Below, piece after piece: positions 1 to 64,000 of a DNA stretch of 64,000 bases. Origin of the DNA: Haliscomenobacter hydrossis DSM 1100. Lineage in GTDB: Bacteria > Bacteroidota > Bacteroidia > Chitinophagales > Saprospiraceae. The DNA is taken from NCBI RefSeq assembly GCF_000212735.1, contig NC_015510.1:7379001-7443000 (forward strand), in the 5' to 3' direction. The first letter of the stretch is position 1, and each line of letters starts with the position of its first letter. The notes under the pieces are model-generated. The model saw only the letters and a program-made list of their open reading frames with translations, was not told where the DNA came from and searched no databases. The translations under genes and the position numbers were made by a program.

Positions 1-1
1 G

Positions 2-379
2 CTCGTACATTCTACATCAATCTTTGATCCAGATCAAAAAGAACGTTTGATTCAATTGATAGAAAACGAAAAGCCCTACCTCGATCCCGAACTAAGCTTA
101 CCCAAGTTGGCTAAAATGATGAATTGTAGTACGCACGAATTGTCCAATCTCATCAACCGGGGCTTTGAACGCAATTTTTATCAACTCATTAATGCTTACC
201 GGATCGAGGAAAGCAAACATTTGCTTCTCGACGAACAGTTGAGTCACCTCAACATCCTAGCCATAGGCTTTGAAGCGGGCTTCAATTCAAAAACAACGTT
301 CAATACCACCTTTAAAAATCTTACGGGAATGTCGCCCTTGGAATACCGCAAGCAGCATCTGCTCAGTGACAACCCCTGA
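2..379 (+). CDS. AraC-family transcriptional regulator, C-terminal part (5' end outside window)
   Basis: The reading frame is open from the left edge, so only the last 125 or so residues are visible. They form an AraC/XylS double helix-turn-helix DNA-binding domain. The first helix-turn-helix lies around LPKLAKMMNCSTHELSNLIN. The second carries the family signature IGFEAGFNSKTTFNTTFK followed by GMSPLEYR. The linker just before it (EKPYLDPELSL) resembles Bacteroidota AraC proteins whose N-terminal half is a membrane or sensor domain, but that half lies outside the window. The gene ends with TGA at 377-379 and abuts, tail to tail, the stop of the VIT1-type transporter at 380. The family assignment is firm; target genes and ligand cannot be read. 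Confidence 0.9.
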   Translation, partial: LVHSTSIFDPDQKERLIQLIENEKPYLDPELSLPKLAKMMNCSTHELSNLINRGFERNFYQLINAYRIEESKHLLLDEQLSHLNILAIGFEAGFNSKTTFNTTFKNLTGMSPLEYRKQHLLSDNP

Positions 380-1474
380 TCATTCCAAAGAAACCCCAAT
401 GATTTTGCCAATGCCAAAAGTAATCGCTGCGGCCAATAGTCCAAAAACAACCTGGCGCATGCCCGAAAACCAGACACTTTTCCCCGTAAACAACGTAATC
501 GCCGAGCCGATGCCAAACAAACCAATTGCACTCAACATTGCACTGTACAAAATGGCTTTGAATCCATTGGTGAAAAAGAAGGGGATAACCGGAATGACGG
601 CCCCGATGCCGAACAACACAAAAGAATACAGTGCGGCTTCCATGGCCGAACCTTTTAGTTCTTCGGGATTGATGCCCAATTCTTCCTCGACCAATATTTG
701 GTGGGCTACACTGGTGTCTTTCATGGCTTCTGCGGCCATTTTTTCAGCCTGGTCTTTTTCAATACCTTTGGACTGGTAAATCAAAGATAGTTCTTGCATT
801 TCTCCTTCGGGGTTGGTTTCCAATTCATCCATTTCGAGTTGCATTTGGTTCTCGTACAACTCCTGGGAGCTTTTTACGGAAATCCATTCACCCAGTGCCA
901 TGGATAGTGCGCCGGCCAACAAACCCGCCAAACCTGCCACCAAAACGCCACTTTGGCCATCGCTGGCCCCGGCTACACCCATCACCAGACTGAAGTTGGA
1001 CACCAATCCATCGTTGCCGCCCAGCACCGCCGCCCGCAAGGCATTGCCACCTACAGAGCGGTGGCGGCTTTCAAACTTGGTGATGGCTTTGCTACCCACT
1101 TTGGCCTCGGTGTCCAAAATGTTGCGCAGGATCTTGACGTGATTACTTTCGTTGCCCTGGATCGGAATGTTATTTTTTTTCTTGGCAAGCAAGAGGGCAT
1201 TGGAGATGCTTTTTTCCGTATCCATTAAAACGCCCAACACGTAATCGTACCCAAAGTATCGACCGATGGTGTTGAGTATTTTTGCCCTGCGTGAAGGCGC
1301 GGGCATATCCTTCGCTTCGAGGTTTAAGGTTTTTAAAAAGGCAATGGCATGCCCCTTTTCAATTTCACTCATTTTGGCAAAAACGGAGGCGATGGCCTGG
1401 TCTGTTTCATTTTCGGCCAGTTTTTGATAGAGGTAGCTGGCATCCACTTCGGTTTGAATACTACTTTGGCGCAT
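380..1474 (-). CDS. Ferritin-like domain fused to VIT1/CCC1 iron/manganese transporter
   Basis: 364 residues. The N-terminal 130 or so residues are helical and ferritin/rubrerythrin-like, with metal-type acidic and His positions (ENETDQ near residue 22, EIEKGH near 37). The C-terminal part matches the VIT1/CCC1 family: VLGGNDGLVSNFSLVMGVAGA, then GALSMALGEWISVKSSQE, a cytoplasmic helical loop rich in Glu and Met (ENQMQLEMDELETNPEGE), and three further membrane segments at the end. Known members move Fe2+ or Mn2+ out of the cytoplasm. The fused ferritin-like module is known from membrane-bound ferritins (MbfA-type) and probably delivers or senses iron. The start is an ATG. It is convergent with the AraC gene and in the same direction as the WbqC-like gene upstream. 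Confidence 0.88.
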   Translation of the reverse strand: MRQSSIQTEVDASYLYQKLAENETDQAIASVFAKMSEIEKGHAIAFLKTLNLEAKDMPAPSRRAKILNTIGRYFGYDYVLGVLMDTEKSISNALLLAKKKNNIPIQGNESNHVKILRNILDTEAKVGSKAITKFESRHRSVGGNALRAAVLGGNDGLVSNFSLVMGVAGASDGQSGVLVAGLAGLLAGALSMALGEWISVKSSQELYENQMQLEMDELETNPEGEMQELSLIYQSKGIEKDQAEKMAAEAMKDTSVAHQILVEEELGINPEELKGSAMEAALYSFVLFGIGAVIPVIPFFFTNGFKAILYSAMLSAIGLFGIGSAITLFTGKSVWFSGMRQVVFGLLAAAITFGIGKIIGVSLE

Positions 1475-1496
1475 AAGCTTGGGTTTGCTCGCGTGA

Positions 1497-2153
1497 TTAT
1501 CGGGAAAAGTGAATACTTTCTTTTAACACAAACAGGGCCTGTGGGCCTGTGCAAAAAAGCAAATCCAAGATACTCAAATTTGGCAGGAAAGAATACTTAT
1601 GGCCAAAAACTTGTAAGTAAGGACTGGGTTGGAAATACGGATCGCTGCTCATTTCAACCTTGGGCGAGATGCTGCGCCGCAGGTCAATCACGCCGGGAGG
1701 TGGGTCAAAATAGTAAGATTCGGTATAGTGGATCTCTTGGCGCAAGTTCAGCAACTTGAGGAAAATCTTCAGCAGCGCAGCATTGTATTCACACAAGAAT
1801 TCATAGCGCTTTTCTCCCCCCAGATACGGCGAGAGAAAAGCGGCATATTCTTCAAAATAAGGCGCACTGCCATAGGCATACGAAATGGCTTCCCACTGCT
1901 TGGCTTGCCACTTGGTTTTGTAATCTATGCGCACTTCCCAGATGGGTGTCTGGTGGTTTTTTCCTTTGACCAAAGGAACCGATAAACGCAACAAACCATT
2001 GGCCGCAGCGATGTGACAACGGTTGCGGTAACTGCCCTTTTGGTAGTTTTCCAGGTGTTCAATCCAGATGGTATCGTACTGCAAAAACTTGGCAAAATAC
2101 TGCACCGGGGGACAATATTGAGTAGTCAGCAGGGCTGTAGTTGCTTCATTCAT
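1497..2153 (-). CDS. WbqC-like family protein
   Basis: 218 residues, matching the WbqC-like family (PF08889 type): an early TTQYCPPVQYFAKF, then NRCHIAAANGLLRLSVPLVKGK, WEAISYAYGSAPYFEEY and a late FLPNLSILDLLFCTGP. Family members occur in polysaccharide or O-antigen loci and in many Bacteroidota genomes, and their biochemical role is not settled. The ATG overlaps the stop of the upstream adhesin gene by one base (TAATG at 2151-2155 read on the minus strand), which indicates translational coupling. It has no signal peptide and is probably cytoplasmic. Confidence 0.8.
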   Translation of the reverse strand: MNEATTALLTTQYCPPVQYFAKFLQYDTIWIEHLENYQKGSYRNRCHIAAANGLLRLSVPLVKGKNHQTPIWEVRIDYKTKWQAKQWEAISYAYGSAPYFEEYAAFLSPYLGGEKRYEFLCEYNAALLKIFLKLLNLRQEIHYTESYYFDPPPGVIDLRRSISPKVEMSSDPYFQPSPYLQVFGHKYSFLPNLSILDLLFCTGPQALFVLKESIHFSR

Positions 2154-5100
2154 TAGCGCAGTAAGGTCGTTTGTCCGCGTTTGATTTCACTGTACCCATC
2201 GGGATATACGGCCTCCAGGAACCACAGGTAAATCCCGGGGTTGAGCACCTGGTTGCGGTAACTGCCATCCCAGCCCGTGGTGGTGTCGTTGACGTCAAAG
2301 TTTTCCCGCGAGTACACTTCTTCTCCCCAGCGATCGTATACTTTGAAGCTTTTTATTTTGACCCCATTCTGGCCGTGAACCAGCAGTAAATCGTTGTTTT
2401 GGTCACCATTGGGCGAAAATCCGGTAGGCACCAGCACGATCCGTTGTTTGCGCACAAAAACCCTCACCTTGGCGCTTGCCTCACAGCCCTTTTCATCAAT
2501 GGCCAGCAGCTCGTAATCAATGCCGTTTTGGGTACGTACGGTTGGCCTAGGACAATCAAGACAACTCAGAGTGCCCGCATCAGGCTCTTCCCAGGTGTAC
2601 CTTACATTTCCCTGGTTGTTGATTACCTCCGCATTGAGCTGGATGGTATCACCCAATTGGATGGTATAACTGGTTTGATTCAGATCAATCAAAAGCGCTG
2701 GCTTTTCATTGATCACCGCTTGTTCAATGGTAATACAACCATTGGCGTCTTTGACAAATACGTCATATTTGCCCGCTTTTAGCCCTATGGCACTGAGTAT
2801 CGGGCGGTAATTGCTCTGGTTGATACTCAACAAATATGGCGCTTTGCCGCCGGAAGGTGCAGTGGTGATCAACCCATCAAGATCGCCATTGCAAGTGGGG
2901 TCCTGGGTTCTTAGATTGATGTTGATCGGATTGGGTATGGGAATGTTCACGTTATTCACACTGGAACAGCCTTTTGCGTCGCTGACCGTCACCCGGTAAA
3001 GCCCCCCGGGGATGTTGCCAATGAATGCCGTGGTCGCACCATTGCTCCAGTTGTAGCGGTAGCCCGGGGTGCCACCCGAAGGGCTGATGGCCGCGCGTCC
3101 GGAGGTGTCACCAAAACAAACCGGGCCAAAAGCTTGTACCAAAACCTGCACCGGGCTCGGTTCGCGAATCTGTACTGCCCCAATGCCAAAACAGCCAAAA
3201 TCATCGGTGACGGTCACGGTATAAATCCCAGCGCTGAGGCCAGTGGCCCTTTGGGTGTTTTGGTTCCGGGCTCGGCTATCCCACAGGAACGTAAAATTGC
3301 GGGTGTCGGCCAGAATATTGCGCACAGTGGCGGTGGCGGTATTTCCTCCACTGCAACTCAAGGTATCGCCAGCAATGTCGAAGGTAATGGCCCGCGGTTG
3401 GCGTACGGTGCGGGTGCCTGTAGCGATACAGCCTTGCGGGTCGGTAATGGTCACCGAATACGTCTCTTCACCCCGTAAACCACGGATGATCTGGCCAGTC
3501 TCACCATTGCTCCAGCGGAAACGGTATTGATCCAAATCGGCATTAGGGCGGCCAACAATCAGGTTGATGCCAATGGCCCCATTGGAACCACCAAAACAAG
3601 AGGGCTGCGAAATGATGGTATTCGGCTCCATGGCGGGTAAATCCTGGAGTTTGATTAAACCTGCCTGTGTACAGCCCGTGGCATCGGTTACCGTAAGTGA
3701 ATAGTTGAGCGAGTCAAGTCCACTCAGTTCCTGGCTGGTTTGCCCATTGTTCCATAGATACGTATACGGGCTGCCTGAGCCGCCGATTGGCAGTGCCCGG
3801 GCCATGTTTTGTTTTAATCCATAACAACCCTGGCGCGTTTGTTCAACACTCAAGGTGAGTCCATTGGCTGGCTCGGTGATGATGGCACGGCCTTCAACCG
3901 TACAATTGTTCAAATCCGTAACCGTAATGCCATACGAGCCAGCACTGAGCAAGCTGGCCAAGGTGTCATTGTTGTTCACGGTTTCCCAGGTATAGCGGTA
4001 GGGTAGGGTGCCTCCGCTGACTTTGATGGAAGCCTGGCCATCATTGCCACCTTTACACTTGATTGACCGGGCATTGATTTGCAAACTCAGCGCAGTTGGG
4101 GCAACAATGCTGATGCTTTGGGTGATGCTGCAGTTGTTGGAGTCGCTGACCATGACCTGGTACTGCCCGGCTGCCAGCGAGTTTGCGCTGCGGTTGATTT
4201 GCCCTTGGGGGTCATTCCATTGGTAAGATAATGCACCCGTACCACCGGAGACAAAAACAGTCGCTTGGCCATCACTGCGGTTGGCGCAAGAGGGTTGTCG
4301 TATTCTGGTAGAATCAAGCTTTATTTGGATAGGGGCTTTAATGTCCCGACAATCGGAAACCACACAACCATTGGCGTCGGTAACGGTAACACAATAGTTA
4401 TTAGCCCTTAAGTTGGTTAAATTATTGGTGACAGCCCCATTGGACCAGCGATAACTCAAATTGCCCATACCGCCAAATGACATGGCGGTCAAACGCCCGT
4501 CGCTGGCTCCAAAGCAGGTGATATCGAGAGGAATCATGGCCAGCACAATCGAATCGGGTTCGGAAATCGTGATGCGTTGGGTGCCTCGGCAACCGTTGAC
4601 ATCGGATATTGAAAGGGCGTAAGTACCCGCACCAATATTGCTAAGACCAGATGAGGGAAGGCCATTGTTCCAGGTATATCGGAAGGGGCCACTACCTCCG
4701 GCAATGCTGGAAGAAATGATGGCATTGCGGTCGCCGGCACAGCGTAAAGCACGATCGAGGGTCAAGGTGAGGATGAGTGAATCATTCTGGCCGATGTTGA
4801 AGTCCAGGGTGTCGCGGCATAGCCCCTCATCCAGTGCAATCAATTGATACGTGCCAAAATCCAATCCATCGCTTCGGAAAGGTTGAATCAAGCCAATGGG
4901 CCCCGTGAGCTCATAATTGATCGTACCAATCCCTCCGCTGATGTCAAAATCAAATGCACCATCACTGGCGGTAGTGCAAGAAATATTTTTGGTGCTGCGC
5001 AAATTGACCGATAAGGAACAAGGCATGATGCGGCATGAAGCAACCCCAATACCAGAGCGACAAAAGTTGAGGCTGTCGGGGCTAAATGCTTGTACCCCAA

Positions 5101-7627
5101 TTCTTACTTCATCATCGGGCATGAGGTTCCTTAGCGTATAAAAAGTATCACTAATCGGAATGGGCAAGAGTGAATCCCGCCCATTGATGGCAAAACGAAT
5201 GCTGTATTGGCGGGCATTGGTCGCGGGCCAGCTAAAACGAATGCTACGGGCAGTGATTTGTGCACAGCTTACCTGGGGTGCAGCAAAGGTATCCCGAACG
5301 ACTACCAGAAAATCATCTTCAAAGGTGCAGCCGTAGCTGCTTTGTGCTTTCACGTTGATGCGGGTATTGTTGGGTACCAGGGCCACTGGGTTTGGACAAT
5401 CTGTGCAAGAAAGGCCTGCCGCTGGTGACCACTCGTAGGTAAGGGTATCTACTGAGCGAAAACGAATGGACCAACTGAGCAATTCATTGATTTCTTGGGG
5501 CAAAGTGCCAAATGCATCGGTGATGAGCAAAGCCCAATCTCCTTCGATGGTGGCGCCCTGCAAGTCACTCCAGCTGCCCTCCGGCAACCAATCTCCGGTA
5601 AAAGGTGCCATACCTGCGTTGATCGGGTCACTTGCCCGAGCGGTAAAACAGGTTGATATAAAATTGTCATCTGAGCCTCCATTTCCCGTACTCAGTTCCA
5701 ACAGTTCACCACTGGGGGCTCGCAGAAAGATATCCAGGTCCGAGTTCCAATCCGAATTCAGGTCGATACAAACCGATTCAATTTGATTGCGCGGATCAGT
5801 TAAAACCCCCTGGGCGATATTGCTCACCGGAATGATCGATTCATAAGGTGTACCTGGCGGGTGTTGCACAAAATTGAACCGGTATTGGGGAAACGAAGTA
5901 AAGCCAAGCACCTGATTCAAGCGCTCATTGGGCAAAAAAGACAATTGTAAGCTGTCGCCCTGACACAGGCTGGTATCGGCTAGTTTATCAAAGGTCAATA
6001 AACAAGTGCCACAGGTTGAATCATTTTGAGGTTTTACCCGCAGCGTAATGGTGGTATCAAAATTACATTGAAAAGAATCTTGTACAATCAACCGGTAGGA
6101 AGCAAAACCACCCTCAGAAGGGGAAACGGAAATGCTGTTGTCGTCCTGAAACAGGATGGTCGGATGAAAACGCCAAATGAGATCGGCAACCCCCGGGTTG
6201 AACGTTTCGACTTTGGGGAAAACGACGGGATCAAACTGCAAACTCCAGGAAAAAATAAAACCATTTTCACTACTGTTCAAATCCTCAAGCTCCAATACCC
6301 ATTCCCCATTGAGCGGACAACCCAGGAGTTGGCTGAGCGACTGAAAGGGCCGATACTCACCAATGGGCAAACTATCGAGGTTAAAGGAATCCACGTAGTC
6401 GCTCCAGTTGTTGTTGGAGACGGGCGTTTTCCAGCAATATTCGTAGCCGCGGCCGGGGCGGGGTGAGGCATCGTCGTTGGGGTTGGCTTGCCCCAGTTCC
6501 ACCAGATTGCCCCCGGGACCATTGAAGTTTTGCAGGATTACCCTGCTTCCGTTGGGACAGCGCAAGGCAATGTTCAAATCGCGCATTTGGGAGTGCTCGA
6601 TGTTGATGCAGATGCCCTTGAGGTTGTCTACTTCGCTGAGGTTTTGGCCTACAAAAAATCCGTCTACAGCCAGGCTTGATTCCAATTTCCGACCATCGTT
6701 GTCGGGAATGAACTGGTTTTCACCTTTGATAAAATCGGTTTGAAAGCTGGCAGTTTGAGCAGTGACCCTCACTGTAGCACCTGGCACATTGGAGGGAGCC
6801 GCCACCAAGAGCAACGTATCACCAGCACAAATCTCTGGCAACAAGGATGCATCGGCACTAAAACGCGGTGATGGGGCAACGCGGATTTTTTTCTCTGCCA
6901 CATTGGTACTCCGACAACCCCGGGCATCGATCGCACTGAGTTTGACAGTGTAGCCACCTGATTGGGGATAATTGTGTTCAACGGTGCGACCAGTACGCAC
7001 TACGCCATCCCCAAAATCCCAGGAAAAGGTGGACGTGCTGTCCGCCTGGGCGTACAGATTGTTGTTTTGGGTATAAAGCCCCCGGGCTCGTAAAAACAGG
7101 TTGCCACCCGGGCACAGATTGATCGTATTGGTATCCTGCGGCAATGCTTCAGGGTCGGAAAACAATACTGCGGCAGTAAAATTCTGACATTCCTGGATAC
7201 ATTCGATGTTGGCTACCCAACCCGCAGCTTCTTCCTGCGCATCAGAGCGGAAAGCAATGGTCAGGCAACTATCGGGATTGGCTGCGGAAGATTGTACCGA
7301 AAAAGGGCGGTTGCTCAGCGAAAAGTCGATACACAACAATAGTGGTGCGAGGGTGTCTTTACCATCGTAAAAACAAAGTCGATCACCTCGTCCCAAATTA
7401 ATGGCTGGAAAATTGAGCCGAACCCGTGAACCTACAGTGGGGTCCGGACAAATGGTCATGACCAGATTTTCGTTCGCGCGGTAATTGAAATTGCGCTCTC
7501 CAGAATCGGTAAGGAAGCCCCCACATGCACTTATCGTGGTGTCAGCGAGGGGAATGAATTGCGCAAAAGTAGCTGTTGAAAAGCACAGCACCGGTAAAAA
7601 CACCAGGATGCGTATCATTTTCACCAT
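2153..7627 (-). CDS. Giant secreted adhesin-like protein with SprB repeats and gliding-motility C-terminal domain
   Basis: 1824 residues. A signal peptide (ends ATFA-Q near residue 22) is followed by a CUB-like domain (about 30-140), a PKD domain (FSWDFGDG, about 175-255), two proprotein-convertase P-domain-like beta sandwiches (about 300-470 and 575-730), a fibronectin-III-like stretch (about 790-870) and ten SprB-type repeats (about 880-1640). Each repeat opens with a CxGxxDG-like motif, has YxWxNG in the middle and ends V(S/T)DxxGC. The C-terminus is a CHU_C/gliding-motility domain (PTGFSPNGDQNNDLL ... YDRWGEEVY ... GIYLWFLEA), which in this phylum directs export by T9SS. It is most likely a surface adhesin or gliding-associated protein; the ligand is unknown. 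It is the first gene of a pair with the WbqC-like gene. Confidence 0.88.
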   Translation of the reverse strand: MVKMIRILVFLPVLCFSTATFAQFIPLADTTISACGGFLTDSGERNFNYRANENLVMTICPDPTVGSRVRLNFPAINLGRGDRLCFYDGKDTLAPLLLCIDFSLSNRPFSVQSSAANPDSCLTIAFRSDAQEEAAGWVANIECIQECQNFTAAVLFSDPEALPQDTNTINLCPGGNLFLRARGLYTQNNNLYAQADSTSTFSWDFGDGVVRTGRTVEHNYPQSGGYTVKLSAIDARGCRSTNVAEKKIRVAPSPRFSADASLLPEICAGDTLLLVAAPSNVPGATVRVTAQTASFQTDFIKGENQFIPDNDGRKLESSLAVDGFFVGQNLSEVDNLKGICINIEHSQMRDLNIALRCPNGSRVILQNFNGPGGNLVELGQANPNDDASPRPGRGYEYCWKTPVSNNNWSDYVDSFNLDSLPIGEYRPFQSLSQLLGCPLNGEWVLELEDLNSSENGFIFSWSLQFDPVVFPKVETFNPGVADLIWRFHPTILFQDDNSISVSPSEGGFASYRLIVQDSFQCNFDTTITLRVKPQNDSTCGTCLLTFDKLADTSLCQGDSLQLSFLPNERLNQVLGFTSFPQYRFNFVQHPPGTPYESIIPVSNIAQGVLTDPRNQIESVCIDLNSDWNSDLDIFLRAPSGELLELSTGNGGSDDNFISTCFTARASDPINAGMAPFTGDWLPEGSWSDLQGATIEGDWALLITDAFGTLPQEINELLSWSIRFRSVDTLTYEWSPAAGLSCTDCPNPVALVPNNTRINVKAQSSYGCTFEDDFLVVVRDTFAAPQVSCAQITARSIRFSWPATNARQYSIRFAINGRDSLLPIPISDTFYTLRNLMPDDEVRIGVQAFSPDSLNFCRSGIGVASCRIMPCSLSVNLRSTKNISCTTASDGAFDFDISGGIGTINYELTGPIGLIQPFRSDGLDFGTYQLIALDEGLCRDTLDFNIGQNDSLILTLTLDRALRCAGDRNAIISSSIAGGSGPFRYTWNNGLPSSGLSNIGAGTYALSISDVNGCRGTQRITISEPDSIVLAMIPLDITCFGASDGRLTAMSFGGMGNLSYRWSNGAVTNNLTNLRANNYCVTVTDANGCVVSDCRDIKAPIQIKLDSTRIRQPSCANRSDGQATVFVSGGTGALSYQWNDPQGQINRSANSLAAGQYQVMVSDSNNCSITQSISIVAPTALSLQINARSIKCKGGNDGQASIKVSGGTLPYRYTWETVNNNDTLASLLSAGSYGITVTDLNNCTVEGRAIITEPANGLTLSVEQTRQGCYGLKQNMARALPIGGSGSPYTYLWNNGQTSQELSGLDSLNYSLTVTDATGCTQAGLIKLQDLPAMEPNTIISQPSCFGGSNGAIGINLIVGRPNADLDQYRFRWSNGETGQIIRGLRGEETYSVTITDPQGCIATGTRTVRQPRAITFDIAGDTLSCSGGNTATATVRNILADTRNFTFLWDSRARNQNTQRATGLSAGIYTVTVTDDFGCFGIGAVQIREPSPVQVLVQAFGPVCFGDTSGRAAISPSGGTPGYRYNWSNGATTAFIGNIPGGLYRVTVSDAKGCSSVNNVNIPIPNPININLRTQDPTCNGDLDGLITTAPSGGKAPYLLSINQSNYRPILSAIGLKAGKYDVFVKDANGCITIEQAVINEKPALLIDLNQTSYTIQLGDTIQLNAEVINNQGNVRYTWEEPDAGTLSCLDCPRPTVRTQNGIDYELLAIDEKGCEASAKVRVFVRKQRIVLVPTGFSPNGDQNNDLLLVHGQNGVKIKSFKVYDRWGEEVYSRENFDVNDTTTGWDGSYRNQVLNPGIYLWFLEAVYPDGYSEIKRGQTTLLR

Positions 7628-7671
7628 AGAAACATTGGTTTTCGGAATTACGAGAGTGCTTTTGCCTCTTT

Positions 7672-7833
7672 TAGAGCTTGTTTAAATATTTTGTTTTAGG
7701 CGAAAATGAGGCTGATTTGGGGTGAATGAGGCACGAAAAGCGGAGTGTAGCAGCACTACATGAGCATTTTCGGAACGAGATTCACCGCAAATCGGGCCAT
7801 TTGCAGCAAAACAAAAAAATTTAAACAAGCTCT
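7672..7833. repeat. About 160-bp imperfect palindrome in a divergent promoter region
   Basis: The outer arms AGAGCTTGTTTAAAT (left) and ATTTAAACAAGCTCT (right) are perfect complements. Complementarity continues with small bulges through the whole element to a central hairpin TGTAG-cagca-CTACA near 7746-7760. It occupies most of the 299-bp spacer between the divergent adhesin (starts 7627) and adenosine deaminase (starts 7927) genes. It encodes no plausible protein. It looks like a non-autonomous hairpin or MITE-like element. A terminator role is unlikely because neither neighbour ends here. Confidence 0.75.
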
Positions 7834-7926
7834 TATGCTGAGGCAAAAACCTGAATCAAGATAACGCAAATACCGGGCACACAAATGTAAAGAAAAGGAT
7901 TAAATTTAACGGAGAAAAGCAAAGCA

Positions 7927-8910
7927 ATGGATTATACCAGACTGCCCAAAGTGGAGCTGCACCTACACCTGGACTGCTCTTTGAGTTACCAGGTGGTGCA
8001 AAAACTTGACCCACATATAACTTATGAAGCCTATAAAAGTTCTTTCGTTGGCCCCGTAAAATGTTACAATTTGGCCGATTTCATCACGCGGGCCCAACAC
8101 GCCATTGCCTTGATGCAAACCACAGAACAACTGCGCCTGGTGACCCTCGATTTGTTTGACCAATTGCAAGCAGATGGGGTCATTTATGCAGAAATACGTT
8201 TTGCTCCGCTGGAGCATACCCGACTTGGATTGAGTCCACAGGAAGTTGTTCAGGCGGTAAATGACGCGGTACAGCAGGGCATTGCCCAAACCGGAGTGGA
8301 AGTGCGCGTGATCCTGTGTACCCTTCGCCATTACAGCGAAGCACAAAGTATGGAAACGGTACAATTGGTCAAAGATTTTCAGGGAACATATGTCGTAGCT
8401 TTCGACATTGCCTCCGATGAGGCGGGCTTTCCCATCACCCAGCACATCCGGGCTTTCGAGTTTGCCAATGCTCATCAATTGCACTGCACTGCGCATGCCG
8501 GGGAAGCCAAAGGTGCAGAAAGTGTTTGGGAAACCTTGCAATATTTTCATCCCTCGCGCATCGGCCACGGCGTACGCAGCCTTGAAGACGCAGGCTTAAT
8601 GGAGTTTTTGAAAAAAAACCAAGTCCATTTGGAAGTATGTCCCACCAGCAATGTACAGACCAACATTTATCCCCGCATTCAAGACCATCGCATCGACGAA
8701 ATTTACCACAGCGGCGTCTCCATGAGTGTCAATACCGATGCCCGGGCCATCGCAAACGTTACCTTGAGTAGTGAATACCAAACCCTGGAGGAAATTTTTA
8801 AATGGGACCTGGAACATTTTTTGACCTGCAACCTGGAGGCGATTGAACATGCATTTGTGCCGGATGAACTGAAGGAAACATTACGGAATAAGTTGTTAAT
8901 GGCTTATTGA
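7927..8910 (+). CDS. add: Adenosine deaminase
   Basis: 327 residues. Hydrolytic deamination of adenosine or deoxyadenosine to inosine in purine salvage, in the cytoplasm. The metal-dependent amidohydrolase fold is evident: the HLHLD zinc motif at residues 12-16, the AHAGE block with its catalytic Glu, the RIGHG motif, VCPTSN, and the metal-binding Asp in VNTDAR. The second Asp of the classical TDDP is replaced (TDAR). Some bacterial members also vary there, so activity is probable but adenine- or other-nucleoside specificity is possible. The start is ATG. Upstream lies the long palindrome at 7672-7833. No operon partner overlaps it; folD follows after its own promoter. Confidence 0.88.
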   Translation: MDYTRLPKVELHLHLDCSLSYQVVQKLDPHITYEAYKSSFVGPVKCYNLADFITRAQHAIALMQTTEQLRLVTLDLFDQLQADGVIYAEIRFAPLEHTRLGLSPQEVVQAVNDAVQQGIAQTGVEVRVILCTLRHYSEAQSMETVQLVKDFQGTYVVAFDIASDEAGFPITQHIRAFEFANAHQLHCTAHAGEAKGAESVWETLQYFHPSRIGHGVRSLEDAGLMEFLKKNQVHLEVCPTSNVQTNIYPRIQDHRIDEIYHSGVSMSVNTDARAIANVTLSSEYQTLEEIFKWDLEHFLTCNLEAIEHAFVPDELKETLRNKLLMAY

Positions 8911-8920
8911 GTTTACTTTA

Positions 8921-8951
8921 TTGGTTATTGCAGAGAACTCTTGTACTTTTG
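8921..8951 (+). promoter_or_regulatory. Predicted Bacteroidota-type promoter of folD
   Basis: A TTG at 8921-8923, a 20-base spacer and TACTTTTG at 8944-8951 fit the Bacteroidota sigma-A pattern (TTTG, about 19-20 bases, TAnnTTTG). The -7 element lies 20 bases before the folD start, so the 5' untranslated region would be very short. Confidence 0.6.
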
Positions 8952-8971
8952 AGCCGTAAAGAACATACACG

Positions 8972-9859
8972 ATGGCAATTTTAGATGGGAAACAACTGGC
9001 CCAAACAATCAAGGCAGAACTGCGCATAGAAGTTGACAAAATCAAAGAGCAAGGTGGTAAACTGCCCCATTTGGTGGCGGTTTTGGTGGGTGATAACCCC
9101 GCCAGTCAAGCATACGTGCGCAATAAAGTACGCTCCTGTGAAGAAGTAGGCTTTCAGTCTACCCTCATTCATCGCCCAGCAGACATTTCGGAAAAAGAAC
9201 TCCTCGAAATCGTGGAACAGCTCAACCGCGACACTTCAGTTGATGGTTTCATCGTACAATTGCCCCTGCCCAAGCACATCGATGAGCACCAGGTCACTTT
9301 AGCGATTGAACCCAAGAAGGATGTGGATGGCTTTCACCCGGTCAATTTTGGGCGTATGGCGCAAGGTTTGCCCTGCTATTTGCCGGCAACACCGATGGGG
9401 ATTTTGGAAATCCTGCGGCGTTACGAGATTCCTACTGCGGGTAAAGAGGTCGTGGTACTCGGGCGTAGCAACATTGTGGGAACGCCAATCAGTATTTTGC
9501 TCTCCCGCAAAGGTTATCCTGGCGACGCCACAGTCACGGTGTGCCACAGTCGCACGGATGATCTGGCTGCACATACCCGGCAAGCGGATATTTTGATCGC
9601 CGCAATCGGGGTGCCGGAGTTCGTCAAGGGTGACATGGTCAAAAAAGGAGCTGTGGTCATCGATGTCGGCATCAATCGGGTGGAAGACTCAACATCCAAA
9701 TCGGGGTACAAACTCGTAGGGGATGTAGACTACGCCGCAGTGGCACCTCTGGCTTCGTGGATTACCCCGGTGCCCGGTGGGGTGGGCCAATTGACCGTAG
9801 TCGCGTTGTTGATCAATACGCTAAAATCGGCGAGAGGAGAAGTATATGGTTTAAGTTGA
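8972..9859 (+). CDS. folD: Bifunctional methylenetetrahydrofolate dehydrogenase / methenyltetrahydrofolate cyclohydrolase
   Basis: 295 residues, the usual FolD length. It interconverts 5,10-methylene-, 5,10-methenyl- and 10-formyl-tetrahydrofolate with NADP, supplying one-carbon units for purines and formyl-Met. Visible signatures are ASQAYVRNKVRSCEEVG (with the catalytic Lys), DGFIVQLPLPKHID, the Rossmann motif GRSNIVGTP and the terminal TPVPGGVGQLTV; the commoner form of the last block is GGVGPMT. The start is ATG, with a predicted promoter directly upstream. The last two codons and the stop (TTA AGT TGA) already lie inside the left arm of the palindrome at 9851-9935. Confidence 0.96.
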   Translation: MAILDGKQLAQTIKAELRIEVDKIKEQGGKLPHLVAVLVGDNPASQAYVRNKVRSCEEVGFQSTLIHRPADISEKELLEIVEQLNRDTSVDGFIVQLPLPKHIDEHQVTLAIEPKKDVDGFHPVNFGRMAQGLPCYLPATPMGILEILRRYEIPTAGKEVVVLGRSNIVGTPISILLSRKGYPGDATVTVCHSRTDDLAAHTRQADILIAAIGVPEFVKGDMVKKGAVVIDVGINRVEDSTSKSGYKLVGDVDYAAVAPLASWITPVPGGVGQLTVVALLINTLKSARGEVYGLS

Positions 9860-9935
9860 AAAGTTTGTAGTTGAAGGGTTGAAAAGTAATGCAACCTAAC
9901 TCTTCAACCCTTCAACTTTTCAACTTTTCAACTTA
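9851..9935. repeat. Inverted repeat with GTTGAAAAG tandem arms, folD 3' end
   Basis: The left arm (9851-9887) has TAAGTTGAAAAG and GTTGAAGGGTTGAAAAG units. The right arm (9902-9935) has the complementary TTCAACCCTTCAACTTTTC and repeats CAACTTTT. It fills nearly the whole folD-DinB-fold gene spacer, begins inside the folD coding sequence and ends 6 bases before the next ATG. It could act as a terminator or RNA-stability hairpin; no T-tract follows. Confidence 0.8.
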
Positions 9936-9941
9936 GAAAAA

Positions 9942-10451
9942 ATGAACGGTAAACAAGGCATCAGCAACATTGTCATGCAAATCAATGACATTCTGATCGA
10001 CATTGAGAGCAATCTCTACAAAATGCCCCTGGCCATTTACAACGGCTCATCCATCGGGCAACATTTTCGGCACATTTACGATTTTTTTCGTTGTTTGGTT
10101 TATGGTGTGCAAGAAAACGTGGTTGATTACGCCCGGAGGGAAAGAGATTTGCAAATCGAACAAGATCCCCGTTTTGCTTTGGCCGCTTTCCAACGCGAAC
10201 TGGATTATTTGCTGACCCTGGATGAGCAGATGCCGCTGAGCGTTCGGGCCGATTTTTCAACACATAGCGACGTAGGTCGCCCTGAATACCCCACCTCGGT
10301 AGGTCGTGAACTCATGTTTGTACACGATCATGCGGTTCACCATTTGGCCATGATCAAAATTGGCTTGCAAAATGAAGCCCCCGATTTGCTCAAAGACAAA
10401 AACTTTGGGGTAGCGCCATCCACCATCAAATTTCGCCAGCAAGAGGCATAA
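9942..10451 (+). CDS. DinB-fold (four-helix bundle) metal-binding protein
   Basis: 169 residues resembling the DinB/YfiT superfamily of small helical-bundle proteins. The expected metal triad positions are visible as His in GQHFRHIYDFF (residues 41/44) and His residues in VHDHAVHHLAMIK near 127-134. Characterised relatives bind a divalent metal and act as thiol-dependent transferases or are damage-inducible, but the function of this branch is unknown. It starts with ATG 6 bases after a palindrome and is followed 32 bases later by prmA, so the two are probably co-transcribed. It is unrelated to the DNA polymerase also called dinB at 24314. Confidence 0.75.
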   Translation: MNGKQGISNIVMQINDILIDIESNLYKMPLAIYNGSSIGQHFRHIYDFFRCLVYGVQENVVDYARRERDLQIEQDPRFALAAFQRELDYLLTLDEQMPLSVRADFSTHSDVGRPEYPTSVGRELMFVHDHAVHHLAMIKIGLQNEAPDLLKDKNFGVAPSTIKFRQQEA

Positions 10452-10483
10452 ACATGCCCTTTACGCCCGTCTAAATTTTTACC

Positions 10484-11305
10484 ATGAATTATTTGCAATA
10501 CACTTTCCCTGCTACCCCGGATCTACAAGAGATATTGGTCGCCTTATTGGGTGATCTACCTTTTGATACCTTTGAAGAAGGGAGTGAAAATTTAATGGCT
10601 TTTGTTCCAATGCCCGCTGATGTTGCTGCTTTGAGCGCGGAAGTTCAAGAGATTGTCGAACCACTGGGGGTGGGTTTTTCGGTGCAGGAAATTCCCTACC
10701 AAAACTGGAATGTCATTTGGGAGTCGAATTTTCAACCCATCACCGTAGGCGATTTTTGTGGGGTAAGGGCCGACTTCCATGCCCCCATGGAAGGGGTGCA
10801 GCACGAGATCATCATCAACCCCAAAATGGCTTTTGGCACCGGGCACCACGAAACGACCCACATGGTCATGCAATTGATGGCTGACCTGGATTTTAGGGGG
10901 AAACGCGTGTTTGATTTTGGATGTGGCACCGGAATTTTGGCCATTTTGGCGGCTAAACTGGGCGCTGTTGCGATCGATGCAGTAGACATTGAACCTCCCT
11001 CGTTTGAAAATACCCTGGAGAATGCAAAAATCAACGGAGTATCGGATGTCCTACATGCACTTTTAGGTGATCTTAGCGTTGTAGAAGGGAGTGGGTATGA
11101 TATTATTTTAGCGAATATCAACCGGGGTGTAATTTTGGATGCTTTTCCAACGTTACATCAAAAACTCAAACAAGGCGGTATTTTGCTCATATCCGGAATC
11201 CTGAAAACGGATCGGGAGTTGGTTCTGGCCGAAGCGCTCCAGCATGGTTTTTCTCCGGTACAATCTTTAGAGAAAGGCAATTGGTTGGCGGTAAGGCTGC
11301 ATTGA
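10484..11305 (+). CDS. prmA: Ribosomal protein L11 methyltransferase
   Basis: 273 residues. SAM-dependent trimethylation of ribosomal protein L11. The C-terminal Rossmann methyltransferase shows MAFGTGHHETTHM, then motif I FDFGCGTGILAILAAKLG, the acidic VDIEP and the motif IV-like DIILANINRGV, all typical of PrmA. The N-terminal region (YLQYTF ... QNWNVIWESNFQPI) matches the substrate-recognition domain. Length is normal for Bacteroidota PrmA. The start is ATG. It lies downstream of the DinB-fold gene and upstream of a GTTGAG palindrome. Confidence 0.95.
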   Translation: MNYLQYTFPATPDLQEILVALLGDLPFDTFEEGSENLMAFVPMPADVAALSAEVQEIVEPLGVGFSVQEIPYQNWNVIWESNFQPITVGDFCGVRADFHAPMEGVQHEIIINPKMAFGTGHHETTHMVMQLMADLDFRGKRVFDFGCGTGILAILAAKLGAVAIDAVDIEPPSFENTLENAKINGVSDVLHALLGDLSVVEGSGYDIILANINRGVILDAFPTLHQKLKQGGILLISGILKTDRELVLAEALQHGFSPVQSLEKGNWLAVRLH

Positions 11306-11314
11306 GAACATGAT

Positions 11315-11439
11315 GAGTTGAGGAGGTTGAGAAAGTTGAGAGGTTGAGGCTACCGCAAGCGACATTGCCCCTCGGCTCTATTCGGTGACCCGTCTCTCGC
11401 GGTAGCCTCAACCTCCTCAACCTCTCAACCTTCTCAACT
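11315..11439. repeat. GTTGAG-family palindrome, copy 1
   Basis: The left arm (about 11315-11362) has GTTGAGGAG-type 9-base units ending GAGGCTACCGCAAGCGAC. The right arm (11396-11439) is CGCGGTAGCCTCAACC followed by complementary CTCAACCT units. The unpaired centre is about 33 bases. It lies between prmA and the 1514-residue secreted protein, both on the plus strand. Three other copies occur at 21722, 56547 and 60474 with the same core and different centres. Confidence 0.85.
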
Positions 11440-11470
11440 CCATAAGGTGTTCCGGGACAAAATCTTTTTC

Positions 11471-14400
11471 ATGAAAATCTTTTTTCGCCACTCGATTGTC
11501 ACGCTGATTTTTATTGGTTTTGCGATGGCCATTTCAGCCCAACGACCTGAACAATTTCCGGTGGAAACACCCGAGTTCCTATCTCAATTGGGGGTATTCA
11601 TGAGTTCGTCCAAAAATGAAGTCCTGGAAAAAACCTTCAAAGAATTCGACGGCATTTTCCGGGCGGGAAGTTTCTCCAGCATTGAAGGAGAACGGATCAT
11701 CCGCACGTGTAATGCGATGCTGACGCGGCGCCTCAGTCCCAATCCCCATTTTCAGGCTTACCTCAACTCGCTAATGGCGTTTAAAGGTACCATGCCGGAT
11801 GAGCAAAAATTTGCCGAATGGCACGTTATCTTGGATTCCATGTTGCTGTCGGGCCACCATCAAACTACGCAGTTTACGGACTTCATTGGTTTTTCCACCA
11901 ATTATTTCCGCAACAAATCCTTGAACAAGGTCGAACCAGCGGGTACGACCTGGAAAATATATTCCGATAAAACCCACCTGCGGTATAAAAACAAACAACC
12001 TTTCCTGATGATGGAGGAAGGCAATTTGGTTGCTTCGCGCAAAACGGATTCCATTCGACTGGCCAATACGACGGGAACTTATTATCCCTTACAAGGAGAG
12101 TGGATTGGCAAAGGTGGTCAAGTGGGCTGGCAAAGGGCCGGGCTTGATTCGACGGTAATCACCGAATTGGGCAATTACAAACTGGATGTAAAAAAGGGGC
12201 TTTACGAAACAGACCAGGCGTATCTGGTTTACCCACAATATTTTGGTACTCAAAAGATTCCTGGTCAATTCAGCGATAAGGTCTCCATTGATGGCCAGGG
12301 ATCTTATCCACGCTTCAATTCAGCGAATAAAGACATTGAAATCAGAAACTTTGCCGAGGGTGTACGGTTTCGGGGTGGATTTAACCTGGAAGGCACCACG
12401 ATTTACGGAACGGGTACGGACAGCCGTCGGGCCATCATTGAAATTTACGACAAAAAGAACCAACGTATATTTAAAGGTACCGCCCGGCGTTTTTCAGTTC
12501 GTCGTGGCGAACAAATCGGCGGTGAAGGGGTAGAGGCAGTGTTTTATTACAAAAAAGATTCTTTGTACCACCCCTCGGTCAATTTCCGCTACACCATCAA
12601 AGATCAGGTGTTGCAGTTGTACCGGGGAGAGCGAGGCAGCGACCGCAACCCTTTCTTTAGTTCCAATCACCAGATCAATTTTGATGCCGATAACTTTAAA
12701 GCTTACCTGGCCAAAGATTCAGTAGTCATTGGCGATAAATCGGTGAGTTTTGCCCGCAAGGAACCGGTCAAGTTTGAGTCTTTGCAGTATTTTAACAAAA
12801 AAGACTACGATCAGATGCAGAGCATTGCCACTTCGAACCCCCTGGCACGGCTCAAACAACTTTCTGACGAACTGGGGAAAGACATTTATGCCGATGAATA
12901 TGCCGCTAAACTCAATCCTACCTTCAAAGTCGAAAACATCACCTCCTTGCTTTATGATTTGGTCGGGCAGGGCTTCATCCGGTACAATGCCGATAGTTTG
13001 CTCATCCACGTACAAGACAAAGTCCAACACTATTATAATTCCTACATGCAGCGCTCGGATTATGACCAGTTGCGGATTGTATCCAAAACCGACAGCGCCA
13101 ATGCAACCCTCAACTTGAGGGACAACTCTATCTTGATCAAAGGGGTGAAGTGGTTGGAATTCAGTAGGCTACAACAAGTGGGCGTGATTCCCGACGACGA
13201 TTTTGTGGTGATGCGCCAAAACCGCGACATCGACTCCAAAGGGATGCTCAAGGCTGGATTCAGCGAATTGCGCAGCAACAAATTCCATTTTGACTACGGA
13301 AAATTTTCGGTCCTTAGCGACTCCATCAAATACTGGCGTTTGTTTGTGCCCGACAAGCTACCCAAGTCGCATAAAATGGAAGAAATCAATCCTTTTGCGT
13401 TGACCTCCGACATCGAAAACTTCAAAGCGACCCTCATCATCGACGCGGAAGGCAACCGCAGTGGTAAAAACGATGTGCCCATTTTTCCCAACCTCAACAG
13501 CCGTTCCAATAGCTACGTGTACTACGATGGCAAATACTACGATGGCAAAAAAAATCCTTTTGTCAAAGACACTTTATACACCCGTGACTCTTTTTATTTT
13601 GAACTGAAACCTTTCTTTTTCAATAGTTTGGACAACTATGTGAAAGAAATGGTCACTTTCAAAGGCAAAATGGTTTCTGCTCAAATATTCCCCGATTTTG
13701 AAGAATTGTTAAAAGTGCGCGAGAAAGACTTTTCCCTGGGTTTTGTACACAAAACACCTGAAAAAGGTTATCCAGTGTACAAAGTTAAGGGGCGTTTTGC
13801 GGGCGAAATTGACCTGAGCAACCGCGGCCTCTGGGGAAAAGGTAAAATACAATACCTCGGGGCTACGCTGGAATCAGAAGACGTTAAATTTTTACCAAAA
13901 CAGATGTTGGCCAGTGCCAAAGACTTCGATTTGGCCGAAAAACGTACCAAAGAAGAAGAAGTACCCCAGGTACACGGTGAACTGGTGCGCCTGGACTGGA
14001 AGCCTTACCGGGATAGCATGTATGTGCGTTCGGAAAAAAATGCTTTTCAAATCTTTAAATCGGGTGAGCACACCCTCACGGGCAGTTTAGCGCTCACCCC
14101 CGGAGGATTGAAAGGCAACGGTTTATTGGATTGGCCCCAAGCCGCCATGACTTCCAAACAATTCAACTTTGGGGCCTTCTCGGCCAAAGCTGATACCACT
14201 GCCCTGAAAATCAAAGCCGAAGAAGCCGGAGCCATCGCCATCCAGTCGGATCGTTTGCGCAGTGATGTGGATTTTGACAAACAACTGGGTCGCTTCAAGT
14301 CTCTTGACGAATACCTGGAAACCAAATTGCCGCTCAACCAGTACGTAACCTCCATGAACGAATTCATCTGGGAAATGAAGAACTCCATGATTCGTTTCAA

Positions 14401-16015
14401 ATCGGACTCCACCAAGTTGGGGACCTTTACTTCGGTGCATCCCGATCAGGATTCCTTGCGCTTCCGGGGAAAACGGGCTTCGTACGACCTCAAAACCTAC
14501 CTGCTCAAAGTGACCGAAGTGCCTTTCATCAAATCGGCAGATGCCATGATCATTCCCGATAGTGGCACAGTATACGTCCAACCCAAGGCGATCATGGATT
14601 CCTTGCACAATGCAACCATCATTTGTGATACACTGAACAAAAACCACAAGATCAACCGGGCAACGGTAGCCATGAAAGGCCGAAAAGATTATTGGGCGCG
14701 GGGTTATTACGAGTACAACGTGGCCAATAAAGAACAGGAGATTCTATTCAGCGACATCGTGGGGCAGCGCGTGGGCAAAGGCAAAGCCAGTGAAAAAGCC
14801 ACGGCTACCCGCGCCCAGGGTACAGTGGCTGAGGAAGACAGTTTCATCATCGACCGCAAAACTTCGTTCTTTGGCACGATCAATTTGTCGTCCGAATCGG
14901 TGAACCTGAAATTTGATGGCTTCGCACGTTTGGAAGCAGACAAACTGCCGGTACGACATTGGTTTACCCTGAAGAGTGCAGGCGACAAGAGCAACTTGGC
15001 CATCAAGTACGATTCACCCAAAAGTATGGACGGAGTGCCGCTGGAAACTGGCTTTTACCTGAGCAAAGAAATGAGCTTTGCGTACCCCAGCGTGATCATG
15101 CCCCTGTATTTCCGCAAGGACCGCCCCATTCTCCCCACCAAAGGCGTGTTTAAATACGATGCGGGCAAAGATCACTTCATCTTTGGCGATTCAAGCAAGG
15201 TAATGGCGAATGACCTGCGGGGCTCAAGGCTGATTTTCAACAACAAAAATGGCAAAGTAGAAGGTGAAGGCAAGCTCAACATCGGTTCTGCCCTGAAATA
15301 CGTTTCGGTCGATGCGGCGGGTAGCATTTTGGGCGAATTTGCCAACATACCCGATAGTTTGATTGGCAAAACTCCACCTCCTCCCGTAGACATTGATGTA
15401 CTGGCGGGATTGAGCATGCGCATTCCTGAAAAGCTGATGCGCATCATGCAAAACGAGGTGGAAGCCGCCGGGTTCGGCTCCGAGACGGTCAATTACCTGA
15501 CCGACTTGCCGTATTACCAAAGACGTTTGAGCATGATGTTGCCCGCTGACCCAGACGTGGACAAAGCAATTACTGAACTAAATAGCGGCTTATTTGAATT
15601 GCCTAAAAAATTCAATACGTACAATTTCTTGCTCTCGGGCCTAAAAATGCGCTGGGACATGGATTACCAGTCCTTTGTCAGTACCAAAGACAAGATTGGT
15701 TTGGTTTCGATCAATGGCCAGGCAGTCAACAAAGTGATCACCTCCTACGTCGAGTTCAAAATGCCCAGCAACGACGACGACCGGATCTACTTTTACCTCA
15801 AGCTCCCCAACGACATCTATTACTACTACGGCTACAAGCAGGGTATCCTGGAAATCACCTCCAACGACAGCCGCTTTATGGACGAAGCCAATAAAATGAA
15901 AAAAACCGAGTTGGTGCTCAAAATGGAGGACGGAGAGAACTTCGAAATCCAGATGGTCGACAACAACCGCGCCCAGGCCTTTGTGCAGCGGGTGAAGGTG
16001 GCGGGGAAGAAGTGA
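11471..16015 (+). CDS. Very large secreted protein of unknown function
   Basis: 1514 residues from the ATG at 11471, chosen because it opens directly with a signal peptide (MKIFFRHSIVTLIFIGFAMA, cleavage near ISA-Q); the frame is open 8 codons further upstream. I do not recognise a catalytic domain. The protein is rich in short beta strands and repeats a GxGxLxxxxAxxxSxxFxF pattern, for example in GRFAGEIDLSNRGLWGKGKI, LTPGGLKGNGLLDWP and FGTINLSSESVNLKFDGFARL. That recalls long beta-groove envelope proteins (AsmA/TamB-like), but this is only a resemblance. There is no T9SS sorting domain, so a periplasmic location is likely. A clear terminator follows at 16050. Confidence 0.7.
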   Translation: MKIFFRHSIVTLIFIGFAMAISAQRPEQFPVETPEFLSQLGVFMSSSKNEVLEKTFKEFDGIFRAGSFSSIEGERIIRTCNAMLTRRLSPNPHFQAYLNSLMAFKGTMPDEQKFAEWHVILDSMLLSGHHQTTQFTDFIGFSTNYFRNKSLNKVEPAGTTWKIYSDKTHLRYKNKQPFLMMEEGNLVASRKTDSIRLANTTGTYYPLQGEWIGKGGQVGWQRAGLDSTVITELGNYKLDVKKGLYETDQAYLVYPQYFGTQKIPGQFSDKVSIDGQGSYPRFNSANKDIEIRNFAEGVRFRGGFNLEGTTIYGTGTDSRRAIIEIYDKKNQRIFKGTARRFSVRRGEQIGGEGVEAVFYYKKDSLYHPSVNFRYTIKDQVLQLYRGERGSDRNPFFSSNHQINFDADNFKAYLAKDSVVIGDKSVSFARKEPVKFESLQYFNKKDYDQMQSIATSNPLARLKQLSDELGKDIYADEYAAKLNPTFKVENITSLLYDLVGQGFIRYNADSLLIHVQDKVQHYYNSYMQRSDYDQLRIVSKTDSANATLNLRDNSILIKGVKWLEFSRLQQVGVIPDDDFVVMRQNRDIDSKGMLKAGFSELRSNKFHFDYGKFSVLSDSIKYWRLFVPDKLPKSHKMEEINPFALTSDIENFKATLIIDAEGNRSGKNDVPIFPNLNSRSNSYVYYDGKYYDGKKNPFVKDTLYTRDSFYFELKPFFFNSLDNYVKEMVTFKGKMVSAQIFPDFEELLKVREKDFSLGFVHKTPEKGYPVYKVKGRFAGEIDLSNRGLWGKGKIQYLGATLESEDVKFLPKQMLASAKDFDLAEKRTKEEEVPQVHGELVRLDWKPYRDSMYVRSEKNAFQIFKSGEHTLTGSLALTPGGLKGNGLLDWPQAAMTSKQFNFGAFSAKADTTALKIKAEEAGAIAIQSDRLRSDVDFDKQLGRFKSLDEYLETKLPLNQYVTSMNEFIWEMKNSMIRFKSDSTKLGTFTSVHPDQDSLRFRGKRASYDLKTYLLKVTEVPFIKSADAMIIPDSGTVYVQPKAIMDSLHNATIICDTLNKNHKINRATVAMKGRKDYWARGYYEYNVANKEQEILFSDIVGQRVGKGKASEKATATRAQGTVAEEDSFIIDRKTSFFGTINLSSESVNLKFDGFARLEADKLPVRHWFTLKSAGDKSNLAIKYDSPKSMDGVPLETGFYLSKEMSFAYPSVIMPLYFRKDRPILPTKGVFKYDAGKDHFIFGDSSKVMANDLRGSRLIFNNKNGKVEGEGKLNIGSALKYVSVDAAGSILGEFANIPDSLIGKTPPPPVDIDVLAGLSMRIPEKLMRIMQNEVEAAGFGSETVNYLTDLPYYQRRLSMMLPADPDVDKAITELNSGLFELPKKFNTYNFLLSGLKMRWDMDYQSFVSTKDKIGLVSINGQAVNKVITSYVEFKMPSNDDDRIYFYLKLPNDIYYYYGYKQGILEITSNDSRFMDEANKMKKTELVLKMEDGENFEIQMVDNNRAQAFVQRVKVAGKK

Positions 16016-16049
16016 TGCGCTGTTGCTGAAATTTGAAAGAAGGATAAAG

Positions 16050-16087
16050 GATGCCAGTCGGAGAGAATTCGATTGGCATTTTTTTTG
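16050..16087 (+). terminator. Rho-independent terminator after the 1514-residue gene
   Basis: The stem ATGCCAgTCG / CGAtTGGCAT around a 9-base loop is followed by a run of eight or nine T residues. It lies 35 bases after the stop at 16015. Confidence 0.85.
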
Positions 16088-16230
16088 TTTGGTTTTTTTT
16101 GGGCTACCATTAGGACACAATTTTGCATTAGGCTCAACATCGTGCTTGAGTTTCCTAACCCTCTGTGGAGGGAAATCGGAAAATCAATACCGAATAATGG
16201 GGGATAAACGTTCATTTTTCACCAAAACAG

Positions 16231-16424
16231 TCGCGTAGCGACGACCCATTTTGTAGCGGCGGGTTTCAACCCGCCGATGAAATGGCCGATCTTGTTTTTA
16301 ATGGAGTGCCGTAGGTACGGCGTTTTTGATTGATCTGGGTCGTACCTACGGCACTCAAAATACACTTACACCATTGACGGCGGGTTGAAACCCGCCGCTA
16401 CAAAATGGGTCGTCGCTACGCGAC
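16231..16424. repeat. 194-bp nested palindrome, family B copy 1
   Basis: The outer arms read TCGCGTAGCGACGACCCATT, TTGTAGCGGCGGGTTTCAAC on the left and the reverse complement on the right, about 46 bases each. Inside is a second inverted pair (GCCGTAGGTACGGC and GTCGTACCTACGGCAC). The copy at 26416-26609 has the same length but opposite orientation of its centre. Around this copy a weak outer pair TAGGACACA (16111) / TGTGTCCTA (16486) is also present. It has no coding capacity. The stretch 16088-16719 otherwise holds only a GATCG-family repeat at 16593; no gene is seen in it. Confidence 0.85.
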
Positions 16425-16592
16425 TTGTCGGTTTAACCTGTGTCATGAGGAGCCGCAATCCCTTCAATATCAAACACAAAAATTCTGTGTCCTAATCATA
16501 GCCCTTTAAGAGTCTGGGGTCCTGATGCTGAAAGGTGGTGCTCATCAACAGAACCAATGGCCTCTGCCACCAGAGGTATGCTCAGGCTAACT

Positions 16593-16654
16593 GCGATCGT
16601 CGAGCTTGCCGACGCAGTAGGCAAAGAGAGATCGACGAGCGCTCACGGAGTGAT
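16593..16654. repeat. GATCGWCGAGC-family repeat, copy upstream of the trypsin-FGE gene
   Basis: The element runs GCGATCGTCGAGCTTGCCG ... GATCGACGAGCGCTCACGG, AGTGAT. The same 62-base element recurs in direct orientation at 18396-18457 and in inverted orientation at 18264-18328, so copies lie on both sides of the trypsin-FGE gene. Confidence 0.8.
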
Positions 16655-16719
16655 GGGTAGCTTATTCAATTTCCCCAATTTTCTGAAATTTCCTTATTTT
16701 TCGCCAAAGCTTGCCTTCA

Positions 16720-18171
16720 ATGAATTCATCAACCCTAAACACCATGTCCTTTTGCTATCCCCAGTCCCATTTTTGGCGCTGCAGCCTGGCCCTGTTGTTG
16801 CTTTTTTGGAGCACGTTGATGCCTGCTCAAGACCCCATCGCGCAAATGGCCGAAAGCCTCAAACCCAACGTGTTCGCCATCAAAACTACCTTCGAAGACG
16901 GTTCAGAAGAAAAAGGCTTCGGATTCATTACTGGAGAAGAGAAAGGAAAATTGTACCTGGCTACCGCAGCCCATGTGGTCCGCGGAATAGAATTGAATCA
17001 AAAAGCCAAAAGTATCCAGGTCAAATTTTTCAAGGACATCCGTTGGCTGGAAGCAACTTTTCTCTACCACTGGGATCGTGAAGATTTAGCGCTGTTAGAA
17101 ATGAATAAACCAACTTTCGTGCAATGGCGGAGTGATTGTGCGGATTTTTCTCCCCAAAACCTCCAAAAAGTGCGTTTCATCGGCTTGAATGGCAACGAGC
17201 CTGCTTGGGTTTATCCCGGTAGCGGGGAGATATTTGATGTATCAGGTAATGCCATTCAGTTTGCCATCGGCACCATCCGCCCCGGTACTTCTGGCGCGCC
17301 ATTGATCACTGAGAAGGGGATTGTGGGACTTATCACGCAAGATGAGGGTGGGATTTCGACGGCGCTGAAGTTGACGCAGATTCAGACTTTGTTTAGCGGG
17401 GGCGGGCAATATCCGTATTTTGGATTGCAGCCATTGGGGGGTGTTGTGGCAACGCCACCGATAAATACAAATGTGCCCGTAACTGTCACGCAACCCGATG
17501 AATACGGACTGGTGCTGGTAAAAGGCGGAACTTTTACCATGGGCTGCACCAGCGAGCAGGGGAGTGATTGCTACGATTGGGAGAAACCAGCGCATCAGGT
17601 TAGGGTAAATGATTTTCACATCGGCAAATACGAAGTGACGCAGGCGCAGTGGCGCAAAGTAATGGGTAGCGATCCCCCAAATTTGAATTTCAAAGGCTGT
17701 GACCAATGCCCGGTAGAACGGGTAAGTTGGGAAGATATCCAGGAGTTTTTGCGCAAGCTCAATGCACAAACGGGCAAAAAATACCGACTACCTACCGAAG
17801 CGGAATGGGAATACGCGGCCAGAGGAGGCAACCAGAACAATAGCTACAAATATGCGGGCAGCAATACCCTCAGCGAAGTGGCCTGGTTTACGGATAATTC
17901 GGATAGCAAAACGCATCCAGTGGGTACCAAAAAGGCCAACGAGCTGGGCTTGTACGATATGAGTGGCAATGTATGGGAATGGTGCCAGGACTGGTACGGC
18001 GGTTATTCCAGCAATATACAGACGAATCCGACTGGAGCTGGTTCGGGCTTTAACCGTGTGTTTCGTGGCGGTGGCTGGAGCTACGGCGCGAGGAATTGCC
18101 GCGTGTCCGATCGCGGCAACTACACGCCGACGGACCGCTTCTACAATTTGGGGTTTCGTCTTGCCCTCTAG
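16720..18171 (+). CDS. Secreted trypsin-like protease domain fused to FGE-sulfatase/C-type-lectin-fold domain; probable DGR target
   Basis: About 483 residues. ATG starts at 16720 and 16744 are both possible; a signal-peptide-like segment (RCSLALLLLFWSTLMPAQ) follows either. The N-terminal half is a trypsin-fold serine protease with a full triad: His in ATAAHVV, Asp in DREDLALLE and Ser in RPGTSGAPLI. The C-terminal half is a formylglycine-generating-enzyme/SUMF1 fold (GGTFTMGC, KYEVTQAQW, YRLPTEAEWEYAARGG, GNVWEWCQDWYGG, FRGGGWSYGARNCR, LGFRLAL). In the last 38 codons nearly every hypervariable-type position is a codon ending in C or T (ggc, agc, tac, ggc, gat, ggc, tac, gac, ttc, tac), as expected for mutagenised AAC/AAT codons of a diversity-generating retroelement. 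No reverse transcriptase is in the window. It likely recognises variable ligands at the cell surface. Confidence 0.85.
   Translation: MNSSTLNTMSFCYPQSHFWRCSLALLLLFWSTLMPAQDPIAQMAESLKPNVFAIKTTFEDGSEEKGFGFITGEEKGKLYLATAAHVVRGIELNQKAKSIQVKFFKDIRWLEATFLYHWDREDLALLEMNKPTFVQWRSDCADFSPQNLQKVRFIGLNGNEPAWVYPGSGEIFDVSGNAIQFAIGTIRPGTSGAPLITEKGIVGLITQDEGGISTALKLTQIQTLFSGGGQYPYFGLQPLGGVVATPPINTNVPVTVTQPDEYGLVLVKGGTFTMGCTSEQGSDCYDWEKPAHQVRVNDFHIGKYEVTQAQWRKVMGSDPPNLNFKGCDQCPVERVSWEDIQEFLRKLNAQTGKKYRLPTEAEWEYAARGGNQNNSYKYAGSNTLSEVAWFTDNSDSKTHPVGTKKANELGLYDMSGNVWEWCQDWYGGYSSNIQTNPTGAGSGFNRVFRGGGWSYGARNCRVSDRGNYTPTDRFYNLGFRLAL
18052..18171 (+). other. Candidate DGR variable region (VR)
   Basis: The last 120 bases of the trypsin-FGE gene match the layout of DGR variable repeats in FGE-fold targets: RVxRGGxW, ARNCRVS, R, TPT, R, LGFRLA as invariant blocks. 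The intervening codons can all be derived from AGC, AAC or AAT by changing only A residues. The invariant 3' block (TTGGGGTTTCGTCTTGCC) and the bases after the stop are where an initiation-of-mutagenic-homing signal would be expected. The template repeat and reverse transcriptase must lie elsewhere if this reading is right. Confidence 0.6.
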
Positions 18172-18263
18172 TTACTGAGGTTTGCCATTTGGCTTTCTAT
18201 TGGGCTAAAAAATGTCCGCAAATAGCCCGACGCTTACCGCAAGCGAGCGAGAGAAATTTTACG

Positions 18264-18457
18264 CCATCACTTCGTGAGCGCTCGTCGATCCCAAAATGCT
18301 CGCTGTCGCGAGCGGGCTCGACGATCGCGGGGCCCCAGACCTTACCTCGCTTTGAGCGTGGTGTGATGCCCAGACGACGTAGGCTCGGGGTAAGTGCGAT
18401 CGTCGAGCTTGCCGCCCTTGGCGGCGAAAAAAGATCGACGAGCGCTCACGGAGTGAT
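18264..18457. repeat. GATCGWCGAGC-family palindromic pair downstream of the trypsin-FGE gene
   Basis: The left unit (18264-18328, inverted) has ATCACTTCGTGAGCGCTCGT and ends CTCGACGATCGC. The right unit (18396-18457, direct) has GCGATCGTCGAGCTTGCCG and GATCGACGAGCGCTCACGG. Together they form a palindrome of about 194 bases. They lie in the 298-bp spacer between the trypsin-FGE gene and the convergent symporter gene. Confidence 0.8.
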
Positions 18458-18469
18458 ACGTAAGCTTTT

Positions 18470-20344
18470 TCAATTCTCAAAAATCGTCTTCCAGCTCTTT
18501 TCCCTTTTCCCCTCTTCCTCCGCTTCCTGCAAATGATTCCACCAGCTTCGTTTCAACACATAAGCGCAGGCCCCCAAAATCAGCACGACCACGAGCAGCG
18601 GCAACTTCATCCACAGCACCAGAAACATCGGCAACAAGGTCAGACAGCACTGCGCCACAATTCCAATCAACACATTGAACCCATCGCGGTAAGGCCGGGC
18701 ATCGCTCACAAAATGAGGGTCTTGCTCCAGCACTTTATGATGGATCGGCTGCCAAAATCCCCAGGGGCGCACCGTTTTGTAAAACTGCACGAGGGTAGCC
18801 TCATCCGTAGCAGGTGTGGCCAGCGATGCGATGATGGACGCGCTGAGCGAGGCCATAAACATCAGGGGAAAAAGCCACAAGGGCAACACATCGGGGGCCA
18901 GAACAGGGATGAGCAAGGCGCTAATCACCCCAATGGTCATGCCCCAGGCGAAGCCACTCGCATTGAAACGCCACCAGTGCCACTTCAGCACATTTGCGGC
19001 GATGTACCCTCCGTAAAGCGCGGAGGCCAACCATTGCAAAATGGCATCCACACTGCTGGAAAAAATGCCCAGTACCATGCTGATGGTCACCACCAGTATT
19101 CCAACCAGGTAGTTGGTATTCAAAATGCTACGCAATGAAGCCCGCGGGTTGAGGTATTTGAGGTAGATGTCGTTGACAAAATAGGACTGCGCCGCATTCA
19201 GTGTGCCTGCAAAAGTGCCCATAAAAGCGGCCACCAAACCCGCTACAACCAAACCGCGCACGATGGGTGGGGTGAAACTTACAATGGCAGCCGGTAAAAT
19301 GCGCTCAAAATCAATGCCCTGCGCCGAAGCCAAATTGAGCTGATCGGTATACAACAGCGCCAAAACGGTGAAACCAATGACCATGGCGTAGCGTACAGGT
19401 AGCAAAACCAAAGACGCAAATCCCGACATTTTAGCGGCTTCTTCGGGAGAGCGGCTTGAAAAAATCTTTTGCAGGTCGTAATTCGGCGTTGGCCCGGCTA
19501 AACTTGCAAAAATCCCTTTAAAAACCATCATCATGAAAAAAGCGCCCCAGGGCGAAAACCCGTCATCGATGATTTTATGCTGCACTTCGGGGTTGAGTTC
19601 GTACCAATTGAGTCCCAAATCCCAGCCAAAAAAGGGACTGTACCAGCCAGCGGGTACGGGCAAGGCCTGGCCATGGAGGTGAACGGCGGCAATGACCGCA
19701 ACACAAACAGATGCGATGCCCAGAATGCCGTACATGACCAAATCACTCCACACCACACTGTTCATACCGCCCAGGATCGTATAAAAAACTACAAACACTG
19801 TAAACAACAGGCCATAAAAATGGGGCACATATTGCGGTGCCAAGGCAAAAGGTAGATAAGGGGCAAGAACATTCCAGGGGATGAATAATTCGATGAATTT
19901 ACCCAACCCCACGAAGCCATACGCCAAAAAACCCAAACAGCCCAATAGGGCAAAAATCACCGTAATGAGGTGTGAAAACTGGCTGCCCCGGCCTTCGCCA
20001 AAACGCGTTTTGAGCCATTCGGCCCCGGTAGAGGCATTGGAGCGCCGCAACCACCGCGACAAATACATCATCAAAAAAACCTGGTTAAAAACGGGCCACA
20101 GCCAGACGATCCAGATGCTTTTCAAGCCGTACACAAAACACAAAGCGACCATCCACATCGTTCCCGAGATGTCGAACATATCCGAAGCATTGGACAAACC
20201 CAGGAGGTACCAGGGCAGTTTTTTACCCCCCATCATGTAGTCCTGATGGCTCATGCGGGCTTTGTGCCGCATCAGCAAACCAATCAATACCGTTATGCCC
20301 AAATACAATGCAATCACCAACAAATCGAGATTGTGCAACTTCAT
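18470..20344 (-). CDS. Sodium:solute symporter (SSS family)
   Basis: 624 residues with about 14-15 hydrophobic segments. SSS-family features include LDLLVIALYLGITVLIGL at the start, the DYMMGGKKLPWYLLGLSN loop after helix 1, SDMFDISGTMWM, GGMNSVVWSDLVMYGIL and FMGTFAGTLNAAQSYFVNDI. It would couple Na+ to uptake of a sugar or similar solute at the inner membrane. It starts 53 bases after the stop of the GH26 enzyme on the same strand, so the pair is probably one operon and the substrate may be a mannoside or manno-oligosaccharide. This is inference from context; substrate residues cannot be assigned. Confidence 0.88.
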   Translation of the reverse strand: MKLHNLDLLVIALYLGITVLIGLLMRHKARMSHQDYMMGGKKLPWYLLGLSNASDMFDISGTMWMVALCFVYGLKSIWIVWLWPVFNQVFLMMYLSRWLRRSNASTGAEWLKTRFGEGRGSQFSHLITVIFALLGCLGFLAYGFVGLGKFIELFIPWNVLAPYLPFALAPQYVPHFYGLLFTVFVVFYTILGGMNSVVWSDLVMYGILGIASVCVAVIAAVHLHGQALPVPAGWYSPFFGWDLGLNWYELNPEVQHKIIDDGFSPWGAFFMMMVFKGIFASLAGPTPNYDLQKIFSSRSPEEAAKMSGFASLVLLPVRYAMVIGFTVLALLYTDQLNLASAQGIDFERILPAAIVSFTPPIVRGLVVAGLVAAFMGTFAGTLNAAQSYFVNDIYLKYLNPRASLRSILNTNYLVGILVVTISMVLGIFSSSVDAILQWLASALYGGYIAANVLKWHWWRFNASGFAWGMTIGVISALLIPVLAPDVLPLWLFPLMFMASLSASIIASLATPATDEATLVQFYKTVRPWGFWQPIHHKVLEQDPHFVSDARPYRDGFNVLIGIVAQCCLTLLPMFLVLWMKLPLLVVVLILGACAYVLKRSWWNHLQEAEEEGKREKSWKTIFEN

Positions 20345-20397
20345 ATCTTGTACGTGTTAAAAACCCTTCGTCCGCTCCAGCATTCTACTGGACATTT

Positions 20398-21540
20398 TTA
20401 TTTTCTCCGCTTGCGTGCCTTCCATTCGTCCTGAAAAAACACTCGGGGGTGTTGTTGGAATGCTTTAAAGTCGTTTTGGGAAAGGTGCCCAGGGTAGGGG
20501 GCGTAGAAGTGGTCGGGCCGACCATTGCGCCACACCAACACATAGGCGGGCTGGTAATTTTTGATGGAGTTCCACAATACGCTAGTCCACCAATTTTGCA
20601 CCGGAACTTGTTCACAACCCGTTTCCGAAAGCACCATGACCTTCTGGTGTTCTTTGGCAATTTGGGTCATGGTGGCCAAACTGCTAGCCAACCGGTTGGT
20701 GAACCACTGGGTCGCCAACGAATCGTCGGGATTGCGGTGGTAAGTATCAAAACCGATGACGTCTACGTAGGCATCGCCGGGATAGCGCTCCAGGTAGTGG
20801 CTGGCCGAGTTGAATTCTGCTGGGGAATAGGCGTACAACAAATTGTTAACCCCTTGGGCTTTTAAGCGGTCTACCGTCATGCGCCAGAGGGCAATGTATT
20901 CCTCGGGGGTACACAGTTTTTTACCCCACCAAAACCAGGAACCGGTGTGCTCGTGGTAAGGCCGGAAAATCACCGGGATTTTTTTGCCCATGAAACCTGT
21001 CTTTAAACTGTTCATGAAATCGGCGACCTTATCAATCCAGGCTAGATACGCTTCGTGCTTCGCTCCGCCCGGCAACACATGGCGTATGGCCTGGCTGGTA
21101 TCCCAGGAAGTTCCGGCATTTTCAGGATTGCGCAAATGCCAACTGATGGTGTTGATGCTGCCCATTTTGTGGGCGGTTTTAATGAAATCCCGCATTCGAT
21201 CAAATGGAACGGAATCCAGGTTGGTGGCTTCACCCAATTCCAGGTGCCCCAGATCCCAACCAAATACTGCCGGATAACTGCCTACTGTACGGCGCACATC
21301 CGATTCACCTTTCTGGTACTTCCAACCGATGCCGTAGGCCAGATCGTCTTGATGCCCAAAGAGTACCAAACTGTCATTCATGGCATGGTGCAAGCTGCGG
21401 TACAACTTGCGGACGGCCTGGTTCGCTTTTTGATCAGCAGGAGTTTGGGTAAATGCTTGATTCGCAAATCCTAGTATCAATAGTAAGCACATTGAGGATT
21501 TGCTAAAATGTGCAAAAAATTTTTCCAATAAGCTTTTCAT
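20398..21540 (-). CDS. Glycoside hydrolase family 26 (beta-mannanase type)
   Basis: 380 residues from the ATG at 21540; a TTG lies two codons earlier. It has an N-terminal signal peptide (CLLLILGFANQAFT-Q). The GH26 fold is indicated by LFGHQDDLAYGIGW, the acid/base Glu197 in RPYHEHTGSWFWWG and the nucleophile Glu306 in VLSETGCE, plus the DVIGFDTYH block. Family members cleave beta-1,4-mannan, mostly endo-acting. The protein is exported and probably acts in the periplasm or at the surface. It is followed by the SSS symporter, forming a small mannan-use unit. No TonB/SusD pair accompanies it. Confidence 0.9.
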   Translation of the reverse strand: MKSLLEKFFAHFSKSSMCLLLILGFANQAFTQTPADQKANQAVRKLYRSLHHAMNDSLVLFGHQDDLAYGIGWKYQKGESDVRRTVGSYPAVFGWDLGHLELGEATNLDSVPFDRMRDFIKTAHKMGSINTISWHLRNPENAGTSWDTSQAIRHVLPGGAKHEAYLAWIDKVADFMNSLKTGFMGKKIPVIFRPYHEHTGSWFWWGKKLCTPEEYIALWRMTVDRLKAQGVNNLLYAYSPAEFNSASHYLERYPGDAYVDVIGFDTYHRNPDDSLATQWFTNRLASSLATMTQIAKEHQKVMVLSETGCEQVPVQNWWTSVLWNSIKNYQPAYVLVWRNGRPDHFYAPYPGHLSQNDFKAFQQHPRVFFQDEWKARKRRK

Positions 21541-21571
21541 AAGCAATTCTTTACCATAGAAGTTGTGCCTT

Positions 21572-21602
21572 CAAAATTATCTTTTGGATCGTAGGTTTAC
21601 AA
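21572..21602 (-). promoter_or_regulatory. Predicted promoter of the GH26-symporter operon
   Basis: On the minus strand there is TTG (21602-21600), a 20-base spacer and TAATTTTG (21579-21572). This matches the same pattern as the folD promoter and lies 31 bases before the GH26 start codon. Confidence 0.6.
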
Positions 21603-21721
21603 TGGGGAAAAAATACAGAATGGGTGGAGTATTGTAACAAAGGTAGAGGCAGAAGACCTGCTCGTCGGAAATACCAACCTAAAGCCTGAAAATTCTCTAT
21701 CTTTACGGAGCAGTTTGGGCG

Positions 21722-21875
21722 GGGTTGAGAAAGTTGAGAAGGTTGAGGCTGCCGCGAGCGACATACCAAAATGGCTTATTTATTTTTTTGAAATGAAGTT
21801 CGCCTATTGCAGTCATTCTATATTTGTTGCTCGCGGCAGCCTCAACCTTCTCAACTTCTCAACCTTCTCAACCTT
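21722..21875. repeat. GTTGAG-family palindrome, copy 2
   Basis: The left arm is GTTGAGAAAGTTGAGAAGG, TTGAGGCTGCCGCGAGCGAC. The right arm, from about 21828, is GCTCGCGGCAGCCTCAACC, then TTCTCAACTT units. The centre is about 65 bases and AT-rich, longer than in the other copies. It sits in the divergent spacer between GH26 and the lipoprotein gene, so it is not simply a terminator. The rest of the 359-bp spacer holds the GH26 promoter; no gene is seen. Confidence 0.85.
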
Positions 21876-21899
21876 AATTTAACGCACAACTATTCATCC

Positions 21900-22499
21900 A
21901 TGACACCGTTTCGGCATTTTAGCAACAATCCAAAATTCACCAATCGCCTGCGCCGTGGTGGGCTTTATGTAGCGGTTGCCGCGCTTTTGGCTACCCATAC
22001 TTCCTGTTCCAATAGCGGCAGCGGAGGAGATTGGGAGGCAGTTACAACCTACGAAGTAACTAAAGGCGTAAAAACAACGCTGGAAGAAGTAGAACCCGAT
22101 AAGTTTGAAGTAGTTGATGAGCAATTGGTGGAGGGCAAAGAAGCTTCCAGTGTGGTCATCAAAAGATTGAGTGGAACGGTCGACACGCTCAGCCTTAGCC
22201 AAGCCCAAACCCTGGTCAGCAACCAGGATACCGTTTCCACACATGGTTCTACGACAAACAATCATGGGCATGGTTATGGCCTCGGTCGGATTTTGTGGTG
22301 GAGTGCCATGGGCCACATGATGGGCCGCAGTTTTAATTCCGTGTCACCAATGGGGGTTTATCGTAATTCACCAACGGGAACGTATACGGGTGTGTCCAGT
22401 CAACTGCGCAGCACTGCCCTGACCCGCACCGAAATGCGGCCAATCAAAGGCCGGAGTGGCTTTTTTGGAGGCAGTGGCCGCTCTCGTTTTGGTTCTTAA
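21900..22499 (+). CDS. Putative lipoprotein upstream of a glutathionylspermidine-synthase-like gene
   Basis: 199 residues from the ATG at 21900. The frame is open upstream, but that part is encoded by the palindrome and is unlikely to be translated. The N-terminus RRGGLYVAVAALLATHTSCS has a lipobox-like Cys near residue 37. The rest is low-complexity, with VTTYEVTKGVKTTLEEVEPD, His/Gly-rich NNHGHGYGLGR and a Ser/Gly/Arg tail GGSGRSRFGS. It ends 12 bases before the ligase-like gene. This order recalls the ygiB-ygiC pair of enterobacteria, in which a small envelope lipoprotein precedes a GspS-like protein. No function can be assigned from sequence. Confidence 0.65.
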   Translation: MTPFRHFSNNPKFTNRLRRGGLYVAVAALLATHTSCSNSGSGGDWEAVTTYEVTKGVKTTLEEVEPDKFEVVDEQLVEGKEASSVVIKRLSGTVDTLSLSQAQTLVSNQDTVSTHGSTTNNHGHGYGLGRILWWSAMGHMMGRSFNSVSPMGVYRNSPTGTYTGVSSQLRSTALTRTEMRPIKGRSGFFGGSGRSRFGS

Positions 22500-22511
22500 C
22501 TTTGAATTTTT

Positions 22512-23693
22512 ATGCTGAAATACAAATTGCCCCAATTGCCCAATGCTCTTTTTGAGGAGTTGGGTTGGGATTATTTCGTTTCCCCTGAAGGCAATGAATA
22601 CCTGGCCGATGAGGTTGTGGAAATCAGCGAGGCCGAGCGGGAAGCGTTTTATGAAGCGGGCAATCGCTTATACGCCCGTTTTGTGGAAACCGCGGAGTAT
22701 ATTCTGGAAAACAACCTGTTGTCTACGCTGGGAATACCTCCCAATTTATACGAACTGATTCAATATACCTGGGCCGATGAGCGGCACTTGCACTTATATG
22801 GGCGTTTTGATTTGGCTGGGGGGACGGATGGTTTGCCCATCAAAATGCTGGAATTCAATGCCGATACCCCTACTTCTGTACCGGAAACGGCCATCATCCA
22901 ATGGGGGCAATTGCGGGCCAATGGTATTCCCGAAGACCGCCAATTCAACTTCCTCTACGAGGCATTGGTGGACAATTTCAAACGTTTGCGCGAGCTGAAT
23001 CCTGGCCGCGAAGCCGCAATTCTTTTTTCAACCTTAAAAGGTGCTCCTGAAGACAACCACAATACCGAAATGTTGCAGGTTGCTGCCCGCGAAGCTGGTT
23101 TCGAAACGGCTTTCTGTTACGTAGACGAAGTGATTTTTTCCGAAGTGAACGGCATTTTTGCCGCTGATGAACAGGGCAATACCACTCAATATCCTTATTG
23201 GTTCAAACTCATTCCCTGGGAATACATTGCCCTAGATGAACCGGAATTGTTGCGTTTGTTGACCAAAATTGTTACCCGTGGCCTGGCGATTGTGCTCAAT
23301 CCAGCGTATACCATGCTGTTTCAGTCCAAAGCCATTCTGGCCCACATGTGGGAATTGCAGCCTTATGACCCGCTGTTGCTGAAATGCAGTTTGAAAGAAC
23401 CAATAGGCCGTGAAAATTATCCTTTTGTGGAAAAAGTAGTGCTGGGTCGGGAAGGGGCAAACGTCACCATTTTTGATGAAAATGGAATTGCCGATATTGC
23501 CCGTAGCGGGGAATACGCGGATCAAATCAAGGTATATCAATCACTCGCCCAACTTGCCCGCGATGCCGATGGACAATACTACCAGGCCGGGGTGTTTTTT
23601 GCCTATGAAGCTTGTGGTCTGGGCTTTCGCCGTAGTCCGCACCGCATCATCGACAATGGTGCTCAGTTTGTAGGGCATTGGGTAAAAGTGTAA
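22512..23693 (+). CDS. Glutathionylspermidine synthase-like ATP-grasp ligase (YgiC/YjfC type)
   Basis: 393 residues, matching the synthetase domain of glutathionylspermidine synthase (GSP_synth). Visible parts are the N-terminal YFVSPEGNEYLADEVVEIS, the substrate-loop block MLEFNADTPTSVPETA, an internal lid region (LLKCSLKEPIGRENYPFVEK) and the C-terminal QAGVFFAYEACGLGFRRS. The N-terminal CHAP amidase of the bifunctional E. coli enzyme is absent. Paralogues such as YgiC and YjfC ligate unknown partners, so spermidine should not be assumed as substrate. The lipoprotein gene precedes it by 12 bases and a small unknown gene follows by 13 bases, suggesting a three-gene operon. Confidence 0.85.
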   Translation: MLKYKLPQLPNALFEELGWDYFVSPEGNEYLADEVVEISEAEREAFYEAGNRLYARFVETAEYILENNLLSTLGIPPNLYELIQYTWADERHLHLYGRFDLAGGTDGLPIKMLEFNADTPTSVPETAIIQWGQLRANGIPEDRQFNFLYEALVDNFKRLRELNPGREAAILFSTLKGAPEDNHNTEMLQVAAREAGFETAFCYVDEVIFSEVNGIFAADEQGNTTQYPYWFKLIPWEYIALDEPELLRLLTKIVTRGLAIVLNPAYTMLFQSKAILAHMWELQPYDPLLLKCSLKEPIGRENYPFVEKVVLGREGANVTIFDENGIADIARSGEYADQIKVYQSLAQLARDADGQYYQAGVFFAYEACGLGFRRSPHRIIDNGAQFVGHWVKV

Positions 23694-23706
23694 TTAAACA
23701 TATCGC

Positions 23707-24300
23707 ATGTCTTTTTTGCGCCGCTGGTTTAAGTTTTGGTTTCCTCCTGCACCTGCTGCTGTTGCACCAGTGCCCCAACGTGAACTTCTGGTGCGTACGC
23801 CCACAGAATTGGAGGTTTGTGAGCAGTGGACTCAAAGCGCCGCCTGCCAGCAATTAAAAGACTGGTTGAAAAACCAATACCGTACTTTTTTGAAATACCC
23901 TGCTGATATGGATGAAGAGCTGGACTTTTTGGATACACCCTCCAGCAAGGGATTTGTCATTCATTTCTCCAAAACCGACTACACGAAACAGGATGCGGTT
24001 TGTTTTTTTGACTACCTGAAAGGACAGGTTTTGGCTCAACATTACAAAGCCGAACTCTCAGATATCCGCTCGATCCAGCGCGGTGCCTGGTTGGAAACCA
24101 TTCAACGACATTATCTGAAGCCCAGGTCTTCGGTCAACGATTCGGGACTGATTCGGCAGCGCTTCGGCAATGTGACCATCGAGCTGGTGTTGCGCAATCA
24201 GGTGGTGCACCACCTGCGTCTGCGCGCCACCGCTTACAGCGATCACTTGTACCAGGACGCCTGGGATTTTCAAGTGCTGATGGATGGATTGGTCGGGTAG
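23707..24300 (+). CDS. Hypothetical protein
   Basis: 197 residues, start ATG, 13 bases after the GspS-like gene and therefore probably co-transcribed. It has a basic N-terminus with Trp/Phe/Pro (RRWFKFWFPPAPAA) that could touch the membrane but is not a convincing signal peptide. A soluble alpha/beta part follows (FVIHFSKTDYTKQDAVCFFDYL, then IRQRFGNVTIELVLRNQ). I do not recognise the family. It is convergent with dinB, whose stop lies 13 bases away. Confidence 0.6.
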   Translation: MSFLRRWFKFWFPPAPAAVAPVPQRELLVRTPTELEVCEQWTQSAACQQLKDWLKNQYRTFLKYPADMDEELDFLDTPSSKGFVIHFSKTDYTKQDAVCFFDYLKGQVLAQHYKAELSDIRSIQRGAWLETIQRHYLKPRSSVNDSGLIRQRFGNVTIELVLRNQVVHHLRLRATAYSDHLYQDAWDFQVLMDGLVG

Positions 24301-24313
24301 AAAAATTATAAGC

Positions 24314-25390
24314 TTACTCCTCTGGAAACTCCAACTCCAACTGCACGCCTCCCTCCGTTTCATTTTCCTTTTCTAAATTGGATAGGGTTACCCCCAACAA
24401 GCGCACGATGGGGGCCTCCTCGATGTGTTGATCCAGCAAATCGTGTACAATGCGGATCAGTTCATCCAGGTTACGGATTTCAGAGGCAAAAGAACGGCTG
24501 CGGGTGAGGATTTTAAAATCAGGCGATTTGAGTTTAAGCGTTACCGTGCGGCCAAAGTTTTGGGTTTTGTCCATGTAGCGGTGCACCCCTTCGGCCAGGT
24601 CGGTCAATTTATTTTTCATGATTTCGGGATCGCTCACATCCTCATTGAAGGTGCGTTCAGCGCCAATGGACTTGCGGATGCGGTGCGGGTTGACCTCGCG
24701 ATTGTCTTCAGCGCGTACAATGCGGTAATAATACCGCCCCGCTTTGCCAAAAAAACGCACCAGGTCTGCTTCGCTGCGTTGCTTGAGGTCGCCACCAGTA
24801 TAGATACCCATGTTGTGCATTTTTCGCGCGGTGACTTTGCCCACGCCATGGAATTTTTCCACCGCCAATTGTTCCAAAAACGCAATAGCTTCCTCCGGCG
24901 TGATCACTTTAATGCCATTGGGTTTGTTGATGTCAGAAGCAATTTTCGCGAGGAATTTATTAAAAGAAACCCCTGCCGACGCGGTTAAACCCGTTTCGGC
25001 TTCAATGCGCTTACGGATTTCCTGCGCGATGAGCGTAGCAGAGGTCATGTTTTTTTTGTTCTCCGTCACATCGAGGTAGGCTTCATCCAGAGAAAGGGGT
25101 TCCACCAGGTCGGTATAGTCCAAAAAGATGTCGCGGATCTGGTAGGAAACGCTGCGGTACACATCAAAACGGGAACGTACAAAAACGATTTCGGGGCACA
25201 AACGCCGAGCCATGCCACCCGACATGGCGCTGCGCACCCCGTATTTGCGCGCTTCATAACTGGCCGAAGCCACCACACCGCGTGGACCTCCGCCCCCTAC
25301 CGCAAGGGGCCGCCCGCGCAGATCGGGGTTGTCCCGCTGCTCGACGGATGCGAAGAAGGCGTCCATATCGATGTGAATGATTTTGCGCAT
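24314..25390 (-). CDS. dinB: DNA polymerase IV (Y-family translesion polymerase)
   Basis: 358 residues, normal Pol IV length. Catalytic motifs are clear: IIHIDMDAFFASVEQ (Asp8), ASYEARKYGVRSAM, SLDEAYLDV (the Asp-Glu pair) and ASAGVSFNKFLAKIASD. A helix-hairpin-helix region (FHGVGKVTARKM) and the little-finger domain follow. The C-terminus GGVQLELEFPEE contains a QLELEF stretch that would suit binding to the beta sliding clamp. It performs low-fidelity bypass of damaged templates. The start is ATG, divergent from the DUF1080 gene. Confidence 0.95.
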   Translation of the reverse strand: MRKIIHIDMDAFFASVEQRDNPDLRGRPLAVGGGGPRGVVASASYEARKYGVRSAMSGGMARRLCPEIVFVRSRFDVYRSVSYQIRDIFLDYTDLVEPLSLDEAYLDVTENKKNMTSATLIAQEIRKRIEAETGLTASAGVSFNKFLAKIASDINKPNGIKVITPEEAIAFLEQLAVEKFHGVGKVTARKMHNMGIYTGGDLKQRSEADLVRFFGKAGRYYYRIVRAEDNREVNPHRIRKSIGAERTFNEDVSDPEIMKNKLTDLAEGVHRYMDKTQNFGRTVTLKLKSPDFKILTRSRSFASEIRNLDELIRIVHDLLDQHIEEAPIVRLLGVTLSNLEKENETEGGVQLELEFPEE

Positions 25391-25441
25391 TCCAATAAGT
25401 TTAGTTTATTTACTACAAAGAAAGCAAAAGAACGCGGTATG

Positions 25442-25472
25442 TTGTATGGCGAAACGACTTGAAATATTTTGT
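25442..25472 (+). promoter_or_regulatory. Predicted promoter of the DUF1080 gene
   Basis: TTG at 25442-25444, a 20-base spacer and TATTTTGT at 25465-25472 lie 32 bases before the chosen start. This is one base off the TAnnTTTG consensus. Confidence 0.45.
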
Positions 25473-25504
25473 TTTCTGAGTTGAAACTGTCAATCCAAAG
25501 ATTT

Positions 25505-26308
25505 ATGAAACCATATTTTCTGCTCTTTTTTCTGGCCTTTGGCCAATTCTGCTTTGCGCAATCCAAGCCACAAGGCAAATGGAAGCCCATTTTTAACGGC
25601 AAAAACCTCAAAGGTTGGGACGTAAAAATTCGCGGGTATGCGCTCAATGAAAACTTCGGCAATACCTTTAGGGTAGTAGATGGGAAAATGCAAGTGAATT
25701 ATGAAGCTTATACCGACTTCAAAGAACAGTTTGGACATATTTTTTACAAAAAACCATATAGTCACTACATTGTAGCTGCAGAATACCGCTTCATTGGCCA
25801 ACAGGCGCCAAAAGGGCCGGATTGGGCTTTTCGCAACAGTGGCATCATGGTTCATGGCCAACCTGCGGCAACGATGGGCAAAGACCAGGATTTTCCTATC
25901 TCCATTGAGGTGCAATTGTTGGGGCAAGATGTGAACATCAAAGCTCCTCGCACCACTGCGAACCTTTGCACGCCAGGCACGAATGTCGTGATGAATGGCA
26001 AATTATTCACACCCCATTGCACCAATTCCAAATCCAAAACCTACTATGGGGATGAATGGGTGCGGGTAGAAGTGATGGTCTTGGGTGATTCCATCATCAA
26101 ACACATCGTCAATGGGGATACTGTATTGACCTATTACAAACCCCAAATTGGCGGCGGCACGGTCAGCGGTTTTGATCCTGCGGTCAAAAAAGACGGTCAA
26201 ATGTTGACTTCCGGTACTATTTCGCTACAAAGTGAAAGCCACCCGGTGGAATTTCGGAAAGTGGAGGTGATGGATTTGGAAAAATATTACCGGAAGAAGA
26301 AAAAGTGA
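25505..26308 (+). CDS. Secreted DUF1080 (3-keto-disaccharide hydrolase / GH16-like fold) protein
   Basis: 267 residues from the ATG at 25505, chosen because it opens a signal peptide (FLLFFLAFGQFCFA-Q). The domain is DUF1080: WKPIFNGKNLKGWDVKIRG at the start, FRVVDGKMQV, YSHYIVAAEYRF, NSGIMVHGQP, ISIEVQLLGQ, WVRVEVMVLG and a final GTISLQSESHPVEFRKVEV. Recent work assigns 3-keto-glycoside hydrolysis to some family members; others are lectin-like. It is exported, with no sorting domain, so probably periplasmic. It stands alone, divergent from dinB and followed by a 463-bp spacer with a family B repeat. Confidence 0.88.
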   Translation: MKPYFLLFFLAFGQFCFAQSKPQGKWKPIFNGKNLKGWDVKIRGYALNENFGNTFRVVDGKMQVNYEAYTDFKEQFGHIFYKKPYSHYIVAAEYRFIGQQAPKGPDWAFRNSGIMVHGQPAATMGKDQDFPISIEVQLLGQDVNIKAPRTTANLCTPGTNVVMNGKLFTPHCTNSKSKTYYGDEWVRVEVMVLGDSIIKHIVNGDTVLTYYKPQIGGGTVSGFDPAVKKDGQMLTSGTISLQSESHPVEFRKVEVMDLEKYYRKKKK

Positions 26309-26415
26309 GGCAGAGAGCAAGAAAATAACCAATTATAGAATGATTGTGATTATTTAGCGCATCCTGACCCGGAGTCGCGATTGGTTCTCATCATGAGTTA
26401 AATTAAGCTGACAAA

Positions 26416-26609
26416 TCGCGTAGCGATGACTCATTTTGTAGCGGCGGGTTTTAACCCGCCGTCAATTGTATACCCCTGTCAATAGCGTGCCGTAGGTACG
26501 ACAAATCGAGGTCAAAATGAGCCGTACCTACGGCACTCCATGAAGAATCTTGCCCCTTTCATCGGCGGGTTGAAACCCGCCGCTACAAAATGGGTCGTCG
26601 CTACGCGAC
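26416..26609. repeat. 194-bp nested palindrome, family B copy 2 (inverted relative to copy 1)
   Basis: It has the same outer arms as the element at 16231 (TCGCGTAGCGATGACTCATT ... CGTCGCTACGCGA) and the inner pair GCCGTAGGTACGAC / GCCGTACCTACGGC. Its centre aligns with copy 1 only when reverse-complemented. The length is again 194 bases. The rest of 26309-26771 shows nothing further that I can call. Confidence 0.85.
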
Positions 26610-26771
26610 TGGTTTTGCAGCATATGAAAGCCTGTACAACGTTCTTGGATATTTCTTTTCCGTCCCTAAGGATTGATCGGCTCTGCGCCGCATGCAGGGT
26701 GCGAAATAGTTACGAATCGCTGTAACTAAACTACTTTTGGGTATTATAGTAAGAGACCCAAAGCTATACTT

Positions 26772-27593
26772 ATGTCACATGTTTCTATATTTAACCTCAA
26801 CTTGTTAATTTGTTATGCGGCCTTTTCTTGTGCGAAAAAATCGGAAAGCCCCACTTCTTTTCATTTACCCCAAGTCATCTCGATTACCAAATCCGACTCC
26901 TTGAGGTTATTCGAAGCTAACTCAATCATGGAGCAATCTGCTTTTATGTTAGGTGTTTTTGGGTTTACGGATACCCTAGATTTTATCCGCCATAAACCTT
27001 TTCCATTGCTTCAACTCCCTGAAGATCAATATGACAAGTCAACATGGGATTCATTACCCAGTTATGGATTGGAGATGTATCCGGATTACCAAAAGGATGT
27101 TTTTTGGCCTGTAGCTTTAAGAAATGGAAATGGAACTTGCTTTTATCTTGTATTCATTGCGAACAATACGACAGGTATCAAGTCTTTTTTTGGTACGGAT
27201 TCATATGCTTTTGCCATCCAAGAAGCACAAGACAGCAGCGGACATTGGTATCCGATCGAAATGAGCGGGATTTACTGGGGTTGCTCACGTTGGTGCATCC
27301 AAATGGAAACTAAAACTTTTGCAGTCCTGTTGTTGCCCAAGTACAATGGCGATTTTAAAACCAAACTAAGGGTGCGCCTACGGAATGGCGATCAAACCTA
27401 TGTGTCGCAGTCTTTCGAAGGAATGATCGATCATCAGCAATTCAAGATGCATCCAAACGCTTATTTTTGGCTGAAAAGATATGCGCTTTTGGATATTTCT
27501 GATCAGTTCTTTTTTGGCGCTTTGCCACGTGAGGCAAGGGATGCTGAGGCGTTCGAAGCAAAGATCAAGAATGCGAGTGGTCACCTTGAATAG
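26772..27593 (+). CDS. Hypothetical lipoprotein
   Basis: 273 residues, start ATG. The N-terminus FNLNLLICYAAFSCAKKSES has a short hydrophobic segment and a Cys in a lipobox-like position, so a lipoprotein is likely. The remainder is soluble, with several aromatic clusters (YWGCSRWCIQMETKTFAVLLLPKY) and a Cys pair. I recognise no domain. It is convergent with the ATP-grasp gene at 27608, 14 bases away. It is somewhat AT-richer than its neighbours and follows a repeat element, which may mean it was acquired. Confidence 0.6.
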   Translation: MSHVSIFNLNLLICYAAFSCAKKSESPTSFHLPQVISITKSDSLRLFEANSIMEQSAFMLGVFGFTDTLDFIRHKPFPLLQLPEDQYDKSTWDSLPSYGLEMYPDYQKDVFWPVALRNGNGTCFYLVFIANNTTGIKSFFGTDSYAFAIQEAQDSSGHWYPIEMSGIYWGCSRWCIQMETKTFAVLLLPKYNGDFKTKLRVRLRNGDQTYVSQSFEGMIDHQQFKMHPNAYFWLKRYALLDISDQFFFGALPREARDAEAFEAKIKNASGHLE

Positions 27594-27607
27594 CCCCAGT
27601 TTTGCCG

Positions 27608-28798
27608 TTACACCTCAAAAAAACAAATATTCCCCCCAACCCAGTCAAAATCCTTGTTGAACCGCACCCCGATCATCTCGCCTTTGCTCATGCGCGAGAG
27701 GTTGGTCAGCAGTTTGGGGCGGGCTTCGCCGCGGTGCCAGACGTACATCAAGCGGATTTCCACTTTGACGCCCCCGGTAGGTGATTCCACCACGGGTTCG
27801 TAATTGACCTTGCGTTGCAAGAGGAAGTTTTCTTTGTCGGGAATGGCGTCGAGGTCTTCCCTGTTGATGTGCAGTTTGACACCGGTTCCTGCGAAAGAAA
27901 AGAGGGGTTTTAAGACATAATTTTCCAAATCGGCGGGATATTCTGCCAATTCGTGCAGGAAGTAACTTTTGGGTACAAAGGGGCTGTTCAGCAGTGGCAG
28001 GGTGAACTTGCTGGCGCGGAAAAACCAGTTGGGGTGGGCAATCCACTCCACGTCTACATCGTCGGTAAGTTTGAACTCGGTGACCAGATCGGGGTAGTTT
28101 TGCAGGTCATCTACAATGACGCGGTTGTAGATGCGCTGGATGGCAATTTTGCGACCATCCTTTTCGTAGTACAAGTTGCGGCCTTCTTTGCGCACTTTGG
28201 TCAAACACACCGCTTCAATGCCCAGTAGGTCTTTGGTGACCGCAAAGTCGATTCTGGTTTTTTGGATTTCTGGATAAATTTCCAGCAGAATGGTGTTTTC
28301 AGCATTCCCATCGCCAATGAATACTTTGTGCAACTCTGCCAGGTAGCCCTCCCGATCCAGGCCGTGGAAGTATTCACTAAACCCATCGGGAAAATAAAAA
28401 AAGCGCTTGTACATGTCGCCAATGTAGGCCTGGTAGCCATACAGGGTGGCAAAACCTTGCATCTCGATCAACTGGGGAGTCGGCTCGCCGTGCTCATCCT
28501 TACAAACCGCAAAATCCAGGGTCAGCAAGGAACAAATGTCATCCTCGTTCGGTACCCGCTGATCGACCGGAATGGCGCGTTCGGTTTTGGCCTTAAAATC
28601 AGGTTGCACCATCACATCAATGATGTCTTCTCCGGCCTGGATCAACTTTTTTGTCAGCACTTTCGGGATGAAAGTGGGCGTTTCAGCAACGCGAAATTCC
28701 AGGGTATTGGGAAAGTCATGGTTGATTTGTTCCACGAAGACGGCATAGGTCTCTTCGGAAAAGGAATCGTTGTAGCGTTTGCGTATTTCTGGTAACAT
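27608..28798 (-). CDS. ATP-grasp-like ligase of the amidoligase cluster
   Basis: 396 residues, start ATG. The C-terminal half has ATP-grasp features: Lys and a glycine-containing loop in YVLKPLFSFAGTGVKL, the strand FLLQRKVNYEP and VEIRLMYVWH, then NLSRMSKGEMIGVRFN at the end. The N-terminal half contains an EMQGFATLYGYQ block similar in position to the EFNAD block of GspS-like ligases. No characterised enzyme can be named. It is the last gene of a minus-strand run that also contains a glutamine amidotransferase, a GCS2 ligase, a RimK-like ligase and an esterase, so carboxylate-amine ligation is the probable chemistry. Confidence 0.7.
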   Translation of the reverse strand: MLPEIRKRYNDSFSEETYAVFVEQINHDFPNTLEFRVAETPTFIPKVLTKKLIQAGEDIIDVMVQPDFKAKTERAIPVDQRVPNEDDICSLLTLDFAVCKDEHGEPTPQLIEMQGFATLYGYQAYIGDMYKRFFYFPDGFSEYFHGLDREGYLAELHKVFIGDGNAENTILLEIYPEIQKTRIDFAVTKDLLGIEAVCLTKVRKEGRNLYYEKDGRKIAIQRIYNRVIVDDLQNYPDLVTEFKLTDDVDVEWIAHPNWFFRASKFTLPLLNSPFVPKSYFLHELAEYPADLENYVLKPLFSFAGTGVKLHINREDLDAIPDKENFLLQRKVNYEPVVESPTGGVKVEIRLMYVWHRGEARPKLLTNLSRMSKGEMIGVRFNKDFDWVGGNICFFEV

Positions 28799-28811
28799 GG
28801 GCTTTTGGATT

Positions 28812-28900
28812 TCGAATTATGGATTTCGGGTTGATTCCACCCTGCACCTCGACTTCGCTCGGCGACCGGGTGGAATCAACCCAAAATCCATAATTCGCAA
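28812..28900. repeat. Inverted repeat between two genes of the amidoligase cluster
   Basis: The left arm 28812-28842 (CGAATTATGGATTTCGGGTT, GATTCCACCC) pairs with the right arm 28867-28897 (GGGTGGAATCAACCC, then AAATCCATAATTCG) with one or two mismatches. The loop is about 24 bases. It fills the spacer between co-directional genes. Confidence 0.8.
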
Positions 28901-29737
28901 TTAAGCCACCAGCACTCCCTGGAGTTGCTCGGCAGCGTGGTGTAAAAATGAAGGGATGATCACCGCTTCCGTCAGCAAAATTTTATCGGGATCGTCCAAT
29001 CGATCGATCATTTCAAAATACTTGGCTTCGCCGTGGGTATCGATCACCCATTTGCGTTTGTCGTCCATGAGGTAATAACGCAGCATACCTCGTGAGTCGG
29101 CCTCGGGGTGAAATTGGGTGCCGAATACTTCGGGTGAAAAACGAATGGCCATAACTGCTCGTTCCAGCGGAATATGCGGGCGTTCTTTTTCCAGGCAAAG
29201 TGCTTGCGCGCCAAACTCCCGCATCCTCGTTTCGTTGACCTGGGTCACCTGGTAATCGCGGGAGTCAACTGCGTAAAAAGGTTCGGGTAAGCCGTGAAAA
29301 ATATACTCGGCATACCCATCGCCCATGCGGTGGATCGGCATCACCCCAAAGGAGGTAGATTGACGTTTGGTTACTTCGGCCAAACCCAGGTGTCGGCACA
29401 CCATCTGGAAGGAATGACAAATGAGAAACATGTACTTTTTACGTGCATGTTGGTGATTGTATGCAAAAAGTGTATCGACAAAGTCAAAATAATCCTTTTC
29501 CCATTGGGTATTTGCTGCCAATGGACTACCGGGACCGCCGCTGGAAATAAAAATATCGTAGGTGTCCAGGTCTGGAATTTCGTTGTTTGCGCGTACATTG
29601 AACACCTCAAAACTACCTTCAATGTCGTCTTGTTCCAAAAATCGGGTAATAAGTTGCCGAATACAACGCATGCCTTCATTGGCCCAGTTGTCGTACATGT
29701 CCAGCACCGCGATTTTTAACGTTTCGTCCGTTTTCAT
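28901..29737 (-). CDS. Class I glutamine amidotransferase-like protein
   Basis: 278 residues from the ATG at 29737 (a GTG precedes it by one codon). The GuaA-type class I amidotransferase fold is clear: SSGGPGSPL, the nucleophile Cys107 in LICHSFQMV, and the catalytic His210/Glu212 in GTQFHPEAD. Such domains release ammonia from glutamine for a partner, or act as gamma-glutamyl hydrolases. There is no synthetase domain in the chain, so the partner is probably one of the adjacent ligases. It lies 45-50 bases downstream of the GCS2 gene and upstream of the hairpin at 28812, in the same run. Confidence 0.85.
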   Translation of the reverse strand: MKTDETLKIAVLDMYDNWANEGMRCIRQLITRFLEQDDIEGSFEVFNVRANNEIPDLDTYDIFISSGGPGSPLAANTQWEKDYFDFVDTLFAYNHQHARKKYMFLICHSFQMVCRHLGLAEVTKRQSTSFGVMPIHRMGDGYAEYIFHGLPEPFYAVDSRDYQVTQVNETRMREFGAQALCLEKERPHIPLERAVMAIRFSPEVFGTQFHPEADSRGMLRYYLMDDKRKWVIDTHGEAKYFEMIDRLDDPDKILLTEAVIIPSFLHHAAEQLQGVLVA

Positions 29738-29785
29738 CACAATTGATTGATTAAAAAGCGCTAAAATTAACTTTTGTGCGCCTAT

Positions 29786-30892
29786 TTACCAAAGACCAGC
29801 AGCAGTTTCGCCAATAATGTAGTCGACAACCGCTTTGAAATCATTGGTTTCCTGATAAACTTTAAGTTGGCGATCGGCTCCGGTTCCCTGTTCCATCATT
29901 TTAATGAGGTATTCCACTTCTTCTCGGCTACCGAGGTGATCCACTACATCATCAACAAAATCAATGAGCTCATAGATCAATGCTTTGGTGGGAACTTCTT
30001 CTTGTTTTCCGAAATCAATCAATTTTCCATCGATGCCGTAACGTGCTGCGCGCCATTTGTTTTCATTGATGAGTGGCTTGCCGTACATGCGGAAACTCAG
30101 GTTGCTGCTCATCAATTTGTACAATTTCACCACAATAGCCTGCATCACCGCGGCCAGGGCAATGGTTTCTTCTACGCGCATTTGTACATCACAAATCCGG
30201 AATTCTACGGTTTCAAAAAACGGGTGCAGGCGCATGTCCCACCAGATTTTTTTGCCATTGTCGATACAACCCGTTTTGATCAACAGATCCAAATACTGCT
30301 CGTATTCAATCGCGCTGGTAAAAGACTCAGGCAGACCAGTGCGGGGAAATTTGTCGAATACTTTGGTGCGAAACGACTTATAACCCGTATTGCGGCCTTC
30401 CCAAAATGGAGAATTGGTGGAAAGGGCAAAAATATGGGGTAAAAAATACCGCGCCACATTGATGATTTGTACACCCACTTCACGGCTGGGAATGCCTACG
30501 TGTACGTGCAAGCCAAAAATGAGGTTGGAGCGGGCAGCTTCCTGCAATTCTTCTACGATCTGGTCGTAGCGAGGATTGGGAGTAATCGCCTGATCCGCCC
30601 AATGCGAAAACGGATGAGTGCCAGAAGAAGCAATTTTGAGGTCAACCTTATCGGCGATCTCAATGACGTAGCGCCGCAAGTTGATCACGTCCTCCCGTGC
30701 TTCCTGGATGTTTTTGCAAATGACCGTGCCAACTTCAACCACCGCCTGGTGCATTTCCGCTTTCACTTGTTCCTGGAGCTTTACTTGCCCCTCGTCCACG
30801 ATGCGCGACATGTGCGAACGCAATTCCCGGGTAACCGGGTCGATGGTTTGAAATTCTTCTTCTATGCCAAGGGTGAAACCAGAAAGATCCAT
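29786..30892 (-). CDS. Carboxylate-amine ligase, GCS2/YbdK family
   Basis: 368 residues from the ATG at 30892; the open frame upstream is repeat sequence and is unlikely to be translated. The family signature FTLGIEEEFQTIDPVTREL opens the protein. It is followed by ASSGTHPFSHW, FGLHVHVGIPSREVGVQI, EYEQYLDLLIKTGCID and the RAARYGIDGKL block. GCS2 proteins are related to glutamate-cysteine ligase; E. coli YbdK has weak activity of that kind and the natural product is often unknown. It is central in the five-gene minus-strand cluster 27608-32780. Confidence 0.9.
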   Translation of the reverse strand: MDLSGFTLGIEEEFQTIDPVTRELRSHMSRIVDEGQVKLQEQVKAEMHQAVVEVGTVICKNIQEAREDVINLRRYVIEIADKVDLKIASSGTHPFSHWADQAITPNPRYDQIVEELQEAARSNLIFGLHVHVGIPSREVGVQIINVARYFLPHIFALSTNSPFWEGRNTGYKSFRTKVFDKFPRTGLPESFTSAIEYEQYLDLLIKTGCIDNGKKIWWDMRLHPFFETVEFRICDVQMRVEETIALAAVMQAIVVKLYKLMSSNLSFRMYGKPLINENKWRAARYGIDGKLIDFGKQEEVPTKALIYELIDFVDDVVDHLGSREEVEYLIKMMEQGTGADRQLKVYQETNDFKAVVDYIIGETAAGLW

Positions 30893-30911
30893 AAGTTTGT
30901 AAGATTTAAAA

Positions 30912-30998
30912 GTTCGACGTTCGGGGGTTCGGGGGTTCGGGGGCCAAAATTCAGGGTGGTAACCCAACCCCAGAACCTTCGAACCCCCGAACGTCAAA
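30912..30998. repeat. Inverted repeat with TTCGGGGG tandem arms
   Basis: The left arm GTTCGACGTTCGGGGGTTCG is extended by further TTCGGGGG units. The right arm CGAACCCCCGAACGTCAAAC abuts the stop of the ATP-grasp gene at 31001. It shares its 8-base unit with the longer palindrome at 36608-36777. Confidence 0.8.
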
Positions 30999-31000
30999 CC

Positions 31001-32011
31001 CTATTTCTTTTTCGCTGCCGGCTTTTTCGCCGCAGGTACTCCGGCCAACGCGGCCATTTCGCTGGTCGTTCCTGCACCAATAAAACTGCCCCAGGTGAGG
31101 TTGATTTGTCCGGGTTTGGCAGCTTTGGCACGGTCGATCGCCATCGTGGCGGCGGCTTCAACGACCCAGTCAAAATTTTCCTGGCCAACTGAATTGACAT
31201 CGGCGTCGGGAGCTGGATTGCAGAAGTCGATGGCGTACGGAATGCCATCGCGTACCGCAAACTCTACGGTGTTGAAGTCATAACCCAGGGCCAAATTGAG
31301 GCGCATCACGTAATCGTGTACAGTATCCAGCAATTTTTTCGCCGCCGGGCCTTGTGCTTTAATTTGAGAATCATAGCGCAAATGGTGCGGATTGCGGGGT
31401 TCGTAAGGCATGATGCGCACATGTTTTTGCCCAATGCAATAGCAACGGAAGTAATCGTCAAATACAATTTCTTCCTGCAACATCATCACCAATTGCTCGG
31501 TCTCAGCGTGTTTTTTCCAGAGGTCTTCTACATCGTCCACCCGGTACACACTTTTCCAGCCACCGCCAGCATGCGGCTTCATGTAGGCTGGAAACTTGAT
31601 GTAATCAAAGATGTAGTTCCAATCCAGGGGCATTTTGAGGTTGCGGAACGACTCTTCACTGGTGTCGGTAGGCAACTCAAAAGAAGGGAGCAAGGCTGTA
31701 TTGGGTACTGGAACACCAACTTGTAAGGCCAAACAATTGTTGAAAAACTTCTCATCAGCGCTCCACCAGAAAGGGTTGTTGACCACTGCGGTGCCACTCA
31801 TGGCGGCATTCTTCAGGAAGGCCCGGTAAAAGGGGACATCTTGGGAAATGCGGTCAATGATCACTGCATAACCGCTTGTTTCTCCTTGAATGACTTTATC
31901 CACCGAAACAGGCTCAGCAATGATGTCTTTGCCTTCTTTTTGATTGACCCGTTCAATGAAAGCCCAGGGGAATGTGTTTTCTTTGCCAAATAAAATGCCG
32001 ATTTTTTTCAT
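31001..32011 (-). CDS. RimK-like ATP-grasp ligase
   Basis: 336 residues from the ATG at 32011, where MKKIGILFGKENTFPWAF begins; the longer open frame upstream is not credible. ATP-grasp landmarks are FPAYMKPHAGGGWKSVYRV (nucleotide-binding Lys and Gly loop), MMLQEEIVF (hinge), HVRIMPYEPRNPHH and the Mg-binding pair in VEFAVRDGIPYAIDFCNPAPDAD. It ends in a basic Ala/Lys tail (AAKKPAAKKK). It is probably an ATP-dependent carboxylate-amine ligase working with the GCS2 enzyme downstream. The esterase gene lies 64 bases upstream on the same strand. Confidence 0.85.
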   Translation of the reverse strand: MKKIGILFGKENTFPWAFIERVNQKEGKDIIAEPVSVDKVIQGETSGYAVIIDRISQDVPFYRAFLKNAAMSGTAVVNNPFWWSADEKFFNNCLALQVGVPVPNTALLPSFELPTDTSEESFRNLKMPLDWNYIFDYIKFPAYMKPHAGGGWKSVYRVDDVEDLWKKHAETEQLVMMLQEEIVFDDYFRCYCIGQKHVRIMPYEPRNPHHLRYDSQIKAQGPAAKKLLDTVHDYVMRLNLALGYDFNTVEFAVRDGIPYAIDFCNPAPDADVNSVGQENFDWVVEAAATMAIDRAKAAKPGQINLTWGSFIGAGTTSEMAALAGVPAAKKPAAKKK

Positions 32012-32075
32012 ATGTAAATGTTTTTTGGTTAAAGAAGGCTGGTACTTGGTTAAATAAGCTCTAAGCGCGCTTCTT

Positions 32076-32780
32076 TTAAATTTTTGACAAATAATCAGGG
32101 AACATTTCGCGCCAGATGGGCCAATCGTGGTTGGCAAACGGGCGAATATCCAACCAATGGTTGATGCCTTTGCGGTGCAAAATTTGGGACATCCACTCGT
32201 TTTCTCCTTTGCAAAAATCGTGTTCGGAGGTACCCAAAACCACTTTCATATCGTAAAAATGCGAATTTTGCGCATCCGGGATAAAATCAGGTGGATTGTT
32301 GAAAAAAACATTGTCATCGTAATGGCCTTCCAGGTGTTGTTTGATGTCAAAAGCACCACCCATGCTGAACATGTAGGCCACTTTATCGGGGTGCTTGAAC
32401 GCAAAATTCAGGGCGTGGTATCCACCAAAACTGCAGCCGGCCACGCCAATTTTTTCCACATTACACTCCTGGCGGATGGAGGGTACAAGCTCCTCATTCA
32501 ACATGCGGTCGTAACAGGTATGGTTGTAGATGCGGGTAGCGGGATGCAAATGTTTGGCGTACCAACTGTCCTTGTCAATGCTATCAATACAATAGATCTT
32601 GATTTTGCCGGATTCGATGAACCAACGGGCGGATTCAATCAATTTGAAGTCCTTGTTTTCATAATAACGACCCATTGACGTAGGAAACAAGAGGACGGGA
32701 TAGCCCCAATTTCCAAAACTCAACATTTCGATTTCTCTTCCCAGGCAATGCGACCAGAATTTGTGGTAAGTTTCTTGCAA
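32076..32780 (-). CDS. Alpha/beta-hydrolase esterase of the amidoligase cluster
   Basis: About 234 residues if translation starts at the TTG at 32780 (LQETYHKFW); the frame stays open 12 codons upstream to another TTG at 32816, and there is no ATG. The start is therefore uncertain. The fold is an esterase-D-like alpha/beta hydrolase with GCSFGGYHAL (nucleophile Ser), Asp in GTSEHDF and His in FANHDWPIW. It probably hydrolyses an ester or peptide-like product. It is divergent from a second esterase (32860) and first in the minus-strand cluster. Confidence 0.75.
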   Translation of the reverse strand: MQETYHKFWSHCLGREIEMLSFGNWGYPVLLFPTSMGRYYENKDFKLIESARWFIESGKIKIYCIDSIDKDSWYAKHLHPATRIYNHTCYDRMLNEELVPSIRQECNVEKIGVAGCSFGGYHALNFAFKHPDKVAYMFSMGGAFDIKQHLEGHYDDNVFFNNPPDFIPDAQNSHFYDMKVVLGTSEHDFCKGENEWMSQILHRKGINHWLDIRPFANHDWPIWREMFPDYLSKI

Positions 32781-32859
32781 GGTATTTTTGTTTATTAGTA
32801 AAGTGTAAAATCGCAAAGTGATTACATTTGCTTGCGACTAAAATAAGATTAAAATTTGT

Positions 32860-33648
32860 ATGCACAAAAAAGAACTCGTTTTATCCTCAATTCATTTGGA
32901 ACGCAAGGTTAAGATAACCCTTATCTTACCCCCTCGCTACGCGCTGAGTTTCCACCATTACCCGGTTTTATATCTCAATGATGGCCAGGATTTACCAAGT
33001 TTGCGGATGGAGGAATCCCTGCATCAACTCTATTCGGCGCACGAAATTCCTCATTTTATTTTGGTGGGGATACACGCCAATGAGCAGCGCAAGCATGAGT
33101 ATGGAACTGCTAAAATACTAGATTATGCCGGACGGGGTAGCAAGGCGGGAAAACATACCCATTTTGTACTGACGGAACTCAAACCGTATATCGAACAACA
33201 TTACCGGGCCAACTCAACGCCTGAGTACAACTATTTTGCAGGCTTTTCTCTTGGCGGCTTGTCGGCATTAGACATAGTCTGGCATCATCCGCATGTTTTT
33301 TCCAAAGTTGGCGTGTTTTCTGGTTCGTTTTGGTGGCGTTCAAAAGCCCTGGACCAGGGATACAACGAGGCTACCGATCGCATCATGCACGCGCTGATCC
33401 GTGAAAATGATCAAAAGCCAGCAGTGAAATTTTGGCTACAGACGGGTACGGAAGACGAAGTATCAGATCGCAACAACAACGGCATCATCGACTCAATTGA
33501 CGATACCCTGGGCTTGATTGAAGAATTGGAAAAGAAGGGCTATCAGCGGGACGAAGAGATCGTTTACCGCGAAGTGGAAGGTGGTCGCCATGATCAGACG
33601 ACGTGGGGGAGGGTTTTTCCGGAATTCCTTATATGGGTTTTTAAGTGA
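32860..33648 (+). CDS. Putative esterase (PF00756 type), divergent partner of the cluster
   Basis: 262 residues, start ATG. Esterase-family alpha/beta hydrolase: PVLYLNDGQDL, FILVGIHANEQRKHEYG, the nucleophile in YFAGFSLGGLSALDI and a C-terminal His in EGGRHDQTTW. Relatives include ferric enterobactin esterases and mycolyl transferases, but substrate cannot be inferred. No signal peptide is seen, so it acts in the cytoplasm. It diverges from the other esterase with only about 80 bases between, suggesting shared control. Its stop TGA at 33646-33648 lies in the palindrome 33642-33716. Confidence 0.82.
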   Translation: MHKKELVLSSIHLERKVKITLILPPRYALSFHHYPVLYLNDGQDLPSLRMEESLHQLYSAHEIPHFILVGIHANEQRKHEYGTAKILDYAGRGSKAGKHTHFVLTELKPYIEQHYRANSTPEYNYFAGFSLGGLSALDIVWHHPHVFSKVGVFSGSFWWRSKALDQGYNEATDRIMHALIRENDQKPAVKFWLQTGTEDEVSDRNNNGIIDSIDDTLGLIEELEKKGYQRDEEIVYREVEGGRHDQTTWGRVFPEFLIWVFK

Positions 33649-33716
33649 AAAGTGAAAAACTAAAAGTGAAAAGCATGCAATATACTTTTCACTTTTAGTT
33701 TTTCACTTTTCACTTA
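33642..33716. repeat. Perfect 32-bp inverted repeat with AGTGAAAA tandem arms between convergent genes
   Basis: The arms 33642-33673 and 33685-33716 are perfect reverse complements built of AAGTGAAAAGTGAAAA and CTAAAAGTGAAAAG. The loop is 11 bases. It includes the stop codon of the esterase gene and ends two bases before the stop of the outer-membrane protein gene. It probably works as a bidirectional terminator. Confidence 0.88.
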
Positions 33717-33718
33717 AA

Positions 33719-36502
33719 TTATCTCATCTGAATATTCATCCGATTTCCACCATTGGCATTTCCTTTCTGGAAGCCTTTCATGGAGTAGATGAAGCTGAAC
33801 ATGAAGTAGCGGGCCAGTGAGTTTACATCCTGATCCTGGAAGTAGTTCAACTGTACCGTACGGCTGATGCCCTGGTTTTGGTTCAGGATATCATAGGCTC
33901 CGAATTTGAGTTGACCTTTGTTGGCCTTGAGGAAGTACATGGAGATGGCCGCATTCCAGATTGGAATATCCTGGTCAAATTCTTCACCCAAGCCACGGAA
34001 TTGGCTATAATCCAGATCGGTTTCGATGTTCAGTTTATCTTTCAGGAAAAACTTGCGTACACCTACTGTATAGGTGTAGCTGAAATAGTCCTGGTTGCGT
34101 TCGCTGTTCAGCGAATAAGCAGTATTCGAATAGTTGAGGGTATATCCGAGGTTCCAGTCCCATTTTTCCTTTTTCTGGTTGTCTAAAGTCACGCCTACGG
34201 TAGGGTTTTGGGTCTTCGTGAAGTTGCGGGCAGCGTTCACAAAGGTTGTCCCCCAGTTGTAGTTGTAGCCAGCATTGAAGCTAAAGCGCGTCTTGATACT
34301 TTTCAGACGGCCACCATAGTTGAGCCGGCTGATGAAACGGTAATCATCGGGCACGTTGATGGGGGTGCGCTCGGTGATGAAGGTTTCTTCGTTGATGGTT
34401 TGTGCAGTTTGGATGCGGTTGTTGGTATACGTAAAGTTGGCAAAACCAAAGAAGTTGGTAAAGTTGAACTGATTGAAGTGGTTGTACCGCATGGTAAAGC
34501 GGTGACCATATTCAGGCTTCAGGTTGGGATTACCATAATATATGCTCAGTGGGTTGCTCAAATCGGGTGCAGGTTGCAACTGGGTCACCGAAGGCTCGTT
34601 GATGTCGGTGCTATAATCGAAGTTGAAACTGCGCATTTGGCTGAAATTGTACCGCAAACGTACGCTGGGCAACAAGTTGGTAAACTCTTGCTCAACTCTT
34701 TGTTCTCTTGAGCGCAAGTCGCCTTCCAGGGTCGCATACTGTACCGCTAAGCCAGTAGTGAAGTTCAATTTAGGGTTGGCGATTCGGAAATTGAAGCCCC
34801 CGTTGTGGAAATTAAAGTCGCTGAGGATGTGGTTGGTTTGGAGCTGGTTGAGTACCAATTGTCCAGAAGGCAGTACATCATACACTTCGCTGTTGTTGTT
34901 GTTGCCGCGGTGGTTGTAGGAGTAGTTCAGTTCCAGGAATTTACCGCGTGACAATGGCTCGGTAAAAGACAAACGGGCATTGTAGCTCATGCGGTCGTTG
35001 ATCGCATCGGTAATCTGGTTGTAGTCTTGCCGGTTGGTGATGGAACCATCCGTACCGAAGAACAAGTTTTGCGACAAGTTGCTGCGGTCGGTATTCCCAT
35101 CTACATTGTTCAAGGTGAAAGTGGTGCTGAGGTTGCGCCCACGGCGACCGAATTTTTTGCGGTAAAGCAAAGTCGTGTTCAGGTTTACGTTTGAACCATC
35201 CGAGGCGTTGGTTTGGTCGCTGGAGTTGCGTGCTATAAACTGTTCATTGGTAGAAAACGAATTGGAAAAAACATCGCTGCCATTCTGGCTAAACGACACC
35301 CGGCTTACCACCCGGATTGACTGGGTAGAATCCAGGTCGTGATCGAGGGTAAAGTTGAGGCGGTGTACATCACTACTTTCGTCTTGTTCAGAAGTATCAC
35401 TTTGAATGAAAGCTGATTTTTCGAGGAAGTTTTCCGTACGGGTTTTTTGATCGGTTTCTTTTTTGAAACCACTATATAGGTAGCTACCGTTGAATTTGGT
35501 CTTTTTGCCAAAATCTTTGCTGAAGTTCAAACCACCGGAGTAAAAAGTGGTAAAGCCATAGTTGCGCCCAAAGTTGATCGGCACATCACCGCCACCTATA
35601 CCACCACGACCGCCGCCGCCAAAACCGCCACCACCGCCCGAAAAGTCGAGGTATTCATTGATGGAAAAACCATTGCGGTTGACGTTGTTGGCCGAGCCAA
35701 TGATCGAGATTTGACCAGTTTTGGAAAAACGGTTCATGTTACCACCCAGATCGAATTGTTCGGGGCCACCGCCTCCCAGGCGGAAGTTGCCAAAAGTACC
35801 ATTCTGGCGATCGGGGCGTAGGGTCAGGTTGATCGTTTTTTCCCGTTGGCCATCATCAACCCCTGTGAACTCTGCCACATCGGTCATTTTATCAAATACC
35901 TGGATCTTATCGATGGCATCGGCAGGTAAGTTGCGGGTAGCCGTTTTTGGATCGCGGCCAAAAAATTCTTTCCCGTTTACCAATACCCGGGTTACGTTTT
36001 CACCCTGGGCTTTTACGTTGCCGTCTTTTTCTACCTCTACCCCCGGCAGGCGCTTGAGCAATTCCTCTACGGTAGAGTTGGGTTGAACCTTGAACGCCGC
36101 AGCGTTGAATTCAACGGTATCTTTTTTGATGGTCATGGGCGCTCGCTCACCTTCCACAACGTACTCGTTGAGCATGGCGGTTTGTTCCTTCATGAAAATT
36201 TTGCCCAGGTCTTTTTCTTTTTCACCAGCTAAGGTGATGGGAATTTTCTTTACGCCATAGCCCAAAAAGCTGACTTGTACAATGTAATCACCTGCTTTTA
36301 CACCTGGAACCTCAAAAGCACCTTTGGGGTCAACTAAAGCAAATCCACTGAGCAGGGAGTCTTTGGCTTGCAACACCATCACCGTTGCACCCGTGAGGGT
36401 TTCTCCAGTTGTGTCAACGACAGTACCAAAGACTTTCGTCTGTGCCTGCATAGTGGAGATCGTCAGGAAGAGGGCACAGATGAGGGTAAAAAGATTCTTC
36501 AT
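33719..36502 (-). CDS. Outer-membrane beta-barrel protein with carboxypeptidase-regulatory-like and plug domains
   Basis: 927 residues. A signal peptide (ISTMQA-Q) is followed by a CarboxypepD_reg domain (KVFGTVVDTTGETLTGATV, about 20-105), a TonB-plug-like region (KKDTVEFNAAAFKVQPNSTVEELLKRLPGVEVEKDG, about 125-220) and a long barrel of the OMP_b-brl type ending GYFQKGN. A Gly-rich stretch (GGGGGFGGGGRGGIGGG) sits near residue 295. Such proteins are TonB-dependent-receptor relatives; the ligand is unknown. A TATATTTG -7 element lies at 36537-36544. It is convergent with the esterase gene. Confidence 0.9.
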   Translation of the reverse strand: MKNLFTLICALFLTISTMQAQTKVFGTVVDTTGETLTGATVMVLQAKDSLLSGFALVDPKGAFEVPGVKAGDYIVQVSFLGYGVKKIPITLAGEKEKDLGKIFMKEQTAMLNEYVVEGERAPMTIKKDTVEFNAAAFKVQPNSTVEELLKRLPGVEVEKDGNVKAQGENVTRVLVNGKEFFGRDPKTATRNLPADAIDKIQVFDKMTDVAEFTGVDDGQREKTINLTLRPDRQNGTFGNFRLGGGGPEQFDLGGNMNRFSKTGQISIIGSANNVNRNGFSINEYLDFSGGGGGFGGGGRGGIGGGDVPINFGRNYGFTTFYSGGLNFSKDFGKKTKFNGSYLYSGFKKETDQKTRTENFLEKSAFIQSDTSEQDESSDVHRLNFTLDHDLDSTQSIRVVSRVSFSQNGSDVFSNSFSTNEQFIARNSSDQTNASDGSNVNLNTTLLYRKKFGRRGRNLSTTFTLNNVDGNTDRSNLSQNLFFGTDGSITNRQDYNQITDAINDRMSYNARLSFTEPLSRGKFLELNYSYNHRGNNNNSEVYDVLPSGQLVLNQLQTNHILSDFNFHNGGFNFRIANPKLNFTTGLAVQYATLEGDLRSREQRVEQEFTNLLPSVRLRYNFSQMRSFNFDYSTDINEPSVTQLQPAPDLSNPLSIYYGNPNLKPEYGHRFTMRYNHFNQFNFTNFFGFANFTYTNNRIQTAQTINEETFITERTPINVPDDYRFISRLNYGGRLKSIKTRFSFNAGYNYNWGTTFVNAARNFTKTQNPTVGVTLDNQKKEKWDWNLGYTLNYSNTAYSLNSERNQDYFSYTYTVGVRKFFLKDKLNIETDLDYSQFRGLGEEFDQDIPIWNAAISMYFLKANKGQLKFGAYDILNQNQGISRTVQLNYFQDQDVNSLARYFMFSFIYSMKGFQKGNANGGNRMNIQMR

Positions 36503-36536
36503 AAAAAGAAAAGTTAAGTCGGGTTATTTCTTCCTG

Positions 36537-36544
36537 CAAATATA
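36537..36544 (-). promoter_or_regulatory. -7 element upstream of the outer-membrane barrel gene
   Basis: TATATTTG on the minus strand, 35 bases before the start codon; no clear TTG at the expected distance. Confidence 0.4.
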
Positions 36545-36607
36545 CCCGCAGCTTTTCGGTAAAGAGGTTAAACTGTATTGATATAAGGTTAAAAATTGTT
36601 AACGGCA

Positions 36608-36777
36608 AGGGTTCGGGGGTTCGTAGGTTCGAGGGTTCGAGGGTTCGTAGGTTCGAAGGTTGGGTTGAAAATAAGCATTTCGCGCTCCCAGAACCCTCGA
36701 ACTTCGAACCCCCGAACCTACGAACCCCCGAACCCCCGAACCTACGAACCCTCAAACTCCCGAACTCCCGAACCCTC
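36608..36777. repeat. About 170-bp palindrome with GGTTCGGG/GGTTCGTA tandem arms
   Basis: The left part repeats GGTTCGGGGGTTCGTAGG and GGTTCGAG units. The right part has the complementary CGAACCCCCGAACC and CCTACGAACC units; the centre is near 36660-36690. The right end forms the last 10 codons and stop of the MFS transporter gene. It shares its 8-base unit with 30912-30998. There are no regular spacers, so it is not a CRISPR. Confidence 0.85.
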
Positions 36778-38226
36778 CTTAACCAGGAAGCAGGAGGCGG
36801 CAGCCAACACCATACAAATGCCCGCCAAAACCAAGGCATTGCGTGGATCATCACCCAAAATTGGCTTATAATAAAGTGGGACGGTCAACATGCCGATGAA
36901 CTGGGGCACACAGATGAAACCGTTAAAAATCCCCATATAGACACCCATTTTGGTTGAAGAAACCGCGTTGGCCAACATCAGGTAAGGCATCGACATGATC
37001 GAACCCCAGGCAAAACCAATGAGGGTCATACCTGTAAAGTAAATCCACTTGTCGTTGCTCAGCAGCACACTGAAAAAACCCAAGGCCCCGATGATCAAAA
37101 AGAATGCGTGAGTAGCCCGGCGGCTGCCCATCCGTTTGGCAATAGCGGGTAAAAAGATCGAAATCACGAAACAGGAAATACTGAACATGGCAAAACACAA
37201 ACTTCCCCAGTTTTTCCCTGCTTCAAAACCGGCTGGATTGGCATCCGGGCTAGGCGCGTTGAAGGCATATTTGGCCACTGAAAGAGAAAGGTACTGCCAC
37301 ATCAGCGGCAATCCGTACCAGGTAAAAAACTTCACCCACCACAATTGGCGCATGACCAGAGGCATTTCCGATAAGGAAGCCAGGATTTCTTTAAAAACGG
37401 GCAACATCAGAACCAGATATAAACCTATGCCAATGCCCGCAGTCCAAATCAAGGCATTGGTTGTACCCGCTAAACGCCAGGCAAACATGCCACCAATCAA
37501 CGCTGCACCGATGGTAAGGGCCAGATGCCAAAAAGAGATGTTTTTCTTTTGTTCGGCACTAAAAGTAGGTTTGATTTTATAGTCCTCATTTTCAGGCGGA
37601 TATTCTTTGGTTGTCGCCATCGTAAAAAATACGGTCAACAAAATGGCTGCCGCCCCGATGTAAAAAGGTATCCGCACCGAATCGGGAATCCCGTTGCTAA
37701 AATCACCACCTACGGCCATGGATAAACCGATGATGGGTAAAATCAGCGGCATGAGGTTGGATAAGGTTTGGCCAAAACCGACCATAAAAGATTGTACTGC
37801 AAAACCGGTAGGGCGTTGTTTGCTGTTCAATAGATCACCTACAAAAGCGCGGAAAGGCTCCATTGAGGAGTTCAAACCCGCATCCAACAACCACATCAGG
37901 CAAGCGGCCATAAATACAGATTTGGAATTGGGCATCAAAATCATGGCTATGCTGCCTACAATGGCCCCGATAAAGATGTAAGGCCTGCGCCGCCCCCAGG
38001 TATTTGACCAACTGCGGTCAGACAAAGCACCAATAATGGGTTGCAGCAATAATCCGGTGAGTGGCCCTGCCAGCCACAACCCAGGAATATTGCTTTCTTC
38101 TGCACCCAGGTAACGGTAAATCGGGCTCATGTTGGCCTGCTGCAAGCCGAAGCCATACTGAATTCCTAAAAACCCGAAACTCATGTTCCAGATTTGCCAA
38201 AAAGAAAGATCCGGTTTATTTTTCAC
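36742..38226 (-). CDS. MFS transporter, GPH/SUT-like sugar type
   Basis: About 494 residues from a GTG at 38226 (protein KNKPDLSFWQIWNMSFG); a TTG lies 13 codons earlier. Twelve membrane segments are apparent. The block GPLTGLLLQPIIGALSDRSWSNTWGRRRPYIFIGA is the MFS loop 2-3 signature, and the N-terminus GFLGIQYGFGLQQANMSPIYRYLG matches Bacteroidota SLC45/GPH-like sugar permeases (maltose or sucrose type). The C-terminal tail (EGSGVREFEGS) is encoded by the palindrome at 36608-36777 and probably is not a native part of the fold. A possible small RNA or leader with a terminator lies upstream at 38370-38537. Confidence 0.88.
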   Translation of the reverse strand: MKNKPDLSFWQIWNMSFGFLGIQYGFGLQQANMSPIYRYLGAEESNIPGLWLAGPLTGLLLQPIIGALSDRSWSNTWGRRRPYIFIGAIVGSIAMILMPNSKSVFMAACLMWLLDAGLNSSMEPFRAFVGDLLNSKQRPTGFAVQSFMVGFGQTLSNLMPLILPIIGLSMAVGGDFSNGIPDSVRIPFYIGAAAILLTVFFTMATTKEYPPENEDYKIKPTFSAEQKKNISFWHLALTIGAALIGGMFAWRLAGTTNALIWTAGIGIGLYLVLMLPVFKEILASLSEMPLVMRQLWWVKFFTWYGLPLMWQYLSLSVAKYAFNAPSPDANPAGFEAGKNWGSLCFAMFSISCFVISIFLPAIAKRMGSRRATHAFFLIIGALGFFSVLLSNDKWIYFTGMTLIGFAWGSIMSMPYLMLANAVSSTKMGVYMGIFNGFICVPQFIGMLTVPLYYKPILGDDPRNALVLAGICMVLAAASCFLVKEGSGVREFEGS

Positions 38227-38368
38227 AGTAATCGTTTTGTGCGCTTGCCTTTGGTTCAAGAACAAACGTTAAGTTGCTAATCTAAGGACTCCAAAAAATT
38301 TTTGTAATGATATTCAATTTTTCACAAAAAGAAAAATTGTGAGAAGATAAGCAGAGGTAAGCATTGGG

Positions 38369-38404
38369 CAAAAAAAAAGAGCGCAAGCACAATGCTCCGC
38401 TCTT
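38369..38404 (-). terminator. Intrinsic terminator on the minus strand upstream of the MFS gene
   Basis: The hairpin AAGAGCG...CGCTCTT has a second inner stem (AGC acaat GCT). On the minus strand it is followed by at least eight T residues. It lies about 145 bases upstream of the MFS start, so it ends either a small RNA or an attenuated leader. Confidence 0.75.
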
Positions 38405-38499
38405 GTAAGAAATCACCCGACTGTTATTATGAAGGATCTAAAAAGCAAGTTTAAACGTCGTTAATGAAATTAACAACTGTGTTAAGGAATTCTTAATTC
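38370..38499 (-). ncRNA. Candidate small RNA or 5' leader (about 130 nt)
   Basis: Transcription would begin near 38499, about 6 bases after the promoter-like pair at 38505-38537, and stop at the terminator 38369-38404. The interval holds internal complementarity (GTTGTTAATTTCATTAACGAC) but no convincing open reading frame. The same transcript, if it read through, would be the leader of the MFS gene. This is a prediction from signals only. Confidence 0.35.
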
Positions 38500-38504
38500 C
38501 GAGG

Positions 38505-38537
38505 GCAATATAGGGCAATTTATGAATACTCACAAAA
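38505..38537 (-). promoter_or_regulatory. Possible promoter of the candidate small RNA
   Basis: On the minus strand there is TTTTG (38537-38533), a 20-base spacer and TATATTGC (38512-38505), a near match to the TAnnTTTG pattern. Confidence 0.35.
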
Positions 38538-38715
38538 TTTTACCATAAATTTTAACGAAAGGGTAATTTTTTTGTCTGAAGGAGATTAGACCAATTTAAA
38601 TTTGGTAGGTGTTCATATGGATGGGACTGCTGTTGATTTCAGTGTGCTCCAATGCTATTTTTTTGACTTGTATTTCTGCTTGAAGTTGTACTTTGCTTCC
38701 ATAAACACAAAAACC

Positions 38716-40353
38716 ATGATTGAAGCATTAACCGAAAACCCCATTCTTTTGCTGTTCATTGTGGCGGGATTGGGCTATGGCGTAGGCAGCATCAGCATTC
38801 GGGGCAACAGCTTGGGTGTGGCGGCGGTACTGTTCGTAGGTTTGTTCATCGGTAGCTTTAGTCCCGATCTGCGCATCCCTGAAATCATTACCTTTTTGGG
38901 GCTTTCCATTTTTGTATATACCGTAGGTTTGGGCAGTGGACCTAGCTTTTTCAGCACCTTCAAACGTCGGGGCTGGCAAGATTTGATCTTTGTGTTCATC
39001 ATGCTGACTTTTTCGGCCAGCATTGCCGCTGGTTTGCATTACTTCCTCCAATTTGATGCCAGCATTACTGCGGGATTATTTGTAGGTAGCACGACCAATA
39101 CTCCGGCGTTGGCGGGCTTATTGGATATGATCCAGAATTTGGGCCTGGAAGAGAGTGTGAGCAAACTCGACGCCGAAAACAGCGTCATTGGCTATTCTCT
39201 TTCTTACCCGATGGGTATTTTGGGCCCAATGTTGGCCGTGATTTTGATGCAAAAACTCCTCAAGATTGATTTTCCAAAAGAAGAACGGGAATTGCGCAAA
39301 GATTATCCGGTGCGACAGGACATCCTCACCCTTACCGTTGAGGTGAATCATGAAGATGTGTTGAACACCCCCATTCGCGACCTTCGCAAAGCACGGGGCT
39401 GGACCGTTATGTTCGGTAGGTTTGAACGAGCCAACAAAATGCACCTCACGTCCTGGGATACCGAATTCCAACTCGGCGATCGGGTTGCGCTGGTAGGCGA
39501 CCGCGAAGAAGTGGAACAAGTGGCTAGCGAACTGGGCACCATTTTGCCCATTCAGCTCTCTTATGACCAAACCGAGTACGAGACCCGTCGCATTTTTGTG
39601 TCCAATTCCAAAGTTGCCGGACTCAAACTGGCTGCACTAAATCTGAATGAAGATTATGCCCTGCTGATTTCCCGGGTGCGCCGGGGCGACATCGACATGA
39701 TGGCCAATGCGGATACCGTGCTGGAATTGGGAGACCGGGTGAGGGTCATTGGAAAAAGAAAAGACATGGCCGAAATCGCCAAGTTTTTTGGCGACTCCTA
39801 CGAAGAACTGAGCCAGATCGACTTGCTTTCTTTTGGTTTGGGCATGGCGATGGGTATGATTTTGGGGATGGTTACCTTTACTTTGCCTGGTGGCGTCAAC
39901 TTTAAACTGGGTTTTGCGGGTGGCCCCATCATCGTGGGCTTAATTTTGGGCGGTTTGCGCCGCAGCGGGCCGATCAACTGGTCTTTGCCTTACAGTGCCA
40001 ACCTGATTTTGCGGCAAATTGGCTTGATCTTTCTTTTGGCAGGGGTTGGTGTGAACTCTGGCCACCAGTTTGTCAAAACCATCACCGGCGGAGGAATTGG
40101 CCTTTGGGTGTTCGCCAGCAGTGCCATCATCAGCATCCTTACGGTATGTGCCACTTTATTGGTAGGCTACAAAATTTTGAAAATTCCCTTCAGCATCCTG
40201 ATTGGGTTGGTTTCGAACCACCCGGCTATATTGGATTTTAACATCCGCCGCAGCAAGAATAAGCTGCCCAATGTGGGTTATTCCCTGATGACCCCAATGT
40301 CGATTGTGGTGAAAATTGTGTACGCGCAGCTGCTGTATTTGCTACTTAGTTAG
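38716..40353 (+). CDS. AspT/YidE/YbjL-type antiporter
   Basis: 545 residues from the ATG at 38716; the upstream open frame lacks family similarity. Two blocks of about five membrane helices (from LTENPILLLFIVAGLGYGVGSI, and from SFGLGMAMGMILGMVTFTLPGG) flank two RCK_C/TrkA-C domains (about 195-275 and 285-370; LGDRVALVGDREEVEQ and LGDRVRVIGKRKDMAEIA). The repeated transport motif appears as GLFVGSTTNTPALAGLLD and FSILIGLVSNHPAILDF. The family includes the aspartate:alanine exchanger AspT; the substrate here is unknown. The stop TAG is the first bases of the palindrome at 40351. Confidence 0.88.
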   Translation: MIEALTENPILLLFIVAGLGYGVGSISIRGNSLGVAAVLFVGLFIGSFSPDLRIPEIITFLGLSIFVYTVGLGSGPSFFSTFKRRGWQDLIFVFIMLTFSASIAAGLHYFLQFDASITAGLFVGSTTNTPALAGLLDMIQNLGLEESVSKLDAENSVIGYSLSYPMGILGPMLAVILMQKLLKIDFPKEERELRKDYPVRQDILTLTVEVNHEDVLNTPIRDLRKARGWTVMFGRFERANKMHLTSWDTEFQLGDRVALVGDREEVEQVASELGTILPIQLSYDQTEYETRRIFVSNSKVAGLKLAALNLNEDYALLISRVRRGDIDMMANADTVLELGDRVRVIGKRKDMAEIAKFFGDSYEELSQIDLLSFGLGMAMGMILGMVTFTLPGGVNFKLGFAGGPIIVGLILGGLRRSGPINWSLPYSANLILRQIGLIFLLAGVGVNSGHQFVKTITGGGIGLWVFASSAIISILTVCATLLVGYKILKIPFSILIGLVSNHPAILDFNIRRSKNKLPNVGYSLMTPMSIVVKIVYAQLLYLLLS

Positions 40354-40414
40354 CGAAAAGCGAAAAGCGAAAAGTTGCTCATACTATTCGCTATTCGCTT
40401 TTAGCTATTCGCTA
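40351..40414. repeat. Inverted repeat with AGCGAAAA tandem arms between convergent genes
   Basis: The left arm has three AGCGAAAA units (40351-40374). The right arm is CTATTCGCTATTCGCTTTTA, GCTATTCGCTA, complementary with several A/T mismatches. It contains the stop codons of both the AspT-type gene and tyrS, and supplies the last three residues of TyrRS. Confidence 0.8.
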
Positions 40415-41681
40415 CCAAAATATACTTGTTCTTCTTCCCATTCTCAACCATCAAATACTTGCCGTGGAGTAGCGATTCGCTGGGAATCAGGGCTTCGTGG
40501 GAATTGATTTTATCTTTGTTCACACTGATGGCATTGCCTTGAATGGCCCGGCGAACTTCACCTTTAGATGCCAAAATCTGGGTATGGTCGGCCAACAAAT
40601 CAGAAATGTTGGCACCAGCTGCGAATAGCGCTTTCGTTACCTGAAAAGAAGGTATTTCTGAAGAAACCGTTTCAAGTTCCTCCGCACTTAAGGACAACAA
40701 CATGTCCCGATCGGCATTCCGCCCAAACAACAGTTCAGAAACTTTCAATACACTCTGGTAAGCCTCTTCGCCATGGATGCGCTTGGTCAACTCTTCGGCC
40801 AGCAGGCGTTTAAGTTCACGCGGGTCGCTGGCAAATTCACGTTCGCGGGCCTCGATTTCCTCTTTAGCATGCAAGGTAAAATAACGGGTAAACTTGGGGA
40901 TATCCGCGTCATCTGCGTTGATCCAGAATTGGTAAAACTTATAAGGCGAAGTCATTTTGGGGTCAATCCAGATGTTGCCTGCAGTCGATTTACCAAACTT
41001 GGTGCCATCCGCTTTGGTCAAAAGGGGAGTGGTGATGGCATAAGCCTTTTCACTGAGGTTGCGGCGGATAAACTCCGTACCCGCAGTGATGTTGCCCCAC
41101 TGATCAGAACCGCCCATTTGCAGGATACAACCATACTGTTTGTACAAACACTGGAAATCATACCCTTGTAACAACTGGTAACTGAACTCGGTGAACGAAA
41201 TACCCGATTCGAGGCGGTTTTGTACCGAGTCTTTCTGGAGCATGTAGTTTACCGTAAGGGTTTTTCCTACGTCACGCAAGAAGTCCAACACGTTCATGTT
41301 GCGGTAAAAATCCAGGTTGTTGACCATGATGGCCGGGTTATCGCCACCTTCAAAATCCAACAAACGTTTGAACTGAGCGGTTTGATGGGCCAAGTTATCG
41401 TCGAGCTCATCCGTGGTTTTTAGCTCGCGTTCCTTGTCTTTGCCCGAAGGGTCACCGATCCGCCCAGTTGCGCCACCCATCAACACGATGGGTTGGTGGC
41501 CACTCAGTTGGAACAGTTTCAGCAACATGATCTGTACGTAATTGCCAATCGTCAGGGAGGGAGCAGTGGGGTCAAAGCCGATGTATGCAGCTATTTTGCC
41601 AGCACTCAATTTCTCTTCTATGCCTTCAATTTTGGAATGTAACATGCCGCGCCACTCCAGTTCTTCCAGAAAATCTTTCAT
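40401..41681 (-). CDS. tyrS: Tyrosyl-tRNA synthetase
   Basis: 426 residues, start ATG. Class I synthetase charging tRNA-Tyr. Visible are YIGFDPTAPSLTIGNYVQIM, the tyrosine pocket GGATGRIGDPSGK, LQGYDFQCLYKQYGCILQMGGSDQWGNI, the KMSKS-type loop TKFGKS and a C-terminal S4-like RNA-binding domain (ILASKGEVRRAIQGNAI). The HIGH signature reads TIGN (residues 44-47): both His positions are replaced. It must be the housekeeping enzyme unless a paralogue exists elsewhere. The last residues (ANS) come from the palindrome at 40351-40414. Confidence 0.95.
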   Translation of the reverse strand: MKDFLEELEWRGMLHSKIEGIEEKLSAGKIAAYIGFDPTAPSLTIGNYVQIMLLKLFQLSGHQPIVLMGGATGRIGDPSGKDKERELKTTDELDDNLAHQTAQFKRLLDFEGGDNPAIMVNNLDFYRNMNVLDFLRDVGKTLTVNYMLQKDSVQNRLESGISFTEFSYQLLQGYDFQCLYKQYGCILQMGGSDQWGNITAGTEFIRRNLSEKAYAITTPLLTKADGTKFGKSTAGNIWIDPKMTSPYKFYQFWINADDADIPKFTRYFTLHAKEEIEAREREFASDPRELKRLLAEELTKRIHGEEAYQSVLKVSELLFGRNADRDMLLSLSAEELETVSSEIPSFQVTKALFAAGANISDLLADHTQILASKGEVRRAIQGNAISVNKDKINSHEALIPSESLLHGKYLMVENGKKNKYILVANS

Positions 41682-41701
41682 TGTGTTGGATTAAATCGGC
41701 G

Positions 41702-41709
41702 CAAAAATA
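41702..41709 (-). promoter_or_regulatory. -7 element of tyrS
   Basis: TATTTTTG followed by CGC on the minus strand, 21 bases before the start codon. The same TCTATTTTTGCGC string occurs upstream of the alanine dehydrogenase gene. Confidence 0.5.
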
Positions 41710-41957
41710 GAATTTGGCAAGCACAAAAAGTAACCTTTGGCAACTTAGTTCACAAAGAATTGTGCGCCGAATCTAAAAAAAAGTGTATATTGCCGAAAAT
41801 TTGGTTGGGTTATTTGCAACCCAATTTGAGTCCATTGCGTTTAATTTTTTCACCACGAATGTTGTTCGTGGGTTTTAGCGTACCCTCCATTCTTTCAGGT
41901 AATACTCCTCCCGCCCGGTATCAGGCCATTAACAAACAGTTACAATCTAATCGAGTT

Positions 41958-44114
41958 ATGCTCAATTCGACCCAACCGTCATTGCGTAGACGGAAAGCCA
42001 TTAACTTTAAGTATTACCTCTTTTTGGCACTTTGTTTGGGCCAAATGTCTATCCTGCATGCCCAATGGTACATGCCCGGCTGGTGGCCTAAAATGCCGCC
42101 GCCCAAAATCCATGAATACGACATTTGTTTTCCTGCCGATGTGGAAAGCAATACCTGTGTTGCACCGTCCAACATCCCGGGGGTGCAGATGATTGAACTG
42201 GGCAACGACAAACTTGCGGTCAACGTCAGTGATAAGCTCTACCTTACGGGTTCTGATGCTTGTTACAAAATTTTCCGGACGTACACCGTCATGAACTGGG
42301 AGTTGTACAACGAAAGATGTCAGCTTGATCCCATGTCTAACCCCGTCGTCATCGATCGGGATGCCCCTGATTTTGATGGCAAACTCGGTGAAGGGGTATG
42401 CGTTTTGGTTCGTGCCAACGTGGCCTACCTGAGCCATGATCGGGTCATTGACGATGATGACGTGAAGATCAACCTGAGCCCGGTTTGTCTGGAAAACGGA
42501 GGATTCCACTACCGCGCATTCATGTACACCCAGATCATCAAGGTGTATGACGATGTACGCCCGGTGGTAACTGTACCCACCTTGCCCAAGTTCCAAACCG
42601 ATTTGTACACCTGCAAAGGGGCGATTGAAGTTACCTTCCGTGCCAGCGACAATTGCACCGATCAGGTGAGTTTGGAAGTGCCTTCGATCATGATTGCTCC
42701 TTTCCAAACCTATAGCCAGGGTGCCATGCGGATGCCGGCAAACTTCGACAGCAAATGGACTTGGAAAGACAACAAAAATGGCACTTTTACCATCAAGATC
42801 GCCAATTTGCCCGAGGGTAAACACGACCTGATTGTTTCGGTACGCGATCTGTGTGGCAATTTGTCACTGCCTACGCGCATTCCATTTGAAGTGCGCGACT
42901 GTAGTGCTCCAGCACCCACCTGCAAACAGGGCCTGGCCATGGCTTTGATGTCTGACGGACAGGGTGGCGCCATGAATACGATTTGGGCCAGCGATTTTAT
43001 TGCCAGTGCTGCTTACGATTGTAATGGTCAAGGCCCCGAGACGGATAAGAATGGCTTGAAAAAAATCACGCTCTATTCCATCAATCGGGTAGGGGAGACG
43101 CCTAAATCCAGCACCTCTTCATTGACCTTTGATTGTGCCGAAGCAGGGCAAAAGGTGGACATCGAACTCCATGCCTGGGACAACCTCGGCAACCATGGCT
43201 ATTGTGTGACCTACATTCTGGTGCAGGACAATCGGCGCATTTGCCCGGTTCTTCCGGGTATCGCTGGCTCAATTGCTACCGCTAAAGGATCGCGCTTGCG
43301 CAACATTAATTTGGAGGCCAGACAGGAACTTGTGGTGCACCAGGCCAAAACGGACAAGGTAGGGTTTTATCAATTCAAGGATTTACCCGAAAATGAACGT
43401 TACGTCATTCGACCACGTATGAAGGCCAGCAACGCGGATGGCATCAATTCCCGTGACATTAACCTGATGCTGGAGATCTTGCAAAATAAACTGGAGAACT
43501 TTACGCCTTACCAACTGCTGGCTGCAGATGTGAACCAGGATGGTGTCATTGATGCCAATGATTTTGCCAAATTGCGGCAAATCTACCTCCAAGGTGATTC
43601 TTTCCCAGAAGGCAATTGTTGGCGTTTTGTAGATGCGAGCCATCCGCTTACCCGTAGCCTGAAACCGGGAACTTATCCAGATTCCATATTGGTAAACAGT
43701 TTGGATGTTGGCATCGTGGCCGATTTTATTGCCATTAAATTGGGGGATATTGATGGTAGTTACATTCCATCGCTCAACCAGGTTCAAGGGGAAAGTGAAT
43801 TGGCTAACTTGAGTGACCTGAATGTGCAGGCCGTAGAAAAAGACTTGCGTGTTGGGGCACATCTTGCTCAGAATCAGCCCAATCCTTTCCAGGACGAAAC
43901 AACGATCAACTTCCTGCTCCCTGCAGCCGGACCGGTAAGCCTATCGGTTTGGGATGTACAAGGGAAATCAGTCTATTTATACACTACTAATCTATCTGGC
44001 GGGACCCATCAATTGAGGTTAGACGCGCAAACTTTGGGTAATGCGCGGGGTGTCTTTTATTACACCCTGCGCACCGCATTTGGAACGGAGACGAAGAAGA
44101 TGTTGCGGTTTTAA
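41958..44114 (+). CDS. Secreted T9SS protein with dockerin-like motif
   Basis: 718 residues from the ATG at 41958, which begins a basic N-terminus and signal peptide (YYLFLALCLGQMSILHA-Q). The 276-base stretch before it, back to the tyrS start, holds no other credible gene. Several beta-sandwich stretches with paired Cys follow (VTFRASDNCTDQ, VRDLCGNLS). Around residue 590 there is a dockerin/EF-hand-like DVNQDGVIDANDFAKLRQIY. The C-terminus (NQPNPFQDETTINFLLPAAG ... GVFYYTLRT) is a type A T9SS sorting domain, so it is exported and attached to the surface. Enzyme activity is not evident. Confidence 0.85.
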   Translation: MLNSTQPSLRRRKAINFKYYLFLALCLGQMSILHAQWYMPGWWPKMPPPKIHEYDICFPADVESNTCVAPSNIPGVQMIELGNDKLAVNVSDKLYLTGSDACYKIFRTYTVMNWELYNERCQLDPMSNPVVIDRDAPDFDGKLGEGVCVLVRANVAYLSHDRVIDDDDVKINLSPVCLENGGFHYRAFMYTQIIKVYDDVRPVVTVPTLPKFQTDLYTCKGAIEVTFRASDNCTDQVSLEVPSIMIAPFQTYSQGAMRMPANFDSKWTWKDNKNGTFTIKIANLPEGKHDLIVSVRDLCGNLSLPTRIPFEVRDCSAPAPTCKQGLAMALMSDGQGGAMNTIWASDFIASAAYDCNGQGPETDKNGLKKITLYSINRVGETPKSSTSSLTFDCAEAGQKVDIELHAWDNLGNHGYCVTYILVQDNRRICPVLPGIAGSIATAKGSRLRNINLEARQELVVHQAKTDKVGFYQFKDLPENERYVIRPRMKASNADGINSRDINLMLEILQNKLENFTPYQLLAADVNQDGVIDANDFAKLRQIYLQGDSFPEGNCWRFVDASHPLTRSLKPGTYPDSILVNSLDVGIVADFIAIKLGDIDGSYIPSLNQVQGESELANLSDLNVQAVEKDLRVGAHLAQNQPNPFQDETTINFLLPAAGPVSLSVWDVQGKSVYLYTTNLSGGTHQLRLDAQTLGNARGVFYYTLRTAFGTETKKMLRF

Positions 44115-44171
44115 ACATAATTCTGAAGGTATGTTACACATCAGGAGTAACATACCTTCAGAATTATGTTT
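44112..44171. repeat. Perfect 26-bp inverted repeat joining the stops of two convergent genes
   Basis: The arms TAAACATAATTCTGAAGG, TATGTTAC (44112-44137) and the exact complement (44146-44171) have an 8-base loop. The plus-strand stop is the first three bases of the left arm, and the minus-strand stop TAA overlaps the end of the right arm. It is probably a bidirectional terminator. Confidence 0.88.
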
Positions 44172-45135
44172 AAATTTCTAGTAAAGTAAATTGACTTGTG
44201 TCTATTTCATAAAAGTCATGTACAATTGTTCTAGCACCAAAACCTTCCTTCCAAGCCAATAAACCCTTGTTGATTAACAGTCCTGATTGTTCATTGCATA
44301 TGCCAAAATCAAAGTAGTCGTAATCAGCATAGACCTCATGAATCAAATAATCAAACAAATAATCTAAGCAACCAGATTTCTTTCCTAACGGTGAGCCCGA
44401 GATGTACTGAGCATGAGCAACCCGTTCATTCAAAAACATAGTGCAACCCGCCACAGCTAAATTATCAAGGTAAATATTGTGCTGTTTGATATTTTCTGGG
44501 AACCTACAAGCCAACAACTCAATCTCACCCAAATTATGTACAGGTGTTACGCTATGCTTGGCTTGCAAATTAGGCACAAGCACTTCAGTCCAGAATGGTT
44601 TAAACTCCTCAAAACCCTCCTTGATGTCAACTTTTAGTTTTGAAGCCTTTTTAATCGAGCGTCTTCTTCTTTCTTGATAATTAAGTTTGACGGCTCTGTT
44701 TTCTATTACCAACGCGGCATCTCTACGATAAATTTTTGCACCAAGCTTAAACATAATCCAGTCTAATTCATCGCATGGCCTTGAATGAAACATGCGCGGA
44801 ATAAACTTGATTAACATTTTCTTGATTTGATTCGCATCTAAATAAATTAACACTTCTTTTACAACTGAAATAATTTCTACTAAGCGCAAATGATCTTTGA
44901 TAACCACACCTCCATAAGTTAAACCCTCATGACTGACAAGCTGTCCACCGGATATTGTTGCGGGAACAATTGCAACCAACGCTGCATCGTGATAAACCAT
45001 TAGAGAATAATCCCTAAACCTATCCGCATTGTACTCCATAAAATCTCGCTTAAAAAGAAAAGAACTGTTCTTTCCTTCGTTGACGAGGCGATCCCATTCT
45101 GCTTTAAAATCTGGAGTATACCGTTTTAATTCCAT
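44170..45135 (-). CDS. FemAB/GNAT-like acyltransferase
   Basis: 321 residues from the ATG at 45135 (a TTG precedes it by two codons). The fold resembles the FemAB-type double GNAT domain: LKRYTPDFKAEWDRLV at the start, SSFLFKRDFMEYNADRF, VPATISGGQLVSHEGLTYGG, NYQERRRRSIKKASK and a C-terminal LINKGLLAWKEGFGAR. Relatives transfer amino acids or acyl groups to cell-envelope precursors. The gene is visibly richer in A+T than its neighbours and is bracketed by hairpins on both sides (44112-44171, 45158-45189), which suggests horizontal acquisition. Substrate unknown. Confidence 0.75.
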   Translation of the reverse strand: MELKRYTPDFKAEWDRLVNEGKNSSFLFKRDFMEYNADRFRDYSLMVYHDAALVAIVPATISGGQLVSHEGLTYGGVVIKDHLRLVEIISVVKEVLIYLDANQIKKMLIKFIPRMFHSRPCDELDWIMFKLGAKIYRRDAALVIENRAVKLNYQERRRRSIKKASKLKVDIKEGFEEFKPFWTEVLVPNLQAKHSVTPVHNLGEIELLACRFPENIKQHNIYLDNLAVAGCTMFLNERVAHAQYISGSPLGKKSGCLDYLFDYLIHEVYADYDYFDFGICNEQSGLLINKGLLAWKEGFGARTIVHDFYEIDTSQFTLLEI

Positions 45136-45157
45136 GTTCAATTTTGAACTTACAGAT

Positions 45158-45189
45158 GAGGGGCGGGCATTTTTATATGCCCACCCCTC
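45158..45189. terminator. Hairpin between the FemAB-like gene and the end of ald
   Basis: The stem GAGGGGCGGGCAT / ATGCCCACCCCTC (one mismatch) has a 6-base loop. It lies 30 bases after the ald stop on the minus strand. There is no T-tract beyond the stem, so the terminator role is probable rather than certain. Confidence 0.55.
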
Positions 45190-45218
45190 AGGTACATACC
45201 TTATAATGCGGTCGATTC

Positions 45219-46331
45219 CTACATAACCGTGTTGACATCAACATAGTCCAACCCAAAAGCGTCGGCAACGCCCTGATATACTACCTTTCCGTTGACTACA
45301 TTCAAGCCTTTGCGCAGCGGCAAATTGTCCTGGCAGGCCTTTTGCCAGCCCTTATTGGCCAGTTGTAGTGCATAAGGCAAGGTAGCGTTGGTCAGTGCCA
45401 GGGTAGAAGTGGCGGGCACTGCGCCGGGCATGTTGGCCACACAATAATGTACCACATGATCGATGATGTAAGTCGGGTTGTCGTGGGTAGTCGGGTGGGT
45501 GGTTTCAAAACAGCCCCCCTGGTCTACAGCTACATCCACCAAAACCGTACCTGGCCGCATGGTTTTGAGCATGTCGGCAGTAATCAGTTTGGGTGCTTTG
45601 GCTCCAGGGATCAAAATTGCTCCGATGATCAGATCATGATCCCGAATCATCTTGCGGATGGTATATTCATTGGAAAAAATGGTATTCACATTCGGAGGCA
45701 TGACCTCAGAGAGGTAGCGCAAACGAGGTAAGTTGATGTCGAGAATGGATACCTCTGCACCCAAACCAGCAGCCATTCTGGCCGCTTGAGTACCAACAAT
45801 ACCGCCTCCGAGCACCAAAACTTTACCAGGTGCCACACCCGGTACACCGCCCAAAAGCACCCCACGTCCTTTTACGGGTTTTTCTAAATATTTGGCCCCT
45901 TCCTGGATGGCCATCCGCCCAGCTACTTCGGACATGGGTACCAATAATGGCAGAGAACCATCAGGCAATTCCACCGTTTCATATGCCAAACACACCGCCT
46001 TACTTTTGATCATGGCTTCGGTGAGTGGCTCGTAAGAAGCAAAGTGAAAATAAGTAAACAACAACTGGTCTGGCTTGATCAAAGGCCACTCTGATTCGAT
46101 GGGCTCCTTAACCTTGATGATCATGTCGGCAACAGCGTATACCTCTTCAATGGTGGATAAAATTTTCGCACCTGCCGCCTCGTACTCGTCATCATCAAAT
46201 CCACTGCCTTCCCCTGCGGTCGATTGTACGTATACCGGGTGGTTTCTTTTGCTAAATTCCAATACTCCTGCCGGGGTTAAGGCTACCCGGTTCTCGTTGG
46301 TTTTGATTTCCTTAGGTACTCCAATGATCAT
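45219..46331 (-). CDS. ald: Alanine dehydrogenase
   Basis: 370 residues, start ATG. NAD-dependent oxidative deamination of L-alanine to pyruvate and ammonia, or the reverse. The family opening MIIGVPKEIKTNENRVALTPAGV, the substrate Lys in IIKVKEPIESEW, YFHFAS, the nucleotide loop LVLGGGIVGTQAARMAAGLGA and the block VDVAVDQGGCFETTHPTTHDNP are all present. Length is standard. It has its own -7 element at 46392 and does not appear to be in an operon. Confidence 0.96.
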   Translation of the reverse strand: MIIGVPKEIKTNENRVALTPAGVLEFSKRNHPVYVQSTAGEGSGFDDDEYEAAGAKILSTIEEVYAVADMIIKVKEPIESEWPLIKPDQLLFTYFHFASYEPLTEAMIKSKAVCLAYETVELPDGSLPLLVPMSEVAGRMAIQEGAKYLEKPVKGRGVLLGGVPGVAPGKVLVLGGGIVGTQAARMAAGLGAEVSILDINLPRLRYLSEVMPPNVNTIFSNEYTIRKMIRDHDLIIGAILIPGAKAPKLITADMLKTMRPGTVLVDVAVDQGGCFETTHPTTHDNPTYIIDHVVHYCVANMPGAVPATSTLALTNATLPYALQLANKGWQKACQDNLPLRKGLNVVNGKVVYQGVADAFGLDYVDVNTVM

Positions 46332-46391
46332 TTGGACTAAGTTTTATTTGGTCTGGAATAAATAGGCTGTAGAATCAACCTTTTGACAGCG

Positions 46392-46399
46392 CAAAAATA
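46392..46399 (-). promoter_or_regulatory. -7 element of ald
   Basis: TATTTTTG followed by CGC on the minus strand, about 60 bases before the start codon, identical in context to the tyrS element. Confidence 0.45.
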
Positions 46400-46423
46400 G
46401 AATAAGTCTAAGGAATCATCATA

Positions 46424-46906
46424 CTATTTCTTTTTAAAAGACCAGGTAAACTTCATTTGGGCTACCACGGCTCCGTTGTCTTCCTGTACACCGGTAGAAC
46501 TTACAGTGATGGTTTGTGGCTCGCCAGTAGCAATGGCTTTTTGTACAGCGGACTGAATAGCGGCTCCTTCATCACAAGTAAAGGTGATCCAATTGGTCGC
46601 TTTTTTGAGAAAAGTTGCCTCCATGCCCACAATCAACATAGAACAAGGTACCTGGTCTACTAGCGCGAGCAAACCCAACATGCCTGTAGATAATTCTGCG
46701 GCACCACATTGTGCCGCAAAATAAGTAGATCGAAAAGGGTTTTGGGTGCGCCAACCAAAGGGGATACGGGTTTGTCCACATTCGGGGCTGACAGATTTTA
46801 TTTGCACGCCCCAAAAAAATAAACTGGGAAGTTTTTGGAGGAAGTAAAGCTTCATCTTCAAGGAACTACGCAGATTTTTGAGGTATTGCTGGCTTTTAGT
46901 AGGCAT
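46424..46906 (-). CDS. DUF4442 / hotdog-fold thioesterase-like protein
   Basis: 160 residues from the ATG at 46906 (the frame extends four codons further to a TTG). It resembles DUF4442 proteins, which are related to hotdog thioesterases: RTQNPFRSTYFAAQCGAAELSTGMLGL, VGMEATFLKKATNWITFTCDEG and MKFTWSFKKK at the end. A role in acyl-CoA or fatty acid metabolism is likely but the substrate is unknown. A palindromic operator-like site (TTAGCGAA-N2-TTCGCTAA) lies 15 bases before the start. Confidence 0.75.
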   Translation of the reverse strand: MPTKSQQYLKNLRSSLKMKLYFLQKLPSLFFWGVQIKSVSPECGQTRIPFGWRTQNPFRSTYFAAQCGAAELSTGMLGLLALVDQVPCSMLIVGMEATFLKKATNWITFTCDEGAAIQSAVQKAIATGEPQTITVSSTGVQEDNGAVVAQMKFTWSFKKK

Positions 46907-46920
46907 GATAGACGACAATT

Positions 46921-46938
46921 TTAGCGAATTTTCGCTAA
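46921..46938 (-). promoter_or_regulatory. Palindromic operator-like site TTAGCGAA-N2-TTCGCTAA upstream of the DUF4442 gene
   Basis: A perfect 8+2+8 palindrome, extended by two more paired bases on each side. Its promoter-proximal half contains TAAAATTG, a possible -7 element, so a bound protein would block transcription. A near-identical site (17 of 18) lies at 55633-55650. Confidence 0.55.
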
Positions 46939-47111
46939 AATTAAAATGTTTTTGGAAAAAATACGCGGAGAAGTTTGTTTTGCTTTTTATTTTTAGAGAT
47001 GTTTGTCGGAAATAACCATTTGAAAGTTATTTCTGTTTCGTTTAAGTCGGTTCAAGCCGAACATTTGTTGCAGTTTGCGCTTAGATTACATCAATCAGGA
47101 AAGTTACAAAT

Positions 47112-47732
47112 ATGCTCTTGGGTAGTAAAATTCTGGCTTTTTTATCCATCCTAATTTGGATCAGCACGCCACAAGCCTCTAATCGTCTGGAATTGGGTCG
47201 TTACGAATATGCAGGCATTGACAATAAATCCTTCCGCTTTTTTCGTGTTGAAAAAGAAGGCGTTTATCGGGAAGTAGAGGCAAAACCAACGGGAATTGGA
47301 GAAATCCAGGCGATGCCGTTTTGTGATAAAGACTTTTTTGGTACCACGTTTTATGATTGTGGGCAATACCCTGATTTGGAAAAACCCTACATCGAGTTTA
47401 GTGCCAATGGTGTTGAACTCGCACTGTTTTATGGCCCGGCAGAGGAAATTCAGGTTGTCAGTGGTGAGTATACCATCAACGGAGACACCCTCGCCATCGG
47501 TGAGGCACCAGTTGGCCTGAAAGTAGCTTGCCCCAAAGGCAGCAAAAACCGCGAGATTGGATTGCCATATCGGATTTATCAAACGTCAAAATCAATGGTT
47601 TCTTCCGTCGATTTGTATGTAGAATTTTTGAACGAAAAAGAACATCTGGATCAAATTCGGGCACAAAGCAAGTTGAGCGTAGGGGATACCATTGCTTTGT
47701 GTTTGTTGAAAGAAAGGTTTGTCAAAAAATAA
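47112..47732 (+). CDS. Hypothetical secreted protein
   Basis: 206 residues, start ATG. An N-terminal hydrophobic segment (ILAFLSILIWISTPQA) is a probable signal peptide. The mature part is beta-rich with paired Cys (MPFCDKDFF, FYDCGQYPD, KVACPKGSK) and no family I can name. The spacing to sucC (144 bases) and a separate -7 element there suggest it is transcribed alone. Confidence 0.6.
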   Translation: MLLGSKILAFLSILIWISTPQASNRLELGRYEYAGIDNKSFRFFRVEKEGVYREVEAKPTGIGEIQAMPFCDKDFFGTTFYDCGQYPDLEKPYIEFSANGVELALFYGPAEEIQVVSGEYTINGDTLAIGEAPVGLKVACPKGSKNREIGLPYRIYQTSKSMVSSVDLYVEFLNEKEHLDQIRAQSKLSVGDTIALCLLKERFVKK

Positions 47733-47780
47733 GCTTCAATTTTTTTCCCCTTTGCCTTTCCGCTTTACACTTTAGATGTG

Positions 47781-47788
47781 TAGCTTTG
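47781..47788 (+). promoter_or_regulatory. -7 element upstream of sucC
   Basis: TAGCTTTG, about 90 bases before the sucC start; a TTTG lies upstream but at a longer spacing than usual. Confidence 0.35.
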
Positions 47789-47876
47789 TGCCGCTTTTGA
47801 GCACAAGTGTCTGCCTGGATTGTTCATTCCAACAAACACTAGCCCAACATCCTCCAAAACACATATCGATTTTGTT

Positions 47877-49073
47877 ATGAATCTTCACGAATATCAAGGT
47901 AAAGAAATCCTGCAGCGCTATGGCGTAGCCATCCAAACGGGTATTGTGGCCCAATCGGTTGCAGAGGCAGAAGCCGCTTGGTCGCAACTCGGCAGTGGCG
48001 TGGTAGTGATTAAAGCCCAAATCCATGCAGGAGGACGCGGCAAAGGTGGTGGCGTTAAGTTGGCTAAAAATCTGGACGACGTCAAAACCCACGCGGGCAA
48101 CATCATTGGCATGATGCTCAGAACGCCCCAAACCCCTGGTGGAATGGAAGGTCCGGGCAAACTGGTGCGCAAAGTGCTGATTGCTGAAGATTCTTATGCT
48201 CCTGACTTCAACGCATGTAAAGAATACTACGTTTCGATCCTGATGGATCGGGAGAAAAAATGCAACGTGATCATCTACTCTACCGAAGGAGGGATGGACA
48301 TCGAAGCCGTTGCTGAGCATACCCCTGAAAAGGTGCAAAAAGAATGGGTTGACCCGATTTCGGGTTTCCAGGGTTTTCAGGCGCGCAAAATTGCCTTCAA
48401 TTTGGGTTTGAGTGGCAAAGCTTTTAAAGAGTTTACGACCTTCATTACCAAGTTGTACACTGCTTTTGTAGCTTCCGATGCGTCCCTGTTCGAAATCAAC
48501 CCTTGTTTGCGCACCGGAGACGATCGCATCCTGGCTGTAGATGCCAAGGTTACCATCGACGACAACGCGTTGTACCGCCATCCAGATCTGGAGGCGATGC
48601 GCGACAAGGATGAAGAAGATCCCACTGACGTTGAGGCGCAAGAATTTGAACTCAACTACGTCAAACTGGATGGCAACGTAGGCTGTATGGTCAATGGCGC
48701 AGGTTTGGCAATGGCCACCATGGACATCATCAAATTGTCGGGTGGTGAACCCGCCAACTTCCTGGATGTGGGTGGTACTGCCGATGCTGCACGGGTTGAA
48801 AATGCCTTCAAAATCATCTTGAAAGACCCTGCGGTAAAAGCTATTTTGATCAATATTTTCGGGGGTATCGTACGCTGTGACCGCGTGGCCCAAGGGGTGA
48901 TTGACGCCTACAAAAACATGGGCAACATCAGTGTTCCCATCATTGTACGTTTGCAGGGAACCAACGCCGATTTGGCCAAAAAAATGATCGATGAGTCGGG
49001 CTTGAAGGTCTACTCGGCGATTCAGTTGGCTGAAGCTGCTGCCCTGGTTACCAAAGTACTGACCGAGGCATAA
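47877..49073 (+). CDS. sucC: Succinyl-CoA synthetase (ADP-forming), beta subunit
   Basis: 398 residues from the ATG at 47877, where the family start MNLHEYQGKEILQRYGV begins. TCA-cycle substrate-level phosphorylation: succinyl-CoA + ADP + Pi to succinate + ATP + CoA, with SucD. Visible are the ATP-grasp nucleotide loop VVIKAQIHAGGRGKGGGVKLA, LFEINPCLRTGDDRILAVDAKV (Mg site), GNVGCMVNGAGLAMATMDII and INIFGGIVRCDRVA. No sucD lies next to it. A strong terminator follows at 49096. Confidence 0.96.
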   Translation: MNLHEYQGKEILQRYGVAIQTGIVAQSVAEAEAAWSQLGSGVVVIKAQIHAGGRGKGGGVKLAKNLDDVKTHAGNIIGMMLRTPQTPGGMEGPGKLVRKVLIAEDSYAPDFNACKEYYVSILMDREKKCNVIIYSTEGGMDIEAVAEHTPEKVQKEWVDPISGFQGFQARKIAFNLGLSGKAFKEFTTFITKLYTAFVASDASLFEINPCLRTGDDRILAVDAKVTIDDNALYRHPDLEAMRDKDEEDPTDVEAQEFELNYVKLDGNVGCMVNGAGLAMATMDIIKLSGGEPANFLDVGGTADAARVENAFKIILKDPAVKAILINIFGGIVRCDRVAQGVIDAYKNMGNISVPIIVRLQGTNADLAKKMIDESGLKVYSAIQLAEAAALVTKVLTEA

Positions 49074-49095
49074 GCAACAAACATACTCATACTGC

Positions 49096-49140
49096 AAAAA
49101 TACCCTGGGTGAATTTTACTTCACTCGGGGTATTTTTTTT
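49096..49140 (+). terminator. Rho-independent terminator after sucC
   Basis: The stem AAATACCCTGGGTGAA / TTCACTCGGGGTATTT has a 6-base loop and runs into eight T residues, 23 bases after the stop. Confidence 0.9.
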
Positions 49141-49173
49141 ACATTAGGTGTTCAAAAGTAACTCTATTTCTTG

Positions 49174-50013
49174 ATGAACAATCAACATCCACTGGTCATC
49201 AATTTTACCCCAACGGGTATGGTGCCGACCAAAGCCATGAATCCAAATGTGCCCATAACGGTGGCTGAGATTGTGGAACAAGTACACGAGGCCTACGAGA
49301 TCGGCATTACCCTGGCACATTTGCACGCCCGGAATGAAACAGATGGAGCACCTACTTGGAAAGCAGCGGTATACGCACGTATTTTTGAAGGCATCCGACA
49401 ACATTGCCCCGATTTGGTGCTCTGTGCATCACTGAGTGGTCGAAATTTCAACGTTTTTGAAAAACGTGCCGAGGTGTTGTCTCTACGTCCAGACATGGGT
49501 AGCCTCACCTTAAGTTCCCTGAATTTTCATTCCCAGGCCAGCACCAACTCGCCCGAGATGATTCAGCAACTGGCCTTGAAGATGTTGGAGGAAGGGGTAC
49601 ACCCGGAATGGGAGATTTTTGACCTGGGTATGTTGCATTATGGTCATTATTTGATGCGTAAAAACATCCTCAAACCACCCTATTATGTAAACGTCATCGT
49701 AGGAAATGTGGCGGGAATGCAGGCCAATCTCGCCGAGTTGGGCATTTTATTGGCACAATTGCCTCCTGACGCGGTCTGGGCACTGGGGGGAATAGGACAG
49801 CAACAACTTGCGGCAAACACCTTAGCCATTGCCACTGGAGGAGGTGTTCGTATCGGTTTAGAGGACAACTTGTACTACGATACTGGGCGAAAAATCCAGG
49901 CTACCAATACCAGTTTACTCAAACGTATTCACGAATTGGCGGCTATTTTTGAACGTCCGATTATGTCACCAAGCGCCTTTGGCCAACTCGGTTTTTACAA
50001 TAATTATCGATGA
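49174..50013 (+). CDS. BKACE family protein (beta-keto acid cleavage enzyme, DUF849)
   Basis: 279 residues from the ATG at 49174. The family condenses a beta-keto acid with acetyl-CoA to give acetoacetate and a CoA ester; the founding member acts on 3-keto-5-aminohexanoate in lysine fermentation. Seen here are VINFTPTGMVPTK, the zinc motif LAHLHARNETDGAPTW, SLSGRNFNVFEKRAEV, GSLTLSSLNF, EWEIFDLGMLHYGHYL, WALGGIGQQQ and VRIGLEDNLYYDTG. No other lysine-fermentation gene is nearby, so the substrate is likely different. The next gene starts 7 bases later and must be co-transcribed. Confidence 0.88.
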   Translation: MNNQHPLVINFTPTGMVPTKAMNPNVPITVAEIVEQVHEAYEIGITLAHLHARNETDGAPTWKAAVYARIFEGIRQHCPDLVLCASLSGRNFNVFEKRAEVLSLRPDMGSLTLSSLNFHSQASTNSPEMIQQLALKMLEEGVHPEWEIFDLGMLHYGHYLMRKNILKPPYYVNVIVGNVAGMQANLAELGILLAQLPPDAVWALGGIGQQQLAANTLAIATGGGVRIGLEDNLYYDTGRKIQATNTSLLKRIHELAAIFERPIMSPSAFGQLGFYNNYR

Positions 50014-50020
50014 CATTGCC

Positions 50021-50704
50021 ATGAATGAAACCTATCCAACCCTACGCTACTGTATCCTCGGCCAAGGCAATTATGCTGTTTCGATGCTATTGGACAATCT
50101 ACAGGCTTGTTTTCCCAAGCGGGACATTGAAGTTGAAATCATTGCCAATTTATTGGAAGCAGACAACGATTCGCTTATTTATCCTTACGCAACTCCGGGC
50201 ATTGTTTGTGTAGAAAAATTCCATACGGATTGGACACCGGATGTAAACGTTCCCTGTTTGGTTGGTACATTTGGGAGAGGCCGCAAGGCCATTTTTGAGT
50301 TCTTTGCGGCAAATTACGGAATCAACGCGGAGTACTACGCGATTTCCATCCATCCGACTTCCACTTGTTCGCCAACCTTACATCACGGGCATGGTTTGTA
50401 CATCGGGCCACTCTCGGTGGTTGGCCCCCAGACCCACTTTGGCAATTTTGTAGCCATCAGCCGTAAAGTCAGCGTTGGGCACCATACCGTATTGGAAGAT
50501 TATGTTGGACTCAATCCAGGGGTAGACGTAGCAGGTGTTTGCCACCTGGGTAAAGGAGTCATCATTGGTGCGGGAGCGGTTGTGCTGGACAAGGTAAAAA
50601 TAGGAGAGGGGAGTATGATTGGAGCCGGTTCTGTAGTAACCAAGGATATTCCAGCGGGAGTGGTGGCCTATGGGGTGCCCGCGAAGGTAATTCGATCGAT
50701 TTAA
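50021..50704 (+). CDS. NeuD-like sugar or amino-compound O/N-acyltransferase (left-handed beta-helix)
   Basis: 227 residues from the ATG at 50021, 7 bases after the BKACE stop. The N-terminal Rossmann-like part (LRYCILGQGNYAVSMLLDNL) is followed by hexapeptide repeats forming a left-handed beta-helix (GPLSVVGPQTHFGNFVAISRK, then VGLNPGVDVAGVCHLGKGVIIGAGAVVLDKVKIGEGSMIGAGSVV). It ends VVAYGVPAKVIRSI. The usual NeuD relatives acetylate sugars such as sialic acid or bacillosamine precursors. Pairing with a BKACE enzyme is unusual and suggests an acyl-CoA formed by the first enzyme could be used by the second. Confidence 0.85.
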   Translation: MNETYPTLRYCILGQGNYAVSMLLDNLQACFPKRDIEVEIIANLLEADNDSLIYPYATPGIVCVEKFHTDWTPDVNVPCLVGTFGRGRKAIFEFFAANYGINAEYYAISIHPTSTCSPTLHHGHGLYIGPLSVVGPQTHFGNFVAISRKVSVGHHTVLEDYVGLNPGVDVAGVCHLGKGVIIGAGAVVLDKVKIGEGSMIGAGSVVTKDIPAGVVAYGVPAKVIRSI

Positions 50705-50796
50705 ATAACTGACATTCCGCAGTCTTGATAAGGCCGAGCCTAATACGTTCATAAACACAACGATTTTCTTGATTCGGCTTCGCCAAATCTTTTTTT

Positions 50797-50922
50797 AACA
50801 CGACGGCGCGACGAAACGACGACGCGACGTTCTCAGCGCTTCGCGCTTCGTGGTCCCAACGCCTGACGTTGGGTTGTAGCGGCAGCTATCGTCGCGTCGT
50901 CGTTTCGTCGCGCCGTCGTGTT
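50797..50922. repeat. Perfect 33-bp inverted repeat of ACGACG-rich arms
   Basis: The arms 50797-50829 and 50890-50922 are exact complements made of CGACGGCGCGACGAAACGAC-type triplets. The 60-base centre holds a second hairpin (CCCAACG-cctga-CGTTGGG). Just after the right arm is a palindrome AAGCAGCGCAGCTGCTT. The 359-bp spacer (50705-51063) otherwise contains only the terminator at 51001. Confidence 0.88.
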
Positions 50923-51000
50923 AAAAATCAAGCAGCGCAGCTGCTTCTAAAAATTGATACACATCCTCGACGTTACAGGGACTGCGTAATGTGTGTTAAA

Positions 51001-51043
51001 AAAAAAAGGCTGCCTCATTCACTGAATGAGACAGCCTTTTTTT
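51001..51043. terminator. Bidirectional Rho-independent terminator
   Basis: AAAAAAAGGCTGcCTCATTC and its complement GAATGAGaCAGCCTTTTTTT form a stem of 13-14 pairs with one mismatch. It has A and T tracts on both sides and lies between convergent genes. Confidence 0.9.
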
Positions 51044-51063
51044 GATAAAGGTTACCTTGATTA

Positions 51064-52656
51064 TTAATTGAAGATCAGCTTCTTCGCCACTACCCCCTTG
51101 TCAAATCGTATTTGCAAGACGTAAGTGCCCATGGGCAAACTCCCTCGCTGCAACTCAAAGTCATTTTCATCCACATTGGCGTAACCGCGCACCATTTTGC
51201 CGTCGAGACTGTACAGGGCGATGTCGCGCATTTTGTGTTCAAGCGCAGATTGGATGTACACCCGGTCGGCGACAGGGTTAGGCCCTATTTTCAGCTTAAC
51301 CACATCTTCAGAAATGACTTGTTCAGTTGATGTCGCTAAGTTCAATTCGAGGTAAGCCCGTGGCGTAAATACTGCCATCATGGTATCGATGTAGGCCATC
51401 GCTTTGGCTTTGCTCATGTTGGGGTTCGTCAGCAAACCACTTGCGTGCAATACTTTCGCGTCGTAGCTAGAACCCAAAGCAGCATTGGTACCCGCAACCA
51501 CCAATTTCAAAGTAGTCGTATCCCACCATTCCCATGGGCCAGCTTCCAAACGGTTGCCTGGGGTAACAAATGGATACATGTTGTCGGTAGATAAGGTAGT
51601 GGCTGCGCCTTTGTAGCTAAAGGCCGGGAAAGGAATTGGTACAGCACTCAGCGCTTTGTTCTTCAGATTGATGAAGTCTTGCACGTTGTTGGCTGCGGCC
51701 ATTTTGGTATTCAAATTGACTTCATTCGCCCGTTGTACCACAGAGCGTGTGCCCGATACATTCACTACAAACTGACGAGTGGTAGGCACAATTACCGCGC
51801 CGTCGGCAAAGGGTGCAAATGGATCAGAAAAAACATGAAAACCAATCGTAGAAGGTTCTCCAGCTTTACCCTCAATCCAACTAATATCGCCCAAAGCTCC
51901 GCCCATATTGACTGCCATGTTAAAGTTGTTGCTATAACCAGGATGGTTGACTAAGTTCAATGGTTTTGCAGTAGATCCAAAAGGATTACTCAACAGGTTG
52001 GTATCAACGAAAGCAGTAAGGGTTACTGTATTGATGAATTTTTCAATTTGGATCTCTTCTTTGAAGCGATCAAGATACGCGGTTCCTAGAGAAATGTAGC
52101 CTCCTGTACCTTGTCCCCATAGTACGATGCGAGAAGGATCAATTCCATAAGGGTTACTTTGCTCAGCTACCGACTTGCGCAGGTAACGAATGGCTGTACG
52201 GGAATCCTGAATACCCCGATAAACCGCATTGAGCAAGGTGCCGGTACGTTCGTTTTGGTCAGGAGATACAGGGTTCCAGCCCAAGCGGTAAGAAGTGATG
52301 CACACCACATACCCCAGTCGAGTAAGGCGACGAGCAAACTCTACACAGCTTGAATCACTCCGAGAGCCTGTAATTCCACCATTGATCAGGGGTGGCAAAA
52401 AACTACCAGTATGGAAATAAATGACTACTGGACGATTTTTTTCACTATCTCCTGCAGGTTGATAAATGTCCATTTTTAGATCTTCAGGAACAATCATCGG
52501 ATTGCGCAATACGGTAATATTGCTTCCATAGGTAATGTTTTTTTGCACTGTAAATCCTGAAAATACATCAGAACGGTATCGGCCACTCTGAGCTGAGAGA
52601 CTCAGGGTGCCCATTAAAATAATCAACAGCAGCAATAGTGTGTTGAGTTGTTTCAT
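51064..52656 (-). CDS. Secreted alpha/beta-hydrolase-fold protein with T9SS sorting domain, apparently lacking the nucleophile Ser
   Basis: 530 residues. A signal peptide (MGTLSLSA-Q) is followed by an esterase-like fold: NRPVVIYFHTGSFLPP in the oxyanion-hole position, RLTRLGYVVCITSYRLGWNP and DSRTAIRYLRKSVAEQSNPYGIDPSRI. The nucleophile elbow reads LWGQGTGGY, where GxSxG is expected, so the Ser is replaced by Gly. It is therefore probably not a classical esterase. The C-terminal 90 or so residues (KIGPNPVADRVYIQS ... GTYVLQIRF) are a T9SS type A domain. It lies 94 bases downstream of the TonB receptor gene on the same strand, so the two may be co-expressed. Confidence 0.82.
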   Translation of the reverse strand: MKQLNTLLLLLIILMGTLSLSAQSGRYRSDVFSGFTVQKNITYGSNITVLRNPMIVPEDLKMDIYQPAGDSEKNRPVVIYFHTGSFLPPLINGGITGSRSDSSCVEFARRLTRLGYVVCITSYRLGWNPVSPDQNERTGTLLNAVYRGIQDSRTAIRYLRKSVAEQSNPYGIDPSRIVLWGQGTGGYISLGTAYLDRFKEEIQIEKFINTVTLTAFVDTNLLSNPFGSTAKPLNLVNHPGYSNNFNMAVNMGGALGDISWIEGKAGEPSTIGFHVFSDPFAPFADGAVIVPTTRQFVVNVSGTRSVVQRANEVNLNTKMAAANNVQDFINLKNKALSAVPIPFPAFSYKGAATTLSTDNMYPFVTPGNRLEAGPWEWWDTTTLKLVVAGTNAALGSSYDAKVLHASGLLTNPNMSKAKAMAYIDTMMAVFTPRAYLELNLATSTEQVISEDVVKLKIGPNPVADRVYIQSALEHKMRDIALYSLDGKMVRGYANVDENDFELQRGSLPMGTYVLQIRFDKGVVAKKLIFN

Positions 52657-52750
52657 TTGAAAAAGTTTTTGAGTGAATTAAAATGAAATGACCACAAAAT
52701 TCCAAAAGTTTATCGGCAAAATGCCGATAAACCTCTGAATATACAGCGTT

Positions 52751-55585
52751 TTATTTTTTGTTCCAATCGTATACCATCGATAAGTAGGCCAAGCGACCGA
52801 TTCTTGGGCCGCCATAAGTTTGAAACGTCATATTGTTCAACAAGTTAGATGCGCCCAATTTAAAAGTTGTATTGATGGTTTTTACTTGCCAGTTTATTTG
52901 TGCATCCAGCATATTGTAACTGGGGATGATTCCCGTAAATTGTGGGGAACCTTCAAATATAAAACCATCGATCCATTTGTAATTGACATTGAATCCAAAA
53001 TCCGGGAACTTCAACCCCAGAAAATTCACTGCCAAATCGCGCCCGGAAATCCCGATGTTGTACTTGTGTTTGGGTGTATTGAACGCAGGAATGATCGGAT
53101 CATTGCTAATGGAGTTGAGTTGATTAAACGAATAGTTGCCGTTCAATACATAGTTTTGGCCAAAATAGTAGCTACTTCCTATGGAAAAGCCCTGAGTAGT
53201 GACTTGGTCAACCGCGTTGGCGGCGACGCGATAAGCTTGTACTCGCGTTGGTGATCCTGTCAAGGTCTCAAAGGCAGCATCTACCCCAATATTGTAGCCA
53301 ATAAAGTCTTGATAAAAACTATAATAATAGGTAGCATCCACGTACAATTTGTCAAAGAAGGTATTCCGATATCCGGCTTCAAGGGTCCGTACTTTTTCCG
53401 GGCGAATTGGAGCGACATCAAAATACTCCAAATCATTTCTATTCCGAGTGGTTAAATAAGTGCGCAGGGATTCAATGGTCAATAAATCCGAAAATCCATT
53501 GAGGTTGCCAATCAAAATAGCTCGACCTACATTGTAAAACAGGTATTGATCAGCTAAAGTTGGATTGCGAATGGCTGATGAGAAAGAGAAACGCAACACC
53601 TGGTCGCGATTGGGCGTATAGACCAAAGAAGCAGCCGGAGAAACCAAATAATTGAAGTTTTTATTTTTGTCCAAACGCACCGATCCGCTGATCTTTAGTC
53701 GTTTATCCAATTCAAGCGTGCCACCGCCATAAATGCCATATTCGTAGGTATTGATGTTCAAATCACCCGTGTCTAAAAGGATAGATCCCTTAGAATTGGG
53801 GGTATACAATCGGTAGTTAGCCCCTACCTGTATATCGAGATCCGTAATCGAACTACCTTGATCGGGTTTCACCAAATCATTAAACATGTATTCTCCATGG
53901 GCATGATACAAGGCTGAACGATCAAAAAAACGTGTACCTCCTTCACTGTAGCCTAGTCGGCTAATAATGTCGTTAAATTCTTGCTTAAACCGTTCCGTAC
54001 CGGGTTCAAAAAAGTCTACGGATTCGAATAGAGGATTCCCCTTGGCAACTTGAACTTGAGCAAGAGAATGGTACACTTGCAACGAATCTTGTACCCGCGG
54101 ATTGGCCAGAAATAAGCCTTGAGCTGCTTGAAATTCGGCTGGCCTACCAATGTAATCGATAGGGTTGGGATAACCTTCGATGCGCCGAACTCTTGGGTTG
54201 ATGGTAGTTTGCCAGAAGTTGATGTAATCCGAAGCCCACTTAACATCATCTTTCGCATTTTGCTGCAGCAACAAAGAGGTGAAGTAAGGATCGTAAGAAT
54301 TTCCAGCATCTTCGTGGGTTACATAAAAACGCAGGAAGTACTTGTCGGCTTGTTTCAATTCAACTTTATGCTGAAAAAACTGAATGCCGCGTAAGCTGTA
54401 GCGGTTGTCACCTTGATAAACCGTCGTTCCGGTGCTGTAATTGCTGCCTAAAACGAGTTCTGGTGAATTATAATCTTTGGCCGGATTCAAACGAAAATGT
54501 AGTGCTCCAGCAACCTTGAGGTTTTCAGAATCGTAATCGACAACGTCTCTTTCACGATAACCCTGACGGTGAATAATCCCCAAGCCAGGCAATGAAAAAG
54601 TATTGCTTAAGTCATTGTAAACGAGATATTCATCCCCATAGATGTTCACCGCATCAAATCCACCAGGATTGTTAACGCTACTAGGCGTATCGTATACCTG
54701 GTCATAATTGTCCGCAATCCAGTCGTTGGCTTTGAAACCCGAGATGTTGAACTTATAGGCAACCGCTTCTTTGCCCGCCTTGTTTTTAAAAGCATCGGCC
54801 CAGCGAATACCCGCTTCGAACAAATTTCGCTCGCCACCTTTGAGCATTACTTTTAAACCCTTGTGCAAAAACGGGCTTTTGGTTTGCATGCTCACCACGC
54901 CATTGAAGGCATTGGGGCCATAAAAAGCGGAAGAGGCACCCACGATCAAGGTTACACTGTTGACATCAAGCTCAGATGCACCCAGGAAGTTGCCCAAAGA
55001 GAAGTTCAAACCAGGAGACTGGTTGTCGACCCCGTCAATAATTTGCAACGAACGCACCGGGCTGGTACTGTTGAATCCCCGGGTATTGATGATTTTGAAG
55101 CCCAAACTAGCTGCCGTAAGGTCTACTTCTTTCAGCGACCCCAAGCCATCGTAAAAGTTGGCCGCCGGGGTTTCGGTGATGGCAATGGCATCCAGGGTTT
55201 CCATGGTTAGGGGAGACTGGACTTTCTTTTCAGAAATACGTCGCCCCTTCACTTCAACCTGGTCGATGGTAACAGCGTCTTCAGAAAGTTCGATCAGTAT
55301 TTTTTGATTGGCCGCAGTGACGATGAGTTCTTTATCGGTATACCCCACATAGGAAACCAAGAGGGTAAAAGGGAATTTTTGCGCGGTGGACAATTCAAAT
55401 TTACCCTCCAAGTCGGCAACTGTTCCTTCCGTAGTACCCTTTATAATCACCGTGGCATTGGCCAGACCTTCTTTATTGGTGGCATCTCTGATTTCCCCTC
55501 GAATCGTCGTTTGTGCATGAATAATGCCAGAACAAGAGAAAATCAGAATGATGCTAAGCATCAAAGACTTAGATAGATATTTCAT
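52751..55585 (-). CDS. TonB-dependent outer-membrane receptor
   Basis: 944 residues. Signal peptide (FSCSGIIHA-Q), carboxypeptidase-regulatory-like domain (TIRGEIRDATNKEGLANATVI, about 27-110), plug domain (TETPAANFYDGLGSLKEVDL, then TRGFNSTSPVRSLQIIDGVD, about 135-245) and a beta barrel ending in an aromatic strand (YLSMVYDWNKK). It imports an unknown ligand with TonB/ExbBD energy. It has no SusD partner. The promoter region carries the TTAGYGAA-N2-TTCGCTAA palindrome, and a secreted esterase-fold gene follows. Confidence 0.92.
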   Translation of the reverse strand: MKYLSKSLMLSIILIFSCSGIIHAQTTIRGEIRDATNKEGLANATVIIKGTTEGTVADLEGKFELSTAQKFPFTLLVSYVGYTDKELIVTAANQKILIELSEDAVTIDQVEVKGRRISEKKVQSPLTMETLDAIAITETPAANFYDGLGSLKEVDLTAASLGFKIINTRGFNSTSPVRSLQIIDGVDNQSPGLNFSLGNFLGASELDVNSVTLIVGASSAFYGPNAFNGVVSMQTKSPFLHKGLKVMLKGGERNLFEAGIRWADAFKNKAGKEAVAYKFNISGFKANDWIADNYDQVYDTPSSVNNPGGFDAVNIYGDEYLVYNDLSNTFSLPGLGIIHRQGYRERDVVDYDSENLKVAGALHFRLNPAKDYNSPELVLGSNYSTGTTVYQGDNRYSLRGIQFFQHKVELKQADKYFLRFYVTHEDAGNSYDPYFTSLLLQQNAKDDVKWASDYINFWQTTINPRVRRIEGYPNPIDYIGRPAEFQAAQGLFLANPRVQDSLQVYHSLAQVQVAKGNPLFESVDFFEPGTERFKQEFNDIISRLGYSEGGTRFFDRSALYHAHGEYMFNDLVKPDQGSSITDLDIQVGANYRLYTPNSKGSILLDTGDLNINTYEYGIYGGGTLELDKRLKISGSVRLDKNKNFNYLVSPAASLVYTPNRDQVLRFSFSSAIRNPTLADQYLFYNVGRAILIGNLNGFSDLLTIESLRTYLTTRNRNDLEYFDVAPIRPEKVRTLEAGYRNTFFDKLYVDATYYYSFYQDFIGYNIGVDAAFETLTGSPTRVQAYRVAANAVDQVTTQGFSIGSSYYFGQNYVLNGNYSFNQLNSISNDPIIPAFNTPKHKYNIGISGRDLAVNFLGLKFPDFGFNVNYKWIDGFIFEGSPQFTGIIPSYNMLDAQINWQVKTINTTFKLGASNLLNNMTFQTYGGPRIGRLAYLSMVYDWNKK

Positions 55586-55632
55586 GCTGAAAACCGAAAT
55601 AGTGAGCGAATAATATTCTAAATGGAGGCAAA

Positions 55633-55650
55633 TTAGTGAAAATTCGCTAA
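55633..55650 (-). promoter_or_regulatory. Palindromic operator-like site upstream of the TonB receptor gene
   Basis: TTAGTGAA-AA-TTCGCTAA on the plus strand, matching 17 of 18 positions of the site upstream of the DUF4442 gene. Read on the minus strand its inner half runs into CTAATTTGCC, a likely -7 element. It lies 48 bases before the start codon. Confidence 0.55.
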
Positions 55651-55783
55651 CAAGTTAATTTTTTACAAACCGAATTTTATCCAAGATTGAAGATAAGGAC
55701 GAATTTTTATTCCGAACTTTTTACAGATTAAAAAATTTATTTGTGTAAGACTCAAATTTTTTAACCCTCGCTCAACTACATGC

Positions 55784-56524
55784 TCAATGAAAATGGATCG
55801 CTGATAAACCAAAACCCAAGGCCAGCGCTAACCACTTTGCTGCGGAAAAACGATGTGAGGTATGGGCGTCGTTTTCAAAAAGAATGGTAGAGCCAATTTG
55901 CAATAAATTTCCAGTGACCATAGACAACAAGATCACCAAAACCTGAGGATCCTGTAGAAAAAACTGCGCAGAAAAAGCCGCAATGGGTGCCATCAATGCA
56001 AAAACCAACAAAAGGATTAACGTCGGCCATTTTTTTATCCCACTCATCAGCAAAAAAGAAGTGAGCGCGAACGCGGCGGGGATGTTGTGAATGGTGATGC
56101 TCAACAAGAGGTGGTAAAACTGATTGTCGCCACTTGTATCGCTGAAAGTTTCCATAAAGGTTCGATATCCACCCAAAGGCAATCCTTCAATCAAAGCGTG
56201 TAAACACAGCCCCAACATGATCGATAGTGCCAACCAGCTGGTTTTTTGGCCATGCGTATGCACATGCCCATGTTCTACTCCTCCCGACCATTCTTCCAGC
56301 AACATTTGTAAGGCAAAACCCAGCAACATCCACAAACCAGTGTAATGATCTCCTTTGGAAAACAAATCGGGAAGCAATTGTACCAATACCACGCCCAAAA
56401 TGAATGCCCCATTGAACAGCATGATGTAACGCACCAATTTGGGCTTTTTACTGCCCAGAAAAAAAGCGGGTATACCCCCAATAAATGGAGTTAGAAAAAG
56501 GAGTAAGTATTCCCAGATGTGCAT
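55784..56524 (-). CDS. ZIP-family metal transporter
   Basis: 246 residues with about eight membrane segments. Signature metal helices are HALIEGLPLGG and HNIPAAFALTSFLL, both with the His/Glu or His/Asn pattern of ZIP helices 4 and 5. There is a His-rich loop (GVEHGHVHTHGQK) before them. It should move Zn2+ or another divalent cation into the cytoplasm. The start is ATG. It lies upstream of the PAP2 gene's direction, separated from it by a GTTGAG palindrome. Confidence 0.88.
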   Translation of the reverse strand: MHIWEYLLLFLTPFIGGIPAFFLGSKKPKLVRYIMLFNGAFILGVVLVQLLPDLFSKGDHYTGLWMLLGFALQMLLEEWSGGVEHGHVHTHGQKTSWLALSIMLGLCLHALIEGLPLGGYRTFMETFSDTSGDNQFYHLLLSITIHNIPAAFALTSFLLMSGIKKWPTLILLLVFALMAPIAAFSAQFFLQDPQVLVILLSMVTGNLLQIGSTILFENDAHTSHRFSAAKWLALALGFGLSAIHFH

Positions 56525-56546
56525 TCGGATTTATTCTTTTTCAAAA

Positions 56547-56630
56547 AGTTGAGGAGGTTGAGGAGGTTGAGAAGGTTGAGGCTGCCGCAAGTCGCTCGCG
56601 GCAGCCTCAACCTTCTCAACCTCCTCAACT
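56547..56630. repeat. GTTGAG-family palindrome, copy 3 (shortest)
   Basis: The left arm is GTTGAGGAGGTTGAGGAGG, TTGAGAAGGTTGAGGCTGCCGC. The right arm is GCGGCAGCCTCAACC, TTCTCAACCTCCTCAAC. The centre is only about 10 bases. It lies between the ZIP and PAP2 genes; the PAP2 stop is next to the right arm. Confidence 0.85.
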
Positions 56631-57216
56631 ACGCAGCTTTTTCCTGTTGCTTGTAAAATGGGGTGTCGAAGAGGCGAAGGTACGTTTTTGCAACAATGTT
56701 GCCAATAATTAATCCTAAAATTGCACCAATAAAAATATCCAGTGGATAATGTACACCTACATAAACTTGTCCTAGGGCGATACTGGCTGCCCAGAGATAA
56801 AGCGGTAGGCGAATGCGGCGGTAATGCAAGCCCAAGGTTAGGCTCAAAAATGCGGCAACCGCAAAATGATTGGAGGCGTGTGAAGAGGTAAAACTGTAGC
56901 CACTGCCACAGTGCACGAGCAATTGCACTTCGTCTTTGATTGCTGGATCGTTGCAAGGGCGTAGGCGCTGTACCAATGGTTTGATGACTTTGCTGCTGAT
57001 GGTATCGGCCAGACCTACTGCTACGGCCAAAGCCAGGATAAAATACAGGCTGGCTTTGCGGTATTTGTACCCTACAAATCCGGCGAGGGCTATATATAAA
57101 GGTATCCAGGTTGATTTTTCGCGCCAGATCGGCATGATCCAGTCCAGCACAGCGTTGTGGCCCTGCCCGTTGATGAGCTCAAATAGGTATTGGTCTATAG
57201 CGATGAGTTGTTCCAT
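56629..57216 (-). CDS. PAP2-family phosphatase
   Basis: 195 residues with five or six membrane segments. The phosphatase motifs are KPLVQRLRPCND, YSFTSSHASNHFAV (the PSGH motif, here SSHA) and GQVYVGVHYPLDIFIG (His/Asp). It probably dephosphorylates undecaprenyl pyrophosphate or phosphatidic acid in the inner membrane. The start is ATG, with a TATATTTG -7 element at 57265-57272. It is divergent from glmM. Confidence 0.9.
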   Translation of the reverse strand: MEQLIAIDQYLFELINGQGHNAVLDWIMPIWREKSTWIPLYIALAGFVGYKYRKASLYFILALAVAVGLADTISSKVIKPLVQRLRPCNDPAIKDEVQLLVHCGSGYSFTSSHASNHFAVAAFLSLTLGLHYRRIRLPLYLWAASIALGQVYVGVHYPLDIFIGAILGLIIGNIVAKTYLRLFDTPFYKQQEKAA

Positions 57217-57264
57217 GGATATCGAATAAAATCAGGCGTGGACTTTTCGTTTTGTTGGACGCCG

Positions 57265-57272
57265 CAAATATA
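57265..57272 (-). promoter_or_regulatory. -7 element of the PAP2 gene
   Basis: TATATTTG followed by CGGCG on the minus strand, about 48 bases before the start codon. Confidence 0.4.
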
Positions 57273-57330
57273 GCAACATTTTCATAGCACTTAGTTTCCG
57301 AATAAAAGCGCGAATACCCGCAACAAATTT

Positions 57331-57338
57331 TAATTTTG
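57331..57338 (+). promoter_or_regulatory. -7 element of the phosphoglucosamine mutase gene
   Basis: TAATTTTG followed by CACCC, 16 bases before the ATG, implying a nearly leaderless transcript. Confidence 0.4.
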
Positions 57339-57354
57339 CACCCAAATTAAGTCA

Positions 57355-58734
57355 ATGGCATTAATCAAATCTATTTCCGGAATCCGGGGCACCATCGGCG
57401 GATTGCCCGGTCAAAACTTAACCCCTCAAGACATTGTAGAATGTACTGCCGCCTTCGGCACCTGGCTCTTGCAAAAAGGAAACCCACCTAAAGTTGTGCT
57501 GGGTCGTGATGCGCGGATCTCTGGTGCGATGGTTAAGGATTTGGTGGTCAGTACCTTGCTTGCATTGGGGATCGATGTGCTCGATCTGGGGCTATCTACT
57601 ACGCCAACCGTTGAAATGGCGGTAACTTTTGAAAAAGCGGGTGCAGGAATCATCATTACAGCGAGTCACAACCCCAAAGAGTGGAATGCGCTGAAGTTTC
57701 TCAACGAAAAAGGGGAATTTATTTCCGCTGCCGATGGGGAAGCTGTTTTGAAATTGATTGCCGACGGGGGGATTTCCTATGCCCCCGTAGATGCATTGGG
57801 AAAAGTACATGAACGCACTGATTTTTTACCAAAACACCTTCAAGCCATCATCGATTTGCCAGAAGTAGAAGTTGATTTGGTACGGGCGCGTGGCTTCAAA
57901 GTAGTGTTGGATCCCGTCAATTCATCTGGCGCTTTGGCAGTACCTCCCTTGTTGGAATACCTGGGTTGTAAAGTCATCGTCATCAATGCTGAACCCAATG
58001 GCCAGTTTGCACACAACCCCGAACCCTTGCCCGAGCACCTGATTGAGCTTTCGAAGGCGATCGTGGAGCACCAGGCCGATTTGGGTATCGCTGTCGATCC
58101 CGATGTTGACCGCCTCGCCCTGGTTTGTGAAAATGGCGAAGCATTCGGTGAAGAATACACCCTGGTGGCCGTTGCGGATTATCTGTTGCAACAAACCCCG
58201 GGCAACTCCGTTTCCAATCTCTCTTCTTCCCGAGCGCTGAAGGATGTGACGTTGAAACATGGTGGTCAGTATTTTGCCGCAGCAGTAGGGGAGGTGAATG
58301 TGGTGGAAAAAATGAAAGCCGTCAATGCGGTGATTGGCGGCGAAGGCAATGGAGGCATCATCGTACCGCAATTGCATTATGGCCGCGACGCCCTGGTAGG
58401 TATTGCCTTGTTTTTGTCCTGGCTGGCCAAATCTGAAGGGACTGCCTCGGCGTTGCGGGCGACTTACCCCGATTACCAGATGGTGAAAGACAAAATTGCG
58501 CTGCCAGCAGGACTGGATTTGGAAGGTATTCTCCAAAAACTGGAGCAAAAATACCAACACGAGGAGCACAGCACGATTGATGGACTGAAAATTGATTTTC
58601 CCAACAGTTGGCTACATTTGCGTAAGTCGAATACCGAGCCGATCATCCGGATTTATTCGGAAGCACCTACGTTGACTGAAGCAAAGGCCTTGGTAGAACA
58701 GATCAAAGCGGAGGTATTGGAATTGATAGCTTAG
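57355..58734 (+). CDS. glmM: Phosphoglucosamine mutase / phosphohexomutase
   Basis: 459 residues, start ATG. Alpha-D-phosphohexomutase superfamily: SISGIRGTIGG, VVLGRDARISGAM, the phosphoserine loop ITASHNPKEWNALKF (Ser104), the metal site DPDVDRLAL, the sugar loop GGEGNGGIIVP and the phosphate-binding RKSNTEPIIRIYSEA. GlmM converts glucosamine-6-phosphate to glucosamine-1-phosphate for peptidoglycan and LPS synthesis. Phosphoglucomutase/phosphomannomutase activity cannot be excluded from sequence. It appears monocistronic and is followed by the GCGGAT palindrome. Confidence 0.88.
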   Translation: MALIKSISGIRGTIGGLPGQNLTPQDIVECTAAFGTWLLQKGNPPKVVLGRDARISGAMVKDLVVSTLLALGIDVLDLGLSTTPTVEMAVTFEKAGAGIIITASHNPKEWNALKFLNEKGEFISAADGEAVLKLIADGGISYAPVDALGKVHERTDFLPKHLQAIIDLPEVEVDLVRARGFKVVLDPVNSSGALAVPPLLEYLGCKVIVINAEPNGQFAHNPEPLPEHLIELSKAIVEHQADLGIAVDPDVDRLALVCENGEAFGEEYTLVAVADYLLQQTPGNSVSNLSSSRALKDVTLKHGGQYFAAAVGEVNVVEKMKAVNAVIGGEGNGGIIVPQLHYGRDALVGIALFLSWLAKSEGTASALRATYPDYQMVKDKIALPAGLDLEGILQKLEQKYQHEEHSTIDGLKIDFPNSWLHLRKSNTEPIIRIYSEAPTLTEAKALVEQIKAEVLELIA

Positions 58735-58759
58735 ACAAGCATTTGAATTTGAACTAAAG

Positions 58760-58917
58760 CGACATAAATGGGAACGCGGATGACGCGGATTGAACGGATT
58801 AACGCGGATTCTCTTTTGCCTGCGGCAAAAGTTTTTAGCCACAAATCACGCCGCAGGCGGGATAAAAATCCGCGTTAATCCGTTCAATCCGCGTCATCCG
58901 TGTTCCTATTTATGTCG
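58760..58917. repeat. About 158-bp palindrome with GCGGATTGAACGGATTAA arms
   Basis: The arms (58760-58810 and 58867-58917) are about 50 bases, with one mismatch and a single-base bulge. They begin CGACATAAAT and run through ACGCGGATGACGCGGATTG into AACGGATTAACGCGGATT. The centre has an inner hairpin TTTTGCCtgcGGCAAAA. It lies between glmM and the class V aminotransferase gene, both plus strand. Confidence 0.88.
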
Positions 58918-58992
58918 AGAGCACACGAAGCGCGAAGCGCTGAAGGGGCACTAGTTGAAAAAGCAGCGAAGCTGCACAAAACCAAATAAACC

Positions 58993-60501
58993 ATGCAAAG
59001 CCAAACAATGGTTGCTTCTTTGGAAGCCTATTTTGAAACCTTTCGCCAAAAGGTGATTGGCGCCAATCAGCAATTTACCAGCCCTTATGGTGAACAAACC
59101 ATTGTATACGCCGACTGGACGGCCAGCGGTCGCCAGTACCAGCCCATTGAAGACATTCTCACGCAGGACATTGCCCCTTTTGTAGGCAATACCCATACCG
59201 AAACGACCATTACGGGCAGCGCGATGACCCTGGCTTATCACCGCGCCAAGTCGATCGTGAAGTCTTACGTTGGTGCACTGCCCTCCGATGTATTGATTTC
59301 TTCCAACTCCGGCATGACCGGGGTGGTCAATAAATTCCAGCGCATTCTGGGTTTAAAAGTGCACGAACGTCACCAGCATTTGGTGAAATTGCCAGAACAC
59401 CAACGCCCCATTGTATTCATCAGCCATATGGAGCACCACTCCAATCAAACCAGTTGGTTGGAAACTCTGGTGGACGTGGAAGTGATTTCCCCAACCCCGG
59501 ATGGCTTGGTCGATCTGGAAAACCTGGAAGCGATGCTGCGGCGTTACGCCAATCGGGAAACCAAAATTGCGGCGGTAACTTCTTGTTCAAATGTAACCGG
59601 ATTGTTTACGCCGTATCATGAAATTGCTGAAATCATGCACCGCCATGGCGGCTTGTGTTTTGTCGATTTTGCCTGTTCGGCACCGTACATCGACATCAAC
59701 ATGCGCCCGGAAAATCCACTACAACACCTGGACGCCATCTATTTTTCTCCCCATAAATTTTTGGGTGGCCCCGGGTCAACCGGGATTTTGATTTTTGACG
59801 CAAAATTGTACAAAAACCGCATCCCCGACAATCCCGGCGGCGGCACGGTAGATTGGACCAACCCCTGGGGTGGACACAAATACATCGAAGAGATTGAAGC
59901 CCGCGAAGACGGAGGTACGCCCGCTTTTTTACAAACGATGAAGGTGGCGCTGTGTATGCAACTGAAAGCCCAAATGGGGGTCGAGAATATCCTGCAACGA
60001 GAGCATGAATTGTTGGACCTGATCTGGGACCGGATGGAAGCCATTCCCAATTTGCACATTCTGGCGCACGGGCACCGCGATCGACTAGGGGTCATCTCTT
60101 TTTACATCGATGGATTGCACTACAATCTGGGGGTACGCATCCTCAACGACCGCTTTGGCATCCAGGTGCGCGGCGGTTGTTCTTGTGCCGGCACCTATGG
60201 CCACTACCTGCTTGAAGTTTCCCGCGAACATTCCAATTCGATTACCACCAAAATCAACTTTGGCGACCTGTCTGAAAAACCCGGCTGGATTCGGATGTCC
60301 ATTCACCCCGTAATGACCGACGCCGAAGTGACCTACCTGATGGATGCCATTACTGAGCTGGCGCAAAAACATGAAACCTGGGCGAAGGACTATGTATATA
60401 ATGTACACACGAATGAGTTTCACCACCACTCCAATCAACATTTGGAGGATGAATTGGTGGAGGAATGGTATAGAAAGTTGAGGAAAGTTGAGGAGGTTTA
60501 G
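58993..60501 (+). CDS. Class V aminotransferase (PLP enzyme)
   Basis: 502 residues, longer than the usual 400. Fold-type I PLP enzyme: YADWTASGRQYQPIED at the start, VFISHMEHHSNQTSW, AAVTSCSNVTGLFTPYHEIAE, CFVDFACSAP and the Schiff-base Lys in YFSPHKFLGGPGSTGIL, then GGCSCAGTYGHYLL near the end. It is related to cysteine desulfurases of the Csd/SufS branch and has Cys residues where a sulfur acceptor would be. The last nine residues (RKLRKVEEV) are encoded by the GTTGAG palindrome. A second class V enzyme follows. The substrate is unknown. Confidence 0.82.
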   Translation: MQSQTMVASLEAYFETFRQKVIGANQQFTSPYGEQTIVYADWTASGRQYQPIEDILTQDIAPFVGNTHTETTITGSAMTLAYHRAKSIVKSYVGALPSDVLISSNSGMTGVVNKFQRILGLKVHERHQHLVKLPEHQRPIVFISHMEHHSNQTSWLETLVDVEVISPTPDGLVDLENLEAMLRRYANRETKIAAVTSCSNVTGLFTPYHEIAEIMHRHGGLCFVDFACSAPYIDINMRPENPLQHLDAIYFSPHKFLGGPGSTGILIFDAKLYKNRIPDNPGGGTVDWTNPWGGHKYIEEIEAREDGGTPAFLQTMKVALCMQLKAQMGVENILQREHELLDLIWDRMEAIPNLHILAHGHRDRLGVISFYIDGLHYNLGVRILNDRFGIQVRGGCSCAGTYGHYLLEVSREHSNSITTKINFGDLSEKPGWIRMSIHPVMTDAEVTYLMDAITELAQKHETWAKDYVYNVHTNEFHHHSNQHLEDELVEEWYRKLRKVEEV

Positions 60502-60579
60502 GAGGTTTAGGCTACCGCGAGCAACAAACGCGAGACTCTCATTTGTCGCTCGCGGTAGCCTCAACCTTCTCAACTTTTA
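60474..60579. repeat. GTTGAG-family palindrome, copy 4
   Basis: The left arm overlaps the end of the aminotransferase gene (AAGTTGAGGAAAGTTGAGG) and ends GGCTACCGCGAGCAAC. The right arm is GTCGCTCGCGGTAGCCTCAA, CCTTCTCAACTT. The centre is about 20 bases. It ends 10 bases before the next ATG. Confidence 0.85.
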
Positions 60580-60589
60580 AACTAAACAA

Positions 60590-61717
60590 ATGCGCATCTA
60601 CCTAGACAACGCCGCCACCACCCCCATTGATGAACGGGTCATTGAAACGATGCTGGATGCCTTGCGGCGTACCAATGGCAATCCTTCTTCCATTCATCAA
60701 GAGGGGCGAACAGCCAGAGCGGCCATTGAGCAGGCTCGACGCCAGATTGCGCGGGTGCTCAATGCTTCCATTGGCGAAATATTTTTTACTTCGGGGGGAA
60801 CGGAGTCCAGCAATATGGCGCTCAAACGCGCGGTGCAGGATTTGGGGGTGCAGCGCATCATCAGCGCCCGCACCGAGCACCATTGTGTGTGGCATTCTTT
60901 GGAAACCCTGGAAAAGGAACAAGGGGTCGAGATCGTTTTTGTCGAACAGGAAAGCAATGGGCACATCCGCCTGGAACACCTCGAAACCCTGCTGCAACAA
61001 AATGAAAGCAAGACCCTGGTTTCGTTGATGCACGCCAACAACGAGATTGGTACTTTGCTGGATTTGGACAGCGTTTCGGCGCTTTGTACCCAATACAATG
61101 CCCTGTTTCATACGGATACCGTACAAACCATTGGTTATTATCCCATCGACTTGTCCAAAACCAAAGTGGCTTTTTTAACGGGTTCAGCGCACAAGTTCCA
61201 CGGCCCCAAAGGCATTGGTTTCATTTACATCAACACCGACAACATGATCCACCCCTTTATCGACGGTGGCTCACAAGAACGCAACATGCGGGGTGGAACC
61301 GAAAACATCCCCGGCATCCTGGGGATGGCCAAAGCGTTGGAATTGGCTGGTGTGGAGATGGAGCAGCGGCGACTGCATATTCAGGGTTTGCGAGATTATT
61401 TTGCCCAGGAATTACAGACGCAATTTGTTGGTCTGGAATTCAATGGCGATCCTTTTGGCCAGGGGCATTACAAAATCCTGAGTGTAGGTTTTCCTCCTGG
61501 GCCGCGTACGGATCTTTTGTTGCTCAATCTCGATATCGCCGGGGTAGCGGTGTCGGGTGGGAGTGCGTGTAGTTCTGGCGTAGATGTGGGCTCACACGTC
61601 ATGAATGCCCTGAGGCCAGGTTCTTTACAACAGACCTTGCGGTTTTCTTTTTCACATTTGAATACGCGGGAGGAGGTGGATAAGGTGTTGCACAAATTGA
61701 AGGAGATTTTGGGGTGA
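60590..61717 (+). CDS. Cysteine desulfurase
   Basis: 375 residues, start ATG. IscS/NifS-type: YLDNAATTPIDERV, FFTSGGTESSNMAL, EHHCVWHSLE, the PLP Lys202 in TGSAHKFHGPKGIGF, and the catalytic Cys327 in the SGGSACSSG loop. It removes sulfur from cysteine to form a persulfide for Fe-S cluster or thio-cofactor synthesis. No iscU or suf gene is adjacent. It follows another class V PLP gene and a GTTGAG palindrome, and precedes a caspase-like gene. Confidence 0.92.
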   Translation: MRIYLDNAATTPIDERVIETMLDALRRTNGNPSSIHQEGRTARAAIEQARRQIARVLNASIGEIFFTSGGTESSNMALKRAVQDLGVQRIISARTEHHCVWHSLETLEKEQGVEIVFVEQESNGHIRLEHLETLLQQNESKTLVSLMHANNEIGTLLDLDSVSALCTQYNALFHTDTVQTIGYYPIDLSKTKVAFLTGSAHKFHGPKGIGFIYINTDNMIHPFIDGGSQERNMRGGTENIPGILGMAKALELAGVEMEQRRLHIQGLRDYFAQELQTQFVGLEFNGDPFGQGHYKILSVGFPPGPRTDLLLLNLDIAGVAVSGGSACSSGVDVGSHVMNALRPGSLQQTLRFSFSHLNTREEVDKVLHKLKEILG

Positions 61718-61828
61718 TCAAGATTATTATTTTGGCTGGGAAAGCTAACGAAACCTTGATTTTTTGCATAAATGATTTTGTATATTTACCGTATTAAAAA
61801 ATAACTCCAAGCACTCAACCTCAACACC

Positions 61829-63790
61829 ATGGCCAAGAAAAAATTGTATGCCCTTTTGGTCGGCATTGATGCCTATGCTCCCCCGGTGCGTCCCTTGCGG
61901 GGATGTCTCAATGACATGCATGCTTTTCGGGATTATTTAAAAAAACAAGCTAGTCCAGATTTTGAGGTCCTCCTCAAAGTCATAGAAAATGAAAAAGCCA
62001 CCAAAGCTAAAGTCATTTCCGGTTTTGATCATTTTAAAAAAGCCACCAAAGACGACATCTGCGTGTTTTACTTTAGTGGGCACGGTACCCGAATTCCCTC
62101 CCAGGATTTTTGGGAAGCCATTGATGGCATGAATGAAGCCATCGTCTGCCACGATGTTTGTTTGGCGGACAAAGAATTGGCCTGCTTGATTGCTAGAGCC
62201 ACCCAAAACAAAGAAGTACACTTTTTGGCGGTCATGGATTGTTGTCATGCCGGCGGCAATACCCGTGATGACGAGGATGTTACCAGTAGAACCTCCAAAC
62301 CGAATCGTTATCCTGTAAGCATTCAAGAATACTACGGTTTTAAAGAAAACCTTTACCAAAAAAACAGCAGCGGTTTATACAGCGCCCCACAGGGGAAACA
62401 CCTCAATTTTGCGGCTTGCCGGAATTATCAGACCGCCAAAGAAACCATGATCGGCAACAAAACGAGAGGAGCATTCACCAGTAGTTTGATTGAGGCCCTG
62501 GATACCACCCAAATTCCGCTTACTTATGCGGATTTGGAAAGCAGGGTTGGGCGCAAGATTGACAACATCGTAGCCAATCAACGTCCTCAATTGATTGCCA
62601 CTGCCGAAGCCAACCTTGACCTCGCTTTTTTAGGTGGTGCCGTAGTGCCCAAAAATCGTTTTTTTGCTTATTGGAACAATGAACGCAATAGCTGGGAAGT
62701 TAATGCGGGTTCCTATCAGGGAATCACCAATGACCAATACCCTTCGAAAATTAATGGTGTGGAAAATGGTCAGGAACTGCTGGTCAAAGAAATTTTTACT
62801 GAGCGTACCCGAGTCGTTTGGAAAAACCCGGCTTTTAGACCTGACCAAAACCTGCAATATGATGTCCAGGTGAAAATTGGTGGTGGTGCCAAAAGGATGG
62901 TCGCATTTGCTTCAAAAAGTAATACTCGTGCCAAAGCCTTACTGATGGTGGGCTTTGAGGAGGCCAATACCACTTACCTCCAGTTGTCCAACAAAATTGG
63001 TGAAGCCAACTGGTTGATACATGCCAGTACGGAGTCGGTTTACCTCACCCAATTGGGAAATGCAGAACCCGTTTTTTTGCCTGTCGTTTACAATAAAGAG
63101 CCTTCTCCAATAGAAACGCTCGAATTTTGGAAAAAAGTAGACAATGTGATGCAATGGTATCATCTGCTCCACCTCGATAACCCCCGCAGTAGCATCAAAC
63201 TCAAAGATATTCGCCTTGATTTATTCCGCAGCACAGGAAAAAAGAATTGGTGGGCAGTGGCTCCAGAGGAAATGGACTCGATTGCAGACTGGTCTCAACC
63301 GGTTGTATACGATTACCAGGCGGATCAAAACGGAGAAATGGTACCCGCTTCATTTGCTCTGCGCATTACCAATCTGAGCCAGACTGAATTGTTTGTTTCT
63401 GCCTTGTTCCTGAGTGGCCGTTTTGGTATCAATAACCGCCATTTGCCCAACGCTCGGTTACAACCTGGTCAAGAGGTGTGGATGACCACCGCAATGAGAA
63501 AAAATGCTGCGGGGGAAGTTACTGAAACTACCCGTTCGATTGGCTTGAGTATTGATCAAGCGTATTATGACGCGGGCATCAGTGAACAAATTGATTACAT
63601 CAAATTGATCGTGGCCAAGCAGGATTTTGATACCACTGGCTTCAATCAAGAACCCTTGCTCATTCGGGGCGTAAGAGCCCGAACCCGCGATTCAGGTGAA
63701 TTGCCGATCATTGAAGAAGAGGACTGGACCACGCAGCGGATTCCGATCCGGATCGTTCGGCCACAACTCAAAAGTAACCTTATTCGATAA
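61829..63790 (+). CDS. Caspase-like (C14/metacaspase) protease with C-terminal beta-rich extension
   Basis: 653 residues, start ATG, no signal peptide. The caspase domain is about residues 5-275: LYALLVGIDAYAPPVRPLRGCLND, the catalytic His85 in VFYFSGHGTRIP and Cys139 in VMDCCHAGG, then GAFTSSLIEAL. The rest has no named domain and includes two beta-rich blocks (ASFALRITNLSQTELFVSALF, QPGQEVWMTTAM) typical of receptor or effector parts in such proteins. Bacterial caspase homologues are often proposed to act in regulated proteolysis or defence. The 3' end overlaps the convergent WD40 gene by 11 bases, and the nearby WD40 protein could be a partner. Confidence 0.88.
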   Translation: MAKKKLYALLVGIDAYAPPVRPLRGCLNDMHAFRDYLKKQASPDFEVLLKVIENEKATKAKVISGFDHFKKATKDDICVFYFSGHGTRIPSQDFWEAIDGMNEAIVCHDVCLADKELACLIARATQNKEVHFLAVMDCCHAGGNTRDDEDVTSRTSKPNRYPVSIQEYYGFKENLYQKNSSGLYSAPQGKHLNFAACRNYQTAKETMIGNKTRGAFTSSLIEALDTTQIPLTYADLESRVGRKIDNIVANQRPQLIATAEANLDLAFLGGAVVPKNRFFAYWNNERNSWEVNAGSYQGITNDQYPSKINGVENGQELLVKEIFTERTRVVWKNPAFRPDQNLQYDVQVKIGGGAKRMVAFASKSNTRAKALLMVGFEEANTTYLQLSNKIGEANWLIHASTESVYLTQLGNAEPVFLPVVYNKEPSPIETLEFWKKVDNVMQWYHLLHLDNPRSSIKLKDIRLDLFRSTGKKNWWAVAPEEMDSIADWSQPVVYDYQADQNGEMVPASFALRITNLSQTELFVSALFLSGRFGINNRHLPNARLQPGQEVWMTTAMRKNAAGEVTETTRSIGLSIDQAYYDAGISEQIDYIKLIVAKQDFDTTGFNQEPLLIRGVRARTRDSGELPIIEEEDWTTQRIPIRIVRPQLKSNLIR

Positions 63791-64000
63791 ATTGAATGTG
63801 ATAGTCGCGTTTGATTTTATCCAGCTTAGCAGAGATCGTGGGTTCTTGATTTTGTAACAAAACCATTGCTGCCTCAGGCGTCGGGCATTCCAACAGCGTC
63901 TTGTTGTCATTGGAAGCAGCGATGATTTTTTTGCCATCTGGTGAAAAGGTAGCGGCAATAGGAACCGTTGTACTGCCCAACTTCACTTCCAACAACAGGT
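63780..64000 (-). CDS. WD40-repeat protein, C-terminal fragment (5' end outside window)
   Basis: Only the last 72 or so residues are visible. They contain one WD40-like blade (PIAATFSPDGKKIIAASNDNKTLLE) followed by a helical tail (PEPTPEAAM region, DKIKRDYHIQFIE). The frame is open to the window edge. The end overlaps the caspase gene by 11 bases in convergent arrangement. Proteins with WD40 blades next to caspase or STAND proteins are common in this group, but the full architecture cannot be seen. Confidence 0.7.
   Translation of the reverse strand, partial: LLLEVKLGSTTVPIAATFSPDGKKIIAASNDNKTLLECPTPEAAMVLLQNQEPTISAKLDKIKRDYHIQFIE

What the first reader, a model, noticed from the sequence alone, without database searches (positions are those of the whole stretch)
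18052..18171. Probable diversity-generating-retroelement variable region acting in trans
The C-terminal 38 codons of a secreted trypsin-FGE protein have fixed blocks (RVFRGG, ARNCRVS, TPT, LGFRLA) separated by codons all ending in C or T. All can be reached from AGC/AAC/AAT by changing A only. This is the signature of adenine-specific mutagenic homing into an FGE/C-type-lectin fold. No reverse transcriptase is in the window, so the retroelement would be remote. The N-terminal protease domain would make the diversified protein a variable-specificity protease or sensor.
Basis: partly seen in the sequence, partly recalled or inferred. Interest (0 to 1): 0.75.

Follow-up and report, generated by a model that had tools for sequence, protein, structure and literature searches.

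The report
Orphaned retroelement-diversified protease-lectin gene family
The end of this gene was once scrambled by a bacterial diversity-generating retroelement, as were its sister genes, but no template that could have written it was found in the genome, so it looks like a frozen product of a lost mutagenesis machine rather than a gene being rewritten now.

Summary
At 18055-18168, thirteen codons of a trypsin-FGE protein carry the imprint of adenine-specific mutagenesis. In the five-gene family 63 of 65 such codons end in C/T, 12 of 13 differ nonsynonymously from the closest paralog, and K/E/Q/M/W are nearly absent, while constant codons drift silently at about the rate of the rest of the gene. 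In 28 RT-linked template repeats of other bacteria, AAC/AAT sits at the same columns: of 9 columns that the search did not enforce, 8 match in 27-28 of 28, codon 3 in 11 of 28.

The genome holds one complete-looking DGR (RT, Avd, HRDC protein, template, nSTAND1-FGE target) 1.94 Mb away. Its template differs from its own VR at 1 of 79 non-A sites but from the window VR at 19 of 79, so it is not the donor. No other template was found.

Best reading: an orphaned variable region, diversified after gene duplication by a DGR now lost from this genome. Action 'in trans' is not supported.

Side finding: a structured repeat; 19 of 22 copies lie near FGE genes or the DGR, but not so in congeners.

The parts
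16744..18171 (+). Trypsin-FGE gene (475 aa from ATG 16744, stop TAG 18169-18171); N-terminus signal-peptide-like by eye; start codon chosen by me, the tool's longest ORF starts at 16711
   Evidence: three paralogs 87, 76 and 68% identical
16918..17319 (+). Trypsin_2 domain; candidate catalytic His, Asp, Ser (TAAHVV, EDLALLE, GTSGAP) invariant in 4 of 4 aligned proteins; that they form the triad is recalled
   Evidence: Pfam PF13365 E 5.4e-9; alignment
17506..18165 (+). FGE-sulfatase / C-type-lectin domain carrying the variable region
   Evidence: Pfam PF03781 E 5.2e-52; TvpA 2y3c E 1.8e-35
18055..18168 (+). Variable region (38 codons); 13 AAY-derived codons starting at 18061, 18079, 18082, 18085, 18094, 18109, 18115, 18118, 18121, 18133, 18139, 18142, 18145
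18166..18233 (+). 3' tail after the VR, found behind the five family genes and nowhere else in the genome at E <= 1; no convincing hairpin in the three tails folded
   Evidence: 5 matches, all family members; z -0.66, 1.33, 0.72
16586..16660 (+). Structured repeat copy upstream of the gene
18259..18335 (-). Structured repeat copy downstream, inverted
18389..18463 (+). Structured repeat copy downstream, inverted pair with 18259-18335

Best explanation
The feature is an orphaned DGR variable region. A DGR whose template encoded about RVNRGGSWNNNARNCRVSNRNNNTPTNRNNNLGFRLAL-stop copied mutagenised cDNA into the 3' end of a duplicated trypsin-FGE gene and its sisters. The sisters then carried different, fixed binding surfaces, and the template (and its RT) was lost from this lineage. 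Since then silent sites have drifted normally. The likely role of the protein, inferred and not shown, is a secreted or periplasmic trypsin-like protease whose C-type-lectin domain binds a ligand that each paralog sees differently, as a sensor or conflict effector. Shown: the mutational imprint, the paralogs, the lack of a matching template in the searches of this genome, and one other complete-looking DGR. Inferred: loss of the donor, the binding role, protease activity.
For: Codon-position test and amino-acid-matched third-base test. In window vs the 314k paralog, 12 of 13 AAY codons differ nonsynonymously, against 2 of 24 constant VR codons and 14 of 128 upstream codons; silent differences are 4 of 24 constant VR codons and 31 of 128 upstream, so mutagenesis followed duplication and no common template has refreshed both copies recently. 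Independent support for the inferred template: 39 template-like sites in other genomes, 28 with a DGR-type RT in the fetched stretch; of the 9 family-variable columns that the pattern did not enforce, 8 are AAC/AAT in 27-28 of 28 and codon 3 in 11 of 28. Seven of the 39 also encode the LG[FL]RLxL-stop end. Searches of the genome for a second template were negative. The resident DGR has its own near-perfect VR. Two family relatives in a congener also keep C/T at 13 of 13 and 12 of 13 columns.
Against: A control on FGE genes of four relatives with no RT match at E <= 1e-20 (G002, G009, G019, G020) yielded only 5 usable genes out of 29 FGE matches and did not separate cleanly: third base C/T 22 of 28 vs 335 of 505 upstream (p 0.13), K/E/Q/M/W 7 of 65 vs 223 of 1000; two of the five look DGR-derived to me. 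So absence of the imprint in DGR-free genomes is not demonstrated. Two of 65 family codons break the pattern (CGG in 571k, AAA in 475k). For one member, 475k, the resident template scores as well as the best outside template (21 of 81 vs 21 of 82 non-A mismatches), so a separate template lineage is clear for four of the five only. Loss of the donor is inferred from absence in one assembly.
Confidence: 0.8

Rival explanations
1. The VR family is still diversified in nature by a DGR carried by other strains, a plasmid or a phage of the same species, and only the sequenced strain lacks it (as reported for disrupted loci of Thiohalocapsa).
For: Thiohalocapsa DGR 7: VRs had no perfect match in the reference genome but intact variants existed in the population (PMC10907252 sections 7 and 8). 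Relatives carry RTs of this kind: 39 of 199 genomes of the family have a match at E <= 1e-20, the weaker of which need not be DGR RTs. G004, a congener, has a different template beside Avd-like and RT-like frames (names by resemblance).
Against: Silent drift in the constant VR codons (4 of 24 vs 31 of 128 upstream) suggests that the two closest copies were not refreshed recently from one template. No close template in phages (0 records), in plasmids (3 records, partial or weak, 72.6-87.0% identity) or in viral contigs (0 exact matches to one pattern). The templates recognised in the 35 fetched stretches with family RTs mismatch the window VR at 22 or more non-A sites; in many stretches none was recognised.
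Confidence: 0.13
2. One reading: the resident remote DGR at C1:5.459 Mb mutates this VR in trans.
For: A complete-looking DGR is present, its template has AAC/AAT at the same 13 codons, and trans action is documented elsewhere.
Against: 19 of 79 non-A mismatches against 1 of 79 for its own VR. The last 18 bases of the compared stretch differ at 5 places, whereas in phage BPP-1 a 14-bp element at this end is identical between template and VR (PMC3240598 passage; that 21 bp beside it carry 5 mismatches shows some tolerance).
Confidence: 0.03
3. No DGR: ordinary positive selection or recombination among paralogs of a binding loop produced the variability.
For: Y, N, D, F and H have only C/T-ending codons, so a surface-loop composition alone raises the C/T count; the resident template does not match; the small control set was not significant.
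Against: The bias remains in amino acids with free third bases (24 of 25, expected 15.9). K/E/Q/M/W are almost absent. The affected columns coincide with AAC/AAT of RT-linked templates in other genomes. The common residues Y, N, S, D agree with the spectrum measured for AAC mutagenesis (PMC12875486 passage; composition).
Confidence: 0.04

Closest known systems
Treponema denticola TvpA (PDB 2y3c), DGR variable protein
   Same: Best solved-structure match by sequence to the FGE domain, including the C-terminal VR (E 1.8e-35)
   Different: The match covers the C-terminal part only, no trypsin part; the window VR has no template found in its genome
Resident DGR of this genome (C1:5.455-5.460 Mb; DGR elements 'from Haliscomenobacter' are mentioned in the DiGReF paper, PMC3521204)
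   Same: FGE-type VR, AAC/AAT at the same 13 codons
   Different: Different template skeleton (ARVA instead of CRVS, other 3' end); target is nSTAND1-FGE; 19 of 79 non-A mismatches to the window VR
Bacteroidales DGR templates from other genomes (for example in L210, L225)
   Same: Template encodes the inferred ancestor of the window VR, including the L-stop end; RT in the same stretch
   Different: 14-15 of 82 non-A mismatches to the best three family VRs and 20 or more to the other two, for the window VR mostly at third positions; from other genomes, so not the direct donor
Thiohalocapsa PB-PSB1 DGR loci, trans and template-less VRs (PMC10907252)
   Same: FGE/CLec VRs, trypsin and STAND partners, VRs without a matching template, MITE-like repeats at DGR loci; multicellular or filamentous host (recalled for Haliscomenobacter)
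   Different: In the passages seen, trypsin is a partner or effector in conflict systems; here it is fused to the VR domain in a gene family. Variation in nature was shown there, not here

Membership tests
DGR target gene (variable region) | Substitutions concentrated at sites that are A in the template (AAC/AAT codons) | tested here: met
   against the RT-linked template L225: 19 of 33 A sites and 15 of 81 non-A sites differ, p 7e-5
DGR target gene (variable region) | A cognate template repeat, near-identical except at adenines, in the same genome | tested here: not met
   the only template found is DGR1's, with 19 of 79 non-A mismatches
DGR target gene (variable region) | VR at the C-terminus of a C-type-lectin/FGE fold | tested here: met
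   By sequence only:
DGR target gene (variable region) | DGR-type reverse transcriptase and Avd in the genome | tested here: met
   RT with IGNLTSQ and YMDD motifs, the only SQ-type among the 17 RVT_1 matches (meaning of the motif recalled); phrog_1423 E 2.9e-111; in NCBIfam its best match is group II intron RT, below that model's cut-off. Avd NF033474 112.4 bits, cut-off 80. 1.94 Mb away and not matched to this VR
DGR target gene (variable region) | IMH-like 3' end matching the template, with downstream hairpin/cruciform | tested here: inconclusive
   3' end does not match the resident template; folds of three tails not better than shuffles
DGR target gene (variable region) | Ongoing variation within or between populations | not testable with these tools
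   No reads or second isolate of the species at hand; metagenome scans capped at 0
Trans-acting DGR target (as in PMC10907252) | VR matches a remote template at all non-adenine sites | tested here: not met
REP/REPIN or MITE-like repeat (for the flanking repeat) | Short palindromic units in inverted pairs, dispersed, structure conserved | tested here: met
   6 of 23 pairs with compensatory change; inverted pairs in the window and at the 475k gene
REP/REPIN or MITE-like repeat (for the flanking repeat) | A mobilising transposase (RAYT or IS element) | not tested
   No search was made for it

The most novel reading that the evidence does not exclude
This genome holds a repertoire of dozens of fixed binding domains that were each written by DGRs and then kept: 34 FGE C-termini show the AAC-derived imprint in aggregate (29 of 34 singly at p < 0.05 in the test that is not amino-acid-matched), yet only one template was found. 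Gene copies and their flanking structured repeats spread together, so DGRs acted as repertoire founders (mutate, duplicate, freeze) rather than as continuous diversifiers.
Probability: 0.25. Interest if true: 0.75.

Novelty: new variant of a known kind. Interest (0 to 1): 0.5.

Why it matters
[quoted passage not shown] A variable region that keeps the imprint after the template is gone would escape too. The imprint test used here (C/T third bases in free codons, lack of K/E/Q, columns set by known templates) can find such fossils and would let one ask how often a DGR is used to found a repertoire and then lost. It also directs any test of 'live' diversification in this organism to the resident DGR's own nSTAND1-FGE target and away from this gene.

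Tried and rejected
In-trans mutagenesis by the resident DGR: rejected on non-adenine mismatches. A second template in the genome: the inferred-template search at E <= 10 (24 matches) gave the five family VRs, the DGR1 template, one further FGE gene at E 3.8e-5 (6740568, FGE) and 17 weak matches (E 0.019 or worse), most of which were not inspected; the pattern GGNGGNNNNTGGAAYAAYAAY with one mismatch gave 4 sites, of which only the DGR1 template matches exactly. The pattern would miss a template without AAY at those codons.

Other RTs as DGRs: the motif was read in stretches of all 17 RVT_1 matches; only L017 is of SQ type, 15 are of SP type and the one in L020 has another motif.

A downstream hairpin as in phage BPP-1: not supported by folds of three tails. 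Rfam: no match at E <= 0.1 in 16400-18700. Promoter and terminator scans found no more than shuffles do. A phage or plasmid source of the template: none convincing. PADLOC: only weak matches for the window protein. Structure prediction was not run because TvpA already gives the fold by sequence.

Rows left out of counts: the genome-wide imprint uses 34 of 38 regex-matched FGE C-termini (4 of other length dropped). One search listed 56 FGE matches, one of them the template itself; 30 came with loci, 20 of the other 26 were fetched, three lie in loci already held and three were not fetched. FGE domains that do not fit the regex were not counted.

The repeat was noticed from this window's flanks, and the model was built from 14 of the pattern search's 15 copies, 13 of them near FGE genes or the DGR; the model search scored 150 of 2079 first-look candidates in this genome, so its list may be incomplete. 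The pattern search does not depend on position.

Full report
WHAT WAS CHECKED. The window is C1:7379001-7443000 of an 8,771,651-base genome in 4 contigs, completeness 100. The size fits my recollection of Haliscomenobacter hydrossis DSM 1100; no tool named it. The ORF at 16711-18171, read here from ATG 16744, encodes a trypsin-like domain and a C-terminal FGE domain (Pfam). The finding's coordinates hold the last 39 codons and the stop.

THE IMPRINT IS REAL. Searching the genome with this stretch gives four further FGE genes at 2541k, 314k, 475k and 571k, each with the same fixed blocks and the same 3' tail. Full-length alignment gives 87, 76 and 68% identity for three of them; the fourth, 2541k, lies in a 1679-aa frame with a different N-terminal part. 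In the comparison with 314k, VR substitutions fall mostly on codon positions 1 and 2 (13, 7, 7), while those of the 456 upstream codons fall mostly on position 3 (37, 22, 114) (Fisher p 1e-4). Comparisons with 2541k, 475k and 571k, against the last 150 aligned upstream columns, give p 0.005, 9e-5 and 4e-4; the pairs are not independent. At the 13 columns that are AAC/AAT in the resident template, 63 of 65 family codons end in C/T. Amino acids with a free third base use C/T in 24 of 25 cases against 265 of 506 upstream; the amino-acid-matched expectation is 15.9. K/E/Q/M/W occur at 1 of 65 against 244 of 1000. Two relatives in the congener G004 keep C/T at 13 of 13 and 12 of 13; one of them also has the tail.

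THE GENOME HAS A DGR, BUT NOT FOR THIS GENE. Of 17 RVT_1 matches, one, at C1:5458851, has the SQ-type RT motif. Around it (L017) lie an nSTAND1-FGE target, an HRDC-domain protein, an Avd above its curated cut-off, the RT and a template directly behind it. NCBIfam has no DGR RT call for it: its best match there, group II intron RT, is below that model's cut-off. Template and local VR differ at 19 of 32 adenines and 1 of 79 other sites (p 5e-12). The window VR differs from that template at 18 of 32 adenines and 19 of 79 other sites over the same 37 codons. No other template was found by similarity or by pattern. The published test for trans action, a perfect match at non-adenine sites (PMC10907252 section 8, read), fails.

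WHAT THE LOST TEMPLATE LOOKED LIKE. From the five VRs I inferred a template encoding RVNRGGSWNNNARNCRVSNRNNNTPTNRNNNLGFRLAL. A pattern scan of the species-representative genome collection found 39 sites in other bacteria, mostly Bacteroidales MAGs by their titles; 28 of 39 have a DGR-type RT in the fetched stretch. The pattern enforced four of the thirteen AAY codons. Of the nine left free, eight are AAC/AAT in 27 or 28 of the 28 RT-linked templates; the ninth, codon 3, is so in 11 of 28. Seven of 39 also share the LG[FL]RLxL-stop end. Best non-A mismatch counts over 117 bases are 15 of 82 for the window VR, 14 of 82 for 2541k and for 314k, and 20 of 82 for 571k, against 21, 23, 24 and 27 of 81 for the resident template; for 475k the two tie (21 of 82 and 21 of 81). 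So four of the five point to a template lineage different from the resident one. Templates recognised beside sampled RTs of the same taxonomic family have 22 or more non-A mismatches.

ORDER OF EVENTS (inferred). Between the window gene and 314k, 12 of 13 AAY codons differ nonsynonymously, against 14 of 128 upstream codons, so the VRs were rewritten after the duplication, unless recombination with another copy brought the difference in. The constant VR codons differ silently at 4 of 24, against 31 of 128 upstream, so the copies have not been refreshed from a common template for about as long as they have existed. Numbers are small. Then the donor disappeared from this lineage.

A WIDER IMPRINT. 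One search lists 56 FGE matches in this genome (one is the template); four relatives have 14, 7, 5 and 3. In 34 C-termini of the standard length (of 38 found by the regex), free third bases are C/T in 154 of 188 against 1944 of 3412 upstream, and K/E/Q/M/W occur in 13 of 442 against 1563 of 6696. The commonest residues are Y, N, S and D; for AAC mutagenesis in a reconstituted DGR the dominant changes measured were to Y, S and D (PMC12875486 passage). Excluding the five family members, the remaining 29 genes still show 130 of 163 against 1679 of 2906. Singly, 29 of 34 reach p < 0.05 in a test that does not match amino acids; five do not. The control set from four relatives without an RT match had only 5 usable genes and was not significant (22 of 28 vs 335 of 505; K/E/Q/M/W 7 of 65 vs 223 of 1000), so I do not claim that FGE genes in DGR-free genomes lack the bias.

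FUNCTION. The sequence match to TvpA, a DGR variable protein, supports a variable binding surface. The trypsin-like domain keeps its candidate His, Asp and Ser in 4 of 4 aligned proteins. That it is secreted, active and triggered by ligand binding is inference. Trypsin-like effectors and FGE/CLec sensors occur together in conflict systems of multicellular bacteria (PMC10907252 and PMC7159879 passages).

A REPEAT THAT TRAVELS WITH THE GENES. Three copies of a 75-78-nt stem-loop repeat flank the gene, and its core pattern occurs nowhere else in the window. The core occurs 15 times in the genome; by the coordinates lie within 1.3 kb of an FGE match or the DGR template. A covariance model, from an alignment with 6 compensatory pairs, gives 22 copies; 19 of 22 copies, 8 of 11 loci, lie within 1.3 kb of an FGE match or the template, where 2.9% of random positions lie within 2.5 kb. 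Against a general rule: in three congeners 64 copies were found and 22 fetched; only 3 of these 22 have an FGE gene within the fetched flank, some of which are cut by contig ends. A fourth congener, G002, has no copy. MITE-like repeats at DGR loci are known from Thiohalocapsa (PMC10907252 section 7).

WHAT IS KNOWN. DGR elements from Haliscomenobacter are mentioned in the DiGReF paper (PMC3521204, one passage). Trans targets and VRs without a matching template are known. In five literature searches I saw no listing that describes this trypsin-FGE family or a set of template-less VRs in this organism; they cover the held open-access papers only. I saw search listings for most papers, the outline and sections 7, 8 and 14 of PMC10907252 with passages of others, and passages of PMC3521204, PMC8144416, PMC7159879, PMC12875486 and PMC3240598.

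VERDICT. Observation confirmed; DGR origin well supported; 'acting in trans' not supported; most likely an orphaned, frozen variable region.

Noticed in passing
window 16586-16660 (+), 18259-18335 (-), 18389-18463 (+): Structured REP/MITE-like repeat with compensatory stem changes; 19 of 22 copies found in the genome lie within 1.3 kb of an FGE match or the DGR template, but only 3 of 22 fetched copies (of 64) in congeners have an FGE gene in the fetched flank.
   Followed up: partly
L017:4950-9982 (C1:5454949-5459981): Complete-looking DGR: nSTAND1-FGE target with VR at 7704-7815, HRDC-domain protein, Avd, RT, template at 9871-9982; VR and template differ almost only at adenines.
   Followed up: yes
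L066, L069, L070 (C2:27135, C1:2743751, C3:122096): FGE VRs, two of them on the smaller contigs, with 9, 10 and 13 non-A mismatches to the resident template; L066 and L069 share several of these changes by eye, suggesting a second lost template.
   Followed up: partly
L166 (unnamed congener G004, contig C2): Another DGR layout in the genus: template at about 3251, Avd-like frame 3400-3918 (+), RT-like frame 3933-5120 (-), FGE target 5113-9297 (-); names by resemblance, not by profile search.
   Followed up: partly
L015 and L016: CRISPR-like repeat arrays on both sides of SP-type reverse transcriptase frames, one on the chromosome and one on contig C3.
   Followed up: no
C1:1535357-1538404: Cluster of FGE genes (L084, L087, L101) with AAC-derived-looking codons and another constant skeleton.
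   Followed up: no
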